From Promethearchaeota archaeon (GTDB lineage Archaea; Asgardarchaeota; Lokiarchaeia; Sigynarchaeales; SOKP01), in assembly GCA_016839655.1 (NCBI GenBank), contig JAEOTW010000123.1:7170-71169 (forward strand): 64,000 nt of DNA, in the 5' to 3' direction. The translations under genes were made by a program, and so were the position numbers. Numbering within the stretch: the first letter of the stretch is position 1; the number at the start of each line of letters is the position of its first letter. The notes beneath the pieces are model-generated. The model searched no databases. It had not been told where the DNA came from and saw nothing but the letters and a program-made list of their open reading frames with translations. This document shows, one piece after another, positions 1-64,000 of this stretch.

Positions 1-99
1 ATAGCGTTTGTAATTGAATTAACAGGTAGTTTACATGGTAGAGAAAAATTAGAAGGCTATGATATTCTCTCTTTAATAGACATTCCAGTTGAGGAATAG
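1..99 (+). CDS. apt: Adenine phosphoribosyltransferase, C-terminal end (partial)
   Basis: Only the last 32 codons are in the window, ending at TAG 97-99. The residues (AFVIEL..., then GREKLEGYDILSL) match the C-terminal tail of bacterial-type adenine phosphoribosyltransferases, which end in a similar FLIEL...GR.KLE.YDILTL stretch. The enzyme converts adenine and PRPP to AMP and pyrophosphate. The next two genes are an adenosine-kinase-like PfkB protein and an MTA phosphorylase that releases adenine, so a purine-salvage role fits the context. The catalytic PRPP-binding part lies outside the window, so the call rests on the tail and the neighbourhood. Confidence 0.7.
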   Translation: MAFVIELTGSLHGREKLEGYDILSLIDIPVEE

Positions 100-155
100 T
101 ACCAATTATCTCAACACAAATAAACCGTGTTATTTTTAATTTAATTAAAATTTTT

Positions 156-1154
156 TTATATTCTTTCTAATTCTGGTGGAATATAGTCAAATGTATTAAA
201 AAACCGTTTTCTTACCAAATCAATATTAATATTGTGAGTTTGAGCCCCTGTCGTTTCAACTACAAATGATCCCATTATAGCCCCTAACCGACATGAATCC
301 AATAAAGTCATATTTATAGTCAAACCAGTCAGTATTCCAGCACGATACCCGTCTCCTGCCCCAGTCGTATCCTCGATTTTATCGGGTTTAGCAATAGGAA
401 CATCAACTTTATAAATTTTACCATTCTCATCTTTATACATTAATTTAGATCCTTCAGATCCCTGTGTTTTAATAATTGCCTTAATGTATTCAAGAATTTT
501 CTCTTCAGTTAACCCGGTTTTCTCTATTATTTGACCGATTTCATGGCTATTACCAATTAATATTTCTGATTTCTTAATCACTTCTATTAAATTATCTTTA
601 TTGAAAAGCGGTGTTACTTGACCAGGATCAAATACTGTGGGAATTTCTAAAACCATTAATTGATCTGCAAAATTAACCATAGCCTCAACACTCTGGGTTG
701 AATTAATTGCATAAATAAACTCTTCTGGATTTGAAATTTTTTCTTTTAAATCAATATCCTTACATTTATCTAAAGCCCCGCCATGAAAAATTATCATTTG
801 ATTAGCTTTAATATCATTAACTATGTAACAAGCAGCGGTGAAAAGATCTTCATGTACATCAACAAGTAACTCAACATTTTTAAATTGTTTTATATGATCC
901 TTATACCCTAATCTCTCAAAATCATCTCCTACCGAACCAAATAAAGAAACTTTTGCAATATTTAAAAGTCCTAAGTTATACGCAATATTACCAGCAGTTC
1001 CTCCAAAAAATTGATAACGACTGTCTGCTGTAACAGTACTTTGATATTCTTGTTTATCATGATTGATAGATACTGCATTAATGAAATTCTCTTTAAATCC
1101 CATGATATAGTCATATGCCAATGATCCAAGAACTAGAACTTTATTTTTTACCAT
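156..1154 (-). CDS. PfkB-family sugar/nucleoside kinase, adenosine kinase-like
   Basis: A 332-residue protein starting at ATG 1154. The N-terminal GSLAYDYIM segment (10-18), the GGTAGNIAYNLGLL substrate-binding segment (51-64) and the C-terminal DTTGAGDGYRAG signature (262-273), with catalytic base Asp268 and the anion hole just before it, define the PfkB/ribokinase fold. The GG.AGNIAYNL form and the N-terminal pattern resemble bacterial adenosine kinases more than ribokinases, which suggests ATP-dependent phosphorylation of adenosine to AMP in the cytoplasm. Flanking apt and MTA phosphorylase support purine salvage. It is convergent with apt. Substrate is inferred; another nucleoside or sugar is possible. 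Confidence 0.8.
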   Translation of the reverse strand: MVKNKVLVLGSLAYDYIMGFKENFINAVSINHDKQEYQSTVTADSRYQFFGGTAGNIAYNLGLLNIAKVSLFGSVGDDFERLGYKDHIKQFKNVELLVDVHEDLFTAACYIVNDIKANQMIIFHGGALDKCKDIDLKEKISNPEEFIYAINSTQSVEAMVNFADQLMVLEIPTVFDPGQVTPLFNKDNLIEVIKKSEILIGNSHEIGQIIEKTGLTEEKILEYIKAIIKTQGSEGSKLMYKDENGKIYKVDVPIAKPDKIEDTTGAGDGYRAGILTGLTINMTLLDSCRLGAIMGSFVVETTGAQTHNINIDLVRKRFFNTFDYIPPELERI

Positions 1155-1305
1155 GAAATATTAAATTAAATTTATGAAATATATTTTACACTAATATAGA
1201 AAATATCTAAACTCAATTTCTAATCAATGAATAAGTTAATAACAAAAAATTTATAAAATTTTTAATTTAATACTTTAAAAACTAATTAAATTCATATTCT
1301 AAAAG

Positions 1306-2064
1306 GTGAATATTATAATTAAAATAGGAATAATTGGTGGTTCTGGATTAGATAACCCCGATATTTTGAAGAACGCTATTGATATAAATGTTGAAACACC
1401 ATATGGTAAACCTAGCTCCCCCTTAAAAGTTGGAAAAATTAATGATGTTGATGTTGCACTCATAGCTAGACATGGAAGAGAGCATACTATTCCTCCTACA
1501 CAGGTAAATTATAGAGCTAATATACAAGCATTAAAAGATCAAGGATGTTCTCATATACTCGCTACAACTGCCTGTGGGAGTTTAAGAGAGGAAATAGAAA
1601 GAGGGGATTTGGTGATTCTTGATCAATTTATTGATTTCACTCGTCTTAGAAAGGTTTCTTTCTTTGAAGAATTTGCATCTGGAGATATGAAGCATACGCC
1701 AATGGCAGATCCTTATTCAGAAGATTTAAGAAAAATATTGATTGAAACTGCTAAAGAGCTGAATCTTAAATATCATGAAACTGGAACAGTAGTTACAATT
1801 GAAGGTCCAAGATTTTCTACAAGAGCAGAATCACATATGTTCCGGATATGGGGTGCAGATGTAATAAATATGAGTATTGCTCCTGAAACTATTTTAGCAA
1901 ACGAATTAGATATTCCTTATGCTGCTGTTGCAATGTCTACAGATTATGATTGTTGGAAAGAAGATGAAGCTCCAGTTACATGGGAAGAGATCTTAGACAT
2001 TTTTGGCAAAAACGTTAATAATGTTATAGCTTTACTAACATATTCCATTCCTAAAATTAGATAG
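1306..2064 (+). CDS. mtnP: S-methyl-5'-thioadenosine phosphorylase
   Basis: A phosphorolase of about 250 residues that splits 5'-methylthioadenosine into adenine and methylthioribose-1-phosphate, recycling the by-product of polyamine and other SAM-consuming reactions. The IGIIGGSGL phosphate loop, the ARHGREHTIPP segment, the TTACGSL segment, TVVTIEGPRFSTRAE and the late TDYDCWKE segment match the MTAP/PNP family II pattern. The only canonical in-frame start is GTG 1306, but this GTG lies inside an AAAAGGTG Shine-Dalgarno-like sequence (1301-1308). ATA at 1315, six bases downstream, would give the family-like N-terminus M-IKIGIIGG, so the true start may be AUA. The adenine released would feed the apt product upstream. 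Confidence 0.92.
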   Translation: MNIIIKIGIIGGSGLDNPDILKNAIDINVETPYGKPSSPLKVGKINDVDVALIARHGREHTIPPTQVNYRANIQALKDQGCSHILATTACGSLREEIERGDLVILDQFIDFTRLRKVSFFEEFASGDMKHTPMADPYSEDLRKILIETAKELNLKYHETGTVVTIEGPRFSTRAESHMFRIWGADVINMSIAPETILANELDIPYAAVAMSTDYDCWKEDEAPVTWEEILDIFGKNVNNVIALLTYSIPKIR

Positions 2065-2226
2065 TTTTTACATTTCTACCTAACTTTATTCCTTTTTTTT
2101 TCCTTCTTACATTAATAAATTAGATATGAAATATTTCTTGTTTTTGAGAATTTCAAAAAAGTTGATATTTCTTAGTTGTTTTTTTAATATAATATTTTTT
2201 ATGATAATTAGAGCTTTTTTTTAAAT

Positions 2227-3534
2227 ATGACAAAAATATCCTTTTTAGGAAGTTGTAGAGAAATTGGTCGGTCAAGTATTCTAATTGAATCAAAAAGTGG
2301 ATCGAAATGCATATTAGATTATGGTATAGGATTCAATAGTGATAACAGATTACCCCTTGAACCAGACTTTTCCAACCTAAAATCAATTGCTCTGACTCAT
2401 AGTCATGTTGATCATTCAGGAGCACTACCATATATATATAAAAAAAGTAAAGTTCCATTCTATACAAATTCAATTTCTCTTGAAATTACTGAACTTTTAA
2501 TAAGAGACATGATAAAAATTTCTAAATATCCATATCCCTTTGGTTTCAGGGAATTAGACCATTTAAGACAAAATGCCTATTTCTTGAAGAACGGTACTCG
2601 CCAAAGGATAGATGACAATTTTTATATGACATTTTATGATGCTGGTCATATTCCCGGAAGTGTTTCAATTTTAATTGAAGTTGACAATAAGCGGATACTT
2701 TATTCTGGAGATATTAATACTCAAAACACAAATTTAATCACTCCTGCAAATTATAAGGAGGTACCCGAATTAGATGTGTTAATAATCGAATCTACGTATG
2801 CTTTAAGAGAACACCCCCCTAGAAAAACACTTGAGGAAAAATTTATAGAGAAAGTTATTGATATAACTGAGAATGGCGGGAAAGTATTAATTCCTGCTTT
2901 TGGAGTAGCACGTTCACAAGAAGCGCTTTTAATTTTAGAAAAATACGATTATACTGGTAATATTTTTATTGATGGATTAGCTAGAAAAGTATCAAATATC
3001 TATTTAAAATATCCTGAGTATATTAAAGACATAAAATCTTTTAAGAAAATGGTAAAAAAGGCTGAATTCATTTCAAGGAAAAAGGATAGGGTTCATGTGA
3101 AAAAATCAAAGGGTGTTATTATATCCCCCTCTGGTATGCTTAAAGGGGGTGCGGCTATAGACTATATAGAAACAATTTTAAATGATCCATTATCTGCAAT
3201 CTATTTGGTAGGATACCAGGTCGAAGGAAGTCCTGGAAGGGGTTTATTAGATAATGGAATTTTTGAATTTAAAGAATCAGAGAGGAAAAAAAATATTTTT
3301 AATAGTCTTCAAATCGAAGCGAAATGCGATTACGATTATTTTGATTTTTCAAGCCATGCCGATAGTATGCATCTTTTTGAATATGTAGATAGTTTAAAAT
3401 TTCGTAATAAGAATCAAAAAAATGTATTTTGTATTCATGGTGACAATAAATCAACTACTACTTTTGCAAAGGAATTGGTGAAAAAAGGCTATAATTCAGT
3501 TGCTCCGGAAATTGGAGAAATTTATAAAATATAG
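2227..3534 (+). CDS. Beta-CASP metallo-beta-lactamase ribonuclease, aCPSF2-like
   Basis: A 435-residue protein of the CPSF73/RNase J superfamily. The zinc motif H58-x-H60-x-D62-H63 (LTHSHVDHSGALP), the later AGHIPGS (motif 3), YSGDIN (motif 4), the ESTYALREHP beta-CASP entry segment, the SPSGMLKGG segment and a C-terminal FSSHAD motif are all visible, so both metal ions should be bound. There are no N-terminal KH domains, which separates it from the archaeal aCPSF1 termination factor and places it nearer aCPSF2. Members act as endo- or 5'-3' exoribonucleases in the cytoplasm. It is flanked downstream by a convergent DHH nuclease gene 24 bases away. Confidence 0.85.
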   Translation: MTKISFLGSCREIGRSSILIESKSGSKCILDYGIGFNSDNRLPLEPDFSNLKSIALTHSHVDHSGALPYIYKKSKVPFYTNSISLEITELLIRDMIKISKYPYPFGFRELDHLRQNAYFLKNGTRQRIDDNFYMTFYDAGHIPGSVSILIEVDNKRILYSGDINTQNTNLITPANYKEVPELDVLIIESTYALREHPPRKTLEEKFIEKVIDITENGGKVLIPAFGVARSQEALLILEKYDYTGNIFIDGLARKVSNIYLKYPEYIKDIKSFKKMVKKAEFISRKKDRVHVKKSKGVIISPSGMLKGGAAIDYIETILNDPLSAIYLVGYQVEGSPGRGLLDNGIFEFKESERKKNIFNSLQIEAKCDYDYFDFSSHADSMHLFEYVDSLKFRNKNQKNVFCIHGDNKSTTTFAKELVKKGYNSVAPEIGEIYKI

Positions 3535-3558
3535 GTTTTCAACTTTCCATAAAATTAA

Positions 3559-5079
3559 TTAATTTCCGTATAATTGCTTTCGAATTACTGTATTACAATT
3601 TTCCAAATAATCATCAACTTTATCTACAGGTATTTTTGTCCCTGCGGCAGGAGGATGTCCTCCACCTAATACATCTAATCCCGTTTGTTTACAAGCTTCT
3701 CTAATTGCTTTTGAAAGATTTACACCTTTATTTACAATCATTTTATGAGCTCTGCCAGAAACCTTAAAAACGTTCTCATCTTCTCTTTTGGCTAGACCAA
3801 ATATTGGTTTTGTTTTATTGAAGCCTTCACTATTTTCAAATACTATCATTGAAGCAATTGTTCCAACCATAGTATCAGGAATAACATCTTCGGCGAAAAA
3901 ATATTGAATATATTCTTTTTGTTGAATTTTATTATTTTCTTTAATCCATACTAAACTCTTTAATAAAGTTTTTTTGTAATTTGAAAGAATTTCGTGAGAT
4001 TTTTGATAAGAGACCGTTCTATCTCCCATAGCTATAGCTATGCCCAAAGAACCATGATTTAATCTACCACAAGCATTTAAAAGATTGGAAAACTCTCCAG
4101 CATCATATAAATCGGTACCAACAGATTCATTTTTTAAAAGAAACCTATTTATAATTAATTTTTCAATAATTTCACTTGGTTCAATATCTAGTTTTAAAGA
4201 GCCATACTCAATAATAGCGGAAGAAATTTTCTGTTTCTCATCTTTATTAAGCTCAATTAGAGATTTTATATTACCTTTTGGATTTTCCATTAATATCCCT
4301 AAAGTTTTTAAAAATATTAAAGTTCTATTTACATCACCAGTTAACCCAGGCAAATTTATTTCATTAGAATATGCAATTGCTTCATTTAATGGTTTAATTG
4401 AAGAAAAATTCAAATCACTCTTAACTTCAATTAAACCTAAATTCTTAGCATCTTCTAAAATAATTGAGTTTAAACCTATAAATGATTTATTTGGTCCTTG
4501 GTTTTGGATATCCCCAATAGCACCGATAATTGCATTGCAAGATAAGTCCATATTATCTTTATTTAAATTTTTAGCAAAAAAATAACATAAACCTGCCCCA
4601 GATACCTCTAAACTCCCATCAAATCCAAAAAAATAAGGATTTATTTGCCACTGATATGTTTTACTATATATTTCATTAAGTAAATCAGTTTCGTCTTTAG
4701 TGGATATATTTTGGGGAAGATGATGATCTAATATAATAAATGATTTAAAATTCTCTTTCAATAACAATTCTTTTTGGAGTTCTTGGTATTGTCCACTGCC
4801 AAAGTCGGTGAAAAATAGAAATTTATTAAAGCTTTTTACATCCTTTGAAATATTTAAAATAATTTCTTTTTCTAATTGCTTTAAAATAGTAATTTGAAAA
4901 GGAAGTTTTTCTCGAATGAAAGCTTTGCCTAGGATAGCTCCTCCACTTAATCCATCAGCATCTAAATGAGTATATATATGAATAGATGAATTATTTTTCT
5001 TAATAAAGTCAATAAAGTTATTTTTTACAAGATTTATAGCGTCAGTGAATTTATCAAATTTATTCTTCAAGTTCTTCAT
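3559..5079 (-). CDS. DHH/DHHA1 phosphoesterase, archaeal RecJ/GAN-like nuclease
   Basis: About 506 residues from ATG 5079; a TTG at 5097 would add six residues. The DHH domain carries THLDADGLSGG (motif I), FTDFGSG (motif II) and ILDHHLPQN (motif III), and the C-terminal DHHA1 domain ends with the GGGHPPAAG motif. This is the layout of archaeal RecJ-like proteins, some of which are single-strand 5'-3' exonucleases that bind the GINS replication complex (GAN) and some of which are 3'-5' RNA/DNA exonucleases. All Mn-binding Asp/His motifs look intact, so an active nuclease is expected. Which substrate polarity it has cannot be told from the sequence. It is divergent from mch. Confidence 0.85.
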   Translation of the reverse strand: MKNLKNKFDKFTDAINLVKNNFIDFIKKNNSSIHIYTHLDADGLSGGAILGKAFIREKLPFQITILKQLEKEIILNISKDVKSFNKFLFFTDFGSGQYQELQKELLLKENFKSFIILDHHLPQNISTKDETDLLNEIYSKTYQWQINPYFFGFDGSLEVSGAGLCYFFAKNLNKDNMDLSCNAIIGAIGDIQNQGPNKSFIGLNSIILEDAKNLGLIEVKSDLNFSSIKPLNEAIAYSNEINLPGLTGDVNRTLIFLKTLGILMENPKGNIKSLIELNKDEKQKISSAIIEYGSLKLDIEPSEIIEKLIINRFLLKNESVGTDLYDAGEFSNLLNACGRLNHGSLGIAIAMGDRTVSYQKSHEILSNYKKTLLKSLVWIKENNKIQQKEYIQYFFAEDVIPDTMVGTIASMIVFENSEGFNKTKPIFGLAKREDENVFKVSGRAHKMIVNKGVNLSKAIREACKQTGLDVLGGGHPPAAGTKIPVDKVDDYLENCNTVIRKQLYGN

Positions 5080-5178
5080 GTTATGTAGAAGTAGCAAAAT
5101 TAATAATATATTATATTAAATTATCAAATTAATAATAAATACTCAATTAAAAAAGTAAATTTAATAAAGTGAAAATAA

Positions 5179-6174
5179 GTGCATCATATCAAAATAAATG
5201 AATTATGTAGGCGGATTGTTGATAATATTATAGAAAATAAAGATCAATATAAAGCAAAGGTTCATAAATTAGATAATGGGTCAATTGTCCTTGATATGTC
5301 TAATGCATCATGGATTGGAGGAAAACTAGTTGGAGAAATTTGTATGGGGGGTTTAGGATCAATTGAATTTTCATCTTATAATATTGATGGTCATTTCGTC
5401 CCTAGTGTTAATGTATATACCTCAGAACCAATAGTTTCATGTATGGCTTCTCAATTAGCAGGATGGAATGTAAAATTAAAAAAAGAAGTTGAAAAAGATG
5501 GGCAGTTAAAGAAAAAGGTAGTCTTTCAATCCTTAGGATCTGGACCTGCTCGTGCTAAAAGTAAAGTAGAGAAGATATTTGACGAATTAGATTATACTGA
5601 TGATTCAAAATGTGCTGTTATTGTTTTCGAGACTCCTAAATTACCAAATGAAGAAGTAATGGATATTGTAGCCAGAAAATGTGGTGTTGAATCAACTGCA
5701 ACTTACGCAGTTTTTGCTCCAACAGCCTGTTTGGTAGGTTCGATACAAGTGGCAGCAAGAATTGTAGAAACAGGAATCCATAAATTACATGAAATTAAAT
5801 TTCCAATTAATGTAATTAATGATGGTTTTGGAACTGCTACAATTGCACCTATTGCTAAAGATGATCTTGGTGCCATGGGGCGTACAAACGATTCAATAAG
5901 CGCAGCTGGGCTAACTTATTATAATATTACAGTTGAAAAAGATAGAGAAGATGAAATATTTGAACTAATTAAAAAAGCCCCCGCCAATACATCACCTAGT
6001 TATGGGAAACCATTCTTGGAGACTTTTAAAGCAGCAGATTATAACTTTTACGACATAGATCCTGGATTATTTGCTCCCGCTGTATATACCATAACAAATA
6101 ATATAACAGGCAATTGCATAACTGTTGGAAGTGTAAATAATGACCTTCTAAAACAATCATATGGATTAAAATGA
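5179..6174 (+). CDS. mch: Methenyltetrahydromethanopterin cyclohydrolase
   Basis: A 331-residue protein matching archaeal Mch along its length: IKINELCRRIVD near the N-terminus, MGGLGSI, the VYTSEPIVSCMASQLAGW segment, LGSGPARA, the FAPTACLVGSIQVAAR segment and the FGTATIAPIAKDDLGAMGRTND segment. Mch interconverts N5,N10-methenyl-H4MPT and N5-formyl-H4MPT in the carbonyl or methyl branch of C1 metabolism. Its presence implies a tetrahydromethanopterin-type C1 carrier and probably the archaeal Wood-Ljungdahl pathway seen in Asgard archaea. The start is GTG 5179, with an AAAGTG sequence seven bases upstream (5166-5171). No other methyl-branch gene is adjacent, but the glycine cleavage genes lie about 10 kb away. 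Confidence 0.95.
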   Translation: MHHIKINELCRRIVDNIIENKDQYKAKVHKLDNGSIVLDMSNASWIGGKLVGEICMGGLGSIEFSSYNIDGHFVPSVNVYTSEPIVSCMASQLAGWNVKLKKEVEKDGQLKKKVVFQSLGSGPARAKSKVEKIFDELDYTDDSKCAVIVFETPKLPNEEVMDIVARKCGVESTATYAVFAPTACLVGSIQVAARIVETGIHKLHEIKFPINVINDGFGTATIAPIAKDDLGAMGRTNDSISAAGLTYYNITVEKDREDEIFELIKKAPANTSPSYGKPFLETFKAADYNFYDIDPGLFAPAVYTITNNITGNCITVGSVNNDLLKQSYGLK

Positions 6175-6240
6175 GGATAGGGAAAAAGTTTAATAATCTT
6201 ATTTACCTAATAATTTTTTTACGATATTTAGAAAAAAGAA

Positions 6241-7308
6241 CTACATATTCATTAGTTCTGCTTCATACTTAATAATATCATCATTAGAAATATCCCTATC
6301 AAATTTTATTTTTTGTTGAATTCCTAAATACGCACAAGCAAGTTTAGCAGCTGCAGCTACTTCTGCTTTTTTTAAAGTAATTGAATATTCATCTTGTTGA
6401 ATTTGATCTTCTTGATAAAGATTTTCTTGATAATTTTTATCTTGGACTCTAAGAGCTCGCTCATTTTTCATTTTATATAGCAATGAAGCCATTTTATTTG
6501 CGACTTTGAATGGTAATTGATTTTTAACTACAAGTCGAATAATATTATTAACATCAAAGTAATTAAGTGTTTCAAATTTAGCCCTCAGAAAGCTTTTAAG
6601 ATTTTCAGAATTTCTCTCACATTCAATTTCCATCCAATCATGGATAGCAAGCTTCCTTCTAAAAAATATTAGTTCCCAATCAATACCTATTTCCTTTAAT
6701 AATTCAAATATCAAATCATCATTGGATTTCCTTGATTCTATTATTAAGTAAAGCTGAAGTCCATAATATTTATGTTCTTGTTGAAGAAAAAATCCTCGTT
6801 GTTGCATAGAAGAAAGAATTAGTAATTTAATGGAATAGACATTCTCTGAAAGATTTTTTTTTCCACAATTTAAGTATATTACATTACCCTCCTCACTAAT
6901 AAATTCACTATCTAAAAAGCCTAAAATTCCTTCCTTATTATCTCTGATAAAATCCCTTAATCCACTAAGAGTAGGTTTCACATCAAATTTAATCAAATCA
7001 TTTTCTCCGACTGTTACATAATCATGAAAGTTGCTCCCAATAGCTAATTTGATGGAATTGAGTTTAAGTTCTTTATCACTACCAAACACCTTCTGAAATG
7101 CATCATTTATAGGAAAAACTTCTTCTTCCAAAATTTTAATATCAGCAATAGAACTTTCATAAGGTTCAGGTTCATTTAACATTTTATTTAATATTGGTGC
7201 TTCTGATGCATCTACTTCGATTTCATATGACTTTGCTAAATCTTTTCGAATTATAAAGAATGATCTATTCTTTTTATTATAGATTGAAACTGATAGATAG
7301 TCATTCAA
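6241..7308 (-). CDS. Uncharacterised protein, 355 aa or slightly longer
   Basis: I do not recognise a family. The protein is soluble and charged, with a Gln/Glu-rich segment near residues 297-310 and a C-terminal helical segment rich in Ala (AEVAAAAKLACAYLG). The best canonical start is TTG 7308, but the frame stays open upstream to TAG 7378-7380 and adds about 23 sensible residues (ESKFIEKFRAV directly before the TTG). The N-terminal pattern of an amphipathic helix followed by strand-like SVSIYN...SFFIIR is mildly reminiscent of longin/Roadblock-like folds, which is only a suggestion. The true start may therefore be a non-canonical codon upstream, as for other genes here. It is convergent with mch. 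Confidence 0.6.
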   Translation of the reverse strand: MNDYLSVSIYNKKNRSFFIIRKDLAKSYEIEVDASEAPILNKMLNEPEPYESSIADIKILEEEVFPINDAFQKVFGSDKELKLNSIKLAIGSNFHDYVTVGENDLIKFDVKPTLSGLRDFIRDNKEGILGFLDSEFISEEGNVIYLNCGKKNLSENVYSIKLLILSSMQQRGFFLQQEHKYYGLQLYLIIESRKSNDDLIFELLKEIGIDWELIFFRRKLAIHDWMEIECERNSENLKSFLRAKFETLNYFDVNNIIRLVVKNQLPFKVANKMASLLYKMKNERALRVQDKNYQENLYQEDQIQQDEYSITLKKAEVAAAAKLACAYLGIQQKIKFDRDISNDDIIKYEAELMNM

Positions 7309-7573
7309 TACTGCTCTAAACTTTTCAATAAATTTGCTTTCTGTGTTATCTGCTCCAATCCTTCTTCTTCGAATTATCTATCAACCAAAAATTGTTAAAA
7401 TTATCTTATTTCTATTAATTAAAGTATAAAATTTTTATCTTAAATTATTATCTAAAATGTAATATAAGATTTTTAATTAATAAATAAAAAATAAAACACA
7501 TTAAAGGGAAAGTAATTTTTTAAAAATAAAATCTCAAAAGCAAATAACAATCATAAATCTAAACTTGCTTATA

Positions 7574-7750
7574 TCATATTTCTTCATCTAAGAAATAAGT
7601 ATCTCCCTTCTTAACGTATATAATTGTAGAGCCGAAATTATTACGTATGGTATAATTATCTCCTTGGACATCTAATATTTCTATAGAATAAGACAATCTT
7701 CTTTGTTTCATTATGTCTTCAATTATTTTTTTTTCTTCATGAGCGTCCAT
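7574..7750 (-). CDS. Small conserved-looking hypothetical protein, 58 aa
   Basis: An ATG at 7748-7750 opens a 58-codon frame ending at TGA 7574-7576. The product begins MDAHEEKKIIEDIMKQRR, followed by alternating hydrophobic stretches (YSIEILDVQGDNYTIRN, then STIIYVKKGDTYFLDEE) that read as a small beta-rich domain after an N-terminal helix. Amino-acid composition and hydrophobic patterning look like a real protein and not random AT-rich sequence. It sits alone in a long gap between a hypothetical gene and a glycosyltransferase gene, so context gives no function. No family is recognised. Confidence 0.55.
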   Translation of the reverse strand: MDAHEEKKIIEDIMKQRRLSYSIEILDVQGDNYTIRNNFGSTIIYVKKGDTYFLDEEI

Positions 7751-8321
7751 ATTTTTGAGTTATTAAACACTCCAAAAAAAATTTATCATTTTTTTCAATA
7801 ATTTAGAAAAGAAATTAACGAATTTTAATGTGGAACCCGCTTCCTTCTTTGATAAAAAATAGAGTTTGATAATTAATTTAATTAGAAATATATTATCTGT
7901 ATTTAAAAGATTTTATAACCTATAACCAATCAAAATCCTAAATAATTTAAAGAAATGTAAGCTGAATAATCTTATATTCATTGAATGTGCAGATTTATAA
8001 TTCACATTTTATCAATAAAAAGAAATTTTCAACCGATTTTTCATTTTGGAAAACAATTTATAATGTCAAAAAATGTATGAGGAAAAATCCTTTATATCAA
8101 ATTTATTTAATTTATTATCAGTTTGTAGAGATTTAATTTATCCAAATAAGGGGAACATTAATAATCTTTATTTTGTTGTTTAATCTCCTTATTAAAAAAT
8201 CGGATTTTTTTTATTAAATCATACATATTTTTATATATTAAAAAACATGTTTATATAAAACATATGTTTCTTAAACTAATAGAATTGCCTAAAAGCCTTA
8301 TTCTTTTAAATTTGGAATAGC
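7751..8321. other. Intergenic region, 571 bases, without a convincing gene
   Basis: Very AT-rich. I read both strands and found only very short open frames. The only structured element is the pair of perfect palindromes at 8243-8269. The region probably carries the promoter of the glycosyltransferase gene at 8322 and, on the other strand, that of the 58-residue gene ending at 7750. Confidence 0.6.
8243..8269. promoter_or_regulatory. Two adjacent perfect palindromes, candidate operator
   Basis: AAACATGTTT (8243-8252) and AAACATATGTTT (8258-8269) are each perfect palindromes and share the half-site AAACAT. They are separated by ATATA. The pair lies 53-79 bases upstream of the glycosyltransferase ATG, where an archaeal promoter would be expected, so a dimeric regulator binding in tandem is plausible. 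In DNA this AT-rich, chance palindromes are frequent, but two with the same half-site side by side are less so. Confidence 0.4.
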
Positions 8322-9572
8322 ATGGTTAAACAGAAACTAGATATCGGATTTTTCACCTCAATGTATTCGCAAGTTAATGGTACTGCCATTGCTTGTAGAA
8401 ATCTTGCTGAAGGTATAGCAAAATATACAGGACATAACGTTCATGTTTTTGCGCCAGGAATTCAAAAACCTAAAATTAAACCAAATAATCTACACCTCTA
8501 CAATTTTTTTGGAGCAAAAATTGGACCAAAAACTGGTTTTGTGTTAAGTTTTCCGATACATAGATATTTTTTCTGTTCCCATGATTATCTAGATATGGCA
8601 CATATTCATACTCATGCCAGTTATGGGTCAATGGCAATTAATTGGGCAAAATATTTAGGTATTCCGATGGCTGGAACCCACAATTCTCCACTTAGCTTTT
8701 ATACAGCCCAATATATACCTGTTTTTGGAAAGCTATTATCAAGACTAGATTGGGTATGGCGATATGAAAGGCATATATTAGATAAGTATGATCTTGTCTC
8801 AGTTCCAACTAGATCCAAAAAAGATTTACTCAGAGAACAACGCTTTAAAGAACCAATTATATGCTTAACAAATGGTATTTCAGATTTGTACTTTAAAAAT
8901 GTAAAAGAAAATGGAATAAGGGATAAATATAATCTAAATAGTAAAAAAATTCTTTTATATGCTTCAAGATTATCTCCTGAAAAACATCAATTGAGTATAA
9001 TTAAAACATTCAAAAAAATTCATAAGGAAGTTCCTGATACACATCTAGTTCTTGTTGGAAGTGATGGACCATCTAGTTCACATGTTAAGAAATTGATTAA
9101 AAGAAAGCATTATGAAGATATCGTATCATATTTAGGTCGAGTACCTTTTATAGATTTATTGAAATTATACAACACAGCAGATTTAGCATGTCTTTGGTCA
9201 TGGATAGAAGCAGAAGGTTTAGTTTTAATTGAAGCTATGGCACAGGGAACGCCTTGTATAGGGGCAAATGCTACTGGAATATCCAATGTAATTAGACATG
9301 GTAAAACAGGATACCTTGCTAATAATCTTGACGACTTTAAGAATAGAGTAATAACATTGTTTAAGGATGATGATTTACGAGCAGAAATGGCAATGAATTC
9401 TAAAATGGTTGCACAAAATTATAAAATTAGTAAAGTAGCTAAAACATGGGTAAGGCTTTATAAGTTTTTAATAAATGAACTTTATCCCCTTCGTTATTAT
9501 AAAAAAGAACGAAAAGAACGAGTTGAATTAGTAAAGGAATTTACTCATAAATTACCTATAGTATCATTTTAA
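8322..9572 (+). CDS. Glycosyltransferase family 4 (GT-B fold)
   Basis: A 416-residue cytoplasmic or peripheral-membrane glycosyltransferase. The N-terminal domain has the GTAIACRNLAEGIA acceptor-side helix and the AHIHTHASYGSMA and GTHNSP segments. The C-terminal nucleotide-sugar domain has YASRLSPEKHQ, LVLVGSDGP and the EX7E motif in EAEGLVLIEAMAQGTP. This pattern is close to the diacylglycerol glucosyl/mannosyltransferase branch of GT4, so transfer of a hexose to a lipid or a protein-linked glycan is plausible. Donor and acceptor cannot be fixed from sequence. A tandem palindrome lies upstream. It is convergent with the archaemetzincin gene, six bases apart. Confidence 0.88.
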   Translation: MVKQKLDIGFFTSMYSQVNGTAIACRNLAEGIAKYTGHNVHVFAPGIQKPKIKPNNLHLYNFFGAKIGPKTGFVLSFPIHRYFFCSHDYLDMAHIHTHASYGSMAINWAKYLGIPMAGTHNSPLSFYTAQYIPVFGKLLSRLDWVWRYERHILDKYDLVSVPTRSKKDLLREQRFKEPIICLTNGISDLYFKNVKENGIRDKYNLNSKKILLYASRLSPEKHQLSIIKTFKKIHKEVPDTHLVLVGSDGPSSSHVKKLIKRKHYEDIVSYLGRVPFIDLLKLYNTADLACLWSWIEAEGLVLIEAMAQGTPCIGANATGISNVIRHGKTGYLANNLDDFKNRVITLFKDDDLRAEMAMNSKMVAQNYKISKVAKTWVRLYKFLINELYPLRYYKKERKERVELVKEFTHKLPIVSF

Positions 9573-9578
9573 ATTCTT

Positions 9579-10325
9579 TTAAAAATTATAGTTTGCTCTA
9601 ATTTGTTCTAATTCTTTCTTACATCCATCACAAAAATTAAATAATTTATTATCAATTTCTTTTACATCATGAGAGAACCACATGACACATGAGTTATTAA
9701 TACAATGATTTGAACCTAAAATAATATGCCCAATTTCATGAATTATCTCTTTTATAACTCGTTCTTCAAAAATAAATAAATTAGATACTCTATTATAAAA
9801 CTGTTCTTTTAACTTCAATGATGATATTACACAACAACGATGTTTTATGTGAGTTTCTCCAAATAAGAAAATAATATTATCATCAGTACTAGAATATAAA
9901 GGAAGATCTGTTACTGCAATTATCATCCCAAGGTTTTCTTCTATTCTTTTATCTATCAAAATCTGGTAAAACTTATTAGTAGGATGTATCTTTATTTTAT
10001 CTGATGATTTTCTGATTTCTCGATATTCTGTTCTAACACCCTTTGAGATTAATTCAAAAGAAAAATCATATGTGCCCAAATTTTTAATGGAGAAAAAAAA
10101 AGAATCAAACACTTTTTCTAAACAATGTTTAATTTTTTCAAAAAGATCTTCATTATATTCTCCAAAAAAGAGAATTCCTGTATGACAAGGAAGTGAAAGC
10201 TTTTTTGGTGCTTCACTATTTAATTCAAATTCATCCGTGTAAGATATTCCTATTCGTGTAATTAAATTTTTTAATTTATCTTTGTATCTGCGAATTTTTT
10301 GCTCATATTTCTGAAATTTTGGCAT
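9579..10325 (-). CDS. amzA: Archaemetzincin zinc protease
   Basis: A 248-residue protein with the complete archaemetzincin signature at its C-terminus: HEIGHIILGSNH with zinc ligands His196, His200 and His207 and catalytic Glu197, followed by C208, C213, Met215 of the Met-turn, and the C232-x2-C235 pair. Together these match the HExxHxxGxxHCx4CxMx17CxxC pattern, which binds one catalytic and one structural zinc. Family members are predicted soluble metalloproteases found in archaea and vertebrates; physiological substrates are unknown. About 190 residues precede the motif, somewhat longer than the compact archaeal forms. It is divergent from the presenilin-like protease gene. Confidence 0.93.
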   Translation of the reverse strand: MPKFQKYEQKIRRYKDKLKNLITRIGISYTDEFELNSEAPKKLSLPCHTGILFFGEYNEDLFEKIKHCLEKVFDSFFFSIKNLGTYDFSFELISKGVRTEYREIRKSSDKIKIHPTNKFYQILIDKRIEENLGMIIAVTDLPLYSSTDDNIIFLFGETHIKHRCCVISSLKLKEQFYNRVSNLFIFEERVIKEIIHEIGHIILGSNHCINNSCVMWFSHDVKEIDNKLFNFCDGCKKELEQIRANYNF

Positions 10326-10479
10326 TATCAGAGTTTTAAAAGTTACCTTCTATAAGAAGTTTCTTGCGTGGATAATAAACACGTAAAGGTGGGTTTAAAT
10401 TTATTATTAATAGGTATTTAAGTCATAAATTCTATTATAAATTAAACTAATTATTTTTTATAATCATTCTTATTACATC

Positions 10480-11526
10480 ATGACAGATACAACAGAGAAT
10501 TTAGGGGAAAAAAACATCGAAGAGCAAAATGATGACAACTCAATAAATTTGAAAGATAAAGATGTAGATGTTGTAAAAAAGGATTTTATTCCACACTTTT
10601 TTCCCACTTATAGAATCAAAAGAAATCTCTATCCAATACCGATAATTTTAGTAATAGCAATCGCAGCTCTACTGGCTTATTTAACATATATTGAAGCAGG
10701 AATTCAGATTGATGGAGGATATATTTCAGAAAGTGAATATGGTGCACTAGGAGGAATATTAAATGGAATTATTTATACTGCATTAGCGGGGATTTCTGCA
10801 TTTATTATTATTTTCGTCATTAAGAAGAAAGGTATTGGAATATTAATGTATATTTTTGGTTTTAGTTTCGGGCTAATTGGATTTTTTCAAACTTGGTTTT
10901 TTGGACAGATATTTTTATATTTAATATTTTTAAATTCACCTGTAGTATTCTACGTTTTTTATTATGAATTGATTTTCCTAGCTGCATTTTTTACAATAGT
11001 CATGTTATATTTATATTTTACTTCAAAATCAATAAAAACGAAAAACTTTATAGTTTTATATATAGGATTATTAATTGGAGCCTCTATGGGTGTTTTGATG
11101 CCATTATGGACTACTTTAGCTATCTTAATCGGGATTTCCTGCTGGGATATTTTCGCTGTGCTATATAAGCATGGACCTATCAAACAAATGATAGATATTG
11201 CGTCAATTCCAGAGGAAGAGGTTAATTTATCTGAACACACTTTACAAGAAAAAATAAAAACTGGAGAATATGAGTATGATACTTCAAAAGTAGAGATTGG
11301 GATTGGAGATTTAGCCTTTTATAGTATGCTTACTTCCAGTGCTCTAGTCCAAACTAATAATCTGATAGTCATGGTTTTAACTGCTTTAGCAACAGTAATT
11401 GGTACGGGAATTACCATTTCAGGTTTAAAAAGAAATAAAATTTTACCTGGTCTACCAATATCAATTTTTCTTGGAATAGGAACAATGTTACTATCTTGGT
11501 TTTTAATCTCAACTTTTTTCCTTTAG
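10480..11526 (+). CDS. Presenilin/signal-peptide-peptidase-like GxGD aspartyl protease
   Basis: A 348-residue integral membrane protein with a charged cytoplasmic-type N-terminus (1-45) and about nine hydrophobic segments. Three presenilin-family landmarks occur in order: W222-D223 followed by IFAVLYKHGP (eukaryotic presenilin has YD then L.AVL.P.GP), G274-I-G-D277 followed by LAFYSML, and P323-G-L-P326 in place of PALP. Asp223 and Asp277 would be the catalytic pair for cleaving transmembrane helices. The loop between them (about 230-270) is acidic. The FYS and HGP/KGP similarities point to presenilin more than to SPP. Tyr to Trp at the first catalytic motif is unusual. Activity is inferred. 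Confidence 0.85.
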   Translation: MTDTTENLGEKNIEEQNDDNSINLKDKDVDVVKKDFIPHFFPTYRIKRNLYPIPIILVIAIAALLAYLTYIEAGIQIDGGYISESEYGALGGILNGIIYTALAGISAFIIIFVIKKKGIGILMYIFGFSFGLIGFFQTWFFGQIFLYLIFLNSPVVFYVFYYELIFLAAFFTIVMLYLYFTSKSIKTKNFIVLYIGLLIGASMGVLMPLWTTLAILIGISCWDIFAVLYKHGPIKQMIDIASIPEEEVNLSEHTLQEKIKTGEYEYDTSKVEIGIGDLAFYSMLTSSALVQTNNLIVMVLTALATVIGTGITISGLKRNKILPGLPISIFLGIGTMLLSWFLISTFFL

Positions 11527-11582
11527 TTAAAAATTTTTTTTAAATAAAGATAACCAGTAATTTATCATTCTTATTGAAAACG

Positions 11583-12782
11583 ATGATTAACACTATGGTA
11601 AATACAAAAAATATTAATAGAATTGCTGTTATTGGTGCTGGAACTATGGGTCATGAAATTGCTCAAGTAGCTTTAATGGGGGAATTGGAACATGTTATTT
11701 TAAATGATCTAAATAATGAAATACTCGAATCAGCAGTAAAAAAAATTCAAAGTGGTTTGAAAAAATTAGAAAAGAAAGGATTATTGAAGGAGGGAAATAC
11801 AGCTTCTTCTCTTATGGAAAATCTTAAAACAGAAATAAATCTAAAGACATCCGTCTCTCACGCAGATTTTATATTTGAAGCGATTCCTGAAAAAATGAAA
11901 TTGAAACAAGAACTCTTTGAAAAATTAGGAAAGTTTGCTCCAAAACACGCAATTTTAGCTACAAATACATCAACGATGAGTATAACAAAAATCGCTTCTT
12001 TATCAGGAAGACCAAATCAAGTTATTGGATGTCATTTCTTTACCCCAATAGTAGTACTTAGATTAATTGAAATTATAAAAGGGAGAGAAACTTCAGAAGA
12101 AACTGTTGAAATTACTAAAAAAGTTTGCTATCGATTGCCAGCTCTCAAGGGAAAAAGATTTTTACCAGTTCTCCAAAAAGAGAGTCCAGGATTCATTGTA
12201 AATCGGTTATTGTTAGGAACTAATGCTTACATAAATTGGCTTCTAGATTATGCAAATGAGAAAGGAATATCATTAGAAAATTTAGATGCTGATGTAAAAG
12301 AAATAATGAAAATCGGACCTTTTGCCAAATGGGATTATTTAGGTCTTGATGTAGTTTATAACACTTTAAAGTACTTTGAAAAAGTTGTTTCTTCTGATTT
12401 CACTCCTGGTAAAATCCTAACAAGATTAGTAAATGAAGGAAAATTAGGTAGAAAAACTGGAGAAGGATTATTTAAATGGATTAAAGGGAAACCACTAATA
12501 AACTTAGACAAAAAAGCAAATATCCTCGATCTTGAACTTTTTATGGCAATTCAACTAAATGAGGGATGTAAGCTCTTGGAGGAAAAATTAGTTCCTGGAT
12601 ACAAAATTATAGATGATACAATGCTTGCTGGAATGGATATGCCTGGACCATTTGGTATGGGAAAGAAAAAATATAAAGAGTGGGTAATACTTCTTGATAA
12701 TTTCGTCAGAAAATCAAATTTACGCTATTTTACTCCATGTCAATTAATGAAATCTGGTAAATTCATTCAAATGAGAAAATAG
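11583..12782 (+). CDS. 3-hydroxyacyl-CoA dehydrogenase
   Basis: About 400 residues. The N-terminal Rossmann domain has IAVIGAGTMGHEIA and the FEAIPE segment; the NTSTMSI and CHFFTPIVVLRLIEII segments carry the catalytic Ser and His. The C-terminal helical part has the SPGFIVNR motif and then a second copy of the HCDH-type domain (GRKTGEGLF, then MLAGMDMPGPFGMG), making it longer than the 280-residue single-domain enzymes. It oxidises 3-hydroxyacyl-CoA to 3-ketoacyl-CoA with NAD in fatty-acid or butanoate-type metabolism. Starts at TTG 11574, ATG 11583 and ATG 11595 are all in frame; ATG 11583 is chosen without strong support. No other beta-oxidation gene is adjacent. Confidence 0.88.
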   Translation: MINTMVNTKNINRIAVIGAGTMGHEIAQVALMGELEHVILNDLNNEILESAVKKIQSGLKKLEKKGLLKEGNTASSLMENLKTEINLKTSVSHADFIFEAIPEKMKLKQELFEKLGKFAPKHAILATNTSTMSITKIASLSGRPNQVIGCHFFTPIVVLRLIEIIKGRETSEETVEITKKVCYRLPALKGKRFLPVLQKESPGFIVNRLLLGTNAYINWLLDYANEKGISLENLDADVKEIMKIGPFAKWDYLGLDVVYNTLKYFEKVVSSDFTPGKILTRLVNEGKLGRKTGEGLFKWIKGKPLINLDKKANILDLELFMAIQLNEGCKLLEEKLVPGYKIIDDTMLAGMDMPGPFGMGKKKYKEWVILLDNFVRKSNLRYFTPCQLMKSGKFIQMRK

Positions 12783-12952
12783 CAAAGTGACGATAAAATT
12801 AAATTAATTAATGTAAATTAAATATTATTTCTAAATTAGCTAATCATATATAACCTAAAAAAACATTAATCTATTATTTCATATTATTATTGTATATAGT
12901 TTATTAGAAAAATAAATTTACAAAATAAAAGCAAAATTTGAGGAATAATCTA

Positions 12953-13231
12953 ATGTCTGAAGAAAATGACACTCCTAAATCTGGTTTTGATAAAATTATT
13001 GATTATTTTAATAATTCGCTCGAGTTAAATCATCCAGTTGCCATTGCCAAAATTGTAGAAGAAACTGGCTTCTCTTGGAGTTTTGTTAAAAAAACTCTAA
13101 CTAAAATTAGTGAACATTTCGATGGATTTCATTTTGAAAAATCAGGTAGTACGTGGATTATGTGGAAAGATCGTGATCATTTAATAAAAAAACTTAATGA
13201 TACGTGCTCTAATTTATTAGATGATAGATAG
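12953..13231 (+). CDS. Small winged-helix-like protein, 92 aa
   Basis: From ATG 12953 the protein has 92 residues; a TTG at 12938 would add five. The segment LNHPVAIAKIVEETGFSWSFVKKTLTKI reads as two helices with a helix-turn-helix spacing, and FHFEKSGSTWIMWKD as the wing, so a DNA-binding winged-helix domain is plausible. Similar single-domain proteins are common in Asgard archaea and act as small transcription regulators or as parts of larger complexes. It is followed by a gap that holds a 58-residue Cys-rich frame. The family is not assigned and the fold is inferred from pattern only. Confidence 0.65.
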   Translation: MSEENDTPKSGFDKIIDYFNNSLELNHPVAIAKIVEETGFSWSFVKKTLTKISEHFDGFHFEKSGSTWIMWKDRDHLIKKLNDTCSNLLDDR

Positions 13232-13372
13232 AGACATAGAATAAAAGATTCTATTTTTTTAATGCGAAAGACCCTAAATTTTGGTGAGAAATTGGTTTTA
13301 TTTATAAAATTTACGTTATCCAATATTTTAAAAAGATAAAATCGGTTTTTTATTTAAAAATATCTAGAAAAT

Positions 13373-13549
13373 ATGATTATGATGAGTCTTCAATTAGATT
13401 TTCTTTCTAAATTAAGATTATTTATCTGTCCTTTTGAATATACATGCATTCTACCTAAAAAACCATTTTTATGTAAGATTCCAGAATGTAAAAACTGTTC
13501 TAATTATTTCGAAAAATTAAAAAAACTTAAGGAAAGAATTCTTTACTAG
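13373..13549 (+). CDS. Small Cys-rich hypothetical protein, 58 aa
   Basis: A frame from ATG 13373 (further ATGs at 13379 and 13382) to TAG 13547-13549. The product has five cysteines in a compact region: C19 and C25 (CPFEYTC), C34, C39 and C42 (CKIPECKNC), followed by a Lys-rich amphipathic helix (YFEKLKKLKERILY). The spacing suggests a small metal-binding fold. The Cys clustering in such AT-rich DNA argues for a real gene. It lies between a winged-helix-like gene and the FrhB-like gene. No family is recognised. Confidence 0.55.
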   Translation: MIMMSLQLDFLSKLRLFICPFEYTCILPKKPFLCKIPECKNCSNYFEKLKKLKERILY

Positions 13550-13798
13550 ATCTTTCAAATAAGGAATTAATTTTTTTATTGTTTTCTTTAGGAAATTTAA
13601 TTTCATTTTGATAAAATGATAATTTCTCCAATCAAAATATATAAAACTTGTTTGATATGTAATAAGTTATTCTTTATAATCCTAAAAATTCTCAATTCCT
13701 CATTTATATACAACTAAGTTTTACAAATATAAAATTAAGATTAAGCCTAATCCTAGAATTATTTGAAAAACCTTTTTATTAGTGTCAGATTTCAATTA

Positions 13799-13814
13799 GT
13801 GTGAAATTTCACAC
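13799..13814. promoter_or_regulatory. Perfect 16-bp palindrome upstream of FrhB-like gene
   Basis: GTGTGAAATTTCACAC reads identically on both strands. It ends 31 bases before the ATG at 13846, with an AAGGAG at 13825-13830 between. The position and GC-containing arms fit an operator for a dimeric regulator at or just after the transcription start. A partly similar GTGTCAGATTTC lies 17 bases upstream at 13783-13794. Confidence 0.5.
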
Positions 13815-13845
13815 ACACAAAAAAAAGGAGATATAGTGAATTTTA

Positions 13846-14790
13846 ATGAAAGTTGAAAAATCAAGCCAAGATCTTGAAAATGAAGTAATTTATTCAGGTT
13901 TATGTATCCATTGCGGCTCCTGTAATGCATTTTGTCCACATATGGATTTTAATAAAGAAACAGGAGAAGCTTACGTTGTAGATGAATGTGCTGAAACTGT
14001 AGGACTCTGCTATAATTCATGTCCAAGAAGTTTTCTACCAGTTTCAGAGATCGAGAAAAAATTATTTGGTAAAACACGTATAGATTTAGCTGTTGGAGTC
14101 TATAATGATATAGTTCAAGTTAAATCAAAAAATAAGGAAGAAATATTATACAATCTTGTTGTAGCAGGTTTTGAAGCCGGTATTGTAAAACATATGGTCC
14201 TAAGTGAAGTTAAAAGTAAAAAACCTCCTGTAGCATTTCCTGTTGTAGTGGATAATGCAAAAGATGCAAAAAAATTTATACCAAAAAGTACAATGGAGAA
14301 CGCAGGACCCTTAATTACGGGAATTGGGAAGGCCTATAAAGACTATAAACGAGATATTGGTATTATAGCTAATCCTTGTCATCTTCAAGGTCTCGCAAAA
14401 ATTTTAACATCAGACTTTAATACAGGAGCAGAACGCACATCATTAAAAATAGCCTATGCATGCTCTTCGGGAGGAATGACGGGATGTAAATATTGTACGG
14501 ATTTCTCAGGAGAATTTTCAGATATTTCTTATTCCCCTTGGGGCGCTCCAAAAGGTTCAGGTGAAGCTTTCCTAATAATTAGAACTGATGTTGGGCAAAA
14601 ATTACTTGACAGTGCGGTTAAAAATAAACTGATTGAAATTACTGATCCAAATCCTGATTTATCCGAGATGAAGAAGTTTCTAAATAAAAAAAGAAAGAAA
14701 AATTTCTTAACTCTTTTAGGTAAGGAATTAATATTAGCTAAATATCTGAATCTTAATGTTGATGAATTAAAAGATATCCTAGAAGAATAA
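13846..14790 (+). CDS. FrhB-type coenzyme F420 oxidoreductase beta subunit
   Basis: A 314-residue iron-sulfur flavoprotein. The N-terminus carries C20-x2-C23-x2-C26-x3-C30, a [4Fe-4S] ferredoxin-type site, with further Cys at 48, 55 and 59. The IANPCHLQGLAKIL segment, CKYCTDFSGEFSDIS and the late IIRTDVGQKLL segment match the FrhB/FdhB/FpoF family, which binds FAD and exchanges hydride with F420. It has no adjacent hydrogenase or formate dehydrogenase genes, so it may be a stand-alone F420-dependent reductase or pair with distant subunits. A perfect palindrome sits just upstream, suggesting dedicated control. The AAGGAG at 13825 is 15 bases from the ATG, longer than usual. Confidence 0.88.
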   Translation: MKVEKSSQDLENEVIYSGLCIHCGSCNAFCPHMDFNKETGEAYVVDECAETVGLCYNSCPRSFLPVSEIEKKLFGKTRIDLAVGVYNDIVQVKSKNKEEILYNLVVAGFEAGIVKHMVLSEVKSKKPPVAFPVVVDNAKDAKKFIPKSTMENAGPLITGIGKAYKDYKRDIGIIANPCHLQGLAKILTSDFNTGAERTSLKIAYACSSGGMTGCKYCTDFSGEFSDISYSPWGAPKGSGEAFLIIRTDVGQKLLDSAVKNKLIEITDPNPDLSEMKKFLNKKRKKNFLTLLGKELILAKYLNLNVDELKDILEE

Positions 14791-14970
14791 TTTTCTCTTT
14801 TTAATTTTTTCTTATTATTTTAATTAATTAAAATCGGATTTCTTATAAGATGATAGTTTCTTAGCAACTTAAATATAAAATCCGTTCAATCTATTATTTA
14901 TAGAAAGAAAAATTATTTACGTTTAATATTTATTATATTAATATTAATTTCTAAATTCAAGTTAAACAGA

Positions 14971-15504
14971 ATGGCAAATCGAAAATTTCTCTTTAAAATA
15001 GTTATTGTAGGAGATGGAGGCGTTGGAAAAAGTACAATGGTACAGAGATTGGCGACAGGGCAATTTATTCCTCAGAAAATTACAATTGGAACAGATCTTT
15101 TAATTCATCGTATTAAAATTAATAGAAAAATCTCAGCTAGTCTTCAAATTTGGGATTTTGCAGGGGAAAGACGATTTAGAATTTTTTTGCCGAATTATTC
15201 TAGAGGAGCAATAGGATGTTTATTATGTTACGATATCACACGACGAAGTAGTTTTGATAATTTAGAGGAATGGTATCACATTGTCAATAATAATGCTTAT
15301 AATCCTGTATTTATTTTAGTAGGTGAAAAAGCAGATTTAGCAGATATTAGGAGAAGTGTTGAAATCAACCAAGCTGAAGAATTTAAAGAAAAATACAATA
15401 TTAATTATTTTATTGAGACCTCATCAAAAAGTGGAGAGAATAACAAACAAATATTTGAGTTGCTGACTCGTACAATTCTAAAAAAGAAAGGACATTTAGA
15501 ATAA
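14971..15504 (+). CDS. Rab/Ras-like small GTPase with altered G4 motif
   Basis: A 177-residue Ras-superfamily GTPase. G1 is GDGGVGKST (14-22), the switch I Thr is T38, G3 is WDFAGE (61-66) and G5 is ETSSKSG. Overall architecture is Rab-like. The G4 motif, usually NKxD, reads E119-K-A-D122, so the Asn that helps select guanine is replaced by Glu. There is no C-terminal Cys for prenylation, so membrane attachment must occur otherwise. The catalytic Gln after the G3 Gly is Glu66. Such GTPases are greatly expanded in Asgard archaea and are candidates for cytoskeletal or membrane regulation; partners are unknown. Confidence 0.93.
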   Translation: MANRKFLFKIVIVGDGGVGKSTMVQRLATGQFIPQKITIGTDLLIHRIKINRKISASLQIWDFAGERRFRIFLPNYSRGAIGCLLCYDITRRSSFDNLEEWYHIVNNNAYNPVFILVGEKADLADIRRSVEINQAEEFKEKYNINYFIETSSKSGENNKQIFELLTRTILKKKGHLE

Positions 15505-15546
15505 AAAGTAGCTAAGTTGTGATATAAACTAAGGATTTTTTTTACT

Positions 15547-16419
15547 TTATTCACTTTTTAATTGTTTTATTATTTTAATTCTCAATGCTTTAAGGTTTTC
15601 AGTTATTCCTATTTGAATGTTTCTGGGTAACAGCTCAAGAATTTTATCCAATTTCTTTTTATTAATTTTATTGATAATTCTGTAGTTCTTAATTAAAATA
15701 ATAATAGTTATAGCTGGTGAAATAAAAAGAAAACCTAAGAAAAAATATGGAATTGTAAGAATTTGAGAACCAGGAAGGATAACTTGTATTCCTATATTAC
15801 TATAAATTGGGATAAGAAGTATTATTATGTTCAAAATATTTATAGATATGAAAATTAACAGTGTGATATAAGCTATTAGTTTGATATTTTGTAATGTAAG
15901 AAAGGAAATTATCTTTTTCACATCTTTAGATAATGATGAAATTGAATTATCTTTTGATTTATCAGTTAATATTTCTATTTTTGTATATTTCCATGAATCA
16001 ATAAAAATCCAAAAGAAACTAAATGTATATAAAAACACAAGAAATCCTAGAAAAAAAGTAAAATAATTTTGCACTATATGTGAATTATATAAGGATTCCC
16101 CTCCAATCCAAAAAATCAAAATTTGTTGGAAAAGAGTACAATAGAAAAATCGGTTTGCAGTTTTTCTTTCTAAACCTAAAGGATTGTAGAAAATAAAACC
16201 ATTCATAAATTCCGTTTTCAATTTATTACTACTAAGAATTCTAAAGAATAATGAAAATGTGAATGTAAATAAAGGAAATAATAATAGAAGTATATTTTCC
16301 CATCCTTGAGTAAGGATTAAAAGAAATAGGAAAGTAAATAATATCGAATCTCTTAAAAGACTCTCAGAGATAACATCTTTTAACGATAAATAATGATTAT
16401 TATTATTTTTTTCACTCAT
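15547..16419 (-). CDS. Multi-pass membrane protein of unknown function, 290 aa
   Basis: ATG 16419 opens a 290-residue protein with about six hydrophobic segments: two near residues 26-60, two around 105-145, and two around 180-205 and 220-245. A basic C-terminal tail (KNYRIINKINKKKLDKILELLPRN) faces the cytoplasm by the positive-inside rule. No catalytic or transporter motif is recognisable. It lies between a GTPase gene (convergent) and the glycine cleavage genes (divergent), so it shares an intergenic promoter region with gcvT. Function is unknown. Confidence 0.7.
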   Translation of the reverse strand: MSEKNNNNHYLSLKDVISESLLRDSILFTFLFLLILTQGWENILLLLFPLFTFTFSLFFRILSSNKLKTEFMNGFIFYNPLGLERKTANRFFYCTLFQQILIFWIGGESLYNSHIVQNYFTFFLGFLVFLYTFSFFWIFIDSWKYTKIEILTDKSKDNSISSLSKDVKKIISFLTLQNIKLIAYITLLIFISINILNIIILLIPIYSNIGIQVILPGSQILTIPYFFLGFLFISPAITIIILIKNYRIINKINKKKLDKILELLPRNIQIGITENLKALRIKIIKQLKSE

Positions 16420-16474
16420 TTTCTTTATTAAAATATACTTAATAAATAAATTTTTATGATTTCTCCTATTCCAC

Positions 16475-16505
16475 TATATAAAACAAACACATTAGTACTG
16501 TAATG
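16475..16505 (+). promoter_or_regulatory. Candidate gcvT promoter: TATA box and inverted repeat
   Basis: TATATAAA at 16475-16482 lies about 40 bases before the gcvT ATG. An inverted repeat CATTA (16490-16494), spacer GTACTG, TAATG (16501-16505) falls about 20 bases downstream of the TATA box, near where transcription would start. A repressor binding here could block initiation. I see no glycine-riboswitch-like structure. Confidence 0.4.
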
Positions 16506-16518
16506 TTGTGTAGAAATT

Positions 16519-17616
16519 ATGAACACTGAAACAACACATAATAAAAAAACTCCTCTTTACCAGACACATTTAAACCATGGGGCTCGTATGGTTAGTTTTG
16601 CTGGTTGGATGATGCCAGTTCAATATGAAAGTATTATAAAAGAACATGAAGCTGTTCGTTCTAACGCTGGTGTTTTCGATATATCACATATGGGAGAATT
16701 TCTTCTTGAAGGGAAAAATGTAATTGAATTTCTTCAGTATATAATGATAAATGATCTTAATTTATTAGAACCCTCAAAAGGGCAATATTCCTGCATGTGT
16801 TATGAAAATGGGACTGTTGTTGATGATCTCGTATATTATGAGGAAAATCCTGAGCGTTTTAGAATGATTGTCAATGCGAGTAATATTGAAAAAGACTTAA
16901 AGTGGTTAAAAGATCATGTTGGAAATAAAGATGTAAAGATCACAAACTTATCAGAGAAAAGAACTCGGGTGGCTTTTCAAGGTCCTAATGCAGATGATTT
17001 GTTACAACCATTAGTAAATATAGATTTATCAAAGCTCAACCGATTCTATTTTGCTCATTGTTCTATTAAAGAAAATCCTGTTTTTATAGCTAGAACGGGT
17101 TACACTGGAGAGAAAGGATTTGAGATATCTTTTGAAAATGAACATGCACAAAAAATATGGAATACTTTAATTAACACTGGAGCTAAACCAGCAGGACTAG
17201 GAGCAAGAGATTCTTTAAGACTAGAAGCATGTTATTCACTTTATGGTCATGAGATAAGTGATACTATTTCTCCTATTGAAGCGGGTCTTTTTTGGTTAGT
17301 GAAACCTAAAGAAGGAATTGATTATATAGGAAAAGAAATCTTATTGAAACAGAAATCTGAGGGGACAGATAGAGTATTAGTAGGCCTTAATTTAATAGAT
17401 AAGGGTATTATTAGAGAAAAATTTAAAATCTTTAAGGATAGTGATGAAATTGGATATGTTACTTCCGGTGGATATTCTCCAACTCTTAAAAAGACAATCG
17501 GTTTAGGTCTTGTGAAAAAACAGTATAAAGAAGTAGGTACTGAAATCGAAATTGAAATTCGCAAGAAACACTTAAGAGGAAAAATAACAACTACACCCTT
17601 TTACCGTAATGTGTAA
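16519..17616 (+). CDS. gcvT: Glycine cleavage T protein (aminomethyltransferase)
   Basis: A 365-residue protein, the usual length for GcvT. Visible family segments include FAGWMMPVQY, GVFDISHMGEF, YSCMCYENGTVVDDL, ARTGYTGEKGFEI, the folate-binding GLGARDSLRLEA region and YTLGGYSP-like VTSGGYSPTLKK. The enzyme moves the methylene group from aminomethyl-lipoyl GcvH to a tetrahydropterin and releases ammonia. It is the first gene of gcvT-gcvH-gcvPA-gcvPB. In this organism the acceptor may be tetrahydrofolate or tetrahydromethanopterin; an mch gene 10 kb away shows that a methanopterin-type carrier is present. Confidence 0.95.
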   Translation: MNTETTHNKKTPLYQTHLNHGARMVSFAGWMMPVQYESIIKEHEAVRSNAGVFDISHMGEFLLEGKNVIEFLQYIMINDLNLLEPSKGQYSCMCYENGTVVDDLVYYEENPERFRMIVNASNIEKDLKWLKDHVGNKDVKITNLSEKRTRVAFQGPNADDLLQPLVNIDLSKLNRFYFAHCSIKENPVFIARTGYTGEKGFEISFENEHAQKIWNTLINTGAKPAGLGARDSLRLEACYSLYGHEISDTISPIEAGLFWLVKPKEGIDYIGKEILLKQKSEGTDRVLVGLNLIDKGIIREKFKIFKDSDEIGYVTSGGYSPTLKKTIGLGLVKKQYKEVGTEIEIEIRKKHLRGKITTTPFYRNV

Positions 17617-17652
17617 AAACAATAATATTTAGCAACGAAAAGGTGAAAAAGT

Positions 17653-18048
17653 ATGGATTATGAATTACCTAATAATGTAAAATATGCTTCAACTCATGAA
17701 TGGATTAAAATTGAAGATTCAATAGCAATAGTTGGAATATCTGATTTTGCCCAACATCAATTGGGAGATATTGTATTTGTAGAGCTTCCTGAAATTGGTA
17801 TGGTGTTCGAAAAAGGGAGCAACGCAGCGGAAATTGAATCAGTAAAAGCTGTTGGAGATTTAATCATGCCTTTATCTGGAGAAATTATTACTATAAACGA
17901 TAATCTTGCTAATAATCCAGAACTAGTCAATTCATCTCCCTATGAAAAAGGATGGATGATTAAAATTAAGTTCTCTCATCCGATTGAGATAGATGAGCTT
18001 TTGTCTACTGAAGAATATAAAGAAATAATCCAAAATGAAAAAGATTAA
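17653..18048 (+). CDS. gcvH: Glycine cleavage H protein (lipoyl carrier)
   Basis: A 131-residue lipoyl carrier. STHEWIKIEDSIAIVGISDFAQ is the typical N-terminus, and the lipoylated lysine is K65 in IESVKAVGDL. H protein shuttles the aminomethyl group between GcvP, GcvT and the dihydrolipoamide dehydrogenase. It starts at ATG 17653, seven bases after an AAAAGGTG Shine-Dalgarno (17638-17645), a useful reference for ribosome-binding spacing in this genome. It is 36 bases after gcvT and followed by a hairpin overlapping its stop codon. Confidence 0.96.
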   Translation: MDYELPNNVKYASTHEWIKIEDSIAIVGISDFAQHQLGDIVFVELPEIGMVFEKGSNAAEIESVKAVGDLIMPLSGEIITINDNLANNPELVNSSPYEKGWMIKIKFSHPIEIDELLSTEEYKEIIQNEKD

Positions 18049-18058
18049 AATCTTTTTC
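18037..18058 (+). terminator. Hairpin at gcvH/gcvPA junction
   Basis: GAAAAAGATT (18037-18046) and AATCTTTTTC (18049-18058) form a perfect inverted repeat with two bases at the centre, followed by further T-rich sequence. It overlaps the gcvH stop. It could be a partial terminator or attenuator that lowers gcvP expression relative to gcvTH, or a processing signal. AT-rich stems are weak, so this is tentative. Confidence 0.35.
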
Positions 18059-18095
18059 TTTATAGTTTTATTTAATTTTTGAATAATTAATTGAG

Positions 18096-19442
18096 TTGTT
18101 TAAATTGGATTTTGTACCTCATGATAACCAAACAATTGAAGAAATGTTAAATGTAATTGGTGTAAAATCTTTACAAGAACTATTTCAAGATGTCCCTAGT
18201 GACTTAATTATCAAGAAGCTTAATTTATCCTCTGGATTATCTGAACCAGATATATTACGTCAATTAGAGAAAATCTCATATAAGAATAAAGTATTTCCAA
18301 GTTCTTTTTTGGGAGCAGGGTGTTATTTTCATTATATCCCCTCCTTAGTTGATTTTGTAACGTCTCGATCGGAATTTTATACAGCTTATACACCATATCA
18401 AGCTGAAGCTAGTCAAGGCTATTTACAAGCAATTTTTGAATATCAAACAATAATTTCTAGACTTACTCAAATGGATGTTGCAAATGCCAGTATGTATGAT
18501 GGATCAACTGCTCTTGCTGAAGCCGCTATTATGTCAACAATTATTACACGTAGAAATTCTATTATATTATTTGAAGGAATTCATCCAGAATATGCTGATG
18601 TTATTAGAACCTATTGTTGGGGTCAAAATATTAACATTATCTTAGCAAACAAACAAAATCTAATCGAACAACTATCGAATAACATAGCTTCAGTAATATT
18701 TCAAAGTCCTAATTTTTTTGGTGATATTGAAGATACTTCCAATATAATAAATATTGTAAGAAACAATTGCCCTAATTGTTTGATTATTCAAGTAATGACA
18801 GATCCTACATGTTTAGGAATATTAAAACCACCAGGAGCAACAGACATCGATATTTTTGTCGCTGAAGGGCAATCATTTGGCATTACACCGACTTTTGGGG
18901 GACCTGGACTAGGAATCTTTACTGCTAAACAAAAATATCTAAGAAAGATGCCAGGAAGATTGATTGGAAAAACAAAAGAAATAAATGGAGAAGGAGAAGG
19001 CTTTATTTTAACTTTACAAGCACGTGAACAACATATTCGAAGAGAAAAAGCAAGTTCTAATATTTGTACAAACCAAGCATTGTGTTCCTTAGCAGCACTA
19101 ACTTATCTCTTAGCTTTAGGAAGAACTGGCTTAAAAGAGGTTGCATATCAAAATTTTCAAAAAACTCATTATGTAAAACAAAAACTCAGTAATATCCATG
19201 GATATAAAATATTGAATAAAAAACCAACATATAATGAGTTTTTAGTAAAGTGTCCTAACATTGATTCTTTAATTGCCCATTGTCGACAATTAGAACTTTT
19301 AGCGCCTTTAAAAATTTCAAATTATTATCCTGAAATGAAAAATATTGCCCTAGTGTGTGTCACTGAAATGAATTCAAAATTATCAATCAAAAAATTCCTT
19401 GAAGCTGCTGATTTAGCTTCTAAGGAAGAAATGGAGGCTTGA
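18096..19442 (+). CDS. gcvPA: Glycine dehydrogenase (decarboxylating) subunit 1
   Basis: A 448-residue N-terminal half of P protein, as in archaea and many bacteria with split GcvP. SFLGAGCYFHYIPS, FYTAYTPYQAEASQG, the YDGSTALAEAA segment, FVAEGQSFG and the late REQHIRREKASSNICTNQAL segment are characteristic. It forms a heterotetramer with the gcvPB product and decarboxylates glycine with PLP bound on the other subunit. The only sensible start is TTG 18096, directly before FKLDFVPH. It overlaps gcvPB by four bases, so the two halves are translationally coupled. Confidence 0.94.
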   Translation: MFKLDFVPHDNQTIEEMLNVIGVKSLQELFQDVPSDLIIKKLNLSSGLSEPDILRQLEKISYKNKVFPSSFLGAGCYFHYIPSLVDFVTSRSEFYTAYTPYQAEASQGYLQAIFEYQTIISRLTQMDVANASMYDGSTALAEAAIMSTIITRRNSIILFEGIHPEYADVIRTYCWGQNINIILANKQNLIEQLSNNIASVIFQSPNFFGDIEDTSNIINIVRNNCPNCLIIQVMTDPTCLGILKPPGATDIDIFVAEGQSFGITPTFGGPGLGIFTAKQKYLRKMPGRLIGKTKEINGEGEGFILTLQAREQHIRREKASSNICTNQALCSLAALTYLLALGRTGLKEVAYQNFQKTHYVKQKLSNIHGYKILNKKPTYNEFLVKCPNIDSLIAHCRQLELLAPLKISNYYPEMKNIALVCVTEMNSKLSIKKFLEAADLASKEEMEA

Positions 19443-20884
19443 AAATCGTGGATTCTAATATTCAATTAATTTTTGAAAAAGCGACAGATAGTGAAATAAA
19501 TAATTTTGTTCCTGAAATGGATATTGATGTAACTGATATTAATGAAATTTTACCAAAACATCTGCAAAGGATAGATTTACCAATTCCTAATATTCCAGAA
19601 GTTGAAATAGTCCGTCATTTCATTAATTTAAGTAACCGAAATTATGGTGTGGATACTGGTATGTATCCATTAGGTTCTTGCACTATGAAATATAATCCCA
19701 AAATAAATGAAAATATAGTTAGAATGCCAGAATTCGCTCAAATTCATCCACTACAAGAAGAAAATAGTGGTTGTCTTGAATTAATCTACCATATCTCCGA
19801 ATTATTAGGAGAGATAACTGGTATGGATGGATTTACAATGCAACCAGCAGCAGGAGCTCATGGAGAATTAGTTGGCTTATTAATAATAAAAAAATATTTT
19901 GAAGGCAAAGGCGTTAACAAGCATAAAATTATAATCCCTGACTCTGCTCATGGAACTAATCCTGCATCAGCAAAAATGGCAGGATTTTCAATTATTGAAA
20001 TACAATCAAATAAAGATGGAGAAGTACCATTAGATGAATTAGAATATGCTATGAAAGAAGGTGATGTTGCTGGTATTATGCTTACCAATCCTAATACTCT
20101 TGGAGTATTTGATAGACAAATTAAAGAGATCACGAGTATTGTTCATGAAAATGGAGGGTTATGTTATTATGATGGAGCAAATTTGAATCCAATGTTAGGA
20201 ATTTGTCGTCCTAGAGATATGGGGTTTGATATTATCCATTTAAATCTCCATAAAACCTTTTCCACTCCACATGGTGGGGGTGGCCCAGGATCAGGCCCTA
20301 TTGGAGTTGTAGATGAACTCATCCCTTTTCTTCCAAAACCTTGCTTAATTTCAACCCAGAACGGGATTATATGTAAAGAAAATAATGGTGAATCAATAGG
20401 AAGAATACGAGCGTTTTGGGGTAACTTTGGTGTAATTATCAGAGCATATACTTATATATTAGCATTAGGAGCTGAAGGTTTAAAAAAAGTTGGCCAAATT
20501 GCTGTTTTGAACGCTAATTATTTAAGAGTACTTCTACAAAAGAATTATAATCTTCCTTTTAACCGAATCTGTCAACATGAATTTGTTCTTTCGGATCGAG
20601 ATATGCCTAACGAAGTCACAACTGAAGATATTGCGAAACGTATCCTCGATTATGGAGTTTATGCGCCCACTATATATTTTCCATTAATAATTTCAGGTGC
20701 TTTGATGATAGAACCTACTGAAACTGAATCCAAAAAATCTTTAGATAATTTTGTTACTGTCATGAATAAAATTTATGAAGAATCAAAAAGTAATCCCGAA
20801 ACCTTAAAAACAGCTCCTCATAATACATTTGTTAAACGATTAGATGCTGTCCTAGCCGCGAGAAATCCTATATTACATGATTAA
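19439..20884 (+). CDS. gcvPB: Glycine dehydrogenase (decarboxylating) subunit 2
   Basis: A 481-residue C-terminal half of P protein carrying PLP. Landmarks are YPLGSCTMKYNP, MQPAAGAHGE, the PDSAHGTNPASA segment, GGLCYYDGANLN and HLNLHKTFSTPHGGGG, with Schiff-base Lys272. It starts at TTG 19439, inside the TTGA overlap with the gcvPA stop codon. It catalyses PLP-dependent decarboxylation of glycine and transfer of the aminomethyl group to lipoyl-GcvH. The cluster lacks a dihydrolipoamide dehydrogenase gene, which must be encoded elsewhere. Confidence 0.95.
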   Translation: MKIVDSNIQLIFEKATDSEINNFVPEMDIDVTDINEILPKHLQRIDLPIPNIPEVEIVRHFINLSNRNYGVDTGMYPLGSCTMKYNPKINENIVRMPEFAQIHPLQEENSGCLELIYHISELLGEITGMDGFTMQPAAGAHGELVGLLIIKKYFEGKGVNKHKIIIPDSAHGTNPASAKMAGFSIIEIQSNKDGEVPLDELEYAMKEGDVAGIMLTNPNTLGVFDRQIKEITSIVHENGGLCYYDGANLNPMLGICRPRDMGFDIIHLNLHKTFSTPHGGGGPGSGPIGVVDELIPFLPKPCLISTQNGIICKENNGESIGRIRAFWGNFGVIIRAYTYILALGAEGLKKVGQIAVLNANYLRVLLQKNYNLPFNRICQHEFVLSDRDMPNEVTTEDIAKRILDYGVYAPTIYFPLIISGALMIEPTETESKKSLDNFVTVMNKIYEESKSNPETLKTAPHNTFVKRLDAVLAARNPILHD

Positions 20885-20972
20885 CATTATAAATTTTTAA
20901 ATTTATAAAGTCTATAGCAATATATATCCTTTTGTAGTATGAAAATTATAACTTAAAATATGGTGTGCTAAA

Positions 20973-22940
20973 ATTAACTATTTATCTTTTTTCCCTTACG
21001 AGAAATTCAGAGAAAATCAAGAAAAAATCACTAATCAAATTGAAGAAAGTTCAAGATTAAAAAAGATTACTCTATTATCAGCTCCTAATGGTACAGGAAA
21101 GACAATTATTGCATTATCGAGTTTACTTCCTTTAGCTTTTGAGAAAAATCTAAAAATAATTTATATGTGTAGAACACATTCTCAAAATCGTAGAATAATT
21201 AAAGAGTTGATTAAAATCTCACAAAAAACTATTAACGACAATCTTAAAGTTAAACTAAATGGACTTTCAATAAGAGGTAGAAATGAAATGTGTTTAAATA
21301 AAACATTACTCTCTCTCAAATTGAATCCAAGGGAAGCCATGTCTGTTTGCACGGATCTAAGAAAAAATCGTAATTGTATTTATTTTTTAAATTTATTAAA
21401 AAAAAAAGGTCAAAGTGAAAATCCTTTATCAATCGCACCAGAACTATTTAATAAACCAATCGATGCAGAAGAATTAATTACTTTTTGTAAAGAACATAAA
21501 TACTGTCCATATTTCTTAAGTAAATTCTTACTTGAAGCAATGAAAGTAATAATTTGCAATTATCAATGGATTTTTAATCCTTATATTCGGGAGTCTTTTT
21601 TAGAATTTATTGGTCAAGAACTCCAAAATTGTATCTTAGTATTAGATGAATGTCATAATATAGTTGATGTTGCAACTGAAATTAATTCGAAGAAAATTAC
21701 ACCATATTCATTAAGAATTTGCTTGAAGGATCTTGAAATGTACAGATCCCCGATCTTAATGCAAAGTTTCGTACAATTATTATTAGATCAATTACAAATA
21801 ATAAAAAGGAATATAAGAAGTGACGAAAAAGCACTACAACCAGATAAGCTCCTAACATCAATTTATAGAAAATTAGGATTTTCTGATCTTAATGGATTTA
21901 AAAATTTTATTGAAGAACTTTATGATTTTAGTTTATCAATTCATGAAGAAAAGGTGGCAAATGGAGAAATCTCGAGAGATTTTCTTGGCTCATTAGCAGA
22001 ATTTTGGTTGAAGTGGATAGAAACATACTCCTTAGAAAACTATTTTTTTTGTTATACTTCCAAGGAGAATAAAGGAAAACGATTAATATCCCTTGAAATT
22101 GTTGCCTTAGATCCAAGAGAAATTGCAATTCCTATTTTTAAAAAGGGATATACATGTCTAAACCTCTCTGGGACAGTAAATCCATATGTGTATAACAATT
22201 TAATGGGATTGAATGAATGCGGCAAGAGTTATAAAGGAATTATTGCAGATTCACCTTTTAATAATAAAAATATCAAAGCTATTATAACTGAGGGAGTAGA
22301 TACTAAAAGAGACAGTAGAAATCCAAATATGTTTAAAAAAATAATTAGAAAAGTTGATGAAGTCTTGCAAAGCACTCCCGCAAATATCGGAATTTTTTGT
22401 GCCTCTTATAAAATCCTTAAAGGCTTGTTAATAAATGGACTTAAGAGTGTTGTTGAGAAAAATAAGAAAAAACTATTTGTTGAAGAACCTGGATTATCTG
22501 CGTCTGAAAATGCCTTATTGGTGGATGATTTCAAAACTATGGCTTCAAATGGAGGCGCTGTTTTATTGGGTGTATGTGGAGGAAGAAATTCAGAAGGAGA
22601 AGATTATCCTGGAGATTTTATGAACTCTGTAATAATTGCTGGTTTTCCTTATCATTTACCCACCCCTAGAGTAGAGGCGAAAATAAAATATTATGATAAA
22701 GTATTTAACAGGCAAGGATGGAATTTCGCTTATTTATACCCCGCAGTGCAACGCGCTAATCAAGCTTCTGGAAGGCCTATAAGAAAAATAAATGACAAAG
22801 GGGCGATAATTTTCATGGATAGTAGATTTAAGACAAAATATAAATGGATTTCAGATTGGATAAGAAAGGAATTGGAAATAATACCAGATAAACCACATGC
22901 AATTCTTAACAATTTATTCACTTTTTGGAATACTAAGTAA
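20973..22940 (+). CDS. XPD/Rad3-family iron-sulfur DNA helicase
   Basis: A superfamily 2 helicase of about 655 residues. Walker A is SAPNGTGKT; motif Ia YMCRTHSQNRRI; four cysteines between them and motif II (MCLNK, VCTDL, NCIYF, FCKEHKYCPY) supply the [4Fe-4S] ligands; motif II reads LDECHN where XPD normally has DEAH; motif VI is QASGRPIR. The 5'-3' helicase opens DNA in excision repair or recombination. The canonical ATG at 21165 lies after Walker A and would delete it, so translation must begin upstream. The frame opens at 20952 with no ATG, GTG or TTG; ATT 20973, seven bases after GGTG 20962-20965, is the best candidate and gives a family-like PYEKFRENQ N-terminus. Confidence 0.9.
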   Translation: MNYLSFFPYEKFRENQEKITNQIEESSRLKKITLLSAPNGTGKTIIALSSLLPLAFEKNLKIIYMCRTHSQNRRIIKELIKISQKTINDNLKVKLNGLSIRGRNEMCLNKTLLSLKLNPREAMSVCTDLRKNRNCIYFLNLLKKKGQSENPLSIAPELFNKPIDAEELITFCKEHKYCPYFLSKFLLEAMKVIICNYQWIFNPYIRESFLEFIGQELQNCILVLDECHNIVDVATEINSKKITPYSLRICLKDLEMYRSPILMQSFVQLLLDQLQIIKRNIRSDEKALQPDKLLTSIYRKLGFSDLNGFKNFIEELYDFSLSIHEEKVANGEISRDFLGSLAEFWLKWIETYSLENYFFCYTSKENKGKRLISLEIVALDPREIAIPIFKKGYTCLNLSGTVNPYVYNNLMGLNECGKSYKGIIADSPFNNKNIKAIITEGVDTKRDSRNPNMFKKIIRKVDEVLQSTPANIGIFCASYKILKGLLINGLKSVVEKNKKKLFVEEPGLSASENALLVDDFKTMASNGGAVLLGVCGGRNSEGEDYPGDFMNSVIIAGFPYHLPTPRVEAKIKYYDKVFNRQGWNFAYLYPAVQRANQASGRPIRKINDKGAIIFMDSRFKTKYKWISDWIRKELEIIPDKPHAILNNLFTFWNTK

Positions 22941-24119
22941 TTTATTATCCGGTAATTTAAACAAAATAATGATTATTATTGTAGAAATTACAGGAAATAT
23001 TATCATAAAAGACATTGATAAATCATAATTATCCTGAAAAACAGCTAATAATAAACCAAATAAGAGGCCTCCTGAAGTTGTACCAGCAAAGGTGCTAGTC
23101 GTAGCATATCCCATAAAGCGACCTTTATTAATAGGATTTGAATTTTGAGCTATATAAACAATTGTTGCAATCCAAAACATCGAATAACCTATCGCGAGCA
23201 TTACTTGAACAAAAAAAAAACTCCAAAAGTCAATAGAGATAATATACCCAATAATAACAATCGTAGATATTATGTAACCTAAAATCAGGAATAATTTTAT
23301 GTTCTTTTCCTTTAATAATATTCCGATAATAATGATAAAGAAAAATTGTAGTAAAGGGTTTAAACCAACTAAGAAACCAATGCCCGTGTTTGTAGGTATA
23401 TGAGGACTTAAGATATTAACAAGAACATTCAAGATGGGAATAATAGCAAAATTCCTAAAAAAAAGACTATAATATATTGAATATGAAATTTTATTTCCTT
23501 TATTGATGGAATTCTTTAATTTATCTTTTTTAAAATTCAGAGTCTCTTTTTTATTATATTCTAATATTATTTTTCTATTTTCTCTAATGAATGGAATAAA
23601 AACTATACTTATTAAGAATGTGATTAAAGTAAAGATGAATATATTGCCAATCATAAAGAAATCAATTAAAATACCACCGATTAGAACACCCATAAAATTT
23701 CCAATTGAGCAGATGGCATTATAGAAAGAAACCCAATTTTTATCATTTTGAACTAATTCACTAAAAAGAGTAAGATAAACAGTCAAAAATGAAGTAAAGA
23801 AGCCAAAAACAAATAACAGGATATTTAATATTATAATATCCCTGGTAAAAAGAAGAAAGGCTAAAGTAATAAGTATACCAATAGGCAAAGCAAAAATAAA
23901 ATAAATTCGATTCTGAAGTTTATCCGAATATTTTCCCAAGAATGATGGAAAAATGAAAAATGTAGACATAATAATGGTCATTGTTAAAGTTATTGCTGCG
24001 GGTTCCATCCCTAAAAATACTAAATATTGGGGTAGAAATGTTAGTAAAAGCATAATAGAAATATAAATAAAGAAAACTGATATTAAAATAAAAACTACAG
24101 ATTTTTTGGAAATAATCAA
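22914..24119 (-). CDS. Major facilitator superfamily transporter
   Basis: A 401-residue membrane protein with 12 predicted hydrophobic segments. The loop after segment two has FLGKYSDKLQNR, the MFS G-x-x-x-D-R/K-like signature. Start is TTG 24119, supported by AAGGAG eight bases upstream and overlapping the stop of the upstream synthase gene, so the two form an operon. Its 3' end overlaps the XPD gene by 27 bases on the opposite strand. Substrate is unknown; linkage to a glycogen-synthase-like gene makes a sugar or drug-type efflux substrate possible, but this is inference. Confidence 0.85.
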   Translation of the reverse strand: MIISKKSVVFILISVFFIYISIMLLLTFLPQYLVFLGMEPAAITLTMTIIMSTFFIFPSFLGKYSDKLQNRIYFIFALPIGILITLAFLLFTRDIIILNILLFVFGFFTSFLTVYLTLFSELVQNDKNWVSFYNAICSIGNFMGVLIGGILIDFFMIGNIFIFTLITFLISIVFIPFIRENRKIILEYNKKETLNFKKDKLKNSINKGNKISYSIYYSLFFRNFAIIPILNVLVNILSPHIPTNTGIGFLVGLNPLLQFFFIIIIGILLKEKNIKLFLILGYIISTIVIIGYIISIDFWSFFFVQVMLAIGYSMFWIATIVYIAQNSNPINKGRFMGYATTSTFAGTTSGGLLFGLLLAVFQDNYDLSMSFMIIFPVISTIIIIILFKLPDNKLLSIPKSE

Positions 24120-24131
24120 CGTATTGGCTCC

Positions 24132-25931
24132 TTAGATTTTTAATAATCGAAGATTCTTTATGATTGTATATAAATCGATTAGCTTCTTGGAGACAATACT
24201 CCATCTAAAATTATTTTCAACTCTTTTATGGCAATTTTCTTTAATTTTATTGAAATAATTTGGATCTAATAAAACTAAAGATTCAAGAATTTTGTCGGGA
24301 ATTTGATTAACTAATTGAAAGCTTTCAGTTTCATATATAGCTTCCTTACTTTTAACCTTCTCGGAAATTTCCTTTAGTTTAAAAAGAGAAATTAAAGCAT
24401 CAGCAAACTGTACAGGATTATCTTTATCAATTAAAATCCCTGTACCTATTTCTGGAAAATTTCTAATATCTATAATAGATTCTTGAAAGCCTCCTACTTT
24501 TGTTGCAATTACAGGTAATTTTGTTGACATAGCCTCTAAAGCGATAATGCCAAAAGGCTCCCATCTAGATAATGCGCAATAAAGATCAGAAGCAATGTGA
24601 GCTAGATGAAATAAATCTATAGCTACGCCAAATATAATTCTTAGGTTTTTAGGATACTTTTTAACATATTGAGAATAAATTCGAATTTCATTAAGACTAT
24701 ATTCAGTAGGTAATATTAGAAATAAGAATTTAGCATTTGGGATTACTTTAATAACTAAAGGAATGGCTTCAAATATCGTTTCAAATCCTTTTTGTGGGGA
24801 TATTCTGCCAGTTGTAATTACTAAGGGACCTGATTGGTCAAAAGTTTTTATATATCCATTTTTAATGAATTGAGTGCCATTTGAAATTTCATTAATAACT
24901 TTCATAACTTTATCTGATTGAATCAATGGACTTCTGTCTAAATGGGACAATTTATGAGTTAACAAATATTTCTTCATATCTATTACAGTTAAAATATCTT
25001 CATCTGGTATAGACAAGACATCTCTAATTTCATATTCATGATTTTTTAAAATTTGCTGAAATATTTCATTATAATCCCAATCACAACCATCCCAGACGAA
25101 ATTTGATTTAAATTCAATTAATTCCTTACCACAATTTGGAATTATATCAGATTTTAAATATGATTGACTTACAGTTGTTACTAAGTCACTGACAAACGCT
25201 CCCACTTGTTCTATAGTAGGTGGTTGGTAATCCCCACTAATTCTCTCACATATTGAAAAAATTTCATTTAAGTTCAGTAATTTAATACCTTCCTTTAAAT
25301 TAACGGAAATTGGAGTTTGGTCAATTCCGGATACTCTATAAAAATCTATCCCATATCTTGGCCAAGTTAATAAATGAATTGTTATTATTGAAGCTACATC
25401 TAATCCATTTTTAGCCAATTTTTGTTTCATACCAATAAATGAGATAACCGCATGATAATCATGAATATGGATTATATCTGGAAGGGAATCTTTTTGATTA
25501 TCTATTAAATAATCAATATAACAACACATTCCTATGCTAAAAAGGCAAATCTTTCCACTAAGCGTGTCTGGATTATATACAATTTTATCATCTAAAAACC
25601 TATTTGTAAATGGATTTTCACCATGTAATAAAACAATATTTACATTATTTATTTTTGATTTATAGAGTGCAATATTATAAGTTGTGTCTGGTTCATTTAT
25701 TCCGAACTCAGAAGGATTAATTTGTCCTACGCAGTTGAATGGTAATTTTTCCCATTCATAAGACTTATAAAGCTTATTTAATTGACCATGTGAGGGAATA
25801 AAGACAGTAATATTATAATCATTAGCTAAATGTTTAGCTTGATTTGCAGGGACCTCTCCGAGCCCACCCACTTTAGCAATCCCCGCGTACTCAAAAGTAA
25901 ATATCCAAACATTATCTTTTTTTTTATTCAA
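24132..25931 (-). CDS. glgA: Glycogen/starch synthase-like glycosyltransferase (GT5)
   Basis: A 599-residue GT-B enzyme. The N-terminal EYAGIAKVGGLGEVPA matches the KxGGLxDV nucleotide-sugar-binding motif of glycogen synthases. The C-terminal domain has TTGRISPQKGFETI and the SRWEPFGIIALEAMSTKLPVIATKVGG segment with the catalytic EX7E. It would extend alpha-1,4-glucan from ADP- or UDP-glucose. An insertion of roughly 90 residues around 270-360 makes it longer than bacterial GlgA (about 480). An MFS gene follows in the same operon and a GH57 enzyme is encoded 9 kb away, together suggesting storage glucan metabolism. Confidence 0.85.
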   Translation of the reverse strand: MNKKKDNVWIFTFEYAGIAKVGGLGEVPANQAKHLANDYNITVFIPSHGQLNKLYKSYEWEKLPFNCVGQINPSEFGINEPDTTYNIALYKSKINNVNIVLLHGENPFTNRFLDDKIVYNPDTLSGKICLFSIGMCCYIDYLIDNQKDSLPDIIHIHDYHAVISFIGMKQKLAKNGLDVASIITIHLLTWPRYGIDFYRVSGIDQTPISVNLKEGIKLLNLNEIFSICERISGDYQPPTIEQVGAFVSDLVTTVSQSYLKSDIIPNCGKELIEFKSNFVWDGCDWDYNEIFQQILKNHEYEIRDVLSIPDEDILTVIDMKKYLLTHKLSHLDRSPLIQSDKVMKVINEISNGTQFIKNGYIKTFDQSGPLVITTGRISPQKGFETIFEAIPLVIKVIPNAKFLFLILPTEYSLNEIRIYSQYVKKYPKNLRIIFGVAIDLFHLAHIASDLYCALSRWEPFGIIALEAMSTKLPVIATKVGGFQESIIDIRNFPEIGTGILIDKDNPVQFADALISLFKLKEISEKVKSKEAIYETESFQLVNQIPDKILESLVLLDPNYFNKIKENCHKRVENNFRWSIVSKKLIDLYTIIKNLRLLKI

Positions 25932-26174
25932 GATATTTCAATCTTTTTAAGACGCATTTAGTGGTTTAAAACCAAAAAATTATGTACTGTATTAATTATA
26001 ATTAAGTCTAATTCGTTAAAAAATGAATTTTATTAAAACTTAATTAAAATTGGATTTGTATGACTCAATTACGACAAAAAGTAAATTTAATAACTAAAGG
26101 TTAATCGTATTTATCAATATAAATATCAAACAACCAAAAAAAGTAAATTATAAAATTACTGAGTGAAAAATGAA

Positions 26175-26549
26175 ATGGTAGATTTTGAAATAATCGATTC
26201 TGGTACACCTGTAGCCGGACCATATAATCTTGGTATAAAAGCGGGAAACCTTCTTTTTATATCTGGACAAGTTACTAGCCCAGAAGCAAGAGATATTAAA
26301 GAACAAACATTTGCAGCGTTTGAAAAGATTAAGAATGTATTAGAAACTGCAGGTACTAGTGTCTCCAATATAGTAAAAGTCACAGTCTATTTGAAAAATA
26401 TATCTGATTTCAAAGAAATGAATCTAGCTTATAAAGAGTTTTTTGAAGAAAATGGTGTATCTGAGAAATTTCCTGCAAGAAGTACTGTTGAAGCAACTTG
26501 CCCACTTCCATATGGATTGATTGAGATCGATGCAATAGCAGTATTATAA
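26175..26549 (+). CDS. RidA/YjgF/YER057c family deaminase
   Basis: A 124-residue protein from ATG 26175; GTG 26163 would add four residues, but the GAGTG there serves better as a ribosome-binding site. GPYNLGIKAGNLLFISGQV, the KVTVYLKNISDF segment, FPARSTVEA (with the Arg that binds the substrate carboxylate) and LIEIDAIAV define the family. RidA hydrolyses reactive enamine/imine intermediates to 2-oxo acids and ammonia and protects PLP enzymes. It forms trimers. Glycine cleavage and other PLP enzymes are encoded nearby. Confidence 0.92.
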   Translation: MVDFEIIDSGTPVAGPYNLGIKAGNLLFISGQVTSPEARDIKEQTFAAFEKIKNVLETAGTSVSNIVKVTVYLKNISDFKEMNLAYKEFFEENGVSEKFPARSTVEATCPLPYGLIEIDAIAVL

Positions 26550-26675
26550 TCTAAAATTCATGAAATTTTCATTAGTATTTCTTTTCTTTATAACTTTATA
26601 TTTTCTTCAGAGGATACTTTATAAATAATTAAATTTTCACTTTTATTAAGAATTATAAAAAAACTCGTGAAAATA

Positions 26676-27896
26676 ATGGATAAAATGGAAAAAGCAATTA
26701 TGCAAAAAATAGATAGTATGAAGGATGATATAATCGAGTTTCTCCAAAATTTGATACAGATACCTTCTGAAGTACCACCAGCGAAGTACAAAGAAATCTC
26801 TAAGTATGTTGAATCAAAAATGAAGGAATTTAAAATAAATACAAATGTTAAAAAGAAGAATGTTATTGGAGAAATTGGTGCTGAAACTGGGCTATCTCTT
26901 ATATTTAATGCTCATCTTGACACAGTTCCCACTTATAATGGCTGGACTAAAGATCCTTATGGAGGAGAAATTGTTGGAAATAAAATTTTTGGCCGTGGAG
27001 CTGCTGATGATAAGGCATGTGTAGCAGCAGAAATTTTCGCAACTAAAGTTTTAATAGATCTAGGCATAAAACTTAACGGAAAATTAATTATAACTGCTGT
27101 TGTTAACGAGGAAATTGGCGGATTATTAGGTACTAAATATCTCGTAAAGGAAGAAGTTGTAAGTGGAGATGCTTGTTTATTAGGTGATGTTTGCTGTGAT
27201 TATCCAATTGCTTATCAAGGTGGAACCATGCAAATGAGCTTTATTATTCAAGGAATTCGTCGCAATGCACAAGCCTACCCCGATTTACCTCCTCCTAATC
27301 GTAATAAATACTCTGGAATAAATTCTATCGGAAAGATGGTAAGAATTATGAATTTTTTAATGGAATTACAAGAGGAATTCAACAAAAAAGAAACTAAATA
27401 TCCAATACCTCCTGATCTTCCATCTAGAATAAGTTCAGTAACCTTTACCGAAATAAAGGGAGGTAATTCAATATCTGCAACTCCAGATAATTGCATTCTG
27501 CAATGCTTAATTACTGTCATTCCAGAAATAGATTTAGACGATATTAAAACACGAATTTTAAATTATATAGAGGATCTTAAAAAAGAGGATCCTGACTTAA
27601 ACATAAAAATCCAAATAGGGTTAATTATTAAACCTCACATAACAGATACCAATTCTACTTTTGCAAAAGCAGTAAAAAAAGCATTTAGAACGGTCTTCGA
27701 AGAAGAAAGAGATTTTAAAACTTTCATACCTACGACTGACGCCCAATTATTTCAAGAAAAAGGAATTGAGACTATTTTAATTGGTGCTATTCGAGGAGAG
27801 AATAATCATCATGCTCAAGATGAATTTGTCTACATAGATGATGTTTTAAATGTAACAAAAATCTACGCATTAACAGCTTTTAATTATCTTACATAA
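26676..27896 (+). CDS. M20 family metallopeptidase/deacylase (ArgE/DapE-like)
   Basis: About 406 residues from ATG 26676, with GTG 26667 as an alternative. The zinc motifs are NAHLDTVP (His and Asp), GRGAADDKACVAA (bridging Asp), VVNEEIGGLLGT (catalytic Glu and ligand Glu) and a C-terminal NNHHAQDEF (His). A dimerisation lid domain sits in the middle. Members remove N-acyl groups from amino acids (ArgE, DapE, LysK) or hydrolyse dipeptides. Substrate cannot be read from sequence. It lies between RidA and a secernin-like hydrolase, all in the same direction, so a small amino-acid salvage set is plausible. Confidence 0.88.
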   Translation: MDKMEKAIMQKIDSMKDDIIEFLQNLIQIPSEVPPAKYKEISKYVESKMKEFKINTNVKKKNVIGEIGAETGLSLIFNAHLDTVPTYNGWTKDPYGGEIVGNKIFGRGAADDKACVAAEIFATKVLIDLGIKLNGKLIITAVVNEEIGGLLGTKYLVKEEVVSGDACLLGDVCCDYPIAYQGGTMQMSFIIQGIRRNAQAYPDLPPPNRNKYSGINSIGKMVRIMNFLMELQEEFNKKETKYPIPPDLPSRISSVTFTEIKGGNSISATPDNCILQCLITVIPEIDLDDIKTRILNYIEDLKKEDPDLNIKIQIGLIIKPHITDTNSTFAKAVKKAFRTVFEEERDFKTFIPTTDAQLFQEKGIETILIGAIRGENNHHAQDEFVYIDDVLNVTKIYALTAFNYLT

Positions 27897-27946
27897 ATTT
27901 GAATTAAAAGTTTTATTATAATTTAATTTCTTTAAAATGAGGACTA

Positions 27947-29113
27947 ATGTGTGATACTTTAGTAGCATTAGGGAATTCAACCTTGGATGGAGGTGTAATT
28001 TTCGGTAAAAATTCAGATCGCCCATTTAATGAAGTACAGTTAGTTACATTTTCCCCCAGAATGAACTTTGAAAAAGATGATACACTAAAATGTACCTATA
28101 TAGAAATTCCTCAGGTTCCTAATACAAATGCTGTTTTATTGAGTCAACCATATTGGATGTGGGGGGCAGAAATGGGTACTAATGAACATGGGGTTGTAAT
28201 TGGAAATGAGGCAGTTGGTACTCTTGAATCACTAAGAACTATTGGACTATTAGGTATGGATTTATTAAGATTAGGCCTTGAGAGAGGGAAGACAGGAAAT
28301 GAAGCATTAAATATTATAATCAATTTGTTAGAAACATATGGACAAGGAGGAGGCTGTGCATATGATGATCCAGATTGGTTGTATCACAATTCATTTATAA
28401 TCGCTGATCCTAAAGAAGCTTATGTATTAGAAACTGCTGATAAATGGTGGATTGCTGAAAAAGTTAGAAATGTGCGTTCGATATCAAATAACATTTCTAT
28501 TAGAGGTAAGGGAGATATTAGGAAGAAAGGAATAATTCAACATGCAATTGAAAAAAATTATTGTAAAGATGATCATGATTTTGATTTTGCAAAAACTTTT
28601 TCTGGAAATTCAATTTCTGCTCTGACTTCACAATATTCCAGAGGAGGAAAATCAACATCCTTGCTAAATGAGAATAGAGGTAAAATCACGTCAAGCTTAA
28701 TGATGGAATTTTTAAGAGATCATAAAGCAGGAATTTGCATGCACGGCGGTTTTGAATCAACAGGGTCTCAAGTTTCTCATTTAAGAAAAGAAAAAAAATT
28801 AATCCACTGGTTATCAGGGACTACTCTTCCCTGTATCAGCATATATAAACCTTATACTTTTCCTATTGAAGGTCAAAAATATTATCCCCCAGGACCTTAT
28901 CAAGAAGTAAATTCTGAATGGTTTTGGTGCAAGCATACAAAATCTAAACCGATTGATAAGAAAATTGAACTTGAGATTATTGAAAAATCTATTGTTTCTA
29001 GAGTTGATGATTTGGTAAATCTAGATAATAAAATATCAGATTATGAATTCAATGGTTATATTAAAGAGTTAAATTTAGAAGCTTGGAATAAGTCTTATGA
29101 GCTATTAAATTAA
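27947..29113 (+). CDS. Secernin/C69-family N-terminal nucleophile hydrolase
   Basis: A 388-residue protein starting MCDTLVALG, so Cys2 becomes the N-terminal nucleophile after Met removal. FGKNSDRP, the GAEMGTNEHGVVIGNEAV segment, the GLLGMDLLRLGLER segment and FIIADPKEAYVLETA match secernins and the C69 dipeptidases. The family is probably a cytosolic amidase or dipeptidase; in animals secernin affects exocytosis, but its catalytic role is unsettled. It is 50 bases after the M20 peptidase gene and likely co-transcribed. Confidence 0.88.
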   Translation: MCDTLVALGNSTLDGGVIFGKNSDRPFNEVQLVTFSPRMNFEKDDTLKCTYIEIPQVPNTNAVLLSQPYWMWGAEMGTNEHGVVIGNEAVGTLESLRTIGLLGMDLLRLGLERGKTGNEALNIIINLLETYGQGGGCAYDDPDWLYHNSFIIADPKEAYVLETADKWWIAEKVRNVRSISNNISIRGKGDIRKKGIIQHAIEKNYCKDDHDFDFAKTFSGNSISALTSQYSRGGKSTSLLNENRGKITSSLMMEFLRDHKAGICMHGGFESTGSQVSHLRKEKKLIHWLSGTTLPCISIYKPYTFPIEGQKYYPPGPYQEVNSEWFWCKHTKSKPIDKKIELEIIEKSIVSRVDDLVNLDNKISDYEFNGYIKELNLEAWNKSYELLN

Positions 29114-29254
29114 AAATAAGCTGAAGGATTAATTGGGAGATTAGATGAATTTAAGTAATTTTTAAAGGTTTTCTTATAATTAAAAAAACTTAATAGTTTT
29201 GGAGTATTTTTATTATTAATTTATATGGATTAAAAAGCTCTTAAGGTTTCGACA

Positions 29255-29548
29255 ATGTCAATGAATAAATTAAGTATTTTAGGTATGGAAGGCGTAATTT
29301 CGAATTATAAACGTGGCCGCCATACAATACACCAGAAACACTGTATTATTGTGTTTTTAAATATAAAAACAAGAAAGGATGCAAACAAACTAATAGGAAG
29401 AACAGTAGCTTGGATAACCCCTACAGGTAAAGAATTAAAAGGGATAATATCTCGAGCACATGGAAATAGTGGTGCTGTGAGAGCTCACTTTAAAAAAGCG
29501 GGAGTCCCTGGTCAAGCTTTAGGAAAAAAAGTTAAAATTATAAAATAG
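29255..29548 (+). CDS. Large-subunit ribosomal protein eL33 (L35Ae)
   Basis: A 97-residue basic protein. GRTVAWITPTGKELKG, the ISRAHGNSGAVRAHFKK segment and PGQALGKKVKI match eL33, a ribosomal protein shared by eukaryotes and some archaea including Asgard lineages, and absent from bacteria. It contacts tRNA E-site rRNA in the large subunit. It stands alone here, not in a ribosomal operon. Confidence 0.95.
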   Translation: MSMNKLSILGMEGVISNYKRGRHTIHQKHCIIVFLNIKTRKDANKLIGRTVAWITPTGKELKGIISRAHGNSGAVRAHFKKAGVPGQALGKKVKIIK

Positions 29549-29707
29549 TATACTTATTTTTCTACATATTTTTCCACTCGATTATATCTGGATATTACAT
29601 GATACGAGAATAATATAGCTTTTTTTATGTTTTGGAAGTTCTTTTTCTTCTGATATTGCGATTTTAAAGGTAATTTTTACCTTATTTGGTTGGGTTTTAG
29701 CATTAAT

Positions 29708-31669
29708 ATGACAGAGCAAGTATGTAGATTTTGTCACAGATATGTGAGATTAGCTTATTATTGTGAAGAGTGTGGCTCAAGTTGTTGTCCAGAATGCCTT
29801 CATGAAAAAAAAGTAGATTTCTTTATATGTCAAGAATGCAAATCTAAAAATATAGTAATTTTAAATTCCGATAATAAGAAAGTTTGTAAGGATTGTGGAG
29901 CTGAAAACGTTACAAAAGTGAACCAACGCTTAAAATCCTGTCCAAAATGTGATTCCCATCAAATTATTAATATTTACGAAAAAAAAGAAGAATTAGAAAA
30001 GAATTTCTTAGAGCTAATTAAAAACACACGTTTATATATTGATCCTTTAAAACAAATCCTTGAAAAATTGTATTTTTATCAATCAAAAATAAGGGAAGTA
30101 AGAGATCCTCCTAATAAATATTATCACTTTCCTCAAATGGAATCAGATTTATTAGCTTTTTTTAAGTTATTTAATTATATTCAAAATACTTTATTTGAGA
30201 AAGTTAATGTTCATTTTCATCAAGTAAATCAAAATAAGGAATATTTTTTTGATATTTACACCCAACCAAACTCAAATATAAATATCATTGAGGGGCTTTT
30301 TGAAAATTTACTACGCAGTTTTAATTCTATTGAAGAGTTTATAAAAAATAATTTAGAAACATTTAATGATGGTTTTGATACTTTTGAGAAAAATCTTAGC
30401 TTTATTGATAAAGTAAAACATTATTTTAAGAACTATAATAAAATTCTTAGACTCGCAGAAGGTGAAAAACCTGTATATGCGATTTATGCTAAATTAACAA
30501 ATGGATTAAATACACATGACAAATACAAGAAAGATAAGGGCATACTATTTATCACAAATTTTGATCTTTCATTTATTCACAAATATGGGGTAAAGAAAAA
30601 TAAAAGAGAGTTAGTTTTTAAAGCTCCTGTTCAAGATTTAACAAGAATAAAAGAAAAAGGGAAGGTATTCAAGAAACTGTATATTGAATTCGCCTATGGA
30701 AAATATGAATTTACATTACCTCCTAAAATGGTTTCAAGAGTTATTGAATATATTCTCTTAGCGAGATCCTTTGATGAATCTACTATATATAACGATAAAA
30801 CCGCCAAAAAACTTCAATACATTGATTTAGATCTGAATGACTTAACAAATTTTATTGAAGAGAGTATTAACTCATTTTTCAGTATAAAATGTCAGTATAA
30901 TAAAAGTTTTGATAATTTTAATAGTCAAAATAAGGATTTAACTTACTCTTATGGTGTTCATCCCAACCAAATACCTAATATATCATCTCGAACACCAGCT
31001 CAATTTCACAATCCGCAAAATAGTGCTCAACCTTGGCTTAATTTTCCGGGGAATTCAAATATGCACCAAAGAACTAATAGAGTTTCTCAAGGGCTTCCTA
31101 ATCCGGGCCAATCTTCACCATTTATTGCTAACTCTCAAATACCAAACTACAATAAAAACAATTTCTTCTCACAAAATCTTCATAATCCAAACCGCTATCA
31201 AAATTATAATCCTCAGAGAATCAATCCAAATAATAATTTTAATCCGCAGATGCAAAACCAAATGATTGATGATTTTTATGATGAAAATGGTGATTTCCAA
31301 AATAATCAAGTTATATATCAAGATTACAATAGAAATCATTTAACTAAGTTGTTTGATTCAGAGTATCTTCCATCAGATGATTCATATCGATATAAACAAA
31401 AGCTATTTAAACTTGACAAAGAAAAACACAAAAAAATGCTCGAATTAAATAAAGAACGATATAGTTTGAAAGAAACATTGAAAAAACTTGATACTAAATT
31501 TGATCAAGGAATTATCTCTGAAGTAGATTATTTTAAAACATTCAAAAACCTCCAAAAAGAAATTTATATAATTGAAAAAAAAATAAGTGAATTACAGGAG
31601 AATCTAGAAGAAATAGACACTCTTAAAAGAAACAGTAAAAATTTTGATAAAAGACGTTTTTATACCTAG
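29708..31669 (+). CDS. Multi-domain zinc-finger, PH/GRAM-like, coiled-coil protein
   Basis: From ATG 29708 the protein has 653 residues (TTG 29690 adds six). The N-terminus holds about 12 Cys/His in CxxC pairs (CRFCHR, CEECGS, CCPEC, CQECKS, CKDCGA, CPKCDS), reading as a B-box-like finger plus zinc ribbons. A central region ends in a segment (about 280-360) with GILFITNFDLSFI and a following beta-rich stretch that resembles a PH/GRAM domain. Residues about 410-520 are low-complexity, rich in Asn, Gln and Pro. The C-terminus is a charged coiled coil with a SHOCT-like YFKTFKNLQKEI helix pair. The arrangement suggests a scaffold or membrane-associated adaptor; function is unknown. Confidence 0.75.
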   Translation: MTEQVCRFCHRYVRLAYYCEECGSSCCPECLHEKKVDFFICQECKSKNIVILNSDNKKVCKDCGAENVTKVNQRLKSCPKCDSHQIINIYEKKEELEKNFLELIKNTRLYIDPLKQILEKLYFYQSKIREVRDPPNKYYHFPQMESDLLAFFKLFNYIQNTLFEKVNVHFHQVNQNKEYFFDIYTQPNSNINIIEGLFENLLRSFNSIEEFIKNNLETFNDGFDTFEKNLSFIDKVKHYFKNYNKILRLAEGEKPVYAIYAKLTNGLNTHDKYKKDKGILFITNFDLSFIHKYGVKKNKRELVFKAPVQDLTRIKEKGKVFKKLYIEFAYGKYEFTLPPKMVSRVIEYILLARSFDESTIYNDKTAKKLQYIDLDLNDLTNFIEESINSFFSIKCQYNKSFDNFNSQNKDLTYSYGVHPNQIPNISSRTPAQFHNPQNSAQPWLNFPGNSNMHQRTNRVSQGLPNPGQSSPFIANSQIPNYNKNNFFSQNLHNPNRYQNYNPQRINPNNNFNPQMQNQMIDDFYDENGDFQNNQVIYQDYNRNHLTKLFDSEYLPSDDSYRYKQKLFKLDKEKHKKMLELNKERYSLKETLKKLDTKFDQGIISEVDYFKTFKNLQKEIYIIEKKISELQENLEEIDTLKRNSKNFDKRRFYT

Positions 31670-31685
31670 AAGGTATTCTTCTAGG
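31665..31685 (+). terminator. Hairpin at the end of the zinc-finger/PH-like gene
   Basis: CCTAGAAG (31665-31672), loop GTATT, CTTCTAGG (31678-31685): a perfect eight-base-pair stem that includes the TAG stop codon. There is no T-run directly after, but TATTTTTATC follows within 25 bases. It could end transcription or protect the 3' end. Confidence 0.45.
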
Positions 31686-31687
31686 GT

Positions 31688-31704
31688 TATGCAGAATCTG
31701 CATA
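31688..31704. promoter_or_regulatory. Inverted repeat upstream of MetE-like gene
   Basis: TATGCAGA, one central base, TCTGCATA: a perfect 8-bp inverted repeat 45-61 bases upstream of the ATG at 31749, directly before TATTTTTATC and an AT-rich TATA-like stretch. Placement over the promoter suggests an operator for the MetE-like gene, perhaps sensing methionine or cobalamin status. Confidence 0.45.
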
Positions 31705-31748
31705 TATTTTTATCTTAAATTTATATTTTTATCATTATAATATATCAC

Positions 31749-32771
31749 ATGGATAAAGAGGAAGGATTATTTACAACTTTAGTTGGAAGTTGGCCTTTAG
31801 AAAATACAAGAAACAATATGGTAAAGGTTTTTGATGATTTAATACATATTGGTATTGATTACCCTTGTTACCCTCAACTCTTATCTATGACCTATCAATT
31901 TTTATCTCCATTATCAAAGAAAATCCCGCAATTAGAAGAAATTGATGAAAAATTTTATTTATCTGGAGAGTTTAAAACACCAAAGGAACCTATAGCCCTT
32001 GAATATGGAAAATTTATTATAAATTATTTTAATGAGCATCCAGATCTAAAGAAATCAATACAAGGTACAAAAGCTTGCATAACTGGACCTTTCACTTTAG
32101 CATTTGAGACAATACTTAAAAACTCTATTGCCAAAGGTTTAAAACCAATAATGTTCGAAGAACCACGAGCAGTAATGGTTGATTGGATTGTCGATAAATT
32201 TGCTGAAGTTATTAAGCAAATAGCGACTGCTTATAGTGAAATGAATATAGACATTATTTCTTGTGATGAGCCAATTCTGGGATTGCTAGTAGGAAGGAAA
32301 ATTTTGTTTCATTCAGAAGATTTTCTTATAAGAACCATTAATAAAGCAATATCTGGAATAAAAGGTTTACCATCAATACATGTTTGTGGTAGAATCAGTC
32401 CCAATCTACGGGATCTTCTCTTAAAAACAAATGTTAAAATTTTAGATCATGAATTTCGAACAAATAGCGAGAATTTTAAAGTTTTTGAGAAAAAACACTT
32501 CCAAGATACTGATAAATTTTTAGGATTGGGAACTGTTGAAGCTAAGTTTGCTCCAATTGAAAACAAAAGCTTGGATGAATATGTGGAAGAAATTGATTTC
32601 CTAAAAAAGTATATTAAAAGAGGAATTGAGCTTTATGGAAAAGAGAATTTAGTTATTAAACCAGATTGTGGTTTCTACCCATTAAAAGTCTTTGGAGAAA
32701 AAGAAGGATATGAAATAGCTATAAATAAGGTAAAAAATATGGTTCTTGCCTTGAAGGAATTAAGAGACTAA
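31749..32771 (+). CDS. MetE-like archaeal methionine synthase (UROD/MetE fold)
   Basis: A 340-residue single-barrel protein corresponding to the C-terminal catalytic half of MetE. TTLVGSWPLE at the N-terminus, ISCDEPILG, the zinc ligand pair in IHVCGR, and Cys in KPDCGFYPLK form the expected His-Cys-(Glu)-Cys zinc site for homocysteine. Archaeal core-MetE proteins lack the N-terminal folate domain and take the methyl group from methylcobalamin or a corrinoid protein, which fits an organism with H4MPT-type C1 carriers. The product would be methionine. It is flanked upstream by an inverted repeat and is convergent with the ESCRT-III gene. Confidence 0.85.
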   Translation: MDKEEGLFTTLVGSWPLENTRNNMVKVFDDLIHIGIDYPCYPQLLSMTYQFLSPLSKKIPQLEEIDEKFYLSGEFKTPKEPIALEYGKFIINYFNEHPDLKKSIQGTKACITGPFTLAFETILKNSIAKGLKPIMFEEPRAVMVDWIVDKFAEVIKQIATAYSEMNIDIISCDEPILGLLVGRKILFHSEDFLIRTINKAISGIKGLPSIHVCGRISPNLRDLLLKTNVKILDHEFRTNSENFKVFEKKHFQDTDKFLGLGTVEAKFAPIENKSLDEYVEEIDFLKKYIKRGIELYGKENLVIKPDCGFYPLKVFGEKEGYEIAINKVKNMVLALKELRD

Positions 32772-32827
32772 TTATTAGATTGATTTTGATTAATAACAAA
32801 AAGTAAAAGAAATTTACAAAAAAAGAT

Positions 32828-33478
32828 TTATCCTTCCAATTCTTTTCGAAGTTTGTCAATTTCGTCTTTTAATTGATCTTTCGATTTGAGTTCAGCTTCC
32901 TCTTCTTCAAGATCATATTCAGGTATATATTGTAGGTCATCAGCAGGAATTTCAGGCATAGTTCCTCCTTGTTCTAGGAGCATTTCCGTTTCAAGTTGGT
33001 TTAATTCATCTGTAACATCAATTGCAAGATCAATTTCTGGATCACCACCTAAAATTTCTGCTGCTTCTTCAATTTCTGCTACATATTGTTCAGAGTCTTC
33101 AGCAATTTCAGCAACTTTCGTAGGTGATGCTTTAGTTGCGATATATTCTAACTCATCCCTTATTCCTCCCATGACATCACCAGTTTGAGAGATTACCATT
33201 CCCTCTTCTATCGCTTGAATTTGTCTTTCAATCTTTAAACGTATATTATTACTACGGTCAACTTTTGCTTGATATGCTTTATATTGGACTAAATAGGTTT
33301 TTGCTCGATCTTTTTCACCTCGTTTTAATGCAATTTTTGCGTTTTTTCTGCTAATCTCTGCACGTTTATTATAGCCCTTATTCATTACATTTAATTTATG
33401 AATATGTCCTTTAGCTTTCAAAACCAAATCTTCCTTTTCTTTGCTCTTACGCGGAAAGAGTTTCTTTTTTAACCCCAT
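32828..33478 (-). CDS. ESCRT-III (Snf7/Vps20-32-60-like) protein
   Basis: A 216-residue helical protein with the ESCRT-III charge pattern: a basic N-terminal half (KKLFPRKSKEKEDLVLKAKG, then long helices 40-100 with LKRGEKDRAKTYLVQYKAYQ) and a strongly acidic C-terminal third. The helix-2 style GxKxRAxxYLxxYK resembles the Vps20/32/60 branch more than Vps2/24/46. A final amphipathic helix (DQLKDEIDKLRKEL) could be the MIM that binds Vps4. These proteins polymerise on membranes for scission. No Vps4, Vps25, Vps22 or Vps28 gene is adjacent, unlike the usual Asgard ESCRT cluster, so this may be a separately located copy. Confidence 0.82.
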   Translation of the reverse strand: MGLKKKLFPRKSKEKEDLVLKAKGHIHKLNVMNKGYNKRAEISRKNAKIALKRGEKDRAKTYLVQYKAYQAKVDRSNNIRLKIERQIQAIEEGMVISQTGDVMGGIRDELEYIATKASPTKVAEIAEDSEQYVAEIEEAAEILGGDPEIDLAIDVTDELNQLETEMLLEQGGTMPEIPADDLQYIPEYDLEEEEAELKSKDQLKDEIDKLRKELEG

Positions 33479-33630
33479 TTTATAAATACACCATTTAGAA
33501 CTTTAATTTAAGATCATCTGATTATATAACTTAAATAATATTTCAGACTTAAAAATTTAATATTATTTATTATTATATAATAAAATAATTCTCATCAAAA
33601 AAGTTTAGTATAGACCAATATTTAAGCACT

Positions 33631-34746
33631 ATGAAAAAAATTATATTAGATTTTGAAACCAAAAGTGAAATTTTCAAAGATCTAGTTCAAGGAGCTATTA
33701 ATAGAAATTTTTTCAATTTTTTAGTTTCTCAAGAGACTTTTAAAGAATTTAAGAAATTTGAAAGGTTGAATCTTTATTCTAAAAATCCTCTTATTCCTAC
33801 TAAATACATGATATATGAAAATAAAGAACAATTCATAGAAAATCTAAGTCATCAAAAAAATTATAATAAAAGTCTTGGAGTTCTTTTTGATTTAAAAACT
33901 AAAGAAGATGAAAAAGAAATTATTAAATTAGCAAAAAATAGAAATGTGGATCATATTATTGTATCCACAATTGACTGGAAAATTATTCCTATCGAAAATC
34001 TTATAGCTGAATTACATTCATACGACACGGAACTAATTGCTTCAGTTAAAACTACAAAAGAAGCAGAGATTATGTTAAAGACGCTTGAAATTGGTGTTGA
34101 TGGAATCATAATGAAGCCAAAAACTCTCAATGAAATAATAGAATTGAAAAAACTGTTACACTTAGATTATCACCTTGAATTAACTAATGCAACAGTTAAG
34201 GAAATTCAATCTATTCCTGAGAGTGAAAGAGTGTGTGTTGACACCACTTCTCTTTTGAATATAGGAGAAGGATTTCTAGTTGGTTCAACAGCAAAAGGAT
34301 TTTGCTTGATTCACTCTGAGACGCTTAAAAATCAATTTGTATCACCTAGACCATTTCGCGTAAATGCTGGCGATGTCTCAGCTTACATCTTGGTACCTGG
34401 CGATAATCCTAGTAAACCTTATCGAACAAAGTATTTAAGTGAATTAAAGGGAGGAGATAGGATTTTAGCTGTAAGCTCACAAGGAGATGCTAGAATTGTT
34501 TTTGTGGGAAGAATAAAAATAGAAACACGTCCAATGCTTAGATTTGAACTAGAAAAAATAGTCCAAGATAAAAAAATTCAATTTAGTTGTATATGTCAAA
34601 ATGCCGAAACAGTTCGACTAATCGGAGCTGATGGTAATGTAAAAGCTGTTGTTGATATTAAGATTGGAGATAATGTCCTTGTACACCTTGGATCTGGAGC
34701 AACACATTTTGGTACTTTTATAAGAGAAACCATAATAGAAAAGTAG
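33631..34746 (+). CDS. 3-dehydroquinate synthase II (archaeal type)
   Basis: A 371-residue protein matching archaeal DHQ synthase II: VGVDGIIMKP-like GVDGIIMKPKTLNEI, VCVDTTSLL, GEGFLVGSTAKGFCLIHSE, then PRPFRVNAGDVSAYI and the GGDRILAVSSQGDARIV segment. It converts 2-amino-3,7-dideoxy-D-threo-hept-6-ulosonate to 3-dehydroquinate with NAD, the archaeal entry to aromatic amino acids that replaces DAHP synthase and AroB. No other shikimate gene is next to it. It is divergent from the ESCRT-III gene. Confidence 0.93.
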   Translation: MKKIILDFETKSEIFKDLVQGAINRNFFNFLVSQETFKEFKKFERLNLYSKNPLIPTKYMIYENKEQFIENLSHQKNYNKSLGVLFDLKTKEDEKEIIKLAKNRNVDHIIVSTIDWKIIPIENLIAELHSYDTELIASVKTTKEAEIMLKTLEIGVDGIIMKPKTLNEIIELKKLLHLDYHLELTNATVKEIQSIPESERVCVDTTSLLNIGEGFLVGSTAKGFCLIHSETLKNQFVSPRPFRVNAGDVSAYILVPGDNPSKPYRTKYLSELKGGDRILAVSSQGDARIVFVGRIKIETRPMLRFELEKIVQDKKIQFSCICQNAETVRLIGADGNVKAVVDIKIGDNVLVHLGSGATHFGTFIRETIIEK

Positions 34747-34817
34747 GATTTATATTATTGGAGTTTTATTTATTTTTAAATTTAAAGTAAAAATTGAAAG
34801 AATTGGATGTAATTTAA

Positions 34818-36071
34818 TTGACGACTTATTGGGCACCTTTACTTCACATTTATCAACCGCCAACTCAGGATCCTAAAGTTTTAAGAATTATTGATAACGA
34901 ATGTTATAAACCATTGTTTTCCCTTATTGAGGATTATGATAATGCAAAATTTTCTTTAAATATTAATGGTGTTCTTATTGAATTATTGTATGAATTCGGA
35001 TTATCTGATACAATGGATTTACTAAAGAATTTAGTGTCTGAAAGCAAAATTGAAATCGTAGGAACAGCAATGTTTCATCCAATCCTTCCGTTAATTCCTA
35101 AAAAAGAAGCTCAACGTCAAATTCAAATAAATGAGGAATTAAACAGAAGGCAATTTGATCGATGGGAAAGAAATGGTTTTTTTCCTCCAGAATTAGCAAT
35201 CTCAGGAGGAATTGCTAAATTTATTCGTCAGTTAGGCTATAAATGGGTAATTGTGAGTGGAATTGCTTGTCCTATTGATTGGCCTTATGATAAAATCTAT
35301 ACATCTCCAAATGGGCTTCAATTATTTTTTCGAGATGATATCTTAAGTAATAAAATTGCTTTTAAGAACATTACTCCTAAGAATTTTGTTAAGGAGATTA
35401 AAACCGTGTATAAAAACAAAGAAAAAAACAATCCAACATATTTTATAACTGCTTTAGATGGAGAAACTTTTGGACATCATATTAAAAATTATGAAAAAAC
35501 CTTTTTGGGCAAAACTATGGAACTAATAGATCAAGATGAAAATTTAAAAACTATTTTCATATCAAATATAGACCAACATTTTCCAATTGCAAAGAAAAAA
35601 ATAATACCACGAGAATCAAGTTGGAGTACAACTTATGAAGATATTAAATCTAAAGTTCCATATCCTCTTTGGGATCATCCAGATAATGAAGTTCATAAAT
35701 ATTATTGGAAACTAATGAGAAGTTTGAATAATCTCATGAGTTTATTGGATATTCTTGATTTAACTAAAGACTGGGAAGTAAAAAATTATCTTAATACCGC
35801 CAGATATTATTATAATCGTGGAATCTATTCCTGTCCAACATGGTGGGCGAATCCACTTAATAAAACTTGGTCCCCAAATTTAATTTATAAAGGAATAGAA
35901 ATATTAATGAGAGCAGCATTAAATGCTCAATTAGCATTAACTTACGATGGAAAATCGGATTTAGGAGAGGGATATTTTGATTCTATTTCCTACTATCACG
36001 GACTTCTCCTAATGGAATTAAATAATGTTACAAAAAAATGTTTAAAAATTACTGATGATAATATTGCATGA
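34818..36071 (+). CDS. Glycoside hydrolase family 57 enzyme
   Basis: A 417-residue protein starting at TTG 34818. The five GH57 regions are recognisable: HIYQPP (region 1), GTAMFHPILPLI (2), FFPPELAIS with the likely Glu nucleophile (3), ALDGETFGHH with the Asp acid/base (4), and a C-terminal helical segment with YYNRGIYSCPTWWANP (5). GH57 enzymes are retaining alpha-amylases, amylopullulanases, alpha-galactosidases or branching enzymes. With the GT5 synthase encoded nearby, alpha-glucan breakdown or branching is likely. No signal peptide, so the enzyme is cytoplasmic. Confidence 0.9.
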   Translation: MTTYWAPLLHIYQPPTQDPKVLRIIDNECYKPLFSLIEDYDNAKFSLNINGVLIELLYEFGLSDTMDLLKNLVSESKIEIVGTAMFHPILPLIPKKEAQRQIQINEELNRRQFDRWERNGFFPPELAISGGIAKFIRQLGYKWVIVSGIACPIDWPYDKIYTSPNGLQLFFRDDILSNKIAFKNITPKNFVKEIKTVYKNKEKNNPTYFITALDGETFGHHIKNYEKTFLGKTMELIDQDENLKTIFISNIDQHFPIAKKKIIPRESSWSTTYEDIKSKVPYPLWDHPDNEVHKYYWKLMRSLNNLMSLLDILDLTKDWEVKNYLNTARYYYNRGIYSCPTWWANPLNKTWSPNLIYKGIEILMRAALNAQLALTYDGKSDLGEGYFDSISYYHGLLLMELNNVTKKCLKITDDNIA

Positions 36072-36074
36072 AAT

Positions 36075-36461
36075 TCATTTAGTTTTTGAAATCAAATTAT
36101 TAAGAATATGATTCCAATCATCTAATTTTTTTACATACCAAGCAGCTGAGTCTAATTCTCCATTTTCATTAGTAAATGTTATCTTTAATAGAGGCCTTAA
36201 AACTGATCTATGCATGTGTGATTTAGGATTTGAGATCTCAATGATAGATTTAGTAGGTATTAATAGCTGTTTTTTAGGTTTCCACATTCCAAAAAAAAGG
36301 TCTTCTTCGGTGAGTGACAAAACCCCATTCCCACGAACTTTCCAAACTCCTAATGATTCTAATCCAAAGAAGTTAGAGATATCATCTATAAGCAAAACGT
36401 TTTGATCATTATATTTTTCATGTATCTCATTAATTCTTTTTTTAAAGATTTTTTTAAGCAT
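36075..36461 (-). CDS. PH/GRAM-like domain protein, 128 aa
   Basis: From ATG 36461 (TTG 36512 would add 17 residues). After a basic N-terminal helix the rest reads as one beta-rich domain: GNGVLSLTEEDLFFGMW, KKQLLIPTKSIIEI, LKITFTNENGELDSAAWYV, then a C-terminal helix (DDWNHILNNLI). This strand order with a final helix is the PH/GRAM pattern. In Asgard archaea such domains are candidates for membrane or protein docking. It ends four bases after the convergent GH57 gene. No specific family is assigned. Confidence 0.7.
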   Translation of the reverse strand: MLKKIFKKRINEIHEKYNDQNVLLIDDISNFFGLESLGVWKVRGNGVLSLTEEDLFFGMWKPKKQLLIPTKSIIEISNPKSHMHRSVLRPLLKITFTNENGELDSAAWYVKKLDDWNHILNNLISKTK

Positions 36462-36586
36462 AATAAAATCAATTGAAATTGATATCCGATTAATTGAATA
36501 AAATGTAAGCAAAAATTATATAATTTCTAGTTTATATAATTTACAAAATAACATTATAATTAAGATTTTTATTAAAAAACAGAGCA

Positions 36587-37639
36587 ATGTTAAAAGAAAA
36601 CCAGAAAAAAATAAAATATTGTGTTTTCTGTGGAGCAGACGTAGCAGAAAACAAGACATATTGTCCTAATTGCGGTAAATTAATTATTAAGATTGTTCCA
36701 GGGAAAATGATTTCAAAACCACAATCCCTCTTAAAGGAAGAATCTTCAAGAAAGTGTCCTAATTGTGGTTCTATAATAACATCAACAGTTCTAGATCAAT
36801 GTCCAATATGTAATACTGAATTAGAGAAAATATCTGAAATTAGAAAGGCCATTGTTCAAAAAAAACCTGGATTAATATTTACTAATAAAAAACTTGAACC
36901 TGAACAAAAATTTATTTTAAGGAAAGATAGTTGGAATCTAAAAGAAGGACTGAATGTTTTTGGAACATGTATTTATATATTAGTAATTGTATTTTTTTTA
37001 CTGGCAACCTTTTCATTCCAATTTGAATCAGCTCCTCTTACCATTGAACAATTACTACTAAGTTATATTCCTGAATTATTATTTGGTATTTATCCACTAT
37101 GGTATATTTATAATAAGAAGCATAGTTTTACCAAATTGGGATTTCGCTCTGAATCAAAGAAGATTCCTTTAGCGTTAATAATCGGTATTTTAGGAGCTTT
37201 AATGCTACTTTTACTCAATTTTTTTTCTGATAGCTTAATTTACTTCATGTCAGACCTAGGTTTAGATGTTTTTAATATTACAACTAGTATTGAAGAGTAT
37301 AATCAAGTTATAAGAAATTCTGAGTTACTTTGGAATATTCTTCTAATACTATCTCTATGCGGAGTAACAATATCTTCAGAAATTGTATTTCGGGGGATTT
37401 TACATAATACATTGAAAAAAAGATTTAAAAACAATTATATTGTAATCCTTATAGTTGCTTCAGCTTATTCGCTTCTAATGTTGTTTTTCACAATTCCATA
37501 TGGAATCTACTTCTTTCTATTTTATTTCTTATCATACATATTACTTGGATTCATTTATGAAATAAATCAAAATATATATAACACGATGATAGCAGGGCTC
37601 TTGAGCAATATAATTTCGTTTATTATAATCCTTCTCTAA
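36587..37639 (+). CDS. Zinc-ribbon plus CPBP-type membrane protein, probably inactive
   Basis: A 350-residue protein with two N-terminal zinc ribbons (CVFCGAD...YCPNCGK, then CPNCGSI...CPICN) and about seven transmembrane segments after residue 115. The membrane part resembles CPBP/Abi CAAX-type proteases: SSEIVFRG holds E265 and R269 of the EExxxR motif, but the first Glu is Ser264, and the two later histidine motifs (FxxxH and HxxxN) are not present (the final segment reads AGLLSN). It is thus likely a non-catalytic relative. The complete catalytic version is encoded at 47418. Role unknown. Confidence 0.75.
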   Translation: MLKENQKKIKYCVFCGADVAENKTYCPNCGKLIIKIVPGKMISKPQSLLKEESSRKCPNCGSIITSTVLDQCPICNTELEKISEIRKAIVQKKPGLIFTNKKLEPEQKFILRKDSWNLKEGLNVFGTCIYILVIVFFLLATFSFQFESAPLTIEQLLLSYIPELLFGIYPLWYIYNKKHSFTKLGFRSESKKIPLALIIGILGALMLLLLNFFSDSLIYFMSDLGLDVFNITTSIEEYNQVIRNSELLWNILLILSLCGVTISSEIVFRGILHNTLKKRFKNNYIVILIVASAYSLLMLFFTIPYGIYFFLFYFLSYILLGFIYEINQNIYNTMIAGLLSNIISFIIILL

Positions 37640-37771
37640 TTCATACTTTTCATTACTCCCCAAATATAAAATTTAATAAAATATAATAAATCAATAATCT
37701 CTAGATTTATTTTTTATTTTACCCATTGTTTTTTTATTACGATTCAATCTAATAGGTTTGGAGTAATTAAT

Positions 37772-38488
37772 TTGGGCAAACAAGTATATAGAAATAAAGG
37801 AAGTAAGGATAATATTATAATTTCAATTGCTGGAGTACATGGGGTTGGTAAAACAACTGTATTCAATTTATTTAAAAAAGATAAAAAAGTGAAAGATAAT
37901 AAAAAATTCAAATTTTTCCCCGAAAGATATGTAAAAAAACCTCCTTTCCCATTTGGATCCTCTGATAAACAAATTGGATTTAGAAGTGAGCTTCATTTTC
38001 TTCAACAACTTATTAGGCGTAATCAGAATATTGTAAATTTTGATAATAATTATAATGGTAGAATTATAATTTTAGATAGAACTCCATTATGTGTTTTAAT
38101 TTATTCAAAGAGTTTGAATTTAAAAGAAAAAGACTATAACCTTATTTTAGACACTTACAAATCAATAGAATGGAAAGAAGACTTTATTTTCTATTTGAGT
38201 GCTGAACCAAATACAATTATGAAACGTATTATTCAGAGAGGTTCCTTAGAAAAAATCAGAAAGGAATGGAATGAGGATGATAGAGAATATCTATTAAGAA
38301 TCATTTCCTTTTACAAACAATTTCTAACAACGAATAAAACGGTTTTTACTATCAACACAGAAGATTTGACTCCAGAAGATGTAATCCTTGAAATGAAGGC
38401 ACTTATAACCCAGTTATCAGGATATTCTTTTGATAAGATTGAAAGACCAATCTCAACTCAAATGAATTTGTTAAAATTTTTTAAATAG
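37772..38488 (+). CDS. P-loop kinase, thymidylate/deoxynucleoside kinase-like
   Basis: A 238-residue protein starting at TTG 37772, eight bases after GGAG. Walker A is AGVHGVGKTT; IILDRTPLCVLIYS corresponds to the DR(S/T) substrate motif of the TMK/dNK group; LSAEPNTIMKRIIQRG resembles the lid region. Phosphorylation of a nucleotide, nucleoside or other small molecule is likely. The protein differs enough from canonical thymidylate kinase that the substrate is open. Neighbours give no hint. Confidence 0.72.
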   Translation: MGKQVYRNKGSKDNIIISIAGVHGVGKTTVFNLFKKDKKVKDNKKFKFFPERYVKKPPFPFGSSDKQIGFRSELHFLQQLIRRNQNIVNFDNNYNGRIIILDRTPLCVLIYSKSLNLKEKDYNLILDTYKSIEWKEDFIFYLSAEPNTIMKRIIQRGSLEKIRKEWNEDDREYLLRIISFYKQFLTTNKTVFTINTEDLTPEDVILEMKALITQLSGYSFDKIERPISTQMNLLKFFK

Positions 38489-38588
38489 AGTAATGATAAA
38501 ATATATTAAAATAGACTTTCTATTTATACATAAATTTAAGCTCTAAAAAAAAGTATTCAATCTTTATTCTAGCAAGGTGGGAAAATAA

Positions 38589-39572
38589 TTGTCTACAATT
38601 GCAGAAGACATTCGTAAAAATATGATGCTTCTTTTAAAAGAGGAAGAAGATAAAACTGATTTAGAAAATCTTGCAGTTTTGTCTCGAGTAGGAATGAAAG
38701 TAGCTAGCTCAACTTCTCCAGAATTAGATGCTGATGCCACCTCTGCATCTAGTACAGCATTAATAGATTTAGGATTAAGATTAAACCAAGCAACCATTCA
38801 TGGAGCCCTAACTGAAATTATATTGCATAACACATCAGGATATAGCATTTTAATGGCTATTAATGATGAATATATTGTATTTGGGGGATTATCTCAAATT
38901 TACAGCATTGGATACTATTTAGGTTATTTAAGAGAATTGGCAAGGAAACTAAATAGACTAATTTCGGGGGATCAAGTTACTGAGATGATGCTTTCTCTCG
39001 AAGAATCTGAAATAGAAAAGATTGAAAAACAAAAACTAGAAGAAGAAGCTAAACCTATAATAAAACCCACTTTAAAACAGGATAAAGCCGCTTTAGATGA
39101 CCTGTTAGGATTTTTGGATGAATGGGAAAAAGGTGATGAGGAGTTCGAAGAACTTGAACCTACAACTGAAAGTGGTATTGTCTCTATTCCTAAATCACTA
39201 GGTATGGGACTTGAAAAAGAAGTGAAAGCTGTCAATGAAACTCAAACTCCTCATGTGGCAGAAAGTATATCCCCAGAAACCCAATTTAAAGTATATGAAG
39301 ATGAAGTACCCCCAATCCCTCTCGAAGATTATACTCCCATGGAAATTGATGACGAAACTATCTCTGAAGAAAAAACCCCAGTTGTAGAAGAACCTGTGTC
39401 TGCTGAACAATTGCCTTCACTTGATGAATTACCCTCTTTCGAAGATCTAGGACCTCCGGATTTTGAATCTGAAGTTTCCGCTTCTGAATACGATACTGAA
39501 TTTGTTTTAGAAGAGGAATCAGAAGCGTTAGGTTCTGTACTTCGTGATCTTGGATGGGAAGAAGAGGATTAA
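38589..39572 (+). CDS. Roadblock/LC7 domain protein with long acidic tail
   Basis: A 327-residue protein starting at TTG 38589 after AAGGTGG. Residues 1-125 form a Roadblock/LC7 domain (LAVLSRVGMKVASST, then the ALIDLGLRL helix, IILHNTSGYSILMAINDEYIVFGGL). A short helical linker leads to an acidic, Pro-rich and probably disordered region of about 170 residues (145-327). Roadblock domains dimerise and, in Asgard archaea and eukaryotes, act with small GTPases as regulators or GEF/GAP scaffolds. GTPase genes in this window at 14971, 48225 and 52866 are possible clients, not linked directly. The tail resembles a flexible docking arm. Confidence 0.85.
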   Translation: MSTIAEDIRKNMMLLLKEEEDKTDLENLAVLSRVGMKVASSTSPELDADATSASSTALIDLGLRLNQATIHGALTEIILHNTSGYSILMAINDEYIVFGGLSQIYSIGYYLGYLRELARKLNRLISGDQVTEMMLSLEESEIEKIEKQKLEEEAKPIIKPTLKQDKAALDDLLGFLDEWEKGDEEFEELEPTTESGIVSIPKSLGMGLEKEVKAVNETQTPHVAESISPETQFKVYEDEVPPIPLEDYTPMEIDDETISEEKTPVVEEPVSAEQLPSLDELPSFEDLGPPDFESEVSASEYDTEFVLEEESEALGSVLRDLGWEEED

Positions 39573-39705
39573 ACTTTAATACTCAAATAGATCTTCAAAA
39601 TTACTAGTTTATAACTAAATTAATGAATTCTTTAAACATTTAAATAATATTATCTCTAATCTATATCTAATTTTTAATCTGATATTGTAAGCTCTTAGAA
39701 TTATT

Positions 39706-41034
39706 ATGACTGAACTTGAGATAGAACAAAGAGAAAGAGGAAAACTAAAAAAATTTATACTTTTTGGAACCCCTAGACTTGGAACAAATATTCTCTTAAC
39801 TATTGTAGATTTTGCTTTATTAACTCTTTATAGTACTGGGTTTAACTTACCCGCTTGGCAAACCTTCTTAGCTACTAGTTTAGGAAAACTTAGTATCGCT
39901 CTTTCGCAATTTCTTTTAGGTTGGTTAAGTGATGCAAAATATACTAAATGGGGAAGAAGAAAACCATATTTAATAATATTCAGTCCACTCCTCGCAATTT
40001 CATTTATATTCTTACTGATCCCTAATCAGTTTTTATCAATTTCAAATACTACAGCCTTATTCACGTGGTTACTAGTATGGGATGTACTTTTTCAAGCTAG
40101 TTATGGAGTGACAACTGTGCATAATGCATGGATGGCAGAACAGTTCCAGGTTGCTGACCGTCCTAAAGCTTCACAGTTCATAAACCTTTTTATTTATCTT
40201 GGTGCAGGGATAGGTCAAATTTTCACCTTATTAGTGTTGACAGATTTTGCTACTCAAGTAGAATCAAATCCAAGTGTTTTACCTATTGAGTTTTTACTTG
40301 GTGTTTTAATATTTGCCTTAATTACAATACCATTATTTTATCTAGTGGCTATTTTAATGCCAACAGAACCAGATTACAAAATAGAAACGAGTCTAATTAG
40401 TAATTTAAAATCCATTATAAAAAATAAAAATTATTTATCTTTCAATTTTATGGAAGGATTTGCGAGTATTGCATGGTCTATTGTAACACCCACAATGCTA
40501 GCTTTTTTAAGAACAGTTCTAATCTTTACAGATATGGAATATATAATTGGTGGTTCAATCATAATTTTCGGTGTACTCTTTTTCTTATATCTTTGGAGAA
40601 AGTTGATAGAAAAGTTAGGCAAAAAAAAGAGTCTCCTATTTCTTTTTCTCTTCGCGATTATTGTATTACCCTTTACATTAATAAGCTTAATACCAATGGA
40701 TTCATATCTGATTTATGGAATTATTTTTATAATTGGAGTAGTTGCTTCTATTGGTGGTTGGAATTTGTTTCCTTATATAATTTATGCAGATCTCGCAGAA
40801 GATGATGAAAAATCTACTGGAGAATTAAAAGCAGGTTTGTATCGTGGATTTTCTAGCATTATACTCAACATTTTTCAAGCAATAGGCTTAGGGTTTTCAG
40901 CAATTGTGAGCTTTCTTATAGGAGATTACTTATTCTTTATTTGGTGGGGCCCTATTTGCTCCTTGATATTAATCGGAGCATACTTCTATTCCAGAAGGTT
41001 TGTTAAAGTTGATTTTGAATGGGAAAAAAAATAA
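39706..41034 (+). CDS. GPH/SUC-type sugar:cation symporter (MFS)
   Basis: A 442-residue, 12-segment transporter. The loop after segment two, LGWLSDAKYTKWGRRKPYL, has the D-x(4-6)-GRR-P pattern of glycoside-pentoside-hexuronide and sucrose transporters. A matching acidic loop in the second half (ADLAEDDEKSTGELKAGLYRG) resembles the D/E-rich signature of this group. It probably imports a sugar or glycoside with a cation. The GH57 and GT5 enzymes encoded within 16 kb fit a carbohydrate theme, but substrate is unknown. Confidence 0.82.
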   Translation: MTELEIEQRERGKLKKFILFGTPRLGTNILLTIVDFALLTLYSTGFNLPAWQTFLATSLGKLSIALSQFLLGWLSDAKYTKWGRRKPYLIIFSPLLAISFIFLLIPNQFLSISNTTALFTWLLVWDVLFQASYGVTTVHNAWMAEQFQVADRPKASQFINLFIYLGAGIGQIFTLLVLTDFATQVESNPSVLPIEFLLGVLIFALITIPLFYLVAILMPTEPDYKIETSLISNLKSIIKNKNYLSFNFMEGFASIAWSIVTPTMLAFLRTVLIFTDMEYIIGGSIIIFGVLFFLYLWRKLIEKLGKKKSLLFLFLFAIIVLPFTLISLIPMDSYLIYGIIFIIGVVASIGGWNLFPYIIYADLAEDDEKSTGELKAGLYRGFSSIILNIFQAIGLGFSAIVSFLIGDYLFFIWWGPICSLILIGAYFYSRRFVKVDFEWEKK

Positions 41035-41109
41035 GAATTCAATTGATATATTAGACTAATTATAAAATAAAAAGAGATAAAAAAATAAACGGTATACACA
41101 CTTCTAATT

Positions 41110-41352
41110 TTAATATCTTCTATCTTTTGATACAATCTTCACATTTAAAGCTTCAGGGCCTTTACCATCATTTGAGTTTTTGATTTCAAACTCAACTTCA
41201 TCTCCCATATCCAGTTTTCTAAAGCCAGACATGTCAATATTTGAAAAATGAACAAAAACATCTTCTTGATCCGCAACGCTTATGAATCCAAAACCTTTTT
41301 TCGCATCAAACCACTTGACGAACCCTTTTTCCATTTTCTTATTTTTAGCCAT
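41110..41352 (-). CDS. Cold-shock domain protein (Csp family)
   Basis: An 80-residue protein with a five-stranded OB fold. RNP1 is KGFGFISV and RNP2 is DVFVHFS, with [11 protein letters not shown] at the start; all typical of bacterial CspA. It binds single-stranded RNA or DNA and acts as an RNA chaperone. A short Lys-rich lead (MAKNKKMEK) and the C-terminal KDRRY are the only additions. Such proteins are patchy in archaea and widespread in bacteria, so transfer from bacteria is likely. It is divergent from pus10. Confidence 0.95.
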
Positions 41353-41527
41353 ATATAACTCTCTTGTTTTTAATTAAAAAATAAATACAACTCAAATACT
41401 CTTGTTCTGTTGACAGTAATATTTATTAGAATATATAAAAAAATCAATTTTTATTTTAAAATTTTTTTAAAGATACTTTCTTCTTGGATAAAATCAATAA
41501 ATAATAGTTTACTTAATTTATGTAAGT

Positions 41528-42886
41528 ATGATTTTCGATAAAGTTTTAGAAATTTATCAAAAATACTATATTTGTGTTCATTGTCTTGGTAGAATGTTTT
41601 CTCTCTTAGGTACTAATACAACAAACTCAGAAAGAGGTAATTCTTTATTATTATCTATAACTATGGAAAATCATAGGAATTATCTGTCTGGAAATAAAGA
41701 TAATCAAAATAAATCAATAGATAATTTAAAGTTATTAGCTAATAATGCAAATTTTATTCCTGCTCAAAAAGTTTTAGAAAATGAAGGCTTATCAGATGTG
41801 AAGAACAATTCAAATCAGACTTGTTATTTATGTCATAATCTTTTTTCTAATATTGAAAACTATATACATAAAACAATCCAATTAATTGAAAAAATTGAAT
41901 TTGAAAGCTTTTTAATTGGTTCAAAACCAGATTCTCAAATAGTTAACCAGGAAGATAAATTCAAATCAGAATTCAATCTTTTAGAAGCAGAATCATTTAA
42001 AAGCCATTTTAATCGAGTTTTAGGAAAAGCGTTAACAAAGGTGTTTAATAAAAATTCAGAGTTTTCTAATCCCGATGTATTATTAGTATACTCATTCATT
42101 TATAACGAATATTCAATTGAATTAATATTAAAATCTATCTTTATTTATGGGAGATATAATAAATTAATAAGAGGAATTCCCCAAACACACTGGTTTTGTA
42201 AAAAATGTATGGGGGAAGGGTGTAAAATTTGTAATTATACCGGTAAACAATATTTGATTAGTGTAGAGGATTTAATTAGTCCAGAATTCATAAATGAATC
42301 AAAAGCGACAGATTCAAAGTTCCATGGTGCTGGAAGAGAAGATATTGATGTAAGAATGTTAGGCTCTGGTAGGCCCTTCATTCTTGAATTGAGAAATCCT
42401 AAAATAAGAAAATTAAACTTGGATTCAATACAAACAAAGGTTAACAAAAAAAATAAAAAAAAGGTAAGAATCTATGGATTAAAATATAGTAATAAGAAAG
42501 AAGTAATCAGGCTCAAAACAGATGCTAAAGATACAAAAAAAAAATATAAAGCTATTGTTAAATCCGAAAGTAAAGTAAATAAAGAAGAATTTAACCAGAA
42601 AGTAATTCTACTGAAAAAAATATTTGAAAATAAAGAAATCAACCAAAGAACTCCCCATAGAGTCTCCCATCGGCGAAGTGATAGAGTAAGAGAAAAAGTA
42701 ATATACCATATTGAAGGAAAATTAATAAAACCCAATTTATATGAGTTCGTAATAGAAACTCAAGGTGGAACCTATATTAAAGAACTTATCAATGGTGATG
42801 AGGGTCGTACCTTACCTTCATTTTCTGAAGTCTTTGAAACACCCCTTAATTGTGTAGAATTGGATGTTTTAGAAATTTCAATCTAA
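41528..42886 (+). CDS. pus10: tRNA pseudouridine synthase Pus10
   Basis: A 452-residue protein. The N-terminal THUMP-like part carries zinc Cys pairs (CVHCLGR at 17-23 and CYLCHNLF). The catalytic domain has WFCKKC...CKICNYTGKQY, KFHGAGREDIDVRMLG with the catalytic Asp, RPFILELRNP and a C-terminal TQGGTYIKELINGDEGRT segment. Archaeal Pus10 makes pseudouridine 54 and 55 in tRNA T-loops. It heads the conserved archaeal group pus10-eL21-rpoF-DUF655-ksgA-hemK. The insertion at about 300-370 is Lys-rich and low complexity. Confidence 0.93.
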   Translation: MIFDKVLEIYQKYYICVHCLGRMFSLLGTNTTNSERGNSLLLSITMENHRNYLSGNKDNQNKSIDNLKLLANNANFIPAQKVLENEGLSDVKNNSNQTCYLCHNLFSNIENYIHKTIQLIEKIEFESFLIGSKPDSQIVNQEDKFKSEFNLLEAESFKSHFNRVLGKALTKVFNKNSEFSNPDVLLVYSFIYNEYSIELILKSIFIYGRYNKLIRGIPQTHWFCKKCMGEGCKICNYTGKQYLISVEDLISPEFINESKATDSKFHGAGREDIDVRMLGSGRPFILELRNPKIRKLNLDSIQTKVNKKNKKKVRIYGLKYSNKKEVIRLKTDAKDTKKKYKAIVKSESKVNKEEFNQKVILLKKIFENKEINQRTPHRVSHRRSDRVREKVIYHIEGKLIKPNLYEFVIETQGGTYIKELINGDEGRTLPSFSEVFETPLNCVELDVLEISI

Positions 42887-42983
42887 TATTGATTTTAATT
42901 AAACAAATTTGGTCAAAATCAAAAAATAAATAAGCTATAATGAATAATTCTACTAAATCAATTTATTACTTTTATAATAATCT

Positions 42984-42991
42984 AAAAGGTG
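42984..42991 (+). promoter_or_regulatory. Ribosome-binding site that sets the eL21 AUA start
   Basis: AAAAGGTG at 42984-42991 is the same SD sequence as that of gcvH (17638-17645). It is followed by seven bases and then ATA 42999, the same spacing as from the gcvH SD to its ATG. No ATG, GTG or TTG follows in frame near it. Confidence 0.7.
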
Positions 42992-42998
42992 TATCGCA

Positions 42999-43307
42999 AT
43001 AGTAAAACACCGTGGATATCGCAAAAAAACAAGGCATAAGCACAGAAAAAAAGTTCGTAATAGAGGTTTAGGATCTGTAGAAAAATACTTAATAGATTAT
43101 AATATTGAAGATAAAGTAGATATAATTACAGATTCTTCTCAACATAAACGAGGAATGCCCCATTCTAGATATCATGGACGTACTGGAACAATAATTGGTC
43201 AACGAGGACGCTGTTATTTAGTCAAAGTGAAATTAGGAAATTCTAAAAAAACATTAATAATTGGGAAGGAGCATCTTAGATTAAATTCTGTCTCTGTAAA
43301 AGAATAA
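42999..43307 (+). CDS. Large-subunit ribosomal protein eL21 (AUA start)
   Basis: 102 residues ending at TAA 43305-43307. HRGYRKKTRHKHRKK, HKRGMPHSRYHGRTGTIIGQ and IGKEHLRLN match archaeal/eukaryotic eL21 along its full length. The first in-frame ATG is at codon 53 (RGMPH), so standard gene finders would truncate or miss it. ATA 42999 gives the family N-terminus M-VKHRGYR and sits seven bases after AAAAGGTG. The frame is open upstream only to TAA 42978 and holds no ATG, GTG or TTG. It is followed by rpoF after 22 bases, the conserved archaeal order. Confidence 0.93.
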   Translation: MVKHRGYRKKTRHKHRKKVRNRGLGSVEKYLIDYNIEDKVDIITDSSQHKRGMPHSRYHGRTGTIIGQRGRCYLVKVKLGNSKKTLIIGKEHLRLNSVSVKE

Positions 43308-43329
43308 TTTAACTACGTAGTGATTTAGA

Positions 43330-43695
43330 ATGTCAGGCCGAAAAAAAGAAGAAAGGAGTGTTTCTATCCCTGAAGTGAAAGAGATTATGGAAAACTTAAA
43401 AGATCAATTATTAGAAATTGATGCCGATGAAGGAATGTCTCATTTTCAAGAAATTACCTATAATTATGTGAATAAATTTGCTAAATATGATGTGAAAACA
43501 GCAAAAAAAGTAAAGAAATTATTAATTGATAAGTATGAGATTGAAGAGATTTACGCAATTAACATTATTAATATTGATCCAAAAACGATATTGGAGCTTC
43601 GACCTATATTAGAAAAAAGTTTTACTGGTAAAACATTAACAGATGATCAATTAGAAGTTATAATTGAAGAAATGGAAGAGCTTAAATCAGCTTAA
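43330..43695 (+). CDS. rpoF: RNA polymerase subunit F (Rpb4)
   Basis: A 121-residue helical protein. The pattern SIPEVKEIMENLKDQL, HFQEITYNYVNKFAK, then VKKLLIDKYEI and IINIDPKTILELRPIL matches archaeal RpoF/Rpb4, which pairs with RpoE (Rpb7) to form the polymerase stalk and aid open-complex formation and RNA binding. Its place after eL21 and before DUF655 is the standard archaeal arrangement. It starts at ATG 43330. Confidence 0.92.
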   Translation: MSGRKKEERSVSIPEVKEIMENLKDQLLEIDADEGMSHFQEITYNYVNKFAKYDVKTAKKVKKLLIDKYEIEEIYAINIINIDPKTILELRPILEKSFTGKTLTDDQLEVIIEEMEELKSA

Positions 43696-43850
43696 TTATA
43701 AAATTTTGATTCTTATTTAGAAAATTCAAATAAAATTTATAAGTCTGTTTTGTTTTAAATTCAATGAGCAATCCCATCTAATTATGTAGTTCATTATAAT
43801 TAAAAAACTTGAAATGGTAATCGGAAAAGTTAAAAATAAAATAGTTAGTA

Positions 43851-44495
43851 ATGATGGAAAGAAGAGAGCGTTACAGAGGCCCTCCACGCAGAAGAGATTA
43901 TCGTGGTGGACCAAAGAAGAAGAAACAATTTATAAAGAAATTTCGGGAAATCATTATCTTAGATCTATTAATGCATGGTCATCCCGAAGAAGATAAACCT
44001 AGTTGGGCCAAAACACCAGTAGCTCAAGTTCTTACCTTTCCTGATTTCGTCCTGTATGAGGTTAAGGTTAATAAAAATTCCGATGTTGTAGTTCAAGAAC
44101 AGAAAACCTATGAAGAATTTTTAAATGAAGAAAAGTTAAAAGAAGTTTTAAAGAAAATAGACCATAATGAATTAACTAGTACTTCAAAAGCATTAATCTT
44201 ACCAATTCTTGAAAAAGAGGTATTAAAATATGAAGAGGAATTTATCAATTTCTTTAATAACTCTACTTCAATTACTCCTAGAATGCATGCCTTAAAATTA
44301 TTACCTGGAATTGGTCAAAAACATATGTGGGAGATACTTGAGGCTAGGGAGAGACAAAAATTTGGAACATTTCAAGATATTGCGGATAGAACAAGTATTT
44401 CTAATCCAGCTAAATTGATTGCACAGAGAATAATAAAAGAACTTCAAAGAGATGTAAAATATTACCTCTTTAGCAAGACTCAAAAATACGAATGA
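43851..44495 (+). CDS. DUF655 family RNA-binding-like protein
   Basis: A 214-residue protein. A basic, Arg/Gly-rich start (MERRERYRGPPRRRDYRGG) precedes an S1-like core (FREIIILDLLMHGHPEED, VAQVLTFPDFVLYEV) and a C-terminal helix-hairpin-helix KLLPGIGQKHMWEILEARE. This is the DUF655 family, found between rpoF and ksgA across archaea and probably a nucleic-acid-binding ribosome or polymerase accessory. Its precise role is not established. Its stop overlaps the ksgA start by four bases (ATGA). Confidence 0.9.
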   Translation: MMERRERYRGPPRRRDYRGGPKKKKQFIKKFREIIILDLLMHGHPEEDKPSWAKTPVAQVLTFPDFVLYEVKVNKNSDVVVQEQKTYEEFLNEEKLKEVLKKIDHNELTSTSKALILPILEKEVLKYEEEFINFFNNSTSITPRMHALKLLPGIGQKHMWEILEARERQKFGTFQDIADRTSISNPAKLIAQRIIKELQRDVKYYLFSKTQKYE

Positions 44496-45337
44496 ACCAA
44501 ATGAATATTAGAGAAACACAACTCATTTTAAAACAACTGAGAATAAAACCTAACAAAAATTTAGGTCAGAATTTCATAATTGACAAAAATATTACAAAAA
44601 AAATTATTAATTTTTCTAATGCATCTCAGCATGACGTTGTTTTAGAAATTGGTCCTGGATTGGGAAGTCTAACTCAAGAATTAGTATATTTAGTAAAAAA
44701 AATATATGCTGTTGAAATTGATCAGCACTTATATACATACTTAAAAAATGAATTCTCCATATATGATAATATAGAAATTATTCATGGAGATATTCTCAAA
44801 ATTGATCTCCCTAAACATAATAAAGTAATCTCTAATATTCCTTATACAATTACAGGCCCTTTATTAGAAAAAATATTTTTTAGGTTAAATTCACCTATAG
44901 GAGTATTAACTATTGAAAAAAGTATTGCAGATCGATTATCTTTAACTACAAATTATAAAAAATTCTCTCGAATTAGTATTAGTGTGAATGCTTTTATGAA
45001 ACCTATTATGAAATCAACTATTCTAAGAAAAAGCTTTTGGCCTATTCCAAAAATCGATATATCACTCATAAAACTTATTCCTAAAGAAAATCTTAATCCT
45101 TTCTTCTTAGAGAATGAAGCAATTGAATTTTTTTTGAAATTTATAGCAGGAATAATGCCCTATAAGAATAGAAATATTGCTAATGCAATCGAGTTATTTT
45201 ATAAAAATCAAATAGATCTTCGTTATTCTAAAGAAGATATTCTCTCGATTTTACAGATGAATAATTATGAAAATAAAAAAGTATTCACCTTTGAAATTGA
45301 TGACTATATTGAAATTTGTAAATCGTTTTATTCATAG
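44492..45337 (+). CDS. ksgA: rRNA adenine N6-dimethyltransferase (KsgA/Dim1)
   Basis: A 281-residue SAM-dependent methyltransferase. NLGQNFIIDKNI is the family's N-terminal signature, VLEIGPGLGSLT the SAM loop, VISNIPYTITGPL the NxPY catalytic motif. It dimethylates two adjacent adenines near the 3' end of 16S rRNA late in small-subunit assembly. It is translationally coupled to DUF655 by an ATGA overlap. Length and motifs are normal. Confidence 0.94.
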   Translation: MNQMNIRETQLILKQLRIKPNKNLGQNFIIDKNITKKIINFSNASQHDVVLEIGPGLGSLTQELVYLVKKIYAVEIDQHLYTYLKNEFSIYDNIEIIHGDILKIDLPKHNKVISNIPYTITGPLLEKIFFRLNSPIGVLTIEKSIADRLSLTTNYKKFSRISISVNAFMKPIMKSTILRKSFWPIPKIDISLIKLIPKENLNPFFLENEAIEFFLKFIAGIMPYKNRNIANAIELFYKNQIDLRYSKEDILSILQMNNYENKKVFTFEIDDYIEICKSFYS

Positions 45338-45362
45338 AAACAAATTAAAATCAGATTATAAT

Positions 45363-46040
45363 ATGCCAGCGTTTCCAGATCCAATTATTAATTGTGATTA
45401 TAAAAATGTTTATGCTCCCTCTGATGACACATATCTAATATTAGATTATTTCAAATCTCATATTAATTCTATATATTTTGATGAGATAAAAATAACTGAG
45501 ATTGGAAACATCCTTGATTTAGGTACCGGGACAGGGATAATTGCTATTTTCTTTCAATTAATTAAAAAAAAATTCCAAAATTTTAATCCAAAAATTTATG
45601 CTTCTGACATATTAGAAGAATCAATAAAATGTGCAGAATTAAACCAGAGTGAAAATGGAATTAACCATGAAATAAATTTTATAAATTCAAACTTGTTTAA
45701 TTCCTTTCCAAATCACTTAAAATCATCATTTAATATTATTGTTTTCAACCCACCTTATTTACCTTCCTCTCGATTGATAAAAGAAGAAGAGAAAGAAGTT
45801 ATTGATCTTAGTTGGGATGGAGGGAATGAAGGCTATGAAATCCTAATAAATTTTCTCAAGAGTGCTGTTCCATATTTAAATTTAAAGAATGAACACTATA
45901 TTTATTGTATCACTTCTAGTAGGACAAATTTAAAATCACTAACTAGAGAAATTATTAAACTAGGTTATGAAAATGAAATTGTTGAGGAAAAACACATCTT
46001 CTTTGAAGATCTTTATTTAAATAGACTTATACATATTTAA
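45363..46040 (+). CDS. HemK2/Mtq2-like glutamine or release-factor methyltransferase
   Basis: About 225 residues from ATG 45363, 25 bases after ksgA; an earlier in-frame ATG at 45267 would overlap ksgA by 71 bases and is less likely. VYAPSDDTYLI is the N-terminal signature of the archaeal/eukaryotic HemK2 group, ILDLGTGTGIIAI the SAM loop, and VFNPPYLPSS the NPPY catalytic motif. The eukaryotic enzyme methylates the GGQ glutamine of eRF1. The archaeal homologue probably modifies aRF1. Position after ksgA is conserved. Confidence 0.9.
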   Translation: MPAFPDPIINCDYKNVYAPSDDTYLILDYFKSHINSIYFDEIKITEIGNILDLGTGTGIIAIFFQLIKKKFQNFNPKIYASDILEESIKCAELNQSENGINHEINFINSNLFNSFPNHLKSSFNIIVFNPPYLPSSRLIKEEEKEVIDLSWDGGNEGYEILINFLKSAVPYLNLKNEHYIYCITSSRTNLKSLTREIIKLGYENEIVEEKHIFFEDLYLNRLIHI

Positions 46041-46042
46041 CA

Positions 46043-47323
46043 CTAAAATGGTCTACGATTTCTTCTCTTTTCTAATAGGGAAATACCATGTGTATTAAGA
46101 GTTCTTGTTAAATTGTTGAGCAATATATCTACTTCTGTTGGTTTAAAAACAGCTCTTCTATGTGCTTCAATTTGAGGGATTGGTAAACCATAATTTTCAT
46201 TTAAACTCGATATTGGCAATAAGATAGATGTTATTAAATCTGCTTTCTCCGAAGCCTTTTTAAATGAGTGTTTCTCCTCCATAAAAAACTCAATTCTGCA
46301 AGGAGTATCATATCGAACAGTTTTTAGATAGAAGGCATAAAAAGAGAGAGGAAAGTAATAAGGAATTTCCTTTTTAATTCCTGTATCTCTTATTTTATCA
46401 ATTTCTCTTTTGCAATTGAATATACATGTTCTCTCAGATTTTTTCATCAATCTGTTAAATAAATCTATATCTGAAAAATACTCCATGACTTTTCGATAAT
46501 CCGCTTTAATAAAATCAGTTAATCTTGCATGGTTAGGTTTTAATAATTGAATAGAATCTCTTAATAAATGACATAAAGCAGAAGTTCTCGTATCCTTGAT
46601 CGAGCCAATTAACAATATCCCCTTTTCTTTGCAATTCAAATATAACTTATGATATTCTTTCAATAATCTATCATACTTCTTAGAGGTTTCAAGGTCTTTA
46701 GAAAATACTAAATTGATAGGCATGATAACAATCGATCCATCAATTATTATCATATCAATATTCGAAGAGCTTTCAATCATATTATTTAATAGGCTGATTT
46801 CCATGAATGTCATATCAATAGAGATATTATTATCAACCAAGGTTTCATCTCGATTAATTAAATTGCCTTGCACTAAATAATTATTAAAACCACTAAGATC
46901 GGGATAATATGCAATATGTGCAATATGGTTTTCTTTAAAATAATATTTTACTGCAATAGCTTTTAAAAATGAGAAATCTACATTCACATATTTTTTAGTT
47001 ACAGAACTTCCATCAACACTTACTACATTTAATCCCCTAATATTTGCAGATTGAACAGTTTTTATCAAAGAATTTTCTTTAATATAGAATTTTGGAAAGT
47101 CAATAAATTGAGAAAAATCCAAATCATTGATATTTTTAAGAAGTATATTGACAAAGGAATTTTTTATTTCTTCAAGTGCTAAATATTCTTTTGCGATTAT
47201 TTTAAGGTAGTCATGTAGAATTTGCTCTTTTGTTAATCCAACATTTTTAATAATTTCATTATTATACATGGTACTTTTAAAATTAGTATTATCAGAATTA
47301 ACGTATTTATCCCGAATTGTCAT
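46043..47323 (-). CDS. nurA: NurA-domain nuclease
   Basis: A 426-residue protein. VVSVDGSSVTKKY holds the first catalytic Asp, MIIIDGSI the second, and the C-terminal YGLPIPQIEAHRRAVFKP segment with the HR/AH pattern completes the RNase-H-like NurA fold. NurA is a 5'-3' exonuclease and endonuclease that works with the HerA translocase, Mre11 and Rad50 in DNA end resection. No herA, mre11 or rad50 gene is adjacent. It starts at ATG 47323 and ends two bases from hemK. Confidence 0.85.
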   Translation of the reverse strand: MTIRDKYVNSDNTNFKSTMYNNEIIKNVGLTKEQILHDYLKIIAKEYLALEEIKNSFVNILLKNINDLDFSQFIDFPKFYIKENSLIKTVQSANIRGLNVVSVDGSSVTKKYVNVDFSFLKAIAVKYYFKENHIAHIAYYPDLSGFNNYLVQGNLINRDETLVDNNISIDMTFMEISLLNNMIESSSNIDMIIIDGSIVIMPINLVFSKDLETSKKYDRLLKEYHKLYLNCKEKGILLIGSIKDTRTSALCHLLRDSIQLLKPNHARLTDFIKADYRKVMEYFSDIDLFNRLMKKSERTCIFNCKREIDKIRDTGIKKEIPYYFPLSFYAFYLKTVRYDTPCRIEFFMEEKHSFKKASEKADLITSILLPISSLNENYGLPIPQIEAHRRAVFKPTEVDILLNNLTRTLNTHGISLLEKRRNRRPF

Positions 47324-47417
47324 TAAAAGTACAAATAATAATATTAATATTAATAATAATGAGATCTTTAATTTTTTGATTTTTTAGCAAGAAGGAAGGA
47401 AAACAAAATAACGAATA

Positions 47418-48059
47418 ATGACTATACAGTTAGGAGAAAACCCATGGATTTTAATCGGATTAATGCTTTTTGAAATATTTTTTGTTATATTACCAGCATT
47501 ATTATTTAGTAATTTGAATAGGAAGTCATTTATGGAGGAAATAAACGAGATGGGTTTCCAAAAAAATGATAATTTGTTGATAAAAATGATCTCTGGATTA
47601 AGTTTTGGGATATTTTTTTTCTTCTCTAGTAGTTTTATTATCTTTTTCTTTAAAGATCTTATCATACTACCTTTATTTGGTAATGAATTTGTTGAACTGG
47701 CTCAAGAGAGTGCCATTAGTACAGCTCCTATACAACCTAATGCTATTCAATTAATTCTCATAATAATTTTACAAGCAGTCATAACTGGACCATGTGAAGA
47801 AGCCTTTTTTCGAGGATTTCTTATTAAGAAGATTAACATAAAATTAAAACAAATTTACTCAATTCTTATATCCTCTATTTTTTTTACTTTATATCATATA
47901 CCCCCATTTCTAGTTCCAGTTCCAACAATTATCACTTTTTTTGGCTATTATTTTACATTCGGACTTTTTTTATCTTTTATTTTTACATATTTCAATTATT
48001 CAATAATTCCATGCTCCATTGCTCATTCATTTTTTAATATCTTATTGATACTAATATAA
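47418..48059 (+). CDS. CPBP-family CAAX-type intramembrane protease
   Basis: A 213-residue protein with about six hydrophobic segments. The catalytic motifs are all present: EEAFFRG (EExxxR), FFTLYH (FxxxH) and the final HSFFN (HxxxN). The family includes eukaryotic Rce1 and prokaryotic Abi proteins; prokaryotic members process peptides or act as chaperone-like membrane proteases. The full motif set contrasts with the degenerate CPBP protein at 36587. Overlapping frames on the opposite strand here are shadows. It is divergent from nurA. Confidence 0.85.
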   Translation: MTIQLGENPWILIGLMLFEIFFVILPALLFSNLNRKSFMEEINEMGFQKNDNLLIKMISGLSFGIFFFFSSSFIIFFFKDLIILPLFGNEFVELAQESAISTAPIQPNAIQLILIIILQAVITGPCEEAFFRGFLIKKINIKLKQIYSILISSIFFTLYHIPPFLVPVPTIITFFGYYFTFGLFLSFIFTYFNYSIIPCSIAHSFFNILLILI

Positions 48060-48224
48060 CTTCTGCCTTAATACGAAATTATTACTTTTAAATTAGACAA
48101 AAATTAATTAATATTAGGTATATTAATATTATAAATTAAAATTTAATCTGTCTTTATACTAAGGTTTAACCAATCCATACCTCTATTAAAGAGAACCCCA
48201 AAAATATTAAAATTATCGATTAGA

Positions 48225-48752
48225 ATGACACAATACGACTATACGTTTAAAATCTTAATGTTGGGAGATGCCTCCGTTGGGAAAACATCACTTACAATAA
48301 GATACATTTCAGGGTTTTTTCAGGAAGACTTAAAATTAACAATTGGGGTAGATTTCTATTCTAAAACAACATCTTTCAATGATAAAAAAGTAAAACTACA
48401 GATTTGGGATTTCGGAGGAGAAGAAAGATTTCGATTCTTACTTTCTCAGTATTGTAAAGGTGCTAATGGTGCTTTTTTCTTATACGATATTACAAATCAA
48501 CTATCATTAGCTCACCTTCCTGATTGGACACAAGTGATTAGAGAACATACCGGAGATATTCCGATAATGTTAATTGGTTCTAAAGTAGATCTTGATGAAT
48601 TCAGAGTAGTTCCTAGAGAAGATGGAATATTAGCAGCAAAAAAATATAATCTAGCTTCTTTTGTGGAATTATCTTCTAAAACAGGAGCTAATGTTGAAAA
48701 CACTTTTAATGTAATGACAGATATTCTTTTCCAAAGGTTTTCAAGTGAATAA
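48225..48752 (+). CDS. Rab-like small GTPase with altered G4 motif
   Basis: A 175-residue Ras-superfamily protein. G1 is GDASVGKTS (14-22), switch I LTIGVDF, G3 WDFGGEE, G5 SSKTG. In place of the G4 NKxD it reads S-K-V-D within IGSKVDL, so the guanine-selecting Asn is Ser. The residue after the G3 GG is Glu (in place of catalytic Gln). There is no C-terminal Cys. The switch pattern is closest to Rab/Rag-type Asgard GTPases. It lies just upstream of the selenoprotein gene; no functional link is evident. Confidence 0.92.
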   Translation: MTQYDYTFKILMLGDASVGKTSLTIRYISGFFQEDLKLTIGVDFYSKTTSFNDKKVKLQIWDFGGEERFRFLLSQYCKGANGAFFLYDITNQLSLAHLPDWTQVIREHTGDIPIMLIGSKVDLDEFRVVPREDGILAAKKYNLASFVELSSKTGANVENTFNVMTDILFQRFSSE

Positions 48753-48860
48753 TAAAACCTTTTTATTTCTTGTTATTTATAGTATTATTCATTAATTAAT
48801 AGTCATATGTTTAAAATACCTAAATTCATTAAATAACCATAAAATATTTTGGTAATGTGA

Positions 48861-49391
48861 ATGGGAGACTCTAACATTGAAGAACCCCCAAGACCTAAAG
48901 GATTGAACATAAACACCTTGGCGCCATTAATTGATACTAGAGATATTTACGAGAAACCAATAAATCTAAATGATCTTCTCAAGAATTATGATGGAATATT
49001 AATAGACTTTTTCCGAGGAAATTGGTGAAGTCACTGTAAAAAGCACTTATATTTGCTAACTGATAATATCTCTGAGTTTGAAAAAAGAAATATTAAGTTA
49101 ATTTCTATTGCTAGTGATAGTGTAAGACTTTTGAGTAAATTTAAAGAAGAAAATAGTTTTAGTGTTGATATCATTTCTGATAGAGGTGCTAAAATAGCGA
49201 AACTATATGATGTTTATTGGTTTGCACCTGGAGGCGGTAAAGATTATAAAATAAAACAAGCGGTTCCAAGTAAATTTTTAATCAATAAAGATGGAAAAAT
49301 AGTTTGGAAATATATCGGTAAAGATAAGACAGATAGACCTTCAATTGAAATGATGACTAATATTATTGATGAATTAATTAAAAATCCCTAA
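48861..49391 (+). CDS. Selenocysteine-containing peroxiredoxin-like protein
   Basis: ATG 48861 opens a frame that reads through TGA 49026-49028 (codon 56) to TAA 49389-49391, 176 residues in all. At the TGA the context is DFFRGNW-U-SHC, matching the FxRGxWC-xxC active site of AhpC/TSA-like thioredoxin-fold peroxiredoxins, with Sec at the peroxidatic position and Cys59 as the resolving residue. Downstream sequence (SIASDSVRLLSKF, FLINKDGKIVWKYIG) continues the fold in the same frame, so the TGA is not a terminator or a frameshift. A candidate SECIS hairpin follows the stop. It would reduce peroxides with thiols. Confidence 0.88.
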
Positions 49392-49415
49392 GTAGAATGA
49401 ATTGAGTGTAAAAAA

Positions 49416-49453
49416 ATGAGACACTCATGGACGACCTCGTGAGGGTTTTGGGA
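49416..49453 (+). promoter_or_regulatory. Candidate SECIS element in the 3' UTR
   Basis: Starting 24 bases after the selenoprotein stop codon: ATGA at 49416-49419, a stem pairing 49419-49422 with 49445-49448 and 49424-49430 with 49437-49443 (one mismatch, three wobbles), loop ACGACC, and GA at 49452-49453 opposite the ATGA. An AUGA/GA core with a stem above it is the eukaryote-like SECIS form described for Lokiarchaeota. A rival stem (49404-49409 with 49421-49426) exists, and the helix is imperfect. Confidence 0.5.
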
Positions 49454-49464
49454 TTATATTTTCC

Positions 49465-49472
49465 TTTTTTTT
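49465..49472 (+). terminator. T-tract after the selenoprotein gene
   Basis: Eight consecutive T residues, directly preceded by TTCC and followed by more T-rich sequence, end the 3' UTR containing the SECIS-like hairpin. Archaeal transcription often stops at such T-tracts. Confidence 0.5.
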
Positions 49473-49496
49473 ATTTTTAAACTACCATTTAGAGAC

Positions 49497-49679
49497 TTAT
49501 GGGTTAAATTTTATATATCTAATAAATCGTTTGATTAATTCATTATATCTAAATCCCGTTTCATAATGATATCCACATTTAGAACAATAATGTAGGGTAC
49601 AATCTGAGTAACCTTCACGATTTATAATATCGTCATTCATAAAATCTCCACATTTATTACATTTTATACTTGATAACAT
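49497..49679 (-). CDS. Small zinc-ribbon protein, 60 aa
   Basis: ATG 49679 to 49497. Two CxxC pairs (CNKCGDF at 8-14 and CSKCGYHYE about 25 residues later) form a classic zinc ribbon, followed by a basic helix (RYNELIKRFIRYIKFN). Cys conservation in so small a frame supports a real gene. Small ribbons of this kind occur as partner or regulatory proteins; the role here is unknown. Confidence 0.65.
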   Translation of the reverse strand: MLSSIKCNKCGDFMNDDIINREGYSDCTLHYCSKCGYHYETGFRYNELIKRFIRYIKFNP

Positions 49680-49786
49680 AGTTATTGTTATACGATAAGC
49701 TATATTTAAATAAATGAAGTAGGACGATTTTGTAATAAAACAAAAATAGAATTTAGAATATTTTTTTATTTGCCAAACCCAAGTTT

Positions 49787-50617
49787 CTAAACTTTGATAT
49801 ATTTAGCTTCCATATAAAATCCTAGAAAAATGACACCAAATATAATTAAATCAATTATTTCCACTAGATTTATATAAGCAGTATTTTCCCCAAGTATACG
49901 TTGAAAAACCGGTCTCAATATTTGAGAAAGTAAATATGCTGCAAATCCAATCATCAATACAAAAGAATTTACCTGTGAAAGGCGCTGATTCTTATGCGAA
50001 AATGCAAAAAGCCATACAATTACCAGTAGAGAAGGAATCACTACAGCAGGTAATAAAATACTTATTGAGGGAGTATCAGAGACTATTATAACAGCAGTAG
50101 ATTCAAGAACAAGAACAATTATTACTATTATCAAACTAGTTTTATTTCTTGAAGTTTCATCTCTAAGATTCTGAAACTTATCTCTCAATGAGAGAGAAAA
50201 TAATATCATTGTAATGCTCAAATATATCAATGAAAGTACCGTAAAAATTATGATGAAGAATCGAATTTTAATTACAAGTAAATTCAACGTTTCTGTAAAG
50301 TAACTATAAGTAAAATCAAAGAACAAATCTACCATTTTCCCAAAAGCCAATAGAAGAAAAAAGATTGCAAATAAAATGGGTAGGTCTGAAAGGAATTGTT
50401 TTTCCTGCTTAAACCATTTGTAAAACATATAAGTTGAACTCCCAAGTAAGATGAGAATTCTGACCAAAACTATAATAACCACTAAATCCATTCCTTGAAT
50501 ATCATTGTATGCTTGAATAATGATAGGTAGATTCAGAAAATAAAGCATAAAAACTAACATAAACCCAATTAAAGATCCCAATGAAAACAATATTTTGTAC
50601 GAACTACTTTTTTTCAT
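49787..50617 (-). CDS. Seven- or eight-segment membrane protein, unknown
   Basis: A 276-residue protein starting at ATG 50617. Hydrophobic segments lie at about 8-32, 44-64, 76-96, 107-135, 151-173, 178-198, 212-232 and 250-270, with almost no soluble domain. Connecting loops are short and charged. No transporter or receptor motif stands out. The layout resembles other Asgard-specific polytopic proteins of unknown function. Confidence 0.7.
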   Translation of the reverse strand: MKKSSSYKILFSLGSLIGFMLVFMLYFLNLPIIIQAYNDIQGMDLVVIIVLVRILILLGSSTYMFYKWFKQEKQFLSDLPILFAIFFLLLAFGKMVDLFFDFTYSYFTETLNLLVIKIRFFIIIFTVLSLIYLSITMILFSLSLRDKFQNLRDETSRNKTSLIIVIIVLVLESTAVIIVSDTPSISILLPAVVIPSLLVIVWLFAFSHKNQRLSQVNSFVLMIGFAAYLLSQILRPVFQRILGENTAYINLVEIIDLIIFGVIFLGFYMEAKYIKV

Positions 50618-50946
50618 TTAAATAAACCTCTTATTGAAATGAATTTATTCATCCAATTTTTAAAAATTATTAATATAAAGTAACCATTTTTTTTTCTATC
50701 CAATTTATGAAACCATATAGAAAAATAGCCTTGAATTAGGAAATAAGAAGATTAATTGAAGGGAAATTGGATTATCAATAAAAAATTAATTTCTCTTCGC
50801 ATTTTTTAATAAAAGAAGTAAACAAAACAACTACTGAATATTATTAAAACTAATAACATCTGTTCTATACAATTTTAAAAATAAAAAAAAAAATAAGAAG
50901 AGCTGAAAATAATAAAACCGCAAAAATTTAAATCAAAATTTTAGAT
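50618..50946. other. Intergenic region, 329 bases, no gene seen
   Basis: Extremely AT-rich with A- and T-runs. It should contain the promoter for the membrane protein gene ending at 50617 on the minus strand and the terminator of the histone gene. No open frame of note and no hairpin with GC content was found. Confidence 0.6.
50883..50893 (-). terminator. T-tract after the histone gene
   Basis: Eleven A residues on the plus strand, read as a T-tract on the minus strand about 55 bases past the histone stop codon. It matches an archaeal poly-T terminator. Confidence 0.5.
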
Positions 50947-51153
50947 TTAAATTAAACCAATAGCGATTTTCATATCTGCAGCAGTAACTTTCTTTCTACC
51001 GGAGTGTTTAGCAATATCAAGCGCGCAACCAGTTAAACTTTTAGCATATTCTTCTAAATAATCCATTAATTTATCAACTGCGGCTCGACTTACGATTTCT
51101 GCTCCAGCTTTTTTCATTAGAGCCCGTAGTGGACTCCATGCAAATGCAGCCAT
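50947..51153 (-). CDS. Archaeal histone
   Basis: A 68-residue histone fold without tails. Helix 1 PLRALMKKAGAEIVS, helix 2 AAVDKLMDYLEEYAKSLTGCALDIAKHSG and the RKKVTAADMKIAI C-terminus with the typical RxT-A-D-K/I pattern are all present. It binds and wraps DNA as a dimer or longer polymer. The SD is strong (GTGGAGG, 10 bases before the ATG), fitting high expression. The lead MAAFAWSPL is slightly longer than in methanogen histones. It lies in its own transcription unit. Confidence 0.95.
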   Translation of the reverse strand: MAAFAWSPLRALMKKAGAEIVSRAAVDKLMDYLEEYAKSLTGCALDIAKHSGRKKVTAADMKIAIGLI

Positions 51154-51668
51154 TTTATTTTTCCTCCACTTTATTTATAATATTTTTTTAAAATCTTTTA
51201 TTAAAGAGTATCTAAATTTTAATTAGTATTTCTTATATTTAAATGTGTTGGTTGATCATCATTAATCCGATACATGTGATCACTCAAATATGGTCGACAA
51301 AAAAAATTGATGAAAAAAACTTATAAATTTTTTAATAGTCAATTCAATTGGTGTGAAATGATTAATTTTTGATTTCAGATAATAGAATTGTGTGACTATC
51401 ATAGAAAACTCTAATATACTTTGGTGAAATATATTAGCCTAACAAGTATAAGCTGTTTAGGAAATAAAAGATCAGGTATTAAATTATATATAAATTTTGT
51501 ATAATATTAATTCTGACTTATCAATTACTAGATTTATATTATACAAGATTCCAATATTTTCTAATGTTTTTATGTTAAATTAAAATTTTTAAGGAATCTT
51601 CTTATTAATTCTATTATATTTTATTTTAACCAAATTTATATTAGGATATTAAATTAACACATTTAAAA
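51154..51668. other. Intergenic region, 515 bases, no convincing gene
   Basis: Between the divergent histone and phosphoesterase genes. The longest notable frame is only 27 codons (51243-51326). Composition is AT-rich with a few GC islands near 51250-51295 including repeated TGATCA. Promoters for both genes must lie here. I could not recognise an RNA gene. Confidence 0.55.
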
Positions 51669-52739
51669 ATGATGGAATTTAAATCTAAACTTTTAATTGT
51701 TTCTGATATTCATCTAGGCTCCCTAGATTGCGAAAGGGAATTATTTCTTCAATTCTTAAATAGTATTGTGAATGGAGAACATGGTAATAATGTACAGTCA
51801 CTTATTATATTGGGAGATTTTATTGATTTATGTACAGACACTACAAAAACTCTATTGGAACGTGATAAAGTTAAAAAAATTTTAACAACTTTAATGGAAA
51901 TTAAAAAGAAAGTAAATCTCATTTTAGTTCTCGGTAATCATGAAATACCTGTTACTGGGGACTACGATGAAAAATTTAAGCGCCGAAAAGAAAGATTTTT
52001 GAAGCGATTTGAAAAGAGTGATTTCAAAGAATTATTTGATATGGAATTCTGTTGTCAATATATAATTTTAAAAAAATGGAAAAATGAGGATATGCTTTTA
52101 TTATATGATGAGAGAAATCAAATTGAAGCTAATCCTATTAATCAAGTAAAAATACAGGGATTAGATTTAGATAATGACTATGAATGTCTTATGACACATG
52201 GTTATCAGTTCGAGAGTGATGTTTATCGTTTTTTTGTAGGGCAAATCTGGAAGTCATTAATAACCAATAATAATTTTGAGGTAAAGGAGACTTTTGATTA
52301 TTTCTGGAATTATATAATAAAGAAAGGAAGAAAAGTTAAACCTATCACATATGAAATGATGAAATATGAATTAGCTATGTTAAAGAATAAATCTTTAGAA
52401 TTTGTAGACAATCAGTTTTTAGAATTAAGTAATTTGGAGTTTAATTTAATTAAAGCAAATATGCGTGTAATGAAAAGATGGCATCACGCAAGTAAACCAG
52501 ATTACTATTTTGATGAAATTAAGATATTTTTAGAGGATAAAGGTTATGAACTTTCAAAAATAAATCATCTCATATATGGTCATTCACACCACAATGGAAT
52601 TGCTTATGGAAATATTAACAATCAGCGAATAGAAATAATGAACGATGGTGCTTGGCAACGTGTGCAACCCTCCTACGTTGAAATTTTATCAAAAGGAATG
52701 TTAAAATTATATTCTTTTCCTAATATCCACAAATCCTAA
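51669..52739 (+). CDS. Calcineurin-like metallophosphoesterase
   Basis: A 356-residue protein. IVSDIHLGS (D-x-H), LGDFID (GD), LGNHEIP (GNHE), a THGYQFES His and YGHSHHNG (GHxH) supply the dimetal ligands. The layout is that of UDP-2,3-diacylglucosamine hydrolase-like and related phosphodiesterases, with about 100 residues inserted between the GNHE and GHxH motifs. Substrate is unknown; a lipid, nucleotide or protein phosphate are all possible. Two ATGs open the frame at 51669 and 51672. Confidence 0.88.
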   Translation: MMEFKSKLLIVSDIHLGSLDCERELFLQFLNSIVNGEHGNNVQSLIILGDFIDLCTDTTKTLLERDKVKKILTTLMEIKKKVNLILVLGNHEIPVTGDYDEKFKRRKERFLKRFEKSDFKELFDMEFCCQYIILKKWKNEDMLLLYDERNQIEANPINQVKIQGLDLDNDYECLMTHGYQFESDVYRFFVGQIWKSLITNNNFEVKETFDYFWNYIIKKGRKVKPITYEMMKYELAMLKNKSLEFVDNQFLELSNLEFNLIKANMRVMKRWHHASKPDYYFDEIKIFLEDKGYELSKINHLIYGHSHHNGIAYGNINNQRIEIMNDGAWQRVQPSYVEILSKGMLKLYSFPNIHKS

Positions 52740-52865
52740 AAAATGTAACATTATTTTTGCTTCTCAACACTGAATTATTTTTAAATGTCCATAACCTATA
52801 AATCCCAGTTTTTATTTTTTTATAGTAAGTTTAGTTTTTTTAAATATAATTTAACTTTTAACTTC

Positions 52866-53474
52866 ATGTCTAAGCAAATAAATACTATTTCTGAGACGTC
52901 TAACAAAGATAAACCAGCATACATTTTTAAACTTACAATTTTGGGTCAAGAACGCGTTGGGAAAACATGTATTGCTAGAAGACTATGTTTCAACACTTTT
53001 GATGTTAATACAAAGGAGACTTTAGGAATCGAATTCTATACTAAAGATATACCTATTATTGTTGATGGAGAAAAAACATTCGTACGACTCAGTATATGGG
53101 ATTTTGGTGGAAGAGAACAATTCAAAAAGTTATTTCCATATTATATTAATGGTGCTAATGGAATTTTTATGGTTTTTGATCTTATAGATCTTCAAACATT
53201 ATTAAGATTAGACTGGTGGTATGAGAGACTCTCAGAATATAATCACGGTCATACGCCAAGAATGTGTATTGGAGCTAAGAATGATCTAGTGAAGACTGCT
53301 GATGAGAAATCTAAAGTGGATGATTTAGTGATTAAAAGGTTCATGGAAAGGCATGAAGAAAATGATTTTTATAAAACTTCTTCAAAAGATAATTGTAATA
53401 TTGATGTTATTTTTAAAAAGCTCGTCATCAAAATACTAAAGAAAAATAGATTAGATTTTGATCAAGTACCATAA
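52866..53474 (+). CDS. Ras-like small GTPase with altered G4 motif
   Basis: About 202 residues from ATG 52866; an upstream in-frame ATG at 52785 would add 27 hydrophobic residues and is less likely. G1 is GQERVGKTC (27-35), switch I TLGIEFY, G3 WDFGGRE, G5 TSSKDN. The G4 motif is A-K-N-D in IGAKNDL, so again the Asn is replaced, here by Ala. The final K/S-to-Cys at the P-loop end (KTC) is unusual; Cys35 replaces the Mg-binding Thr/Ser neighbour. The C-terminus lacks a prenylation Cys. It is the third G4-altered GTPase in the window. Confidence 0.9.
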   Translation: MSKQINTISETSNKDKPAYIFKLTILGQERVGKTCIARRLCFNTFDVNTKETLGIEFYTKDIPIIVDGEKTFVRLSIWDFGGREQFKKLFPYYINGANGIFMVFDLIDLQTLLRLDWWYERLSEYNHGHTPRMCIGAKNDLVKTADEKSKVDDLVIKRFMERHEENDFYKTSSKDNCNIDVIFKKLVIKILKKNRLDFDQVP

Positions 53475-53500
53475 AGAAATTATATATTTTTATTTTTTAA

Positions 53501-53514
53501 TGAATTTAAATTCA
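53501..53514. promoter_or_regulatory. Perfect 14-bp palindrome upstream of IlvC-like gene
   Basis: TGAATTTAAATTCA reads the same on both strands and ends 31 bases before the ATG at 53546. It could be an operator, but it is all A/T apart from the two outer G/C positions and chance is a real alternative. Confidence 0.3.
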
Positions 53515-53545
53515 GAATCCGGATAATTTAAGAGGTATATTTGAA

Positions 53546-54625
53546 ATGGTTGAAGTTTTTCATAATGAAGATGGAGATCTCTCAATTTTAAAAGATAAAA
53601 CGATTGGTATTATTGGATATGGAAATCAAGGGAGAGCTCAAGCTCTTAATTTGAGAGATTCAGGATTAAATGTTATCGTGGGTAATATTGAAGATCAGTA
53701 CAAGAATATTGCAAAAAAAGATGATTTTTTAGTTTTTAAAATTGAAGAAGCTACTGAAAAATCAGATATTCTCTTTTTACTCCTCCCAGATGAAATATTG
53801 AATGAAATATTTAAGAGAAATATTAAACCGAATTTAAAACTAAAATCTGCAATTGTTTTTGCTAGTGGATATAATATAGGTTTCAACTTGTTAAAACTCC
53901 CCGATAATATAGATATAATGCTGATTGCTCCCAGAATGATTGGAGTGGGTGTTAGAGAGAATTTCTTGAGGAATACAGGGTTTTTTAGTTTTATCGCTAT
54001 TGAACAAGATGCTTCAGGTCAGGCTAAGCAGATCTTACTTGCTTTAGCTAAAGGGATTGGATCATTAAAAAAAGGAGCAATAATGTTGACTTTTAAAGAA
54101 GAAGCTGAATTAGATTTATTTAACGAACAAGGATTTGGGCCTGCATTTGGAAGAGTTTTATTATCAAGTATTTACACCTTGATTGATGCGGGATATCCTC
54201 CAGAAGCAGTATTAATTGAAATGTATATGAGTAATGAAATGTCTTATACATATAAAAAAATGGCTGATGTAGGACTAGTTAAGCAAGTAGATTTTCATTC
54301 TCAGACGAGTCAATATGGTGCTATGAGTAGAGGTATAAGGTTTAGAAAACTCCCTCTTCGTGATAAAATGGAGAAGATTTTAAAAGAAATTCAAAATGGA
54401 GAATTTACTAAGGAGTGGGAGAAAAAGATTACTAAATTAAAATTTAAAATGATTAAGTATTTTGCGACTAAACAAAAGATCAATAAACTGGAAAAACAAG
54501 TCAGAAGAAGCCTTAAGTTAAAACTATATGATATTTATGAAGAAGAATCGCCGACAGAAGCAGAATTAGTTGAATTAAAAAACATTTCTGAAGAATTAAA
54601 ACTGTTTGAACAATATTACGAATAA
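53546..54625 (+). CDS. Ketol-acid reductoisomerase-like protein (divergent IlvC)
   Basis: A 359-residue protein. IGIIGYGNQGRAQALNLRDSG is the IlvC NADP-binding loop. AELDLFNEQGFGPAFG aligns with the AETDLFGEQ metal-binding segment, keeping Asp and Glu but losing the following LCGG, and EMYMSNEMSYTYKKM keeps a pair of Glu in the knotted domain. TSQYGAMSRG replaces the NTAEYG segment. The APRMIGVGVRENF stretch differs from the APKGPGHxVR of true IlvC. It is probably a paralogue with a different substrate. The C-terminal 45 residues are an additional charged helix. No other branched-chain genes are near. Confidence 0.75.
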   Translation: MVEVFHNEDGDLSILKDKTIGIIGYGNQGRAQALNLRDSGLNVIVGNIEDQYKNIAKKDDFLVFKIEEATEKSDILFLLLPDEILNEIFKRNIKPNLKLKSAIVFASGYNIGFNLLKLPDNIDIMLIAPRMIGVGVRENFLRNTGFFSFIAIEQDASGQAKQILLALAKGIGSLKKGAIMLTFKEEAELDLFNEQGFGPAFGRVLLSSIYTLIDAGYPPEAVLIEMYMSNEMSYTYKKMADVGLVKQVDFHSQTSQYGAMSRGIRFRKLPLRDKMEKILKEIQNGEFTKEWEKKITKLKFKMIKYFATKQKINKLEKQVRRSLKLKLYDIYEEESPTEAELVELKNISEELKLFEQYYE

Positions 54626-54636
54626 TCTTTTTCAAA

Positions 54637-55590
54637 TTATATTAAAATAATAACTACGCCTAAAATAGTTAAAAGAATTCCTATAAGACCAAATCTAGAT
54701 ATTTTCTCCTTGTTTATAAAGTAAGTTAAAGGAAGAGCGAATAATGGACTTGCAGTTGCTATTAATGAGACTACATTTGGTCCTGCTAAGTGTACTGATT
54801 CAGTATATAGATAGGCTCCTAATGATGTTCCTATTAATGAAGCAACTAATAATAATATCCATGATTGTGCGGATACCTTTTTATAAAAACCATTATTACT
54901 CTTTTTTGTTAAAACCTTTTCTCTTAATACCATTGAACCTAAAATCATCAACGCAAAAGGAAATCTAATTAAATTCCCAATAATAGAACTTAATTCTTCA
55001 GTAAGAATAATCTGGTCTATTTGAAGGGTTGCAAATCCAATCAAAACAGCACCAATAGCCCACCCAATAGAAGCCGTAAAACAAAATCCAATTGCTTTAA
55101 TATGCTTCTTCTTTAACTGGTTTCTTTTAGATTGGTCCAACACAGAGTTTCTATCTTGTTTTACTTTTTTTGATTTTCCTATTATTACTACTCCAAAACC
55201 AATCAAGATTAGAGATAATACTAAATTGAGTTTAAATGCTTGACCAAAAAAAATAAAAGATAATATAAAGGTAAAGAGAGGAAATGTCATTGAAATCGCG
55301 AGAGCTATCGTAGTGCCTAATTCTTTTTGAGCAATGAAATAAGCTGTGTCACCAATTACCTGACCAAATACGAAACTTAAAATTAATAAAATCCATAATT
55401 CCCAAGGAATTATAAAAATAAGATTTAATTGATTTAAAAATAGAACAATAAAGAAAAAAGTTAGAGTACCAACTGCAGTTCGAAAAAAATTGATGAAGGT
55501 TGGACTTACTTCTTTTTCTGTCTTACGAAAAATAACATTAGAAACAACAAATGTAAGTACTGCTGAAATTGCGACAAGTTCTCCTAGCAT
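54637..55590 (-). CDS. EamA/DMT-family transporter
   Basis: A 317-residue protein with ten hydrophobic segments in two EamA repeats; NFFRTAVGTLTFF and the GDTAYFIAQKELGTTIALAIS segment in the first repeat, and GTSLGAYLYTESVHLAGPNVVSLIATASPLFALPLTYFI in the second, match drug/metabolite transporters. It starts at ATG 55590, nine bases after the stop of the upstream gene, so the two are co-transcribed. Substrate unknown; amino acids, nucleotide sugars or drugs are typical for the family. It is convergent with the IlvC-like gene. Confidence 0.85.
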   Translation of the reverse strand: MLGELVAISAVLTFVVSNVIFRKTEKEVSPTFINFFRTAVGTLTFFFIVLFLNQLNLIFIIPWELWILLILSFVFGQVIGDTAYFIAQKELGTTIALAISMTFPLFTFILSFIFFGQAFKLNLVLSLILIGFGVVIIGKSKKVKQDRNSVLDQSKRNQLKKKHIKAIGFCFTASIGWAIGAVLIGFATLQIDQIILTEELSSIIGNLIRFPFALMILGSMVLREKVLTKKSNNGFYKKVSAQSWILLLVASLIGTSLGAYLYTESVHLAGPNVVSLIATASPLFALPLTYFINKEKISRFGLIGILLTILGVVIILI

Positions 55591-55599
55591 TGATTATAT

Positions 55600-56217
55600 T
55601 CATTTTCCCCTTGTATTTTCATTCTTCATTGTTAAATCAGTGTTACAATTATAACATAATTTTGGAATAGATTCAAACTCAATTCCACATTTAGGACAAA
55701 TTACTTTTCCTGAACTAGCAATTTCATGAAAATCTATAGTTTGTTTCTCAAATTTTAAATCTATAATTTTCTTTAATATTAAAGAAAAACCAATTGAATA
55801 TAATATAATTGTCATTCCAAGAACTAAAGTCTTTATAAAAAGGTAAGGAAAATAAATATCGAAATAGGGTTGATAGTAGTTAAAGAGAAAAACATAAAAA
55901 AAGAAATTAGGAAAGAAAAATGTTATCAAATTCATAGAGTAAACTTTTCTATAATTATTGTAAGCAATTATTGGAATTATAGATATTAACAGCCAGATTG
56001 CAAAGATAAATAATAAGTCAATCAAATCGTCATACATAATATAGTTGACCAACCACTCAATTATACCTATTTGCACTTCAGTAGTATCAGGAGGTGGTGG
56101 AATCAGTGAAAGATTTAAATCGAATTTGTACCCTAATAATCGAATTATTAGAAATAAAATTGATATTTGAATTATAAAAAGAATAATCCTACTTCTAATA
56201 ATTTCAACTGTTTTCAT
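55600..56217 (-). CDS. Membrane protein with C-terminal zinc ribbon, 205 aa
   Basis: ATG 56217 opens a protein with five or six hydrophobic segments (about 12-30, 63-88, 98-118, 122-150) and a C-terminal zinc ribbon (CPKCGIEFESIPKLCYNCN). Such ribbon-plus-membrane proteins recur in this window (36587, 62960). It is the first gene of a two-gene unit with the DMT transporter. Function is unknown. Confidence 0.72.
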   Translation of the reverse strand: MKTVEIIRSRIILFIIQISILFLIIRLLGYKFDLNLSLIPPPPDTTEVQIGIIEWLVNYIMYDDLIDLLFIFAIWLLISIIPIIAYNNYRKVYSMNLITFFFPNFFFYVFLFNYYQPYFDIYFPYLFIKTLVLGMTIILYSIGFSLILKKIIDLKFEKQTIDFHEIASSGKVICPKCGIEFESIPKLCYNCNTDLTMKNENTRGK

Positions 56218-56507
56218 TAATATTTACTAAATATTTCAAAAAATTAAACTCTTCTAAATAAAACCTATCTTAAACTAAGTTAATAAAAAAAAAAAATTAC
56301 CTTGAAATGTATAAAGAATTCTATTTGAAATGCCCAAAACAGTAAAATTTTTAATATTTGCTATCTTTATTAATATACAGTGGAAGACTCGTATTCTTAT
56401 TTTTTAAATATGGCATATTATAACCATTATAAAGGATGTTTTCTCCCATGATTTGTACTTCTTCTTCAAATTCAATTTATATAAGTATTTTTAGAGGTAT
56501 TTAACTT

Positions 56508-59480
56508 ATGAGTTATACATTTTCAAGAACAAAAATGATTGAAAAAATTAAATTTGGCCTTCTCAGCCCTGATGAGATCCGTAAAATGTCAGCTGCTCGA
56601 ATAATAACTGCAGACACATATGATGAGGATGGTTTACCTATACCTTCTGGACTAATGGATCAACGTTTGGGCACTATTGAACCAGGTCAGCGTTGTCAGA
56701 CGTGTGGTAATCTTGTGAGTAATTGTATGGGTCATTTTGGCCATATCGAACTTGCTAGACCTGTTATTCATGTAGGTTATGCTAAAAAAGTTTTAAAAGT
56801 ATTACGAAGTATTTGTCCAGAATGCTCTCGTTTAATGCTTACAGAGGAGGAAAAAGAGAAGTTTAGAGAAGAACAGAATAAGCATCGAAAGATTTTCTTT
56901 GAAGGAGATGAAGATGCAGCTAAAATAGTCTTTAAACGAGCAAGAAAGACGAAATCTTGCCCCTATTGTGAAGCAAAAAAGAAAAAAATTATTATTGAAA
57001 AACCAACAACTTTTTATGAAGAAGAAGAAGGAAAAGGGTCGCGAAGGATAACACCTATAGAAATTCTAGAACGTTTAAAAAAGATGAGTGATGTTGATCT
57101 TAGGATCCTTGGTATTTCCCCTGAAAATGCTCGTCTTGAGTGGGTAGTTTTTACTGTTTTACCAATTCCTCCTGTATGTGCTAGACCTTCTATTACCTTA
57201 GATAGCGGAATTCGTTCTGAAGATGATTTAACACATAAATTAGTTGATGTTATTAGAATTAATCAAAGATTAAGAGAAAATATCGATGCTGGAGCACCTC
57301 ATTTAATAGTTGAAGACCTTTGGGAATTACTACAATACCATATTACAACATATTTTGATAATCAAGTATCTGGTATACCACCTGCGAGACATCGATCTGG
57401 TAGAGCACTTAGGACATTAACTCAGAGGTTAAAAGGCAAAGAGGGAAGATTTAGAAGTAATTTGAGTGGTAAAAGAGTTGATTTCTCAGCTCGTAGTGTA
57501 ATCTCACCAAATCCTTATATAAGTATTAATGATGTGGGGGTTCCAATTGAAATTGCAAAAATTTTAACAATCCCTACTAATGTTAATGATTGGAACATCG
57601 AAGAAATGAAACAGATGGTCTTGAATGGACCATTTAAACACCCTGGGGCCAACTATATTATTCGTAATGATCGTAGGAGGATTGATCTTCGATATGTAAA
57701 AAATCGGAAGATTATTGCTGATATGCTTGCACCAGGTTTTACCATTGAACGCCATTTAAATAATGGTGATTTAGTATTATTTAATCGTCAACCTTCTCTT
57801 CATAGAATGTCAATAATGGCTCATGAAGTAAAAATAATGAAAGGGAGAACATTTCGCTTAAATTTAACTGTATGTCCACCATATAACGCTGATTTTGATG
57901 GAGATGAAATGAACTTGCATGTACCCCAAAGTGAAGAAGCTCGAACAGAGGCAGAACTACTTCTAAAAGTTCAAGAACACATATTATCTCCGAGATTTGG
58001 CGGTCCAATTTTAGGCGGCATTCAGGATTTTATCTCAAGTGTTTTCCAATTTACAAGTAAAGATTCTTTATATACTAAAAAAGATGCTTTAAAATTATTA
58101 TATACTGGAGATGTTTTCGAGAACAATCCTAAATTTAGTTTAGATCAACTCACTCCTGTTGTTGTTGATCCAGAACCTTTTTATTCTGGAAAGGACATTT
58201 TCAGTGCATTATTTCCAGATGATCTTAATATTAAAGTTAAATCAAAGTTCTGTAAAAAATGTGAAGTTTGTGAAGAAGAAGACTGTCCTTATGATGCATA
58301 TGTTGTAATTAAAAATGGGCATTTAATAACAGGTACTATTGACGAAAACTCGTTTGGAGCCATGCAATCAAATAGTATACTACAACGAATTATTAAGGAT
58401 CATGGTAACGCACGAGGGAGAATGTTTTTAGATAGTGCCACAAAAATGCTTTTATATGTTATTCGCCAGAATGGAATGACAATGGGATTGGATGAAGTTT
58501 ATGTACATGGACATGCATATGAAGAAATTGAAAATATATTGAAGGATGCAAACATCGAATCTGAGAAACTAATTAATGCATTCTATGAAAACGATACTAA
58601 AATCCTTAGAAGAGCACCTGGGCGTTCAATGAGAGAAACATTAGAATTAAGAATTCGACAAGTATTAGCAGAAGCTAGAAATAAAGGAAATGAAACTGCA
58701 GCAGAATTCATTGGAGATGAAGCTCATTCTGTTATTATGACTAAATCTGGTGCCCGAGGGAATATATTAAACCTTGGACAGATGTCTGCGCTTGTAGGGC
58801 AACAAGCAATTAGAGGAGAAAGAATTAATCGTGGATATAGTATGAGAACGCTTCCTCATTTTAAAATTAATGATCTCACACCTAGATCAAGAGGATTTGT
58901 TTCTTCTTCCTATAGAAATGGTTTAAAACCAGTAGAATTCTTTTTTCATGCAATGGGAGGAAGAGAAGGATTAGTTGATACAGCTGTTAGAACTTCAACA
59001 TCTGGATATATGCAGCGTAGGTTGGTGAATGCTTTACAGGATATGGTTGTCGAAAACGATGGTACTGTGAGAAATTCTGATAAAAATGTTATCCAATTCT
59101 GCTTTGGAGATGATGGTATTGATGCAATGCACACTGATCATGGTGCTGCAGTGAATCTAGATGTTTTATTATTAAAAGCAAAAGCTCTAAATGTCAATGA
59201 GGTACGTGAAGAGATTAAAAAAGGTTCTTCCTCAAAAAAAGCTGAACCTAAGAAAAAAATAGATTCTGATAAAAAACCAGCAAAAAAAGTTGAACCTAAG
59301 AAAAAAATAGATTCTGATAAAAAACCAGCAAAAAAAGTTGAATCTGCTGTAAAACCAGATGAAAAAGTAATAGATGAAGAATCTTTACAACAAAAATTTG
59401 AAGAAGAAACAGGAAAAAAAGCAATTTGGCGTGGTAAAGAAACCAAAGCATATAAAGAATGGAAAGAAAAACAAAATTAA
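56508..59480 (+). CDS. rpoA1: DNA-directed RNA polymerase subunit A' (Rpo1N)
   Basis: A 990-residue A' subunit. CQTCG...CMGHFGH zinc site near residue 62, the clamp coiled-coil region, NLSGKRVDFSARSVISP, and the catalytic NADFDGDEMNLHVP (460-473, magnesium Asp 462/464/466) are all present, as is the bridge-helix GFVSSSYRNGL region. The C-terminal tail of about 80 residues (from about 905) is Lys-rich and contains a duplicated 16-residue unit, making the subunit about 90 residues longer than usual. It starts at ATG 56508 after AGAGGT. It heads rpoA1-rpoA2-eL30-nusA-uS12-uS7, but rpoB is not upstream. Confidence 0.96.
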   Translation: MSYTFSRTKMIEKIKFGLLSPDEIRKMSAARIITADTYDEDGLPIPSGLMDQRLGTIEPGQRCQTCGNLVSNCMGHFGHIELARPVIHVGYAKKVLKVLRSICPECSRLMLTEEEKEKFREEQNKHRKIFFEGDEDAAKIVFKRARKTKSCPYCEAKKKKIIIEKPTTFYEEEEGKGSRRITPIEILERLKKMSDVDLRILGISPENARLEWVVFTVLPIPPVCARPSITLDSGIRSEDDLTHKLVDVIRINQRLRENIDAGAPHLIVEDLWELLQYHITTYFDNQVSGIPPARHRSGRALRTLTQRLKGKEGRFRSNLSGKRVDFSARSVISPNPYISINDVGVPIEIAKILTIPTNVNDWNIEEMKQMVLNGPFKHPGANYIIRNDRRRIDLRYVKNRKIIADMLAPGFTIERHLNNGDLVLFNRQPSLHRMSIMAHEVKIMKGRTFRLNLTVCPPYNADFDGDEMNLHVPQSEEARTEAELLLKVQEHILSPRFGGPILGGIQDFISSVFQFTSKDSLYTKKDALKLLYTGDVFENNPKFSLDQLTPVVVDPEPFYSGKDIFSALFPDDLNIKVKSKFCKKCEVCEEEDCPYDAYVVIKNGHLITGTIDENSFGAMQSNSILQRIIKDHGNARGRMFLDSATKMLLYVIRQNGMTMGLDEVYVHGHAYEEIENILKDANIESEKLINAFYENDTKILRRAPGRSMRETLELRIRQVLAEARNKGNETAAEFIGDEAHSVIMTKSGARGNILNLGQMSALVGQQAIRGERINRGYSMRTLPHFKINDLTPRSRGFVSSSYRNGLKPVEFFFHAMGGREGLVDTAVRTSTSGYMQRRLVNALQDMVVENDGTVRNSDKNVIQFCFGDDGIDAMHTDHGAAVNLDVLLLKAKALNVNEVREEIKKGSSSKKAEPKKKIDSDKKPAKKVEPKKKIDSDKKPAKKVESAVKPDEKVIDEESLQQKFEEETGKKAIWRGKETKAYKEWKEKQN
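59241..59336 (+). repeat. 48-base tandem duplication in rpoA1 tail
   Basis: Two copies (59241-59288, 59289-59336) differing only at one base near the start (GCT versus GTT), each encoding a 16-residue Lys-rich unit such as EPKKKIDSDKKPAKK. A third partial copy begins at 59337. The near-identity points to recent duplication. Confidence 0.9.
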
Positions 59481-59513
59481 TAAAATATATTTTGAATGTA
59501 AAGGAAGATATAA

Positions 59514-60710
<1,197 letters not shown>

Positions 60711-60820
60711 TAAAATCAATCGAAAAATTTTAATTTAGATGAAACAACTTAAACGTGCTTAAAAAAATTAAAAAAGTATTGTTCCTTTTACTTATTATAT
60801 AGAAACTGTTTGAATATATC

Positions 60821-61195
60821 ATGGCAAAGAGAAAAACTAAAACTTCTGTGGAGAAAGTAGATCTTAGTAGGAAAAAAATAAAAGAGTTTGATGTAGATAC
60901 TAATATCAAGGTTGCTTATAAGACTGGTAAAATTATTTTTGGTAAGAGTCAAGTTCTTAAGAGTATACAAAGAGAAAATCCCTATAAAATGCTAATTGTG
61001 AGTAATAATTGTCCAACAGATTTGATTAATGAGTTAGATAATTATAATTATCTTCTAAAGGATAAACTTTTTATTTATAAATATAAAGGTTCAAGCTGGG
61101 ACTTAGGCTTAGCATGTGCTAAACCTTATATGATTTCCATTATTGGAGTAATTGATTTTGGAGATTCAGACTTAATTTCTTTAAAAACTAAATGA
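60821..61195 (+). CDS. Large-subunit ribosomal protein eL30
   Basis: A 124-residue L7Ae/L30e-fold protein. KVAYKTGKIIFGKSQVLKSIQ, MLIVSNNCP and GSSWDLGLACAKPYMISIIGV match eL30, here with an N-terminal basic extension of about 25 residues. It binds kink-turn RNA in the large subunit. Position between rpoA2 and nusA is the conserved archaeal one. It starts at ATG 60821. Confidence 0.93.
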   Translation: MAKRKTKTSVEKVDLSRKKIKEFDVDTNIKVAYKTGKIIFGKSQVLKSIQRENPYKMLIVSNNCPTDLINELDNYNYLLKDKLFIYKYKGSSWDLGLACAKPYMISIIGVIDFGDSDLISLKTK

Positions 61196-61226
61196 TATTA
61201 ACAAACAGTAGAGACTTGGTTTTTTC

Positions 61227-61703
61227 ATGTTAAAAAGAAATATAAAAATTGACCGGGAAGCAATGGAACTTATTTCCCTATTTAATAATATCTCGGGTGC
61301 CATCATTAAAGATTGTCTTATCTTTAAATCTCCTGAAAATGGTTCTGAAATTATTATTTTTTTAGTAAAAGAAGAGGATGTTGGAAAAGCAATTGGAAAA
61401 TCTGGTGAACACGTCAAAGACCTGAAATCTAAACTCCAGAAAAAGATTGACGTAATTGCTTTTTCAGAAAAATTAGATAAATTTATTCAAAATATCTTAC
61501 AAACAACAAAAAATACAATAATGGTCCAAAATATTGAAATCAAAGAAAATCGAAACCTAAAGAAGACTGTTGTCATAACCGTAAGACCTCAAGATCGTGG
61601 AAAAGCAATTGGTAAAGATGGCTCCATGATAAGAAAAATTAAAGAACTAGTTTTGAGATATTTTGAAGTTGATAATGTAATAATAAACACTAAAAATGTC
61701 TAA
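61227..61703 (+). CDS. nusA: NusA-like protein with two KH domains
   Basis: A 158-residue archaeal NusA lacking the S1 and N-terminal domains of the bacterial factor. Two KH GxxG loops are visible, GKAIGKSGEHVKDL and GKAIGKDGSMIRKI. It binds RNA and is thought to influence transcription elongation or termination or ribosome assembly. Start ATG 61227 lies 31 bases after eL30. Its place before uS12 is conserved. Confidence 0.93.
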   Translation: MLKRNIKIDREAMELISLFNNISGAIIKDCLIFKSPENGSEIIIFLVKEEDVGKAIGKSGEHVKDLKSKLQKKIDVIAFSEKLDKFIQNILQTTKNTIMVQNIEIKENRNLKKTVVITVRPQDRGKAIGKDGSMIRKIKELVLRYFEVDNVIINTKNV

Positions 61704-61794
61704 ATTTTCCTTTTAGAAATTAACTTCCCCTCTAATTATACGTAAATTTTAAGTTTAAGGAAACATTTTTTCTCCTATTAAAGTTAAAAAGTAG

Positions 61795-62070
61795 GTGTTA
61801 TTAATAGCCCCTAAAGGATTATATGCAGCAAGAAAATTACAAATTAATCGAAAAAAATTTCGATGGTCCAAAACTAAATATAAAAGGAGAAAACTTCAAT
61901 TAAAGAAGAAAGTAGACCCATTGGAAGGAGCTTGTCAAGCTCTCGGAATCGTTCTTCAGAAAGTTGGTAGAGAAAGTAAACAACCGAACTCAGCTATTCG
62001 GAAATGCGTTCGTGTTCAACTAAAGAAAAATGGAAAAGGAGTTACTGCGTTCTTACCTGGAGTGTTCTAA
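61795..62070 (+). CDS. rpsL: Ribosomal protein uS12, N-terminal part (interrupted gene)
   Basis: [19 protein letters not shown], the [19 protein letters not shown] decoding loop and VTAFLPG match archaeal uS12 up to residue 85, then the frame reads V-F-stop (TAA 62068-62070). The remainder of uS12 follows in the same frame at 62092-62265. GTG 61795 belongs to a GTAGGTG ribosome-binding site; ATA 61804, six bases after GGTG, gives the family N-terminus [11 protein letters not shown] and is the likelier start. Removing 62062-62091 leaves a 143-residue protein, normal for the family. uS12 shapes the decoding centre of the small subunit. Confidence 0.9.
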
Positions 62071-62091
62071 ATATTTCTTTTAGTACACAGA
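62062..62091 (+). other. 30-base in-frame interruption of uS12 with a stop codon
   Basis: Runs from just after the PG codons (CCT GGA) to just before AAT GGA (NG of the conserved PGNGALNF). Length is exactly ten codons including TAA, so the flanks remain in frame. GTGT at its start and ACAC (62085-62088) near its end can pair to form a short hairpin. The canonical bulge-helix-bulge intron motif could not be made by eye at any of the three possible boundaries. Confidence 0.85.
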
Positions 62092-62265
62092 AATGGAGCG
62101 CTTAACTTCATAGAAGAGCATGATAGAGTGATCGTCGAAGGAATTGGAGGCGCCAAAGGACGCTCCATAGGCGATCTCCCTGGAGTTCGTTATAAAGTAG
62201 TCAAAGTTAATGGTGTGAGCCTTGACGCTCTTTTAGCTGGAAAGAAAGAGAAACCACTCCGGTAA
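62071..62265 (+). CDS. rpsL: Ribosomal protein uS12, C-terminal part
   Basis: 64 codons from the first codon after TAA to TAA 62263-62265. [38 protein letters not shown] (the second decoding loop) and the final KKEKPLR complete uS12. If translated separately the likeliest start is ATA 62071, directly after the stop and six bases after AGTG inside GGAGTG 62059-62064, which is SD-like. If the 30 bases are spliced or bypassed, this is simply the C-terminus of the single protein. Confidence 0.85.
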
Positions 62266-62279
62266 AGAGGTTTTAAGTT

Positions 62280-62897
62280 ATGAGTAAAACAAAGAAGGAA
62301 ATAAAACTATTTAATAAATGGCCTTTTACAGGCATTAAGGTTGACGATGTAACCCTAGAAAATTATATTAATTTGAAGCCTATTATTGTACCACATTCTT
62401 CTGGTAGACATGAACATAAACGATTCTGGAAATCTTCTAAAGTTTCAGTAATTGAAAGGTTTAATAATAGATTACTTTCTCCTGGTTTTATAAGCGGAAA
62501 AATTAGAGGTCATAAAAGTTCTTATAATTCTGGTAAAAAAATGAAATTGTTAAGAAGTGTCGAGAATGCTTTTACTTTAATCGAATTGCTAACCGGCCAG
62601 AATCCAATACAAGTCTTAGTATACGCGATAATTAACACAGCACCTAGAGAAGAAACCACGAAGATAGCAATGGGAGGTATCAGTTATGCGTCAGCAGTAG
62701 ATATCGCCCCACAACGTCGAATTGATTTGGCGATCAAATATCTCGTTCAAGCAATTGGTGCTAGATCCCATTCTAATGTTAAGCAGTTTGAAGAAAATCT
62801 AGCACAAGAATTAATACTAGCAGCAAATAATAGTCAAGAATCTAGAGCTGTTAAAAGGAAAGATGAAATTGAACGAATAGCCGTTTCTGCAAGATAA
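62280..62897 (+). CDS. rpsG: Small-subunit ribosomal protein uS7
   Basis: A 205-residue archaeal uS7. LRSVENAFTLIELLTGQNPIQVLVYAIINTAPREET, the GGISYASAVDIAPQRRIDLAIKYLVQAIGARS region and the final helices are typical. It nucleates 30S head assembly and contacts the E site. It starts at ATG 62280, 14 bases after uS12, after a GAGGT SD. The EF-2/EF-1A genes that usually follow are absent here; the next gene is on the other strand. Confidence 0.95.
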   Translation: MSKTKKEIKLFNKWPFTGIKVDDVTLENYINLKPIIVPHSSGRHEHKRFWKSSKVSVIERFNNRLLSPGFISGKIRGHKSSYNSGKKMKLLRSVENAFTLIELLTGQNPIQVLVYAIINTAPREETTKIAMGGISYASAVDIAPQRRIDLAIKYLVQAIGARSHSNVKQFEENLAQELILAANNSQESRAVKRKDEIERIAVSAR

Positions 62898-62931
62898 ATT
62901 TTTTCTATTACTAATTTCTAAATTAAATTTT

Positions 62932-62942
62932 AAAAAAAAAAA
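62932..62942 (-). terminator. T-tract downstream of the 62960 gene
   Basis: A-run on the plus strand, read as a T-tract on the minus strand within 30 bases after the stop codon of the zinc-ribbon gene. Probable archaeal terminator. Confidence 0.4.
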
Positions 62943-62959
62943 TAAAAAAAGTAAAATAT

Positions 62960-63634
62960 TTAGGTGTGAGCAGCACCACAATAACCACAATACTTAGCTT
63001 CCGGGTTTGCGATACTTCCACACTCACGACAGAAATTAGCTTGATTATCTATTTTTGGTTTTGCAGGTGGTCTATATACTTGAGTAATCTTAATTTCACT
63101 TAAATCAGTTCCACATTTAAAACAAAATTTAGGGTTTCCCTTAATTTTCATTCCACATGTTGGACATGCCATGAGTACCCTGGCGCCACATTCTTGACAA
63201 TAATCCCATTTCTTATCAAATTGTTTTCCGCATTTATGACAGAACTTTATTTCTCCTGAAATATATTCTAAAACAGTAGGAATAAGGGCTAAAACAAATA
63301 AAGTACCGATTGGAATTGCAGGAATCCAATATTCTTCAGGGGTAAAGACTTCACCATAGATGAGAGCAACCATTACAATTACAGTTATGAAAAATATGGT
63401 CCATGCTCCGATTATCCCCATTTTAATCCTCTGTTCAGATCTATAATCCACAACTGTAGCCATAATTGATAAAATCAATAATACTCCAATAGGAATAATG
63501 GGAATCCAATAGTCATAAGGCATAAAGACTTCACCAAATATGAGAGCGATCATTACTACAGTAACGATTGCAAAGATTGCCCATAATCCTGTTGTTCCTA
63601 TACTAATTTTTCTATTAAGTTTATTAGAATTCAT
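62960..63634 (-). CDS. Zinc-ribbon protein with two-fold membrane repeat, 224 aa
   Basis: ATG 63634. The N-terminal 110 residues contain the same membrane module twice: GLWAIFAIVTVV...GEVFMPYDYWIPIIPIG (residues about 16-50) and GAWTIFFITVIV...GEVFTPEEYWIPAIPIG (about 74-108). The C-terminal half has two or three zinc ribbons (CHKCGKQ...CQECGA, CPTCGMK...CFKCGT, CRECGS...CGYCGA). A membrane-anchored ribbon protein that displays metal-binding domains in the cytoplasm fits. Function is unknown. Confidence 0.78.
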   Translation of the reverse strand: MNSNKLNRKISIGTTGLWAIFAIVTVVMIALIFGEVFMPYDYWIPIIPIGVLLILSIMATVVDYRSEQRIKMGIIGAWTIFFITVIVMVALIYGEVFTPEEYWIPAIPIGTLFVLALIPTVLEYISGEIKFCHKCGKQFDKKWDYCQECGARVLMACPTCGMKIKGNPKFCFKCGTDLSEIKITQVYRPPAKPKIDNQANFCRECGSIANPEAKYCGYCGAAHT

Positions 63635-63771
63635 AAAAATACACTTTTAAAAGTCAGGTATTTACCTATATGTTTAATTTTTTTTAATATCTAAAGAAGT
63701 AGTAAAGTAATATTAAAGATATTTGTAGTCCAGTTTTTATTAGTCAAAAAAAAAAAAGAATTGTAAAAAAT

Positions 63772-64000
63772 TTAAATTTTTATTTTGTAATCCAAGATGG
63801 TGACTACTATCGCAGCAATTAAGAAAGTACCCATAAAAATCCAAGAGATCCAATAGTAACTAGGAGATAATACTAGTATTTCGAGTATAACGAATGTAAA
63901 AGATCCCACTAAAAATAAAGTCCACATCCCTAAAACTCTCGTTTTAATTGGCCTTCTAATTATGATATAAGTTATTAAAGCAGCTAAAGCATAGAAAAGA
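63772..64000 (-). CDS. Membrane protein related to 62960, C-terminal end (partial)
   Basis: The gene runs off the window's right edge; only its last 75 codons (TAA 63772-63774) are visible. The module LGMWTLFLVGSFTFVI...SPSYYWISWIFMGTF matches the repeat in the neighbouring 62960 protein (GLWAIF...P.DYWIP..P.G), so the two genes are tandem paralogues. It ends with a TM helix and a short charged tail; no zinc ribbon is present at this end. Confidence 0.7.
   Translation of the reverse strand, partial: LFYALAALITYIIIRRPIKTRVLGMWTLFLVGSFTFVILEILVLSPSYYWISWIFMGTFLIAAIVVTILDYKIKI

Follow-up and report, generated by a model that had tools for sequence, protein, structure and literature searches.

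The rps12 interruption and its context

The stretch of DNA analysed here, 64,000 nt from a Promethearchaeota archaeon (the window), carries a gene for ribosomal protein uS12, rps12, that is broken by a stop codon. As the first-pass annotation had reported, 30 in-frame bases with a UAA (TAA at 62068–62070 on the plus strand) interrupt the frame 61807–62265: the residues VF*IFLLVHR stand between VTAFLPG and NGALNF, and the rest of the frame is uS12. Pfam profile PF00164 covers both halves end to end (profile positions 2–54 and 52–108 of 110), and the gene exceeds intact uS12 homologues by exactly 30 nt. Its neighbours are open archaeal genes, namely rpoA1, rpoA2, those of an L7Ae-family protein and a NusA-like KH protein, and rps7. 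By uS7, the closest relatives of the window are Lokiarchaeia, with 91 % identity to CP070831. The comparisons below support, with a probability of about 90 % as judged from sequence, the reading that the insert is a mini-intron of the bulge-helix-bulge (BHB) type and belongs to a multi-gene Lokiarchaeial family.

Recurrence at the same rps12 site

Loci of relatives were retrieved via uS7, and both rps12 halves were present in 73 of the 80 obtained. The gene was contiguous in 72 of these 73, and a single locus (L018) had an excess, again of exactly 30 nt. This locus belongs to genome G001, which is the metagenome-assembled genome (MAG) 9R3_44, has a coverage of 266 in its contig name and contains a single rps12 match. 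The comparison of rps12 (rpsL) across Lokiarchaeia that the first-pass annotation had proposed yielded an insert of the same length, different in sequence from that of the window and at the identical base position. Class-wide, uS12 was matched in 76 of 83 genomes and a stop or extra length was seen only in G001; a phylum-wide uS12 search that matched 209 of 227 genomes gave no further stop among the matches listed, and a uS12 scan of viral contigs gave no match.

At least eight proteins (P0001, P0002, P0004, P0005, P0006, P0007, P0009 and P0116) were found to leave uS12 right after Pro-Gly in a search with the uS12 N-terminus (best 120 of 179). The next residue is V or E in all eight, as expected if the first base of a GAY codon is exonic (phase 1), with T or A as the first base of the intron. 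Insert lengths inferred by hand from the frames were 30 nt for P0001, 31 nt for P0002 and 29 nt for both P0007 and P0116. No additional Lokiarchaea-like departure was seen among the best 120 of 467 matches in an alignment-based uS12 search. The exon 1 protein of P0005 is identical over 84 residues to that of the uninterrupted loci L028 and L031, which indicates that presence of the intron varies among close relatives. P0046, P0155 and P0128 also depart near Pro-Gly; they are less window-like (62–69 %), resemble frameshifts or deletions of other archaea, and were not counted.

Two further departures were observed in this set. Towards its C-terminal end P0001 continues after GDLPG with V-NGDKIYLPA and then stops, perhaps through a second intron at another CCTGGAG heptamer, perhaps through a contig flaw. 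P0003 already parts from uS12 at GKSIT|TQISTS, a few residues upstream of the common site, which may reflect an additional site or a sequencing error.

A predicted BHB motif at the proposed exon–intron junctions

A plain RNA fold of the interrupted genes gave an exon–exon helix, GCGUUCU/GGAGCGC, enclosing a hairpin formed by the insert; in the window its 5′ side (GCGTTCT) lies at 62047–62053 and its 3′ side (GGAGCGC) at 62095–62101, on the plus strand like all features described here. Both interrupted genes pair strongly across their exons, with −12.3 and −11.0 kcal/mol, and 9 of 55 uninterrupted Lokiarchaeial rps12 genes reach −6.5. The hairpin was described by a BHB geometry with a 4-bp central helix (H) between exon 1 and the 3′ end of the intron, an inner stem (h′) of 9 bp, a 5′ bulge of two exon bases and one intron base, and a 3′ bulge of two intron bases and one exon base.

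Among the offsets tried, the best cut in both genomes was CCTGGAG^...^ATGG. In the window it formed 10 of 13 pairs (next best cut, 8) and in G001 13 of 13 (next best cut, 7). At 60,000 random G001 positions, with the best of three cuts taken, at least 10 pairs occurred in 2.2 % and 13 pairs in 0.003 %, and by this random-position null P at the shared cut was 0.022 for the window and 3e-5 for G001 rps12. The cut places exon 1 at 61795–62062 (ending CCT GGA G, from a provisional GTG start codon at 61795; assigned by PF00164, frame and cut geometry), the putative intron, TGTTCTAAATATTTCTTTTAGTACACAGAA, at 62063–62092, and exon 2 at 62093–62265 (starting AT GGA GCG), so that the split codon G^AT encodes Asp. 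Asp occupies this position in 55 of 55 uninterrupted Lokiarchaeial loci and in 10 of 18 other archaea, the remainder having Asn (six), Ser (one) and Thr (one). The first-pass annotation had the correct length for the segment to be deleted, but its limits, 62062–62091, would give Asn at the junction and are better moved one base to the right.

Within this geometry the exon side of H is CTGG (62057–62060) and its intron side ACAG (62087–62090); three of the four positions pair, and the fourth is a G-A mismatch. The geometry puts the 5′ bulge, AG^T, at 62061–62063 with the predicted cut after 62062, and the 3′ bulge, AA^A, at 62091–62093 with the predicted cut after 62092. The arms of h′, GTTCTAAAT at 62064–62072 and TTTTAGTAC at 62078–62086, form seven of nine pairs around the pentaloop ATTTC (62073–62077). 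Together with that of the acyl-CoA dehydrogenase gene (acd) described below, the motif of the window is the weakest of nine, and may be regarded as a slightly relaxed BHB. The minimum-energy fold lies in another register than the BHB, at −16.1 versus −13.6 kcal/mol in the window; for G001 rps12 the values were −18.9 and −17.8 kcal/mol.

Inserts in other genes and genomes

The 1,103 ORFs of a 1.2-Mb portion of G002, a Lokiarchaeial MAG in a single contig whose rps12 is uninterrupted, were compared with the window and with 1.446 Mb of G001, and 556 of them had a match. Clear interruptions in G001 were located in rps12 (30 nt), acd (30 nt), the gene of a CCG-domain iron-sulfur protein (30 nt), fwdA (31 nt) and rpoA1 (65 nt), and in the window rps12 was the only gene flagged. 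With a filter of eight identities on each side, this forward run kept six inserts (two of them, in contigs C14 and C31, uncounted) and two splits (fwdA and rpoA1). In the reverse comparison, 1,410 ORFs from G001 and the window were run against G002, 79 loci and the window. Of these ORFs 723 had a match, and no in-frame stop insert was obtained under the same filter, which indicates that the method alone does not generate such inserts; one split was read as a domain fusion. Insert calls of low identity, in C14 (36 %), C31 (29 %), C3, C7 and, within fused Hdr-like genes, C23, were left uncounted.

Homology scans showed inserts of 30–65 nt in rpoA1, fwdA, acd and the CCG protein gene, several at shared sites, and the genomes with inserts outside rps12 were G001, G029, G030, G031, G041, G048 and G057. 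Across the class, 83 genomes were searched for each of rpoA1, fwdA and the CCG protein, and extra length with stops was flagged among the matches listed. G041 and G001 share the insertion site in the CCG protein gene, where the G041 insert is of 30 nt (12/13 pairs), and fwdA of G057 has one at a site other than that of G001 (12/13 pairs). In rpoA1, the site GHFGH|IELARP carries inserts of 65 nt in G001, 50 nt in G029, 30 nt in G030 (13/13 pairs) and 30 nt in G031 (13/13), and the site TYDEDG|LPIPSG carries inserts of 30 nt in G048 (12/13) and 31 nt in G031 (8/13), so rpoA1 of G031 is interrupted twice. The rpoA1 inserts of 65, 50 and 31 nt fit the rigid geometry poorly or have other cuts. In acd a second cut also scores 10 and would give Lys, not Glu. 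For the 31-nt insert of G001 fwdA, which has the loop GCTTA, joining at the BHB cut yields Glu, and the G002 residue is Lys.

The 65-nt rpoA1 insert (G001:C27) and the 50-nt one (L276) share their end and a 3′ hairpin, CCTC/CTTC-ATTTC-GAGG/GAAG, with one compensatory change; a nested or extended intron is possible. Stops unaccompanied by extra length were not taken as introns, namely TGA in the CCG protein and TAA at the C-terminal end of rpoA1. A single in-frame TGA with no excess of about 30 nt was observed in the CCG protein of G036:C351, G050:C39 and G053:C11, possibly encoding selenocysteine. Near query residue 456–467, rpoA1 is split in G030:C88, G075:C31 and G006:C111 by about 1.3–1.5 kb that keeps a single frame open, which looks like an intein.

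A blind scan for BHB-like hairpins joining reading frames returned at least 393 candidates in 375 kb, and is useless alone, so homology is needed. The motif itself (at least 12/13 pairs and an NNNTC loop) matched 23 times in the 1.446 Mb of G001 and 36 times in 1.2 Mb of G002, which shows that it is not specific; four and one of these matches, respectively, join stop-broken frames, two of the four in G001 being the rps12 and CCG protein inserts already identified. A G001 gene that we take from its sequence to encode a thiolase had appeared with low identity in the forward comparison and was found again in the motif scan with 13/13 pairs. On the minus strand of G002 at 878024 (joined 1.3–2.5 Mb piece), a 13/13 hairpin with the loop TTTTC interrupts a zinc-ribbon-bearing gene that is presumably LURP-one-like. 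Both candidates look real, and the second suggests that one or more such introns exist in G002 as well. A third candidate is a 12/13 BHB hairpin with the loop TTTTC at 3279 on the minus strand of G001:C4, which joins two frames of a zinc-ribbon-like protein. Having been selected on their score, these three did not enter the covariation count.

Covariation and shared geometry

The nine 30-nt inserts that the homology comparisons had revealed (window rps12; G001 rps12, CCG and acd; G041 CCG; G057 fwdA; G030, G031 and G048 rpoA1) were superposed gap-free. Standard pairs were present at 108 of the 117 expected positions, with 52 pair types. When the 3′ letters were shuffled (5,000 rounds), 55.3 +/- 4.8 pairs (maximum 74) and 35 pair types (maximum 46) were obtained, the cut of each insert being a best-fitting one compatible with the protein, a choice not repeated in the shuffle, whereas the random-position null allows three cuts. 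For acd, of two cuts tied at 10 the one giving the reference Glu was used. The two rps12 inserts were the source of the geometry, and 85 of 91 pairs were retained when they were left out. Between introns at the same site, double compensatory changes that keep pairing numbered five in rps12, five in CCG and four in rpoA1. The loop is NNNTC in eight of the nine (ATTTC, AGTTC, AGCTC, AATTC, ATATC, TTTTC, AGATC and ATTTC) and AATAA in G030; the frequency of the dinucleotide TC in G001 is 0.058.

At the level of the family, two bulges surround a 4-bp H and the predicted cut falls after the second bulge base. Excision would restore frame and residue, G002 residues being regained at the other 30-nt sites but not at G001 fwdA (31 nt).

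Splicing against other explanations

The first-pass annotation had left a tiny intron, translational bypassing and a split into two chains unranked; the comparative data favour the intron, and specifically one of the archaeal BHB type, over the other two. Programmed translational bypassing, in which the ribosome would skip the insert during translation, is very unlikely, even though the inserts are short hairpins with stops and, in the available text of PMC5009743, 81 short inserts are bypassed in yeast mitochondria, several of them in cases without matched codons. The GGA codons pointed out at first pass do flank the rps12 gap, one directly before it and another one codon after it, but bypassing from GGA to GGA would remove Asp-Gly of PGDG. 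GGA precedes the rpoA1 TYDEDG|L gap too, but not the gaps of CCG, acd, fwdA and rpoA1 GHFGH|I; no GGA pair occurs at the inserts of other genes and, by eye, no matched codon pair of any kind lies beside the gap in the CCG, acd, fwdA and rpoA1 inserts. The junction residues were compared with 55 loci as reference for uS12 and with G002 alone for the CCG protein and fwdA. A 30-nt hop in the window gives Val or Asn against the uniform Asp of Lokiarchaeial loci, and the whole codons beside the gap give I or L in G001 CCG and I or K in G041 CCG, not M, and G or K in G057 fwdA, not E. The rejoined split codon encodes the reference residue at each of these four sites (D in window rps12, M in G001 and G041 CCG, E in G057 fwdA). 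Since a hopping ribosome resumes on whole codons only, and only the rejoined codon fits at four sites, these sites count against bypassing. A whole resume codon with the conserved residue, absent at those four sites, is present at G001 fwdA, where AAA encodes the Lys of the reference; the rest of the 30-nt sites are uninformative on this point. Pairing, with compensatory changes, also extends into exon 1 as helix H, which EndA substrates require and bypassing does not. To our knowledge, an exon–intron helix of this kind is no part of the bypassing mechanism in mitochondria of Magnusiomyces capitatus.

Still less probable is translation of the unspliced mRNA, either by read-through into a uS12 with ten extra residues or as two chains. 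The reading frame is kept in the window and in G001, and the insert of P0001 is free of stops, as read-through would have it; yet the hand-inferred inserts of 29 and 31 nt in P0007, P0116 and P0002 shift the frame, and the rps12 insert adjoins the conserved PGDG loop. Comparable inserts in RNA polymerase, FwdA and acyl-CoA dehydrogenase count against this explanation as well, and a split into two chains, as considered at first pass, leaves the hairpin inserts of the same size in other genes of related genomes unexplained. Least probable is that assembly or sequencing produced the insert artificially, or that this copy is decaying. The compared genomes are metagenome-assembled where their titles are known, but an independent MAG with one rps12 match carries, at the corresponding position, a 30-nt insert of unrelated sequence, eight uS12 N-termini depart there, the inserts are structured and covary across several genes and genomes, and the reverse search against G002 and 79 loci gave no in-frame stop insert under the same filter; this agrees with the first-pass view that decay is implausible and that a homopolymer sequencing error does not account for 30 bases. 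Other intron classes fit poorly: none of the nine inserts is GT...AG as in spliceosomal introns (at the BHB cuts they start with T, A or G and end with AA, AG, TT or AT), and a group I or II intron is rejected by the length of 30 nt and by the lack of an Rfam match in the window at gathering scores.

Splicing machinery in relatives

For the BHB-type intron, the end of exon 1 (CUGG), the start of the intron and its end would fold into a BHB hairpin closed by the exon–exon helix. Two cuts, one after 62062 and one after 62092, would then be made by the tRNA-splicing endonuclease, of which relatives have a catalytic and a non-catalytic EndA subunit. Ligation of the exons by RtcB would restore the Asp codon as G|AU and with it a normal uS12. 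Throughout the family the intron would consist of 1 nt, a 9-bp stem around a pentaloop (mostly NNNUC), the 4 nt of H′ and 2 nt. We infer this cutting and ligation of the mRNA, and the action of EndA and RtcB on it in the organism of the window.

Two paralogues of the endonuclease (EndA, PF01974) are encoded in each of the relatives G001, G002 and G003, and one RtcB (PF01139) in each of the same three. The G001 paralogue closest to PDB 3p1z/3ajv, which we take to be the Aeropyrum enzyme of the (alpha-beta)2 type, keeps the His (LEHSPFIVH; aligned with 3p1z, with Ala in 3ajv), and the other paralogue is without it. By their predicted proteins, the relatives would possess an alpha plus beta endonuclease able to cut a relaxed BHB, together with RtcB. 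Enzymes of the (alpha-beta)2 and epsilon2 types can efficiently remove relaxed-BHB introns, although one (alpha-beta)2 enzyme is narrower, according to the available text of PMC6379350. Intron-bearing tRNAs were predicted in G001 and G002 by intron-aware ARAGORN. In default mode, 1.45 Mb of G001 yielded two tRNAs, and neither 1.2 Mb of G002 nor 60 G001 loci yielded any; the intron-aware mode found six in G001 and four in G002. Introns at unusual positions may be present in many tRNA genes of Lokiarchaeia.

Comparison with known systems

In Lokiarchaeia, cbf5 itself looks uninterrupted: the matches of 80 of 83 genomes contained no stop in the DKCLD domain, which presumably does not cover the crenarchaeal cbf5 intron site, and among the matches listed the open frame was 326–423 aa long except in three (145, 217 and 251 aa). 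The crenarchaeal introns in cbf5 mRNA are the nearest parallel. In the available text of PMC2738675, which cites papers of 2002 and 2006 on them, they are 16–44 bp long, BHB-like and mostly unconventional, and are cleaved by hetero-oligomeric EndA; the cut follows the second bulge base and separates the first letter of the catalytic Asp codon from the second. They share with window rps12 the location in a protein gene and phase 1 in an Asp codon, although the match in phase and amino acid is, as far as can be told, a coincidence. As described there, the cbf5 introns occupy one site in one gene of Desulfurococcales and Sulfolobales, whereas the Lokiarchaeial inserts occur in several genes (rps12, rpoA1, fwdA, acd and CCG), are mostly of 30 nt and have an NNNUC pentaloop. 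Archaeal tRNA introns of the BHB type, 11–175 nt long in the same text, have the same geometry; the Lokiarchaeial inserts differ in lying in mRNA, in codon phases 0, 1 and 2.

The BHB intron of Haloferax HVO_1309 is likewise an mRNA substrate of EndA, but it lies in a 5′-UTR and not in coding sequence, and the available text of that report, from 2020, describes cbf5 as the sole other case of a BHB intron in archaeal mRNA (PMC7714728). Variants of rudivirus SIRV1 also have putative short introns in several protein genes; these are of 12 bp, viral and with putative splicing, and putative introns in other protein genes are cited as unconfirmed at the time (PMC2738675, available text). The mitochondria of Magnusiomyces capitatus resemble the present case in having short inserts at many sites and in many genes, but those inserts are skipped in translation and not cut from RNA (PMC5009743, available text). 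No report of an Asgard mRNA BHB intron was found in a literature search whose coverage was thin for subscription papers and did not extend to bioRxiv preprints. Given the cbf5 and Haloferax cases, and with no Asgard case found, the window insert is filed as an mRNA intron of the BHB type that is new in its host group and in its membership of a multi-gene, mostly 30-nt, pentaloop family.

Possible spread and implications

The geometry of the inserts is uniform, the pentaloop is mostly ANNUC, and inserts present in one genome are absent in close relatives. Some sites have been hit repeatedly, namely the rps12 Asp codon, GHFGH|I and EDG|L in rpoA1, and C|MGC in CCG. A tentative reading of these features is a spreading family of mini-introns of about 30 nt with a common ancestor or insertion machinery, mobile via reverse splicing and independent of group II introns and the spliceosome. 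Reverse splicing may return excised introns to RNA, at exon sites able to pair with H′, and cDNA may then carry them back into DNA. If this reading is true, an Asgard lineage has its own mobile, protein-spliced mRNA introns.

If the inserts are introns, some genes annotated as broken or truncated in the intensively studied Asgard genomes would be whole after splicing, and intron gain and loss can be observed at fixed sites among close relatives. If confirmed, the machinery that splices tRNAs would also splice mRNAs in a group that stands near the origin of eukaryotes.
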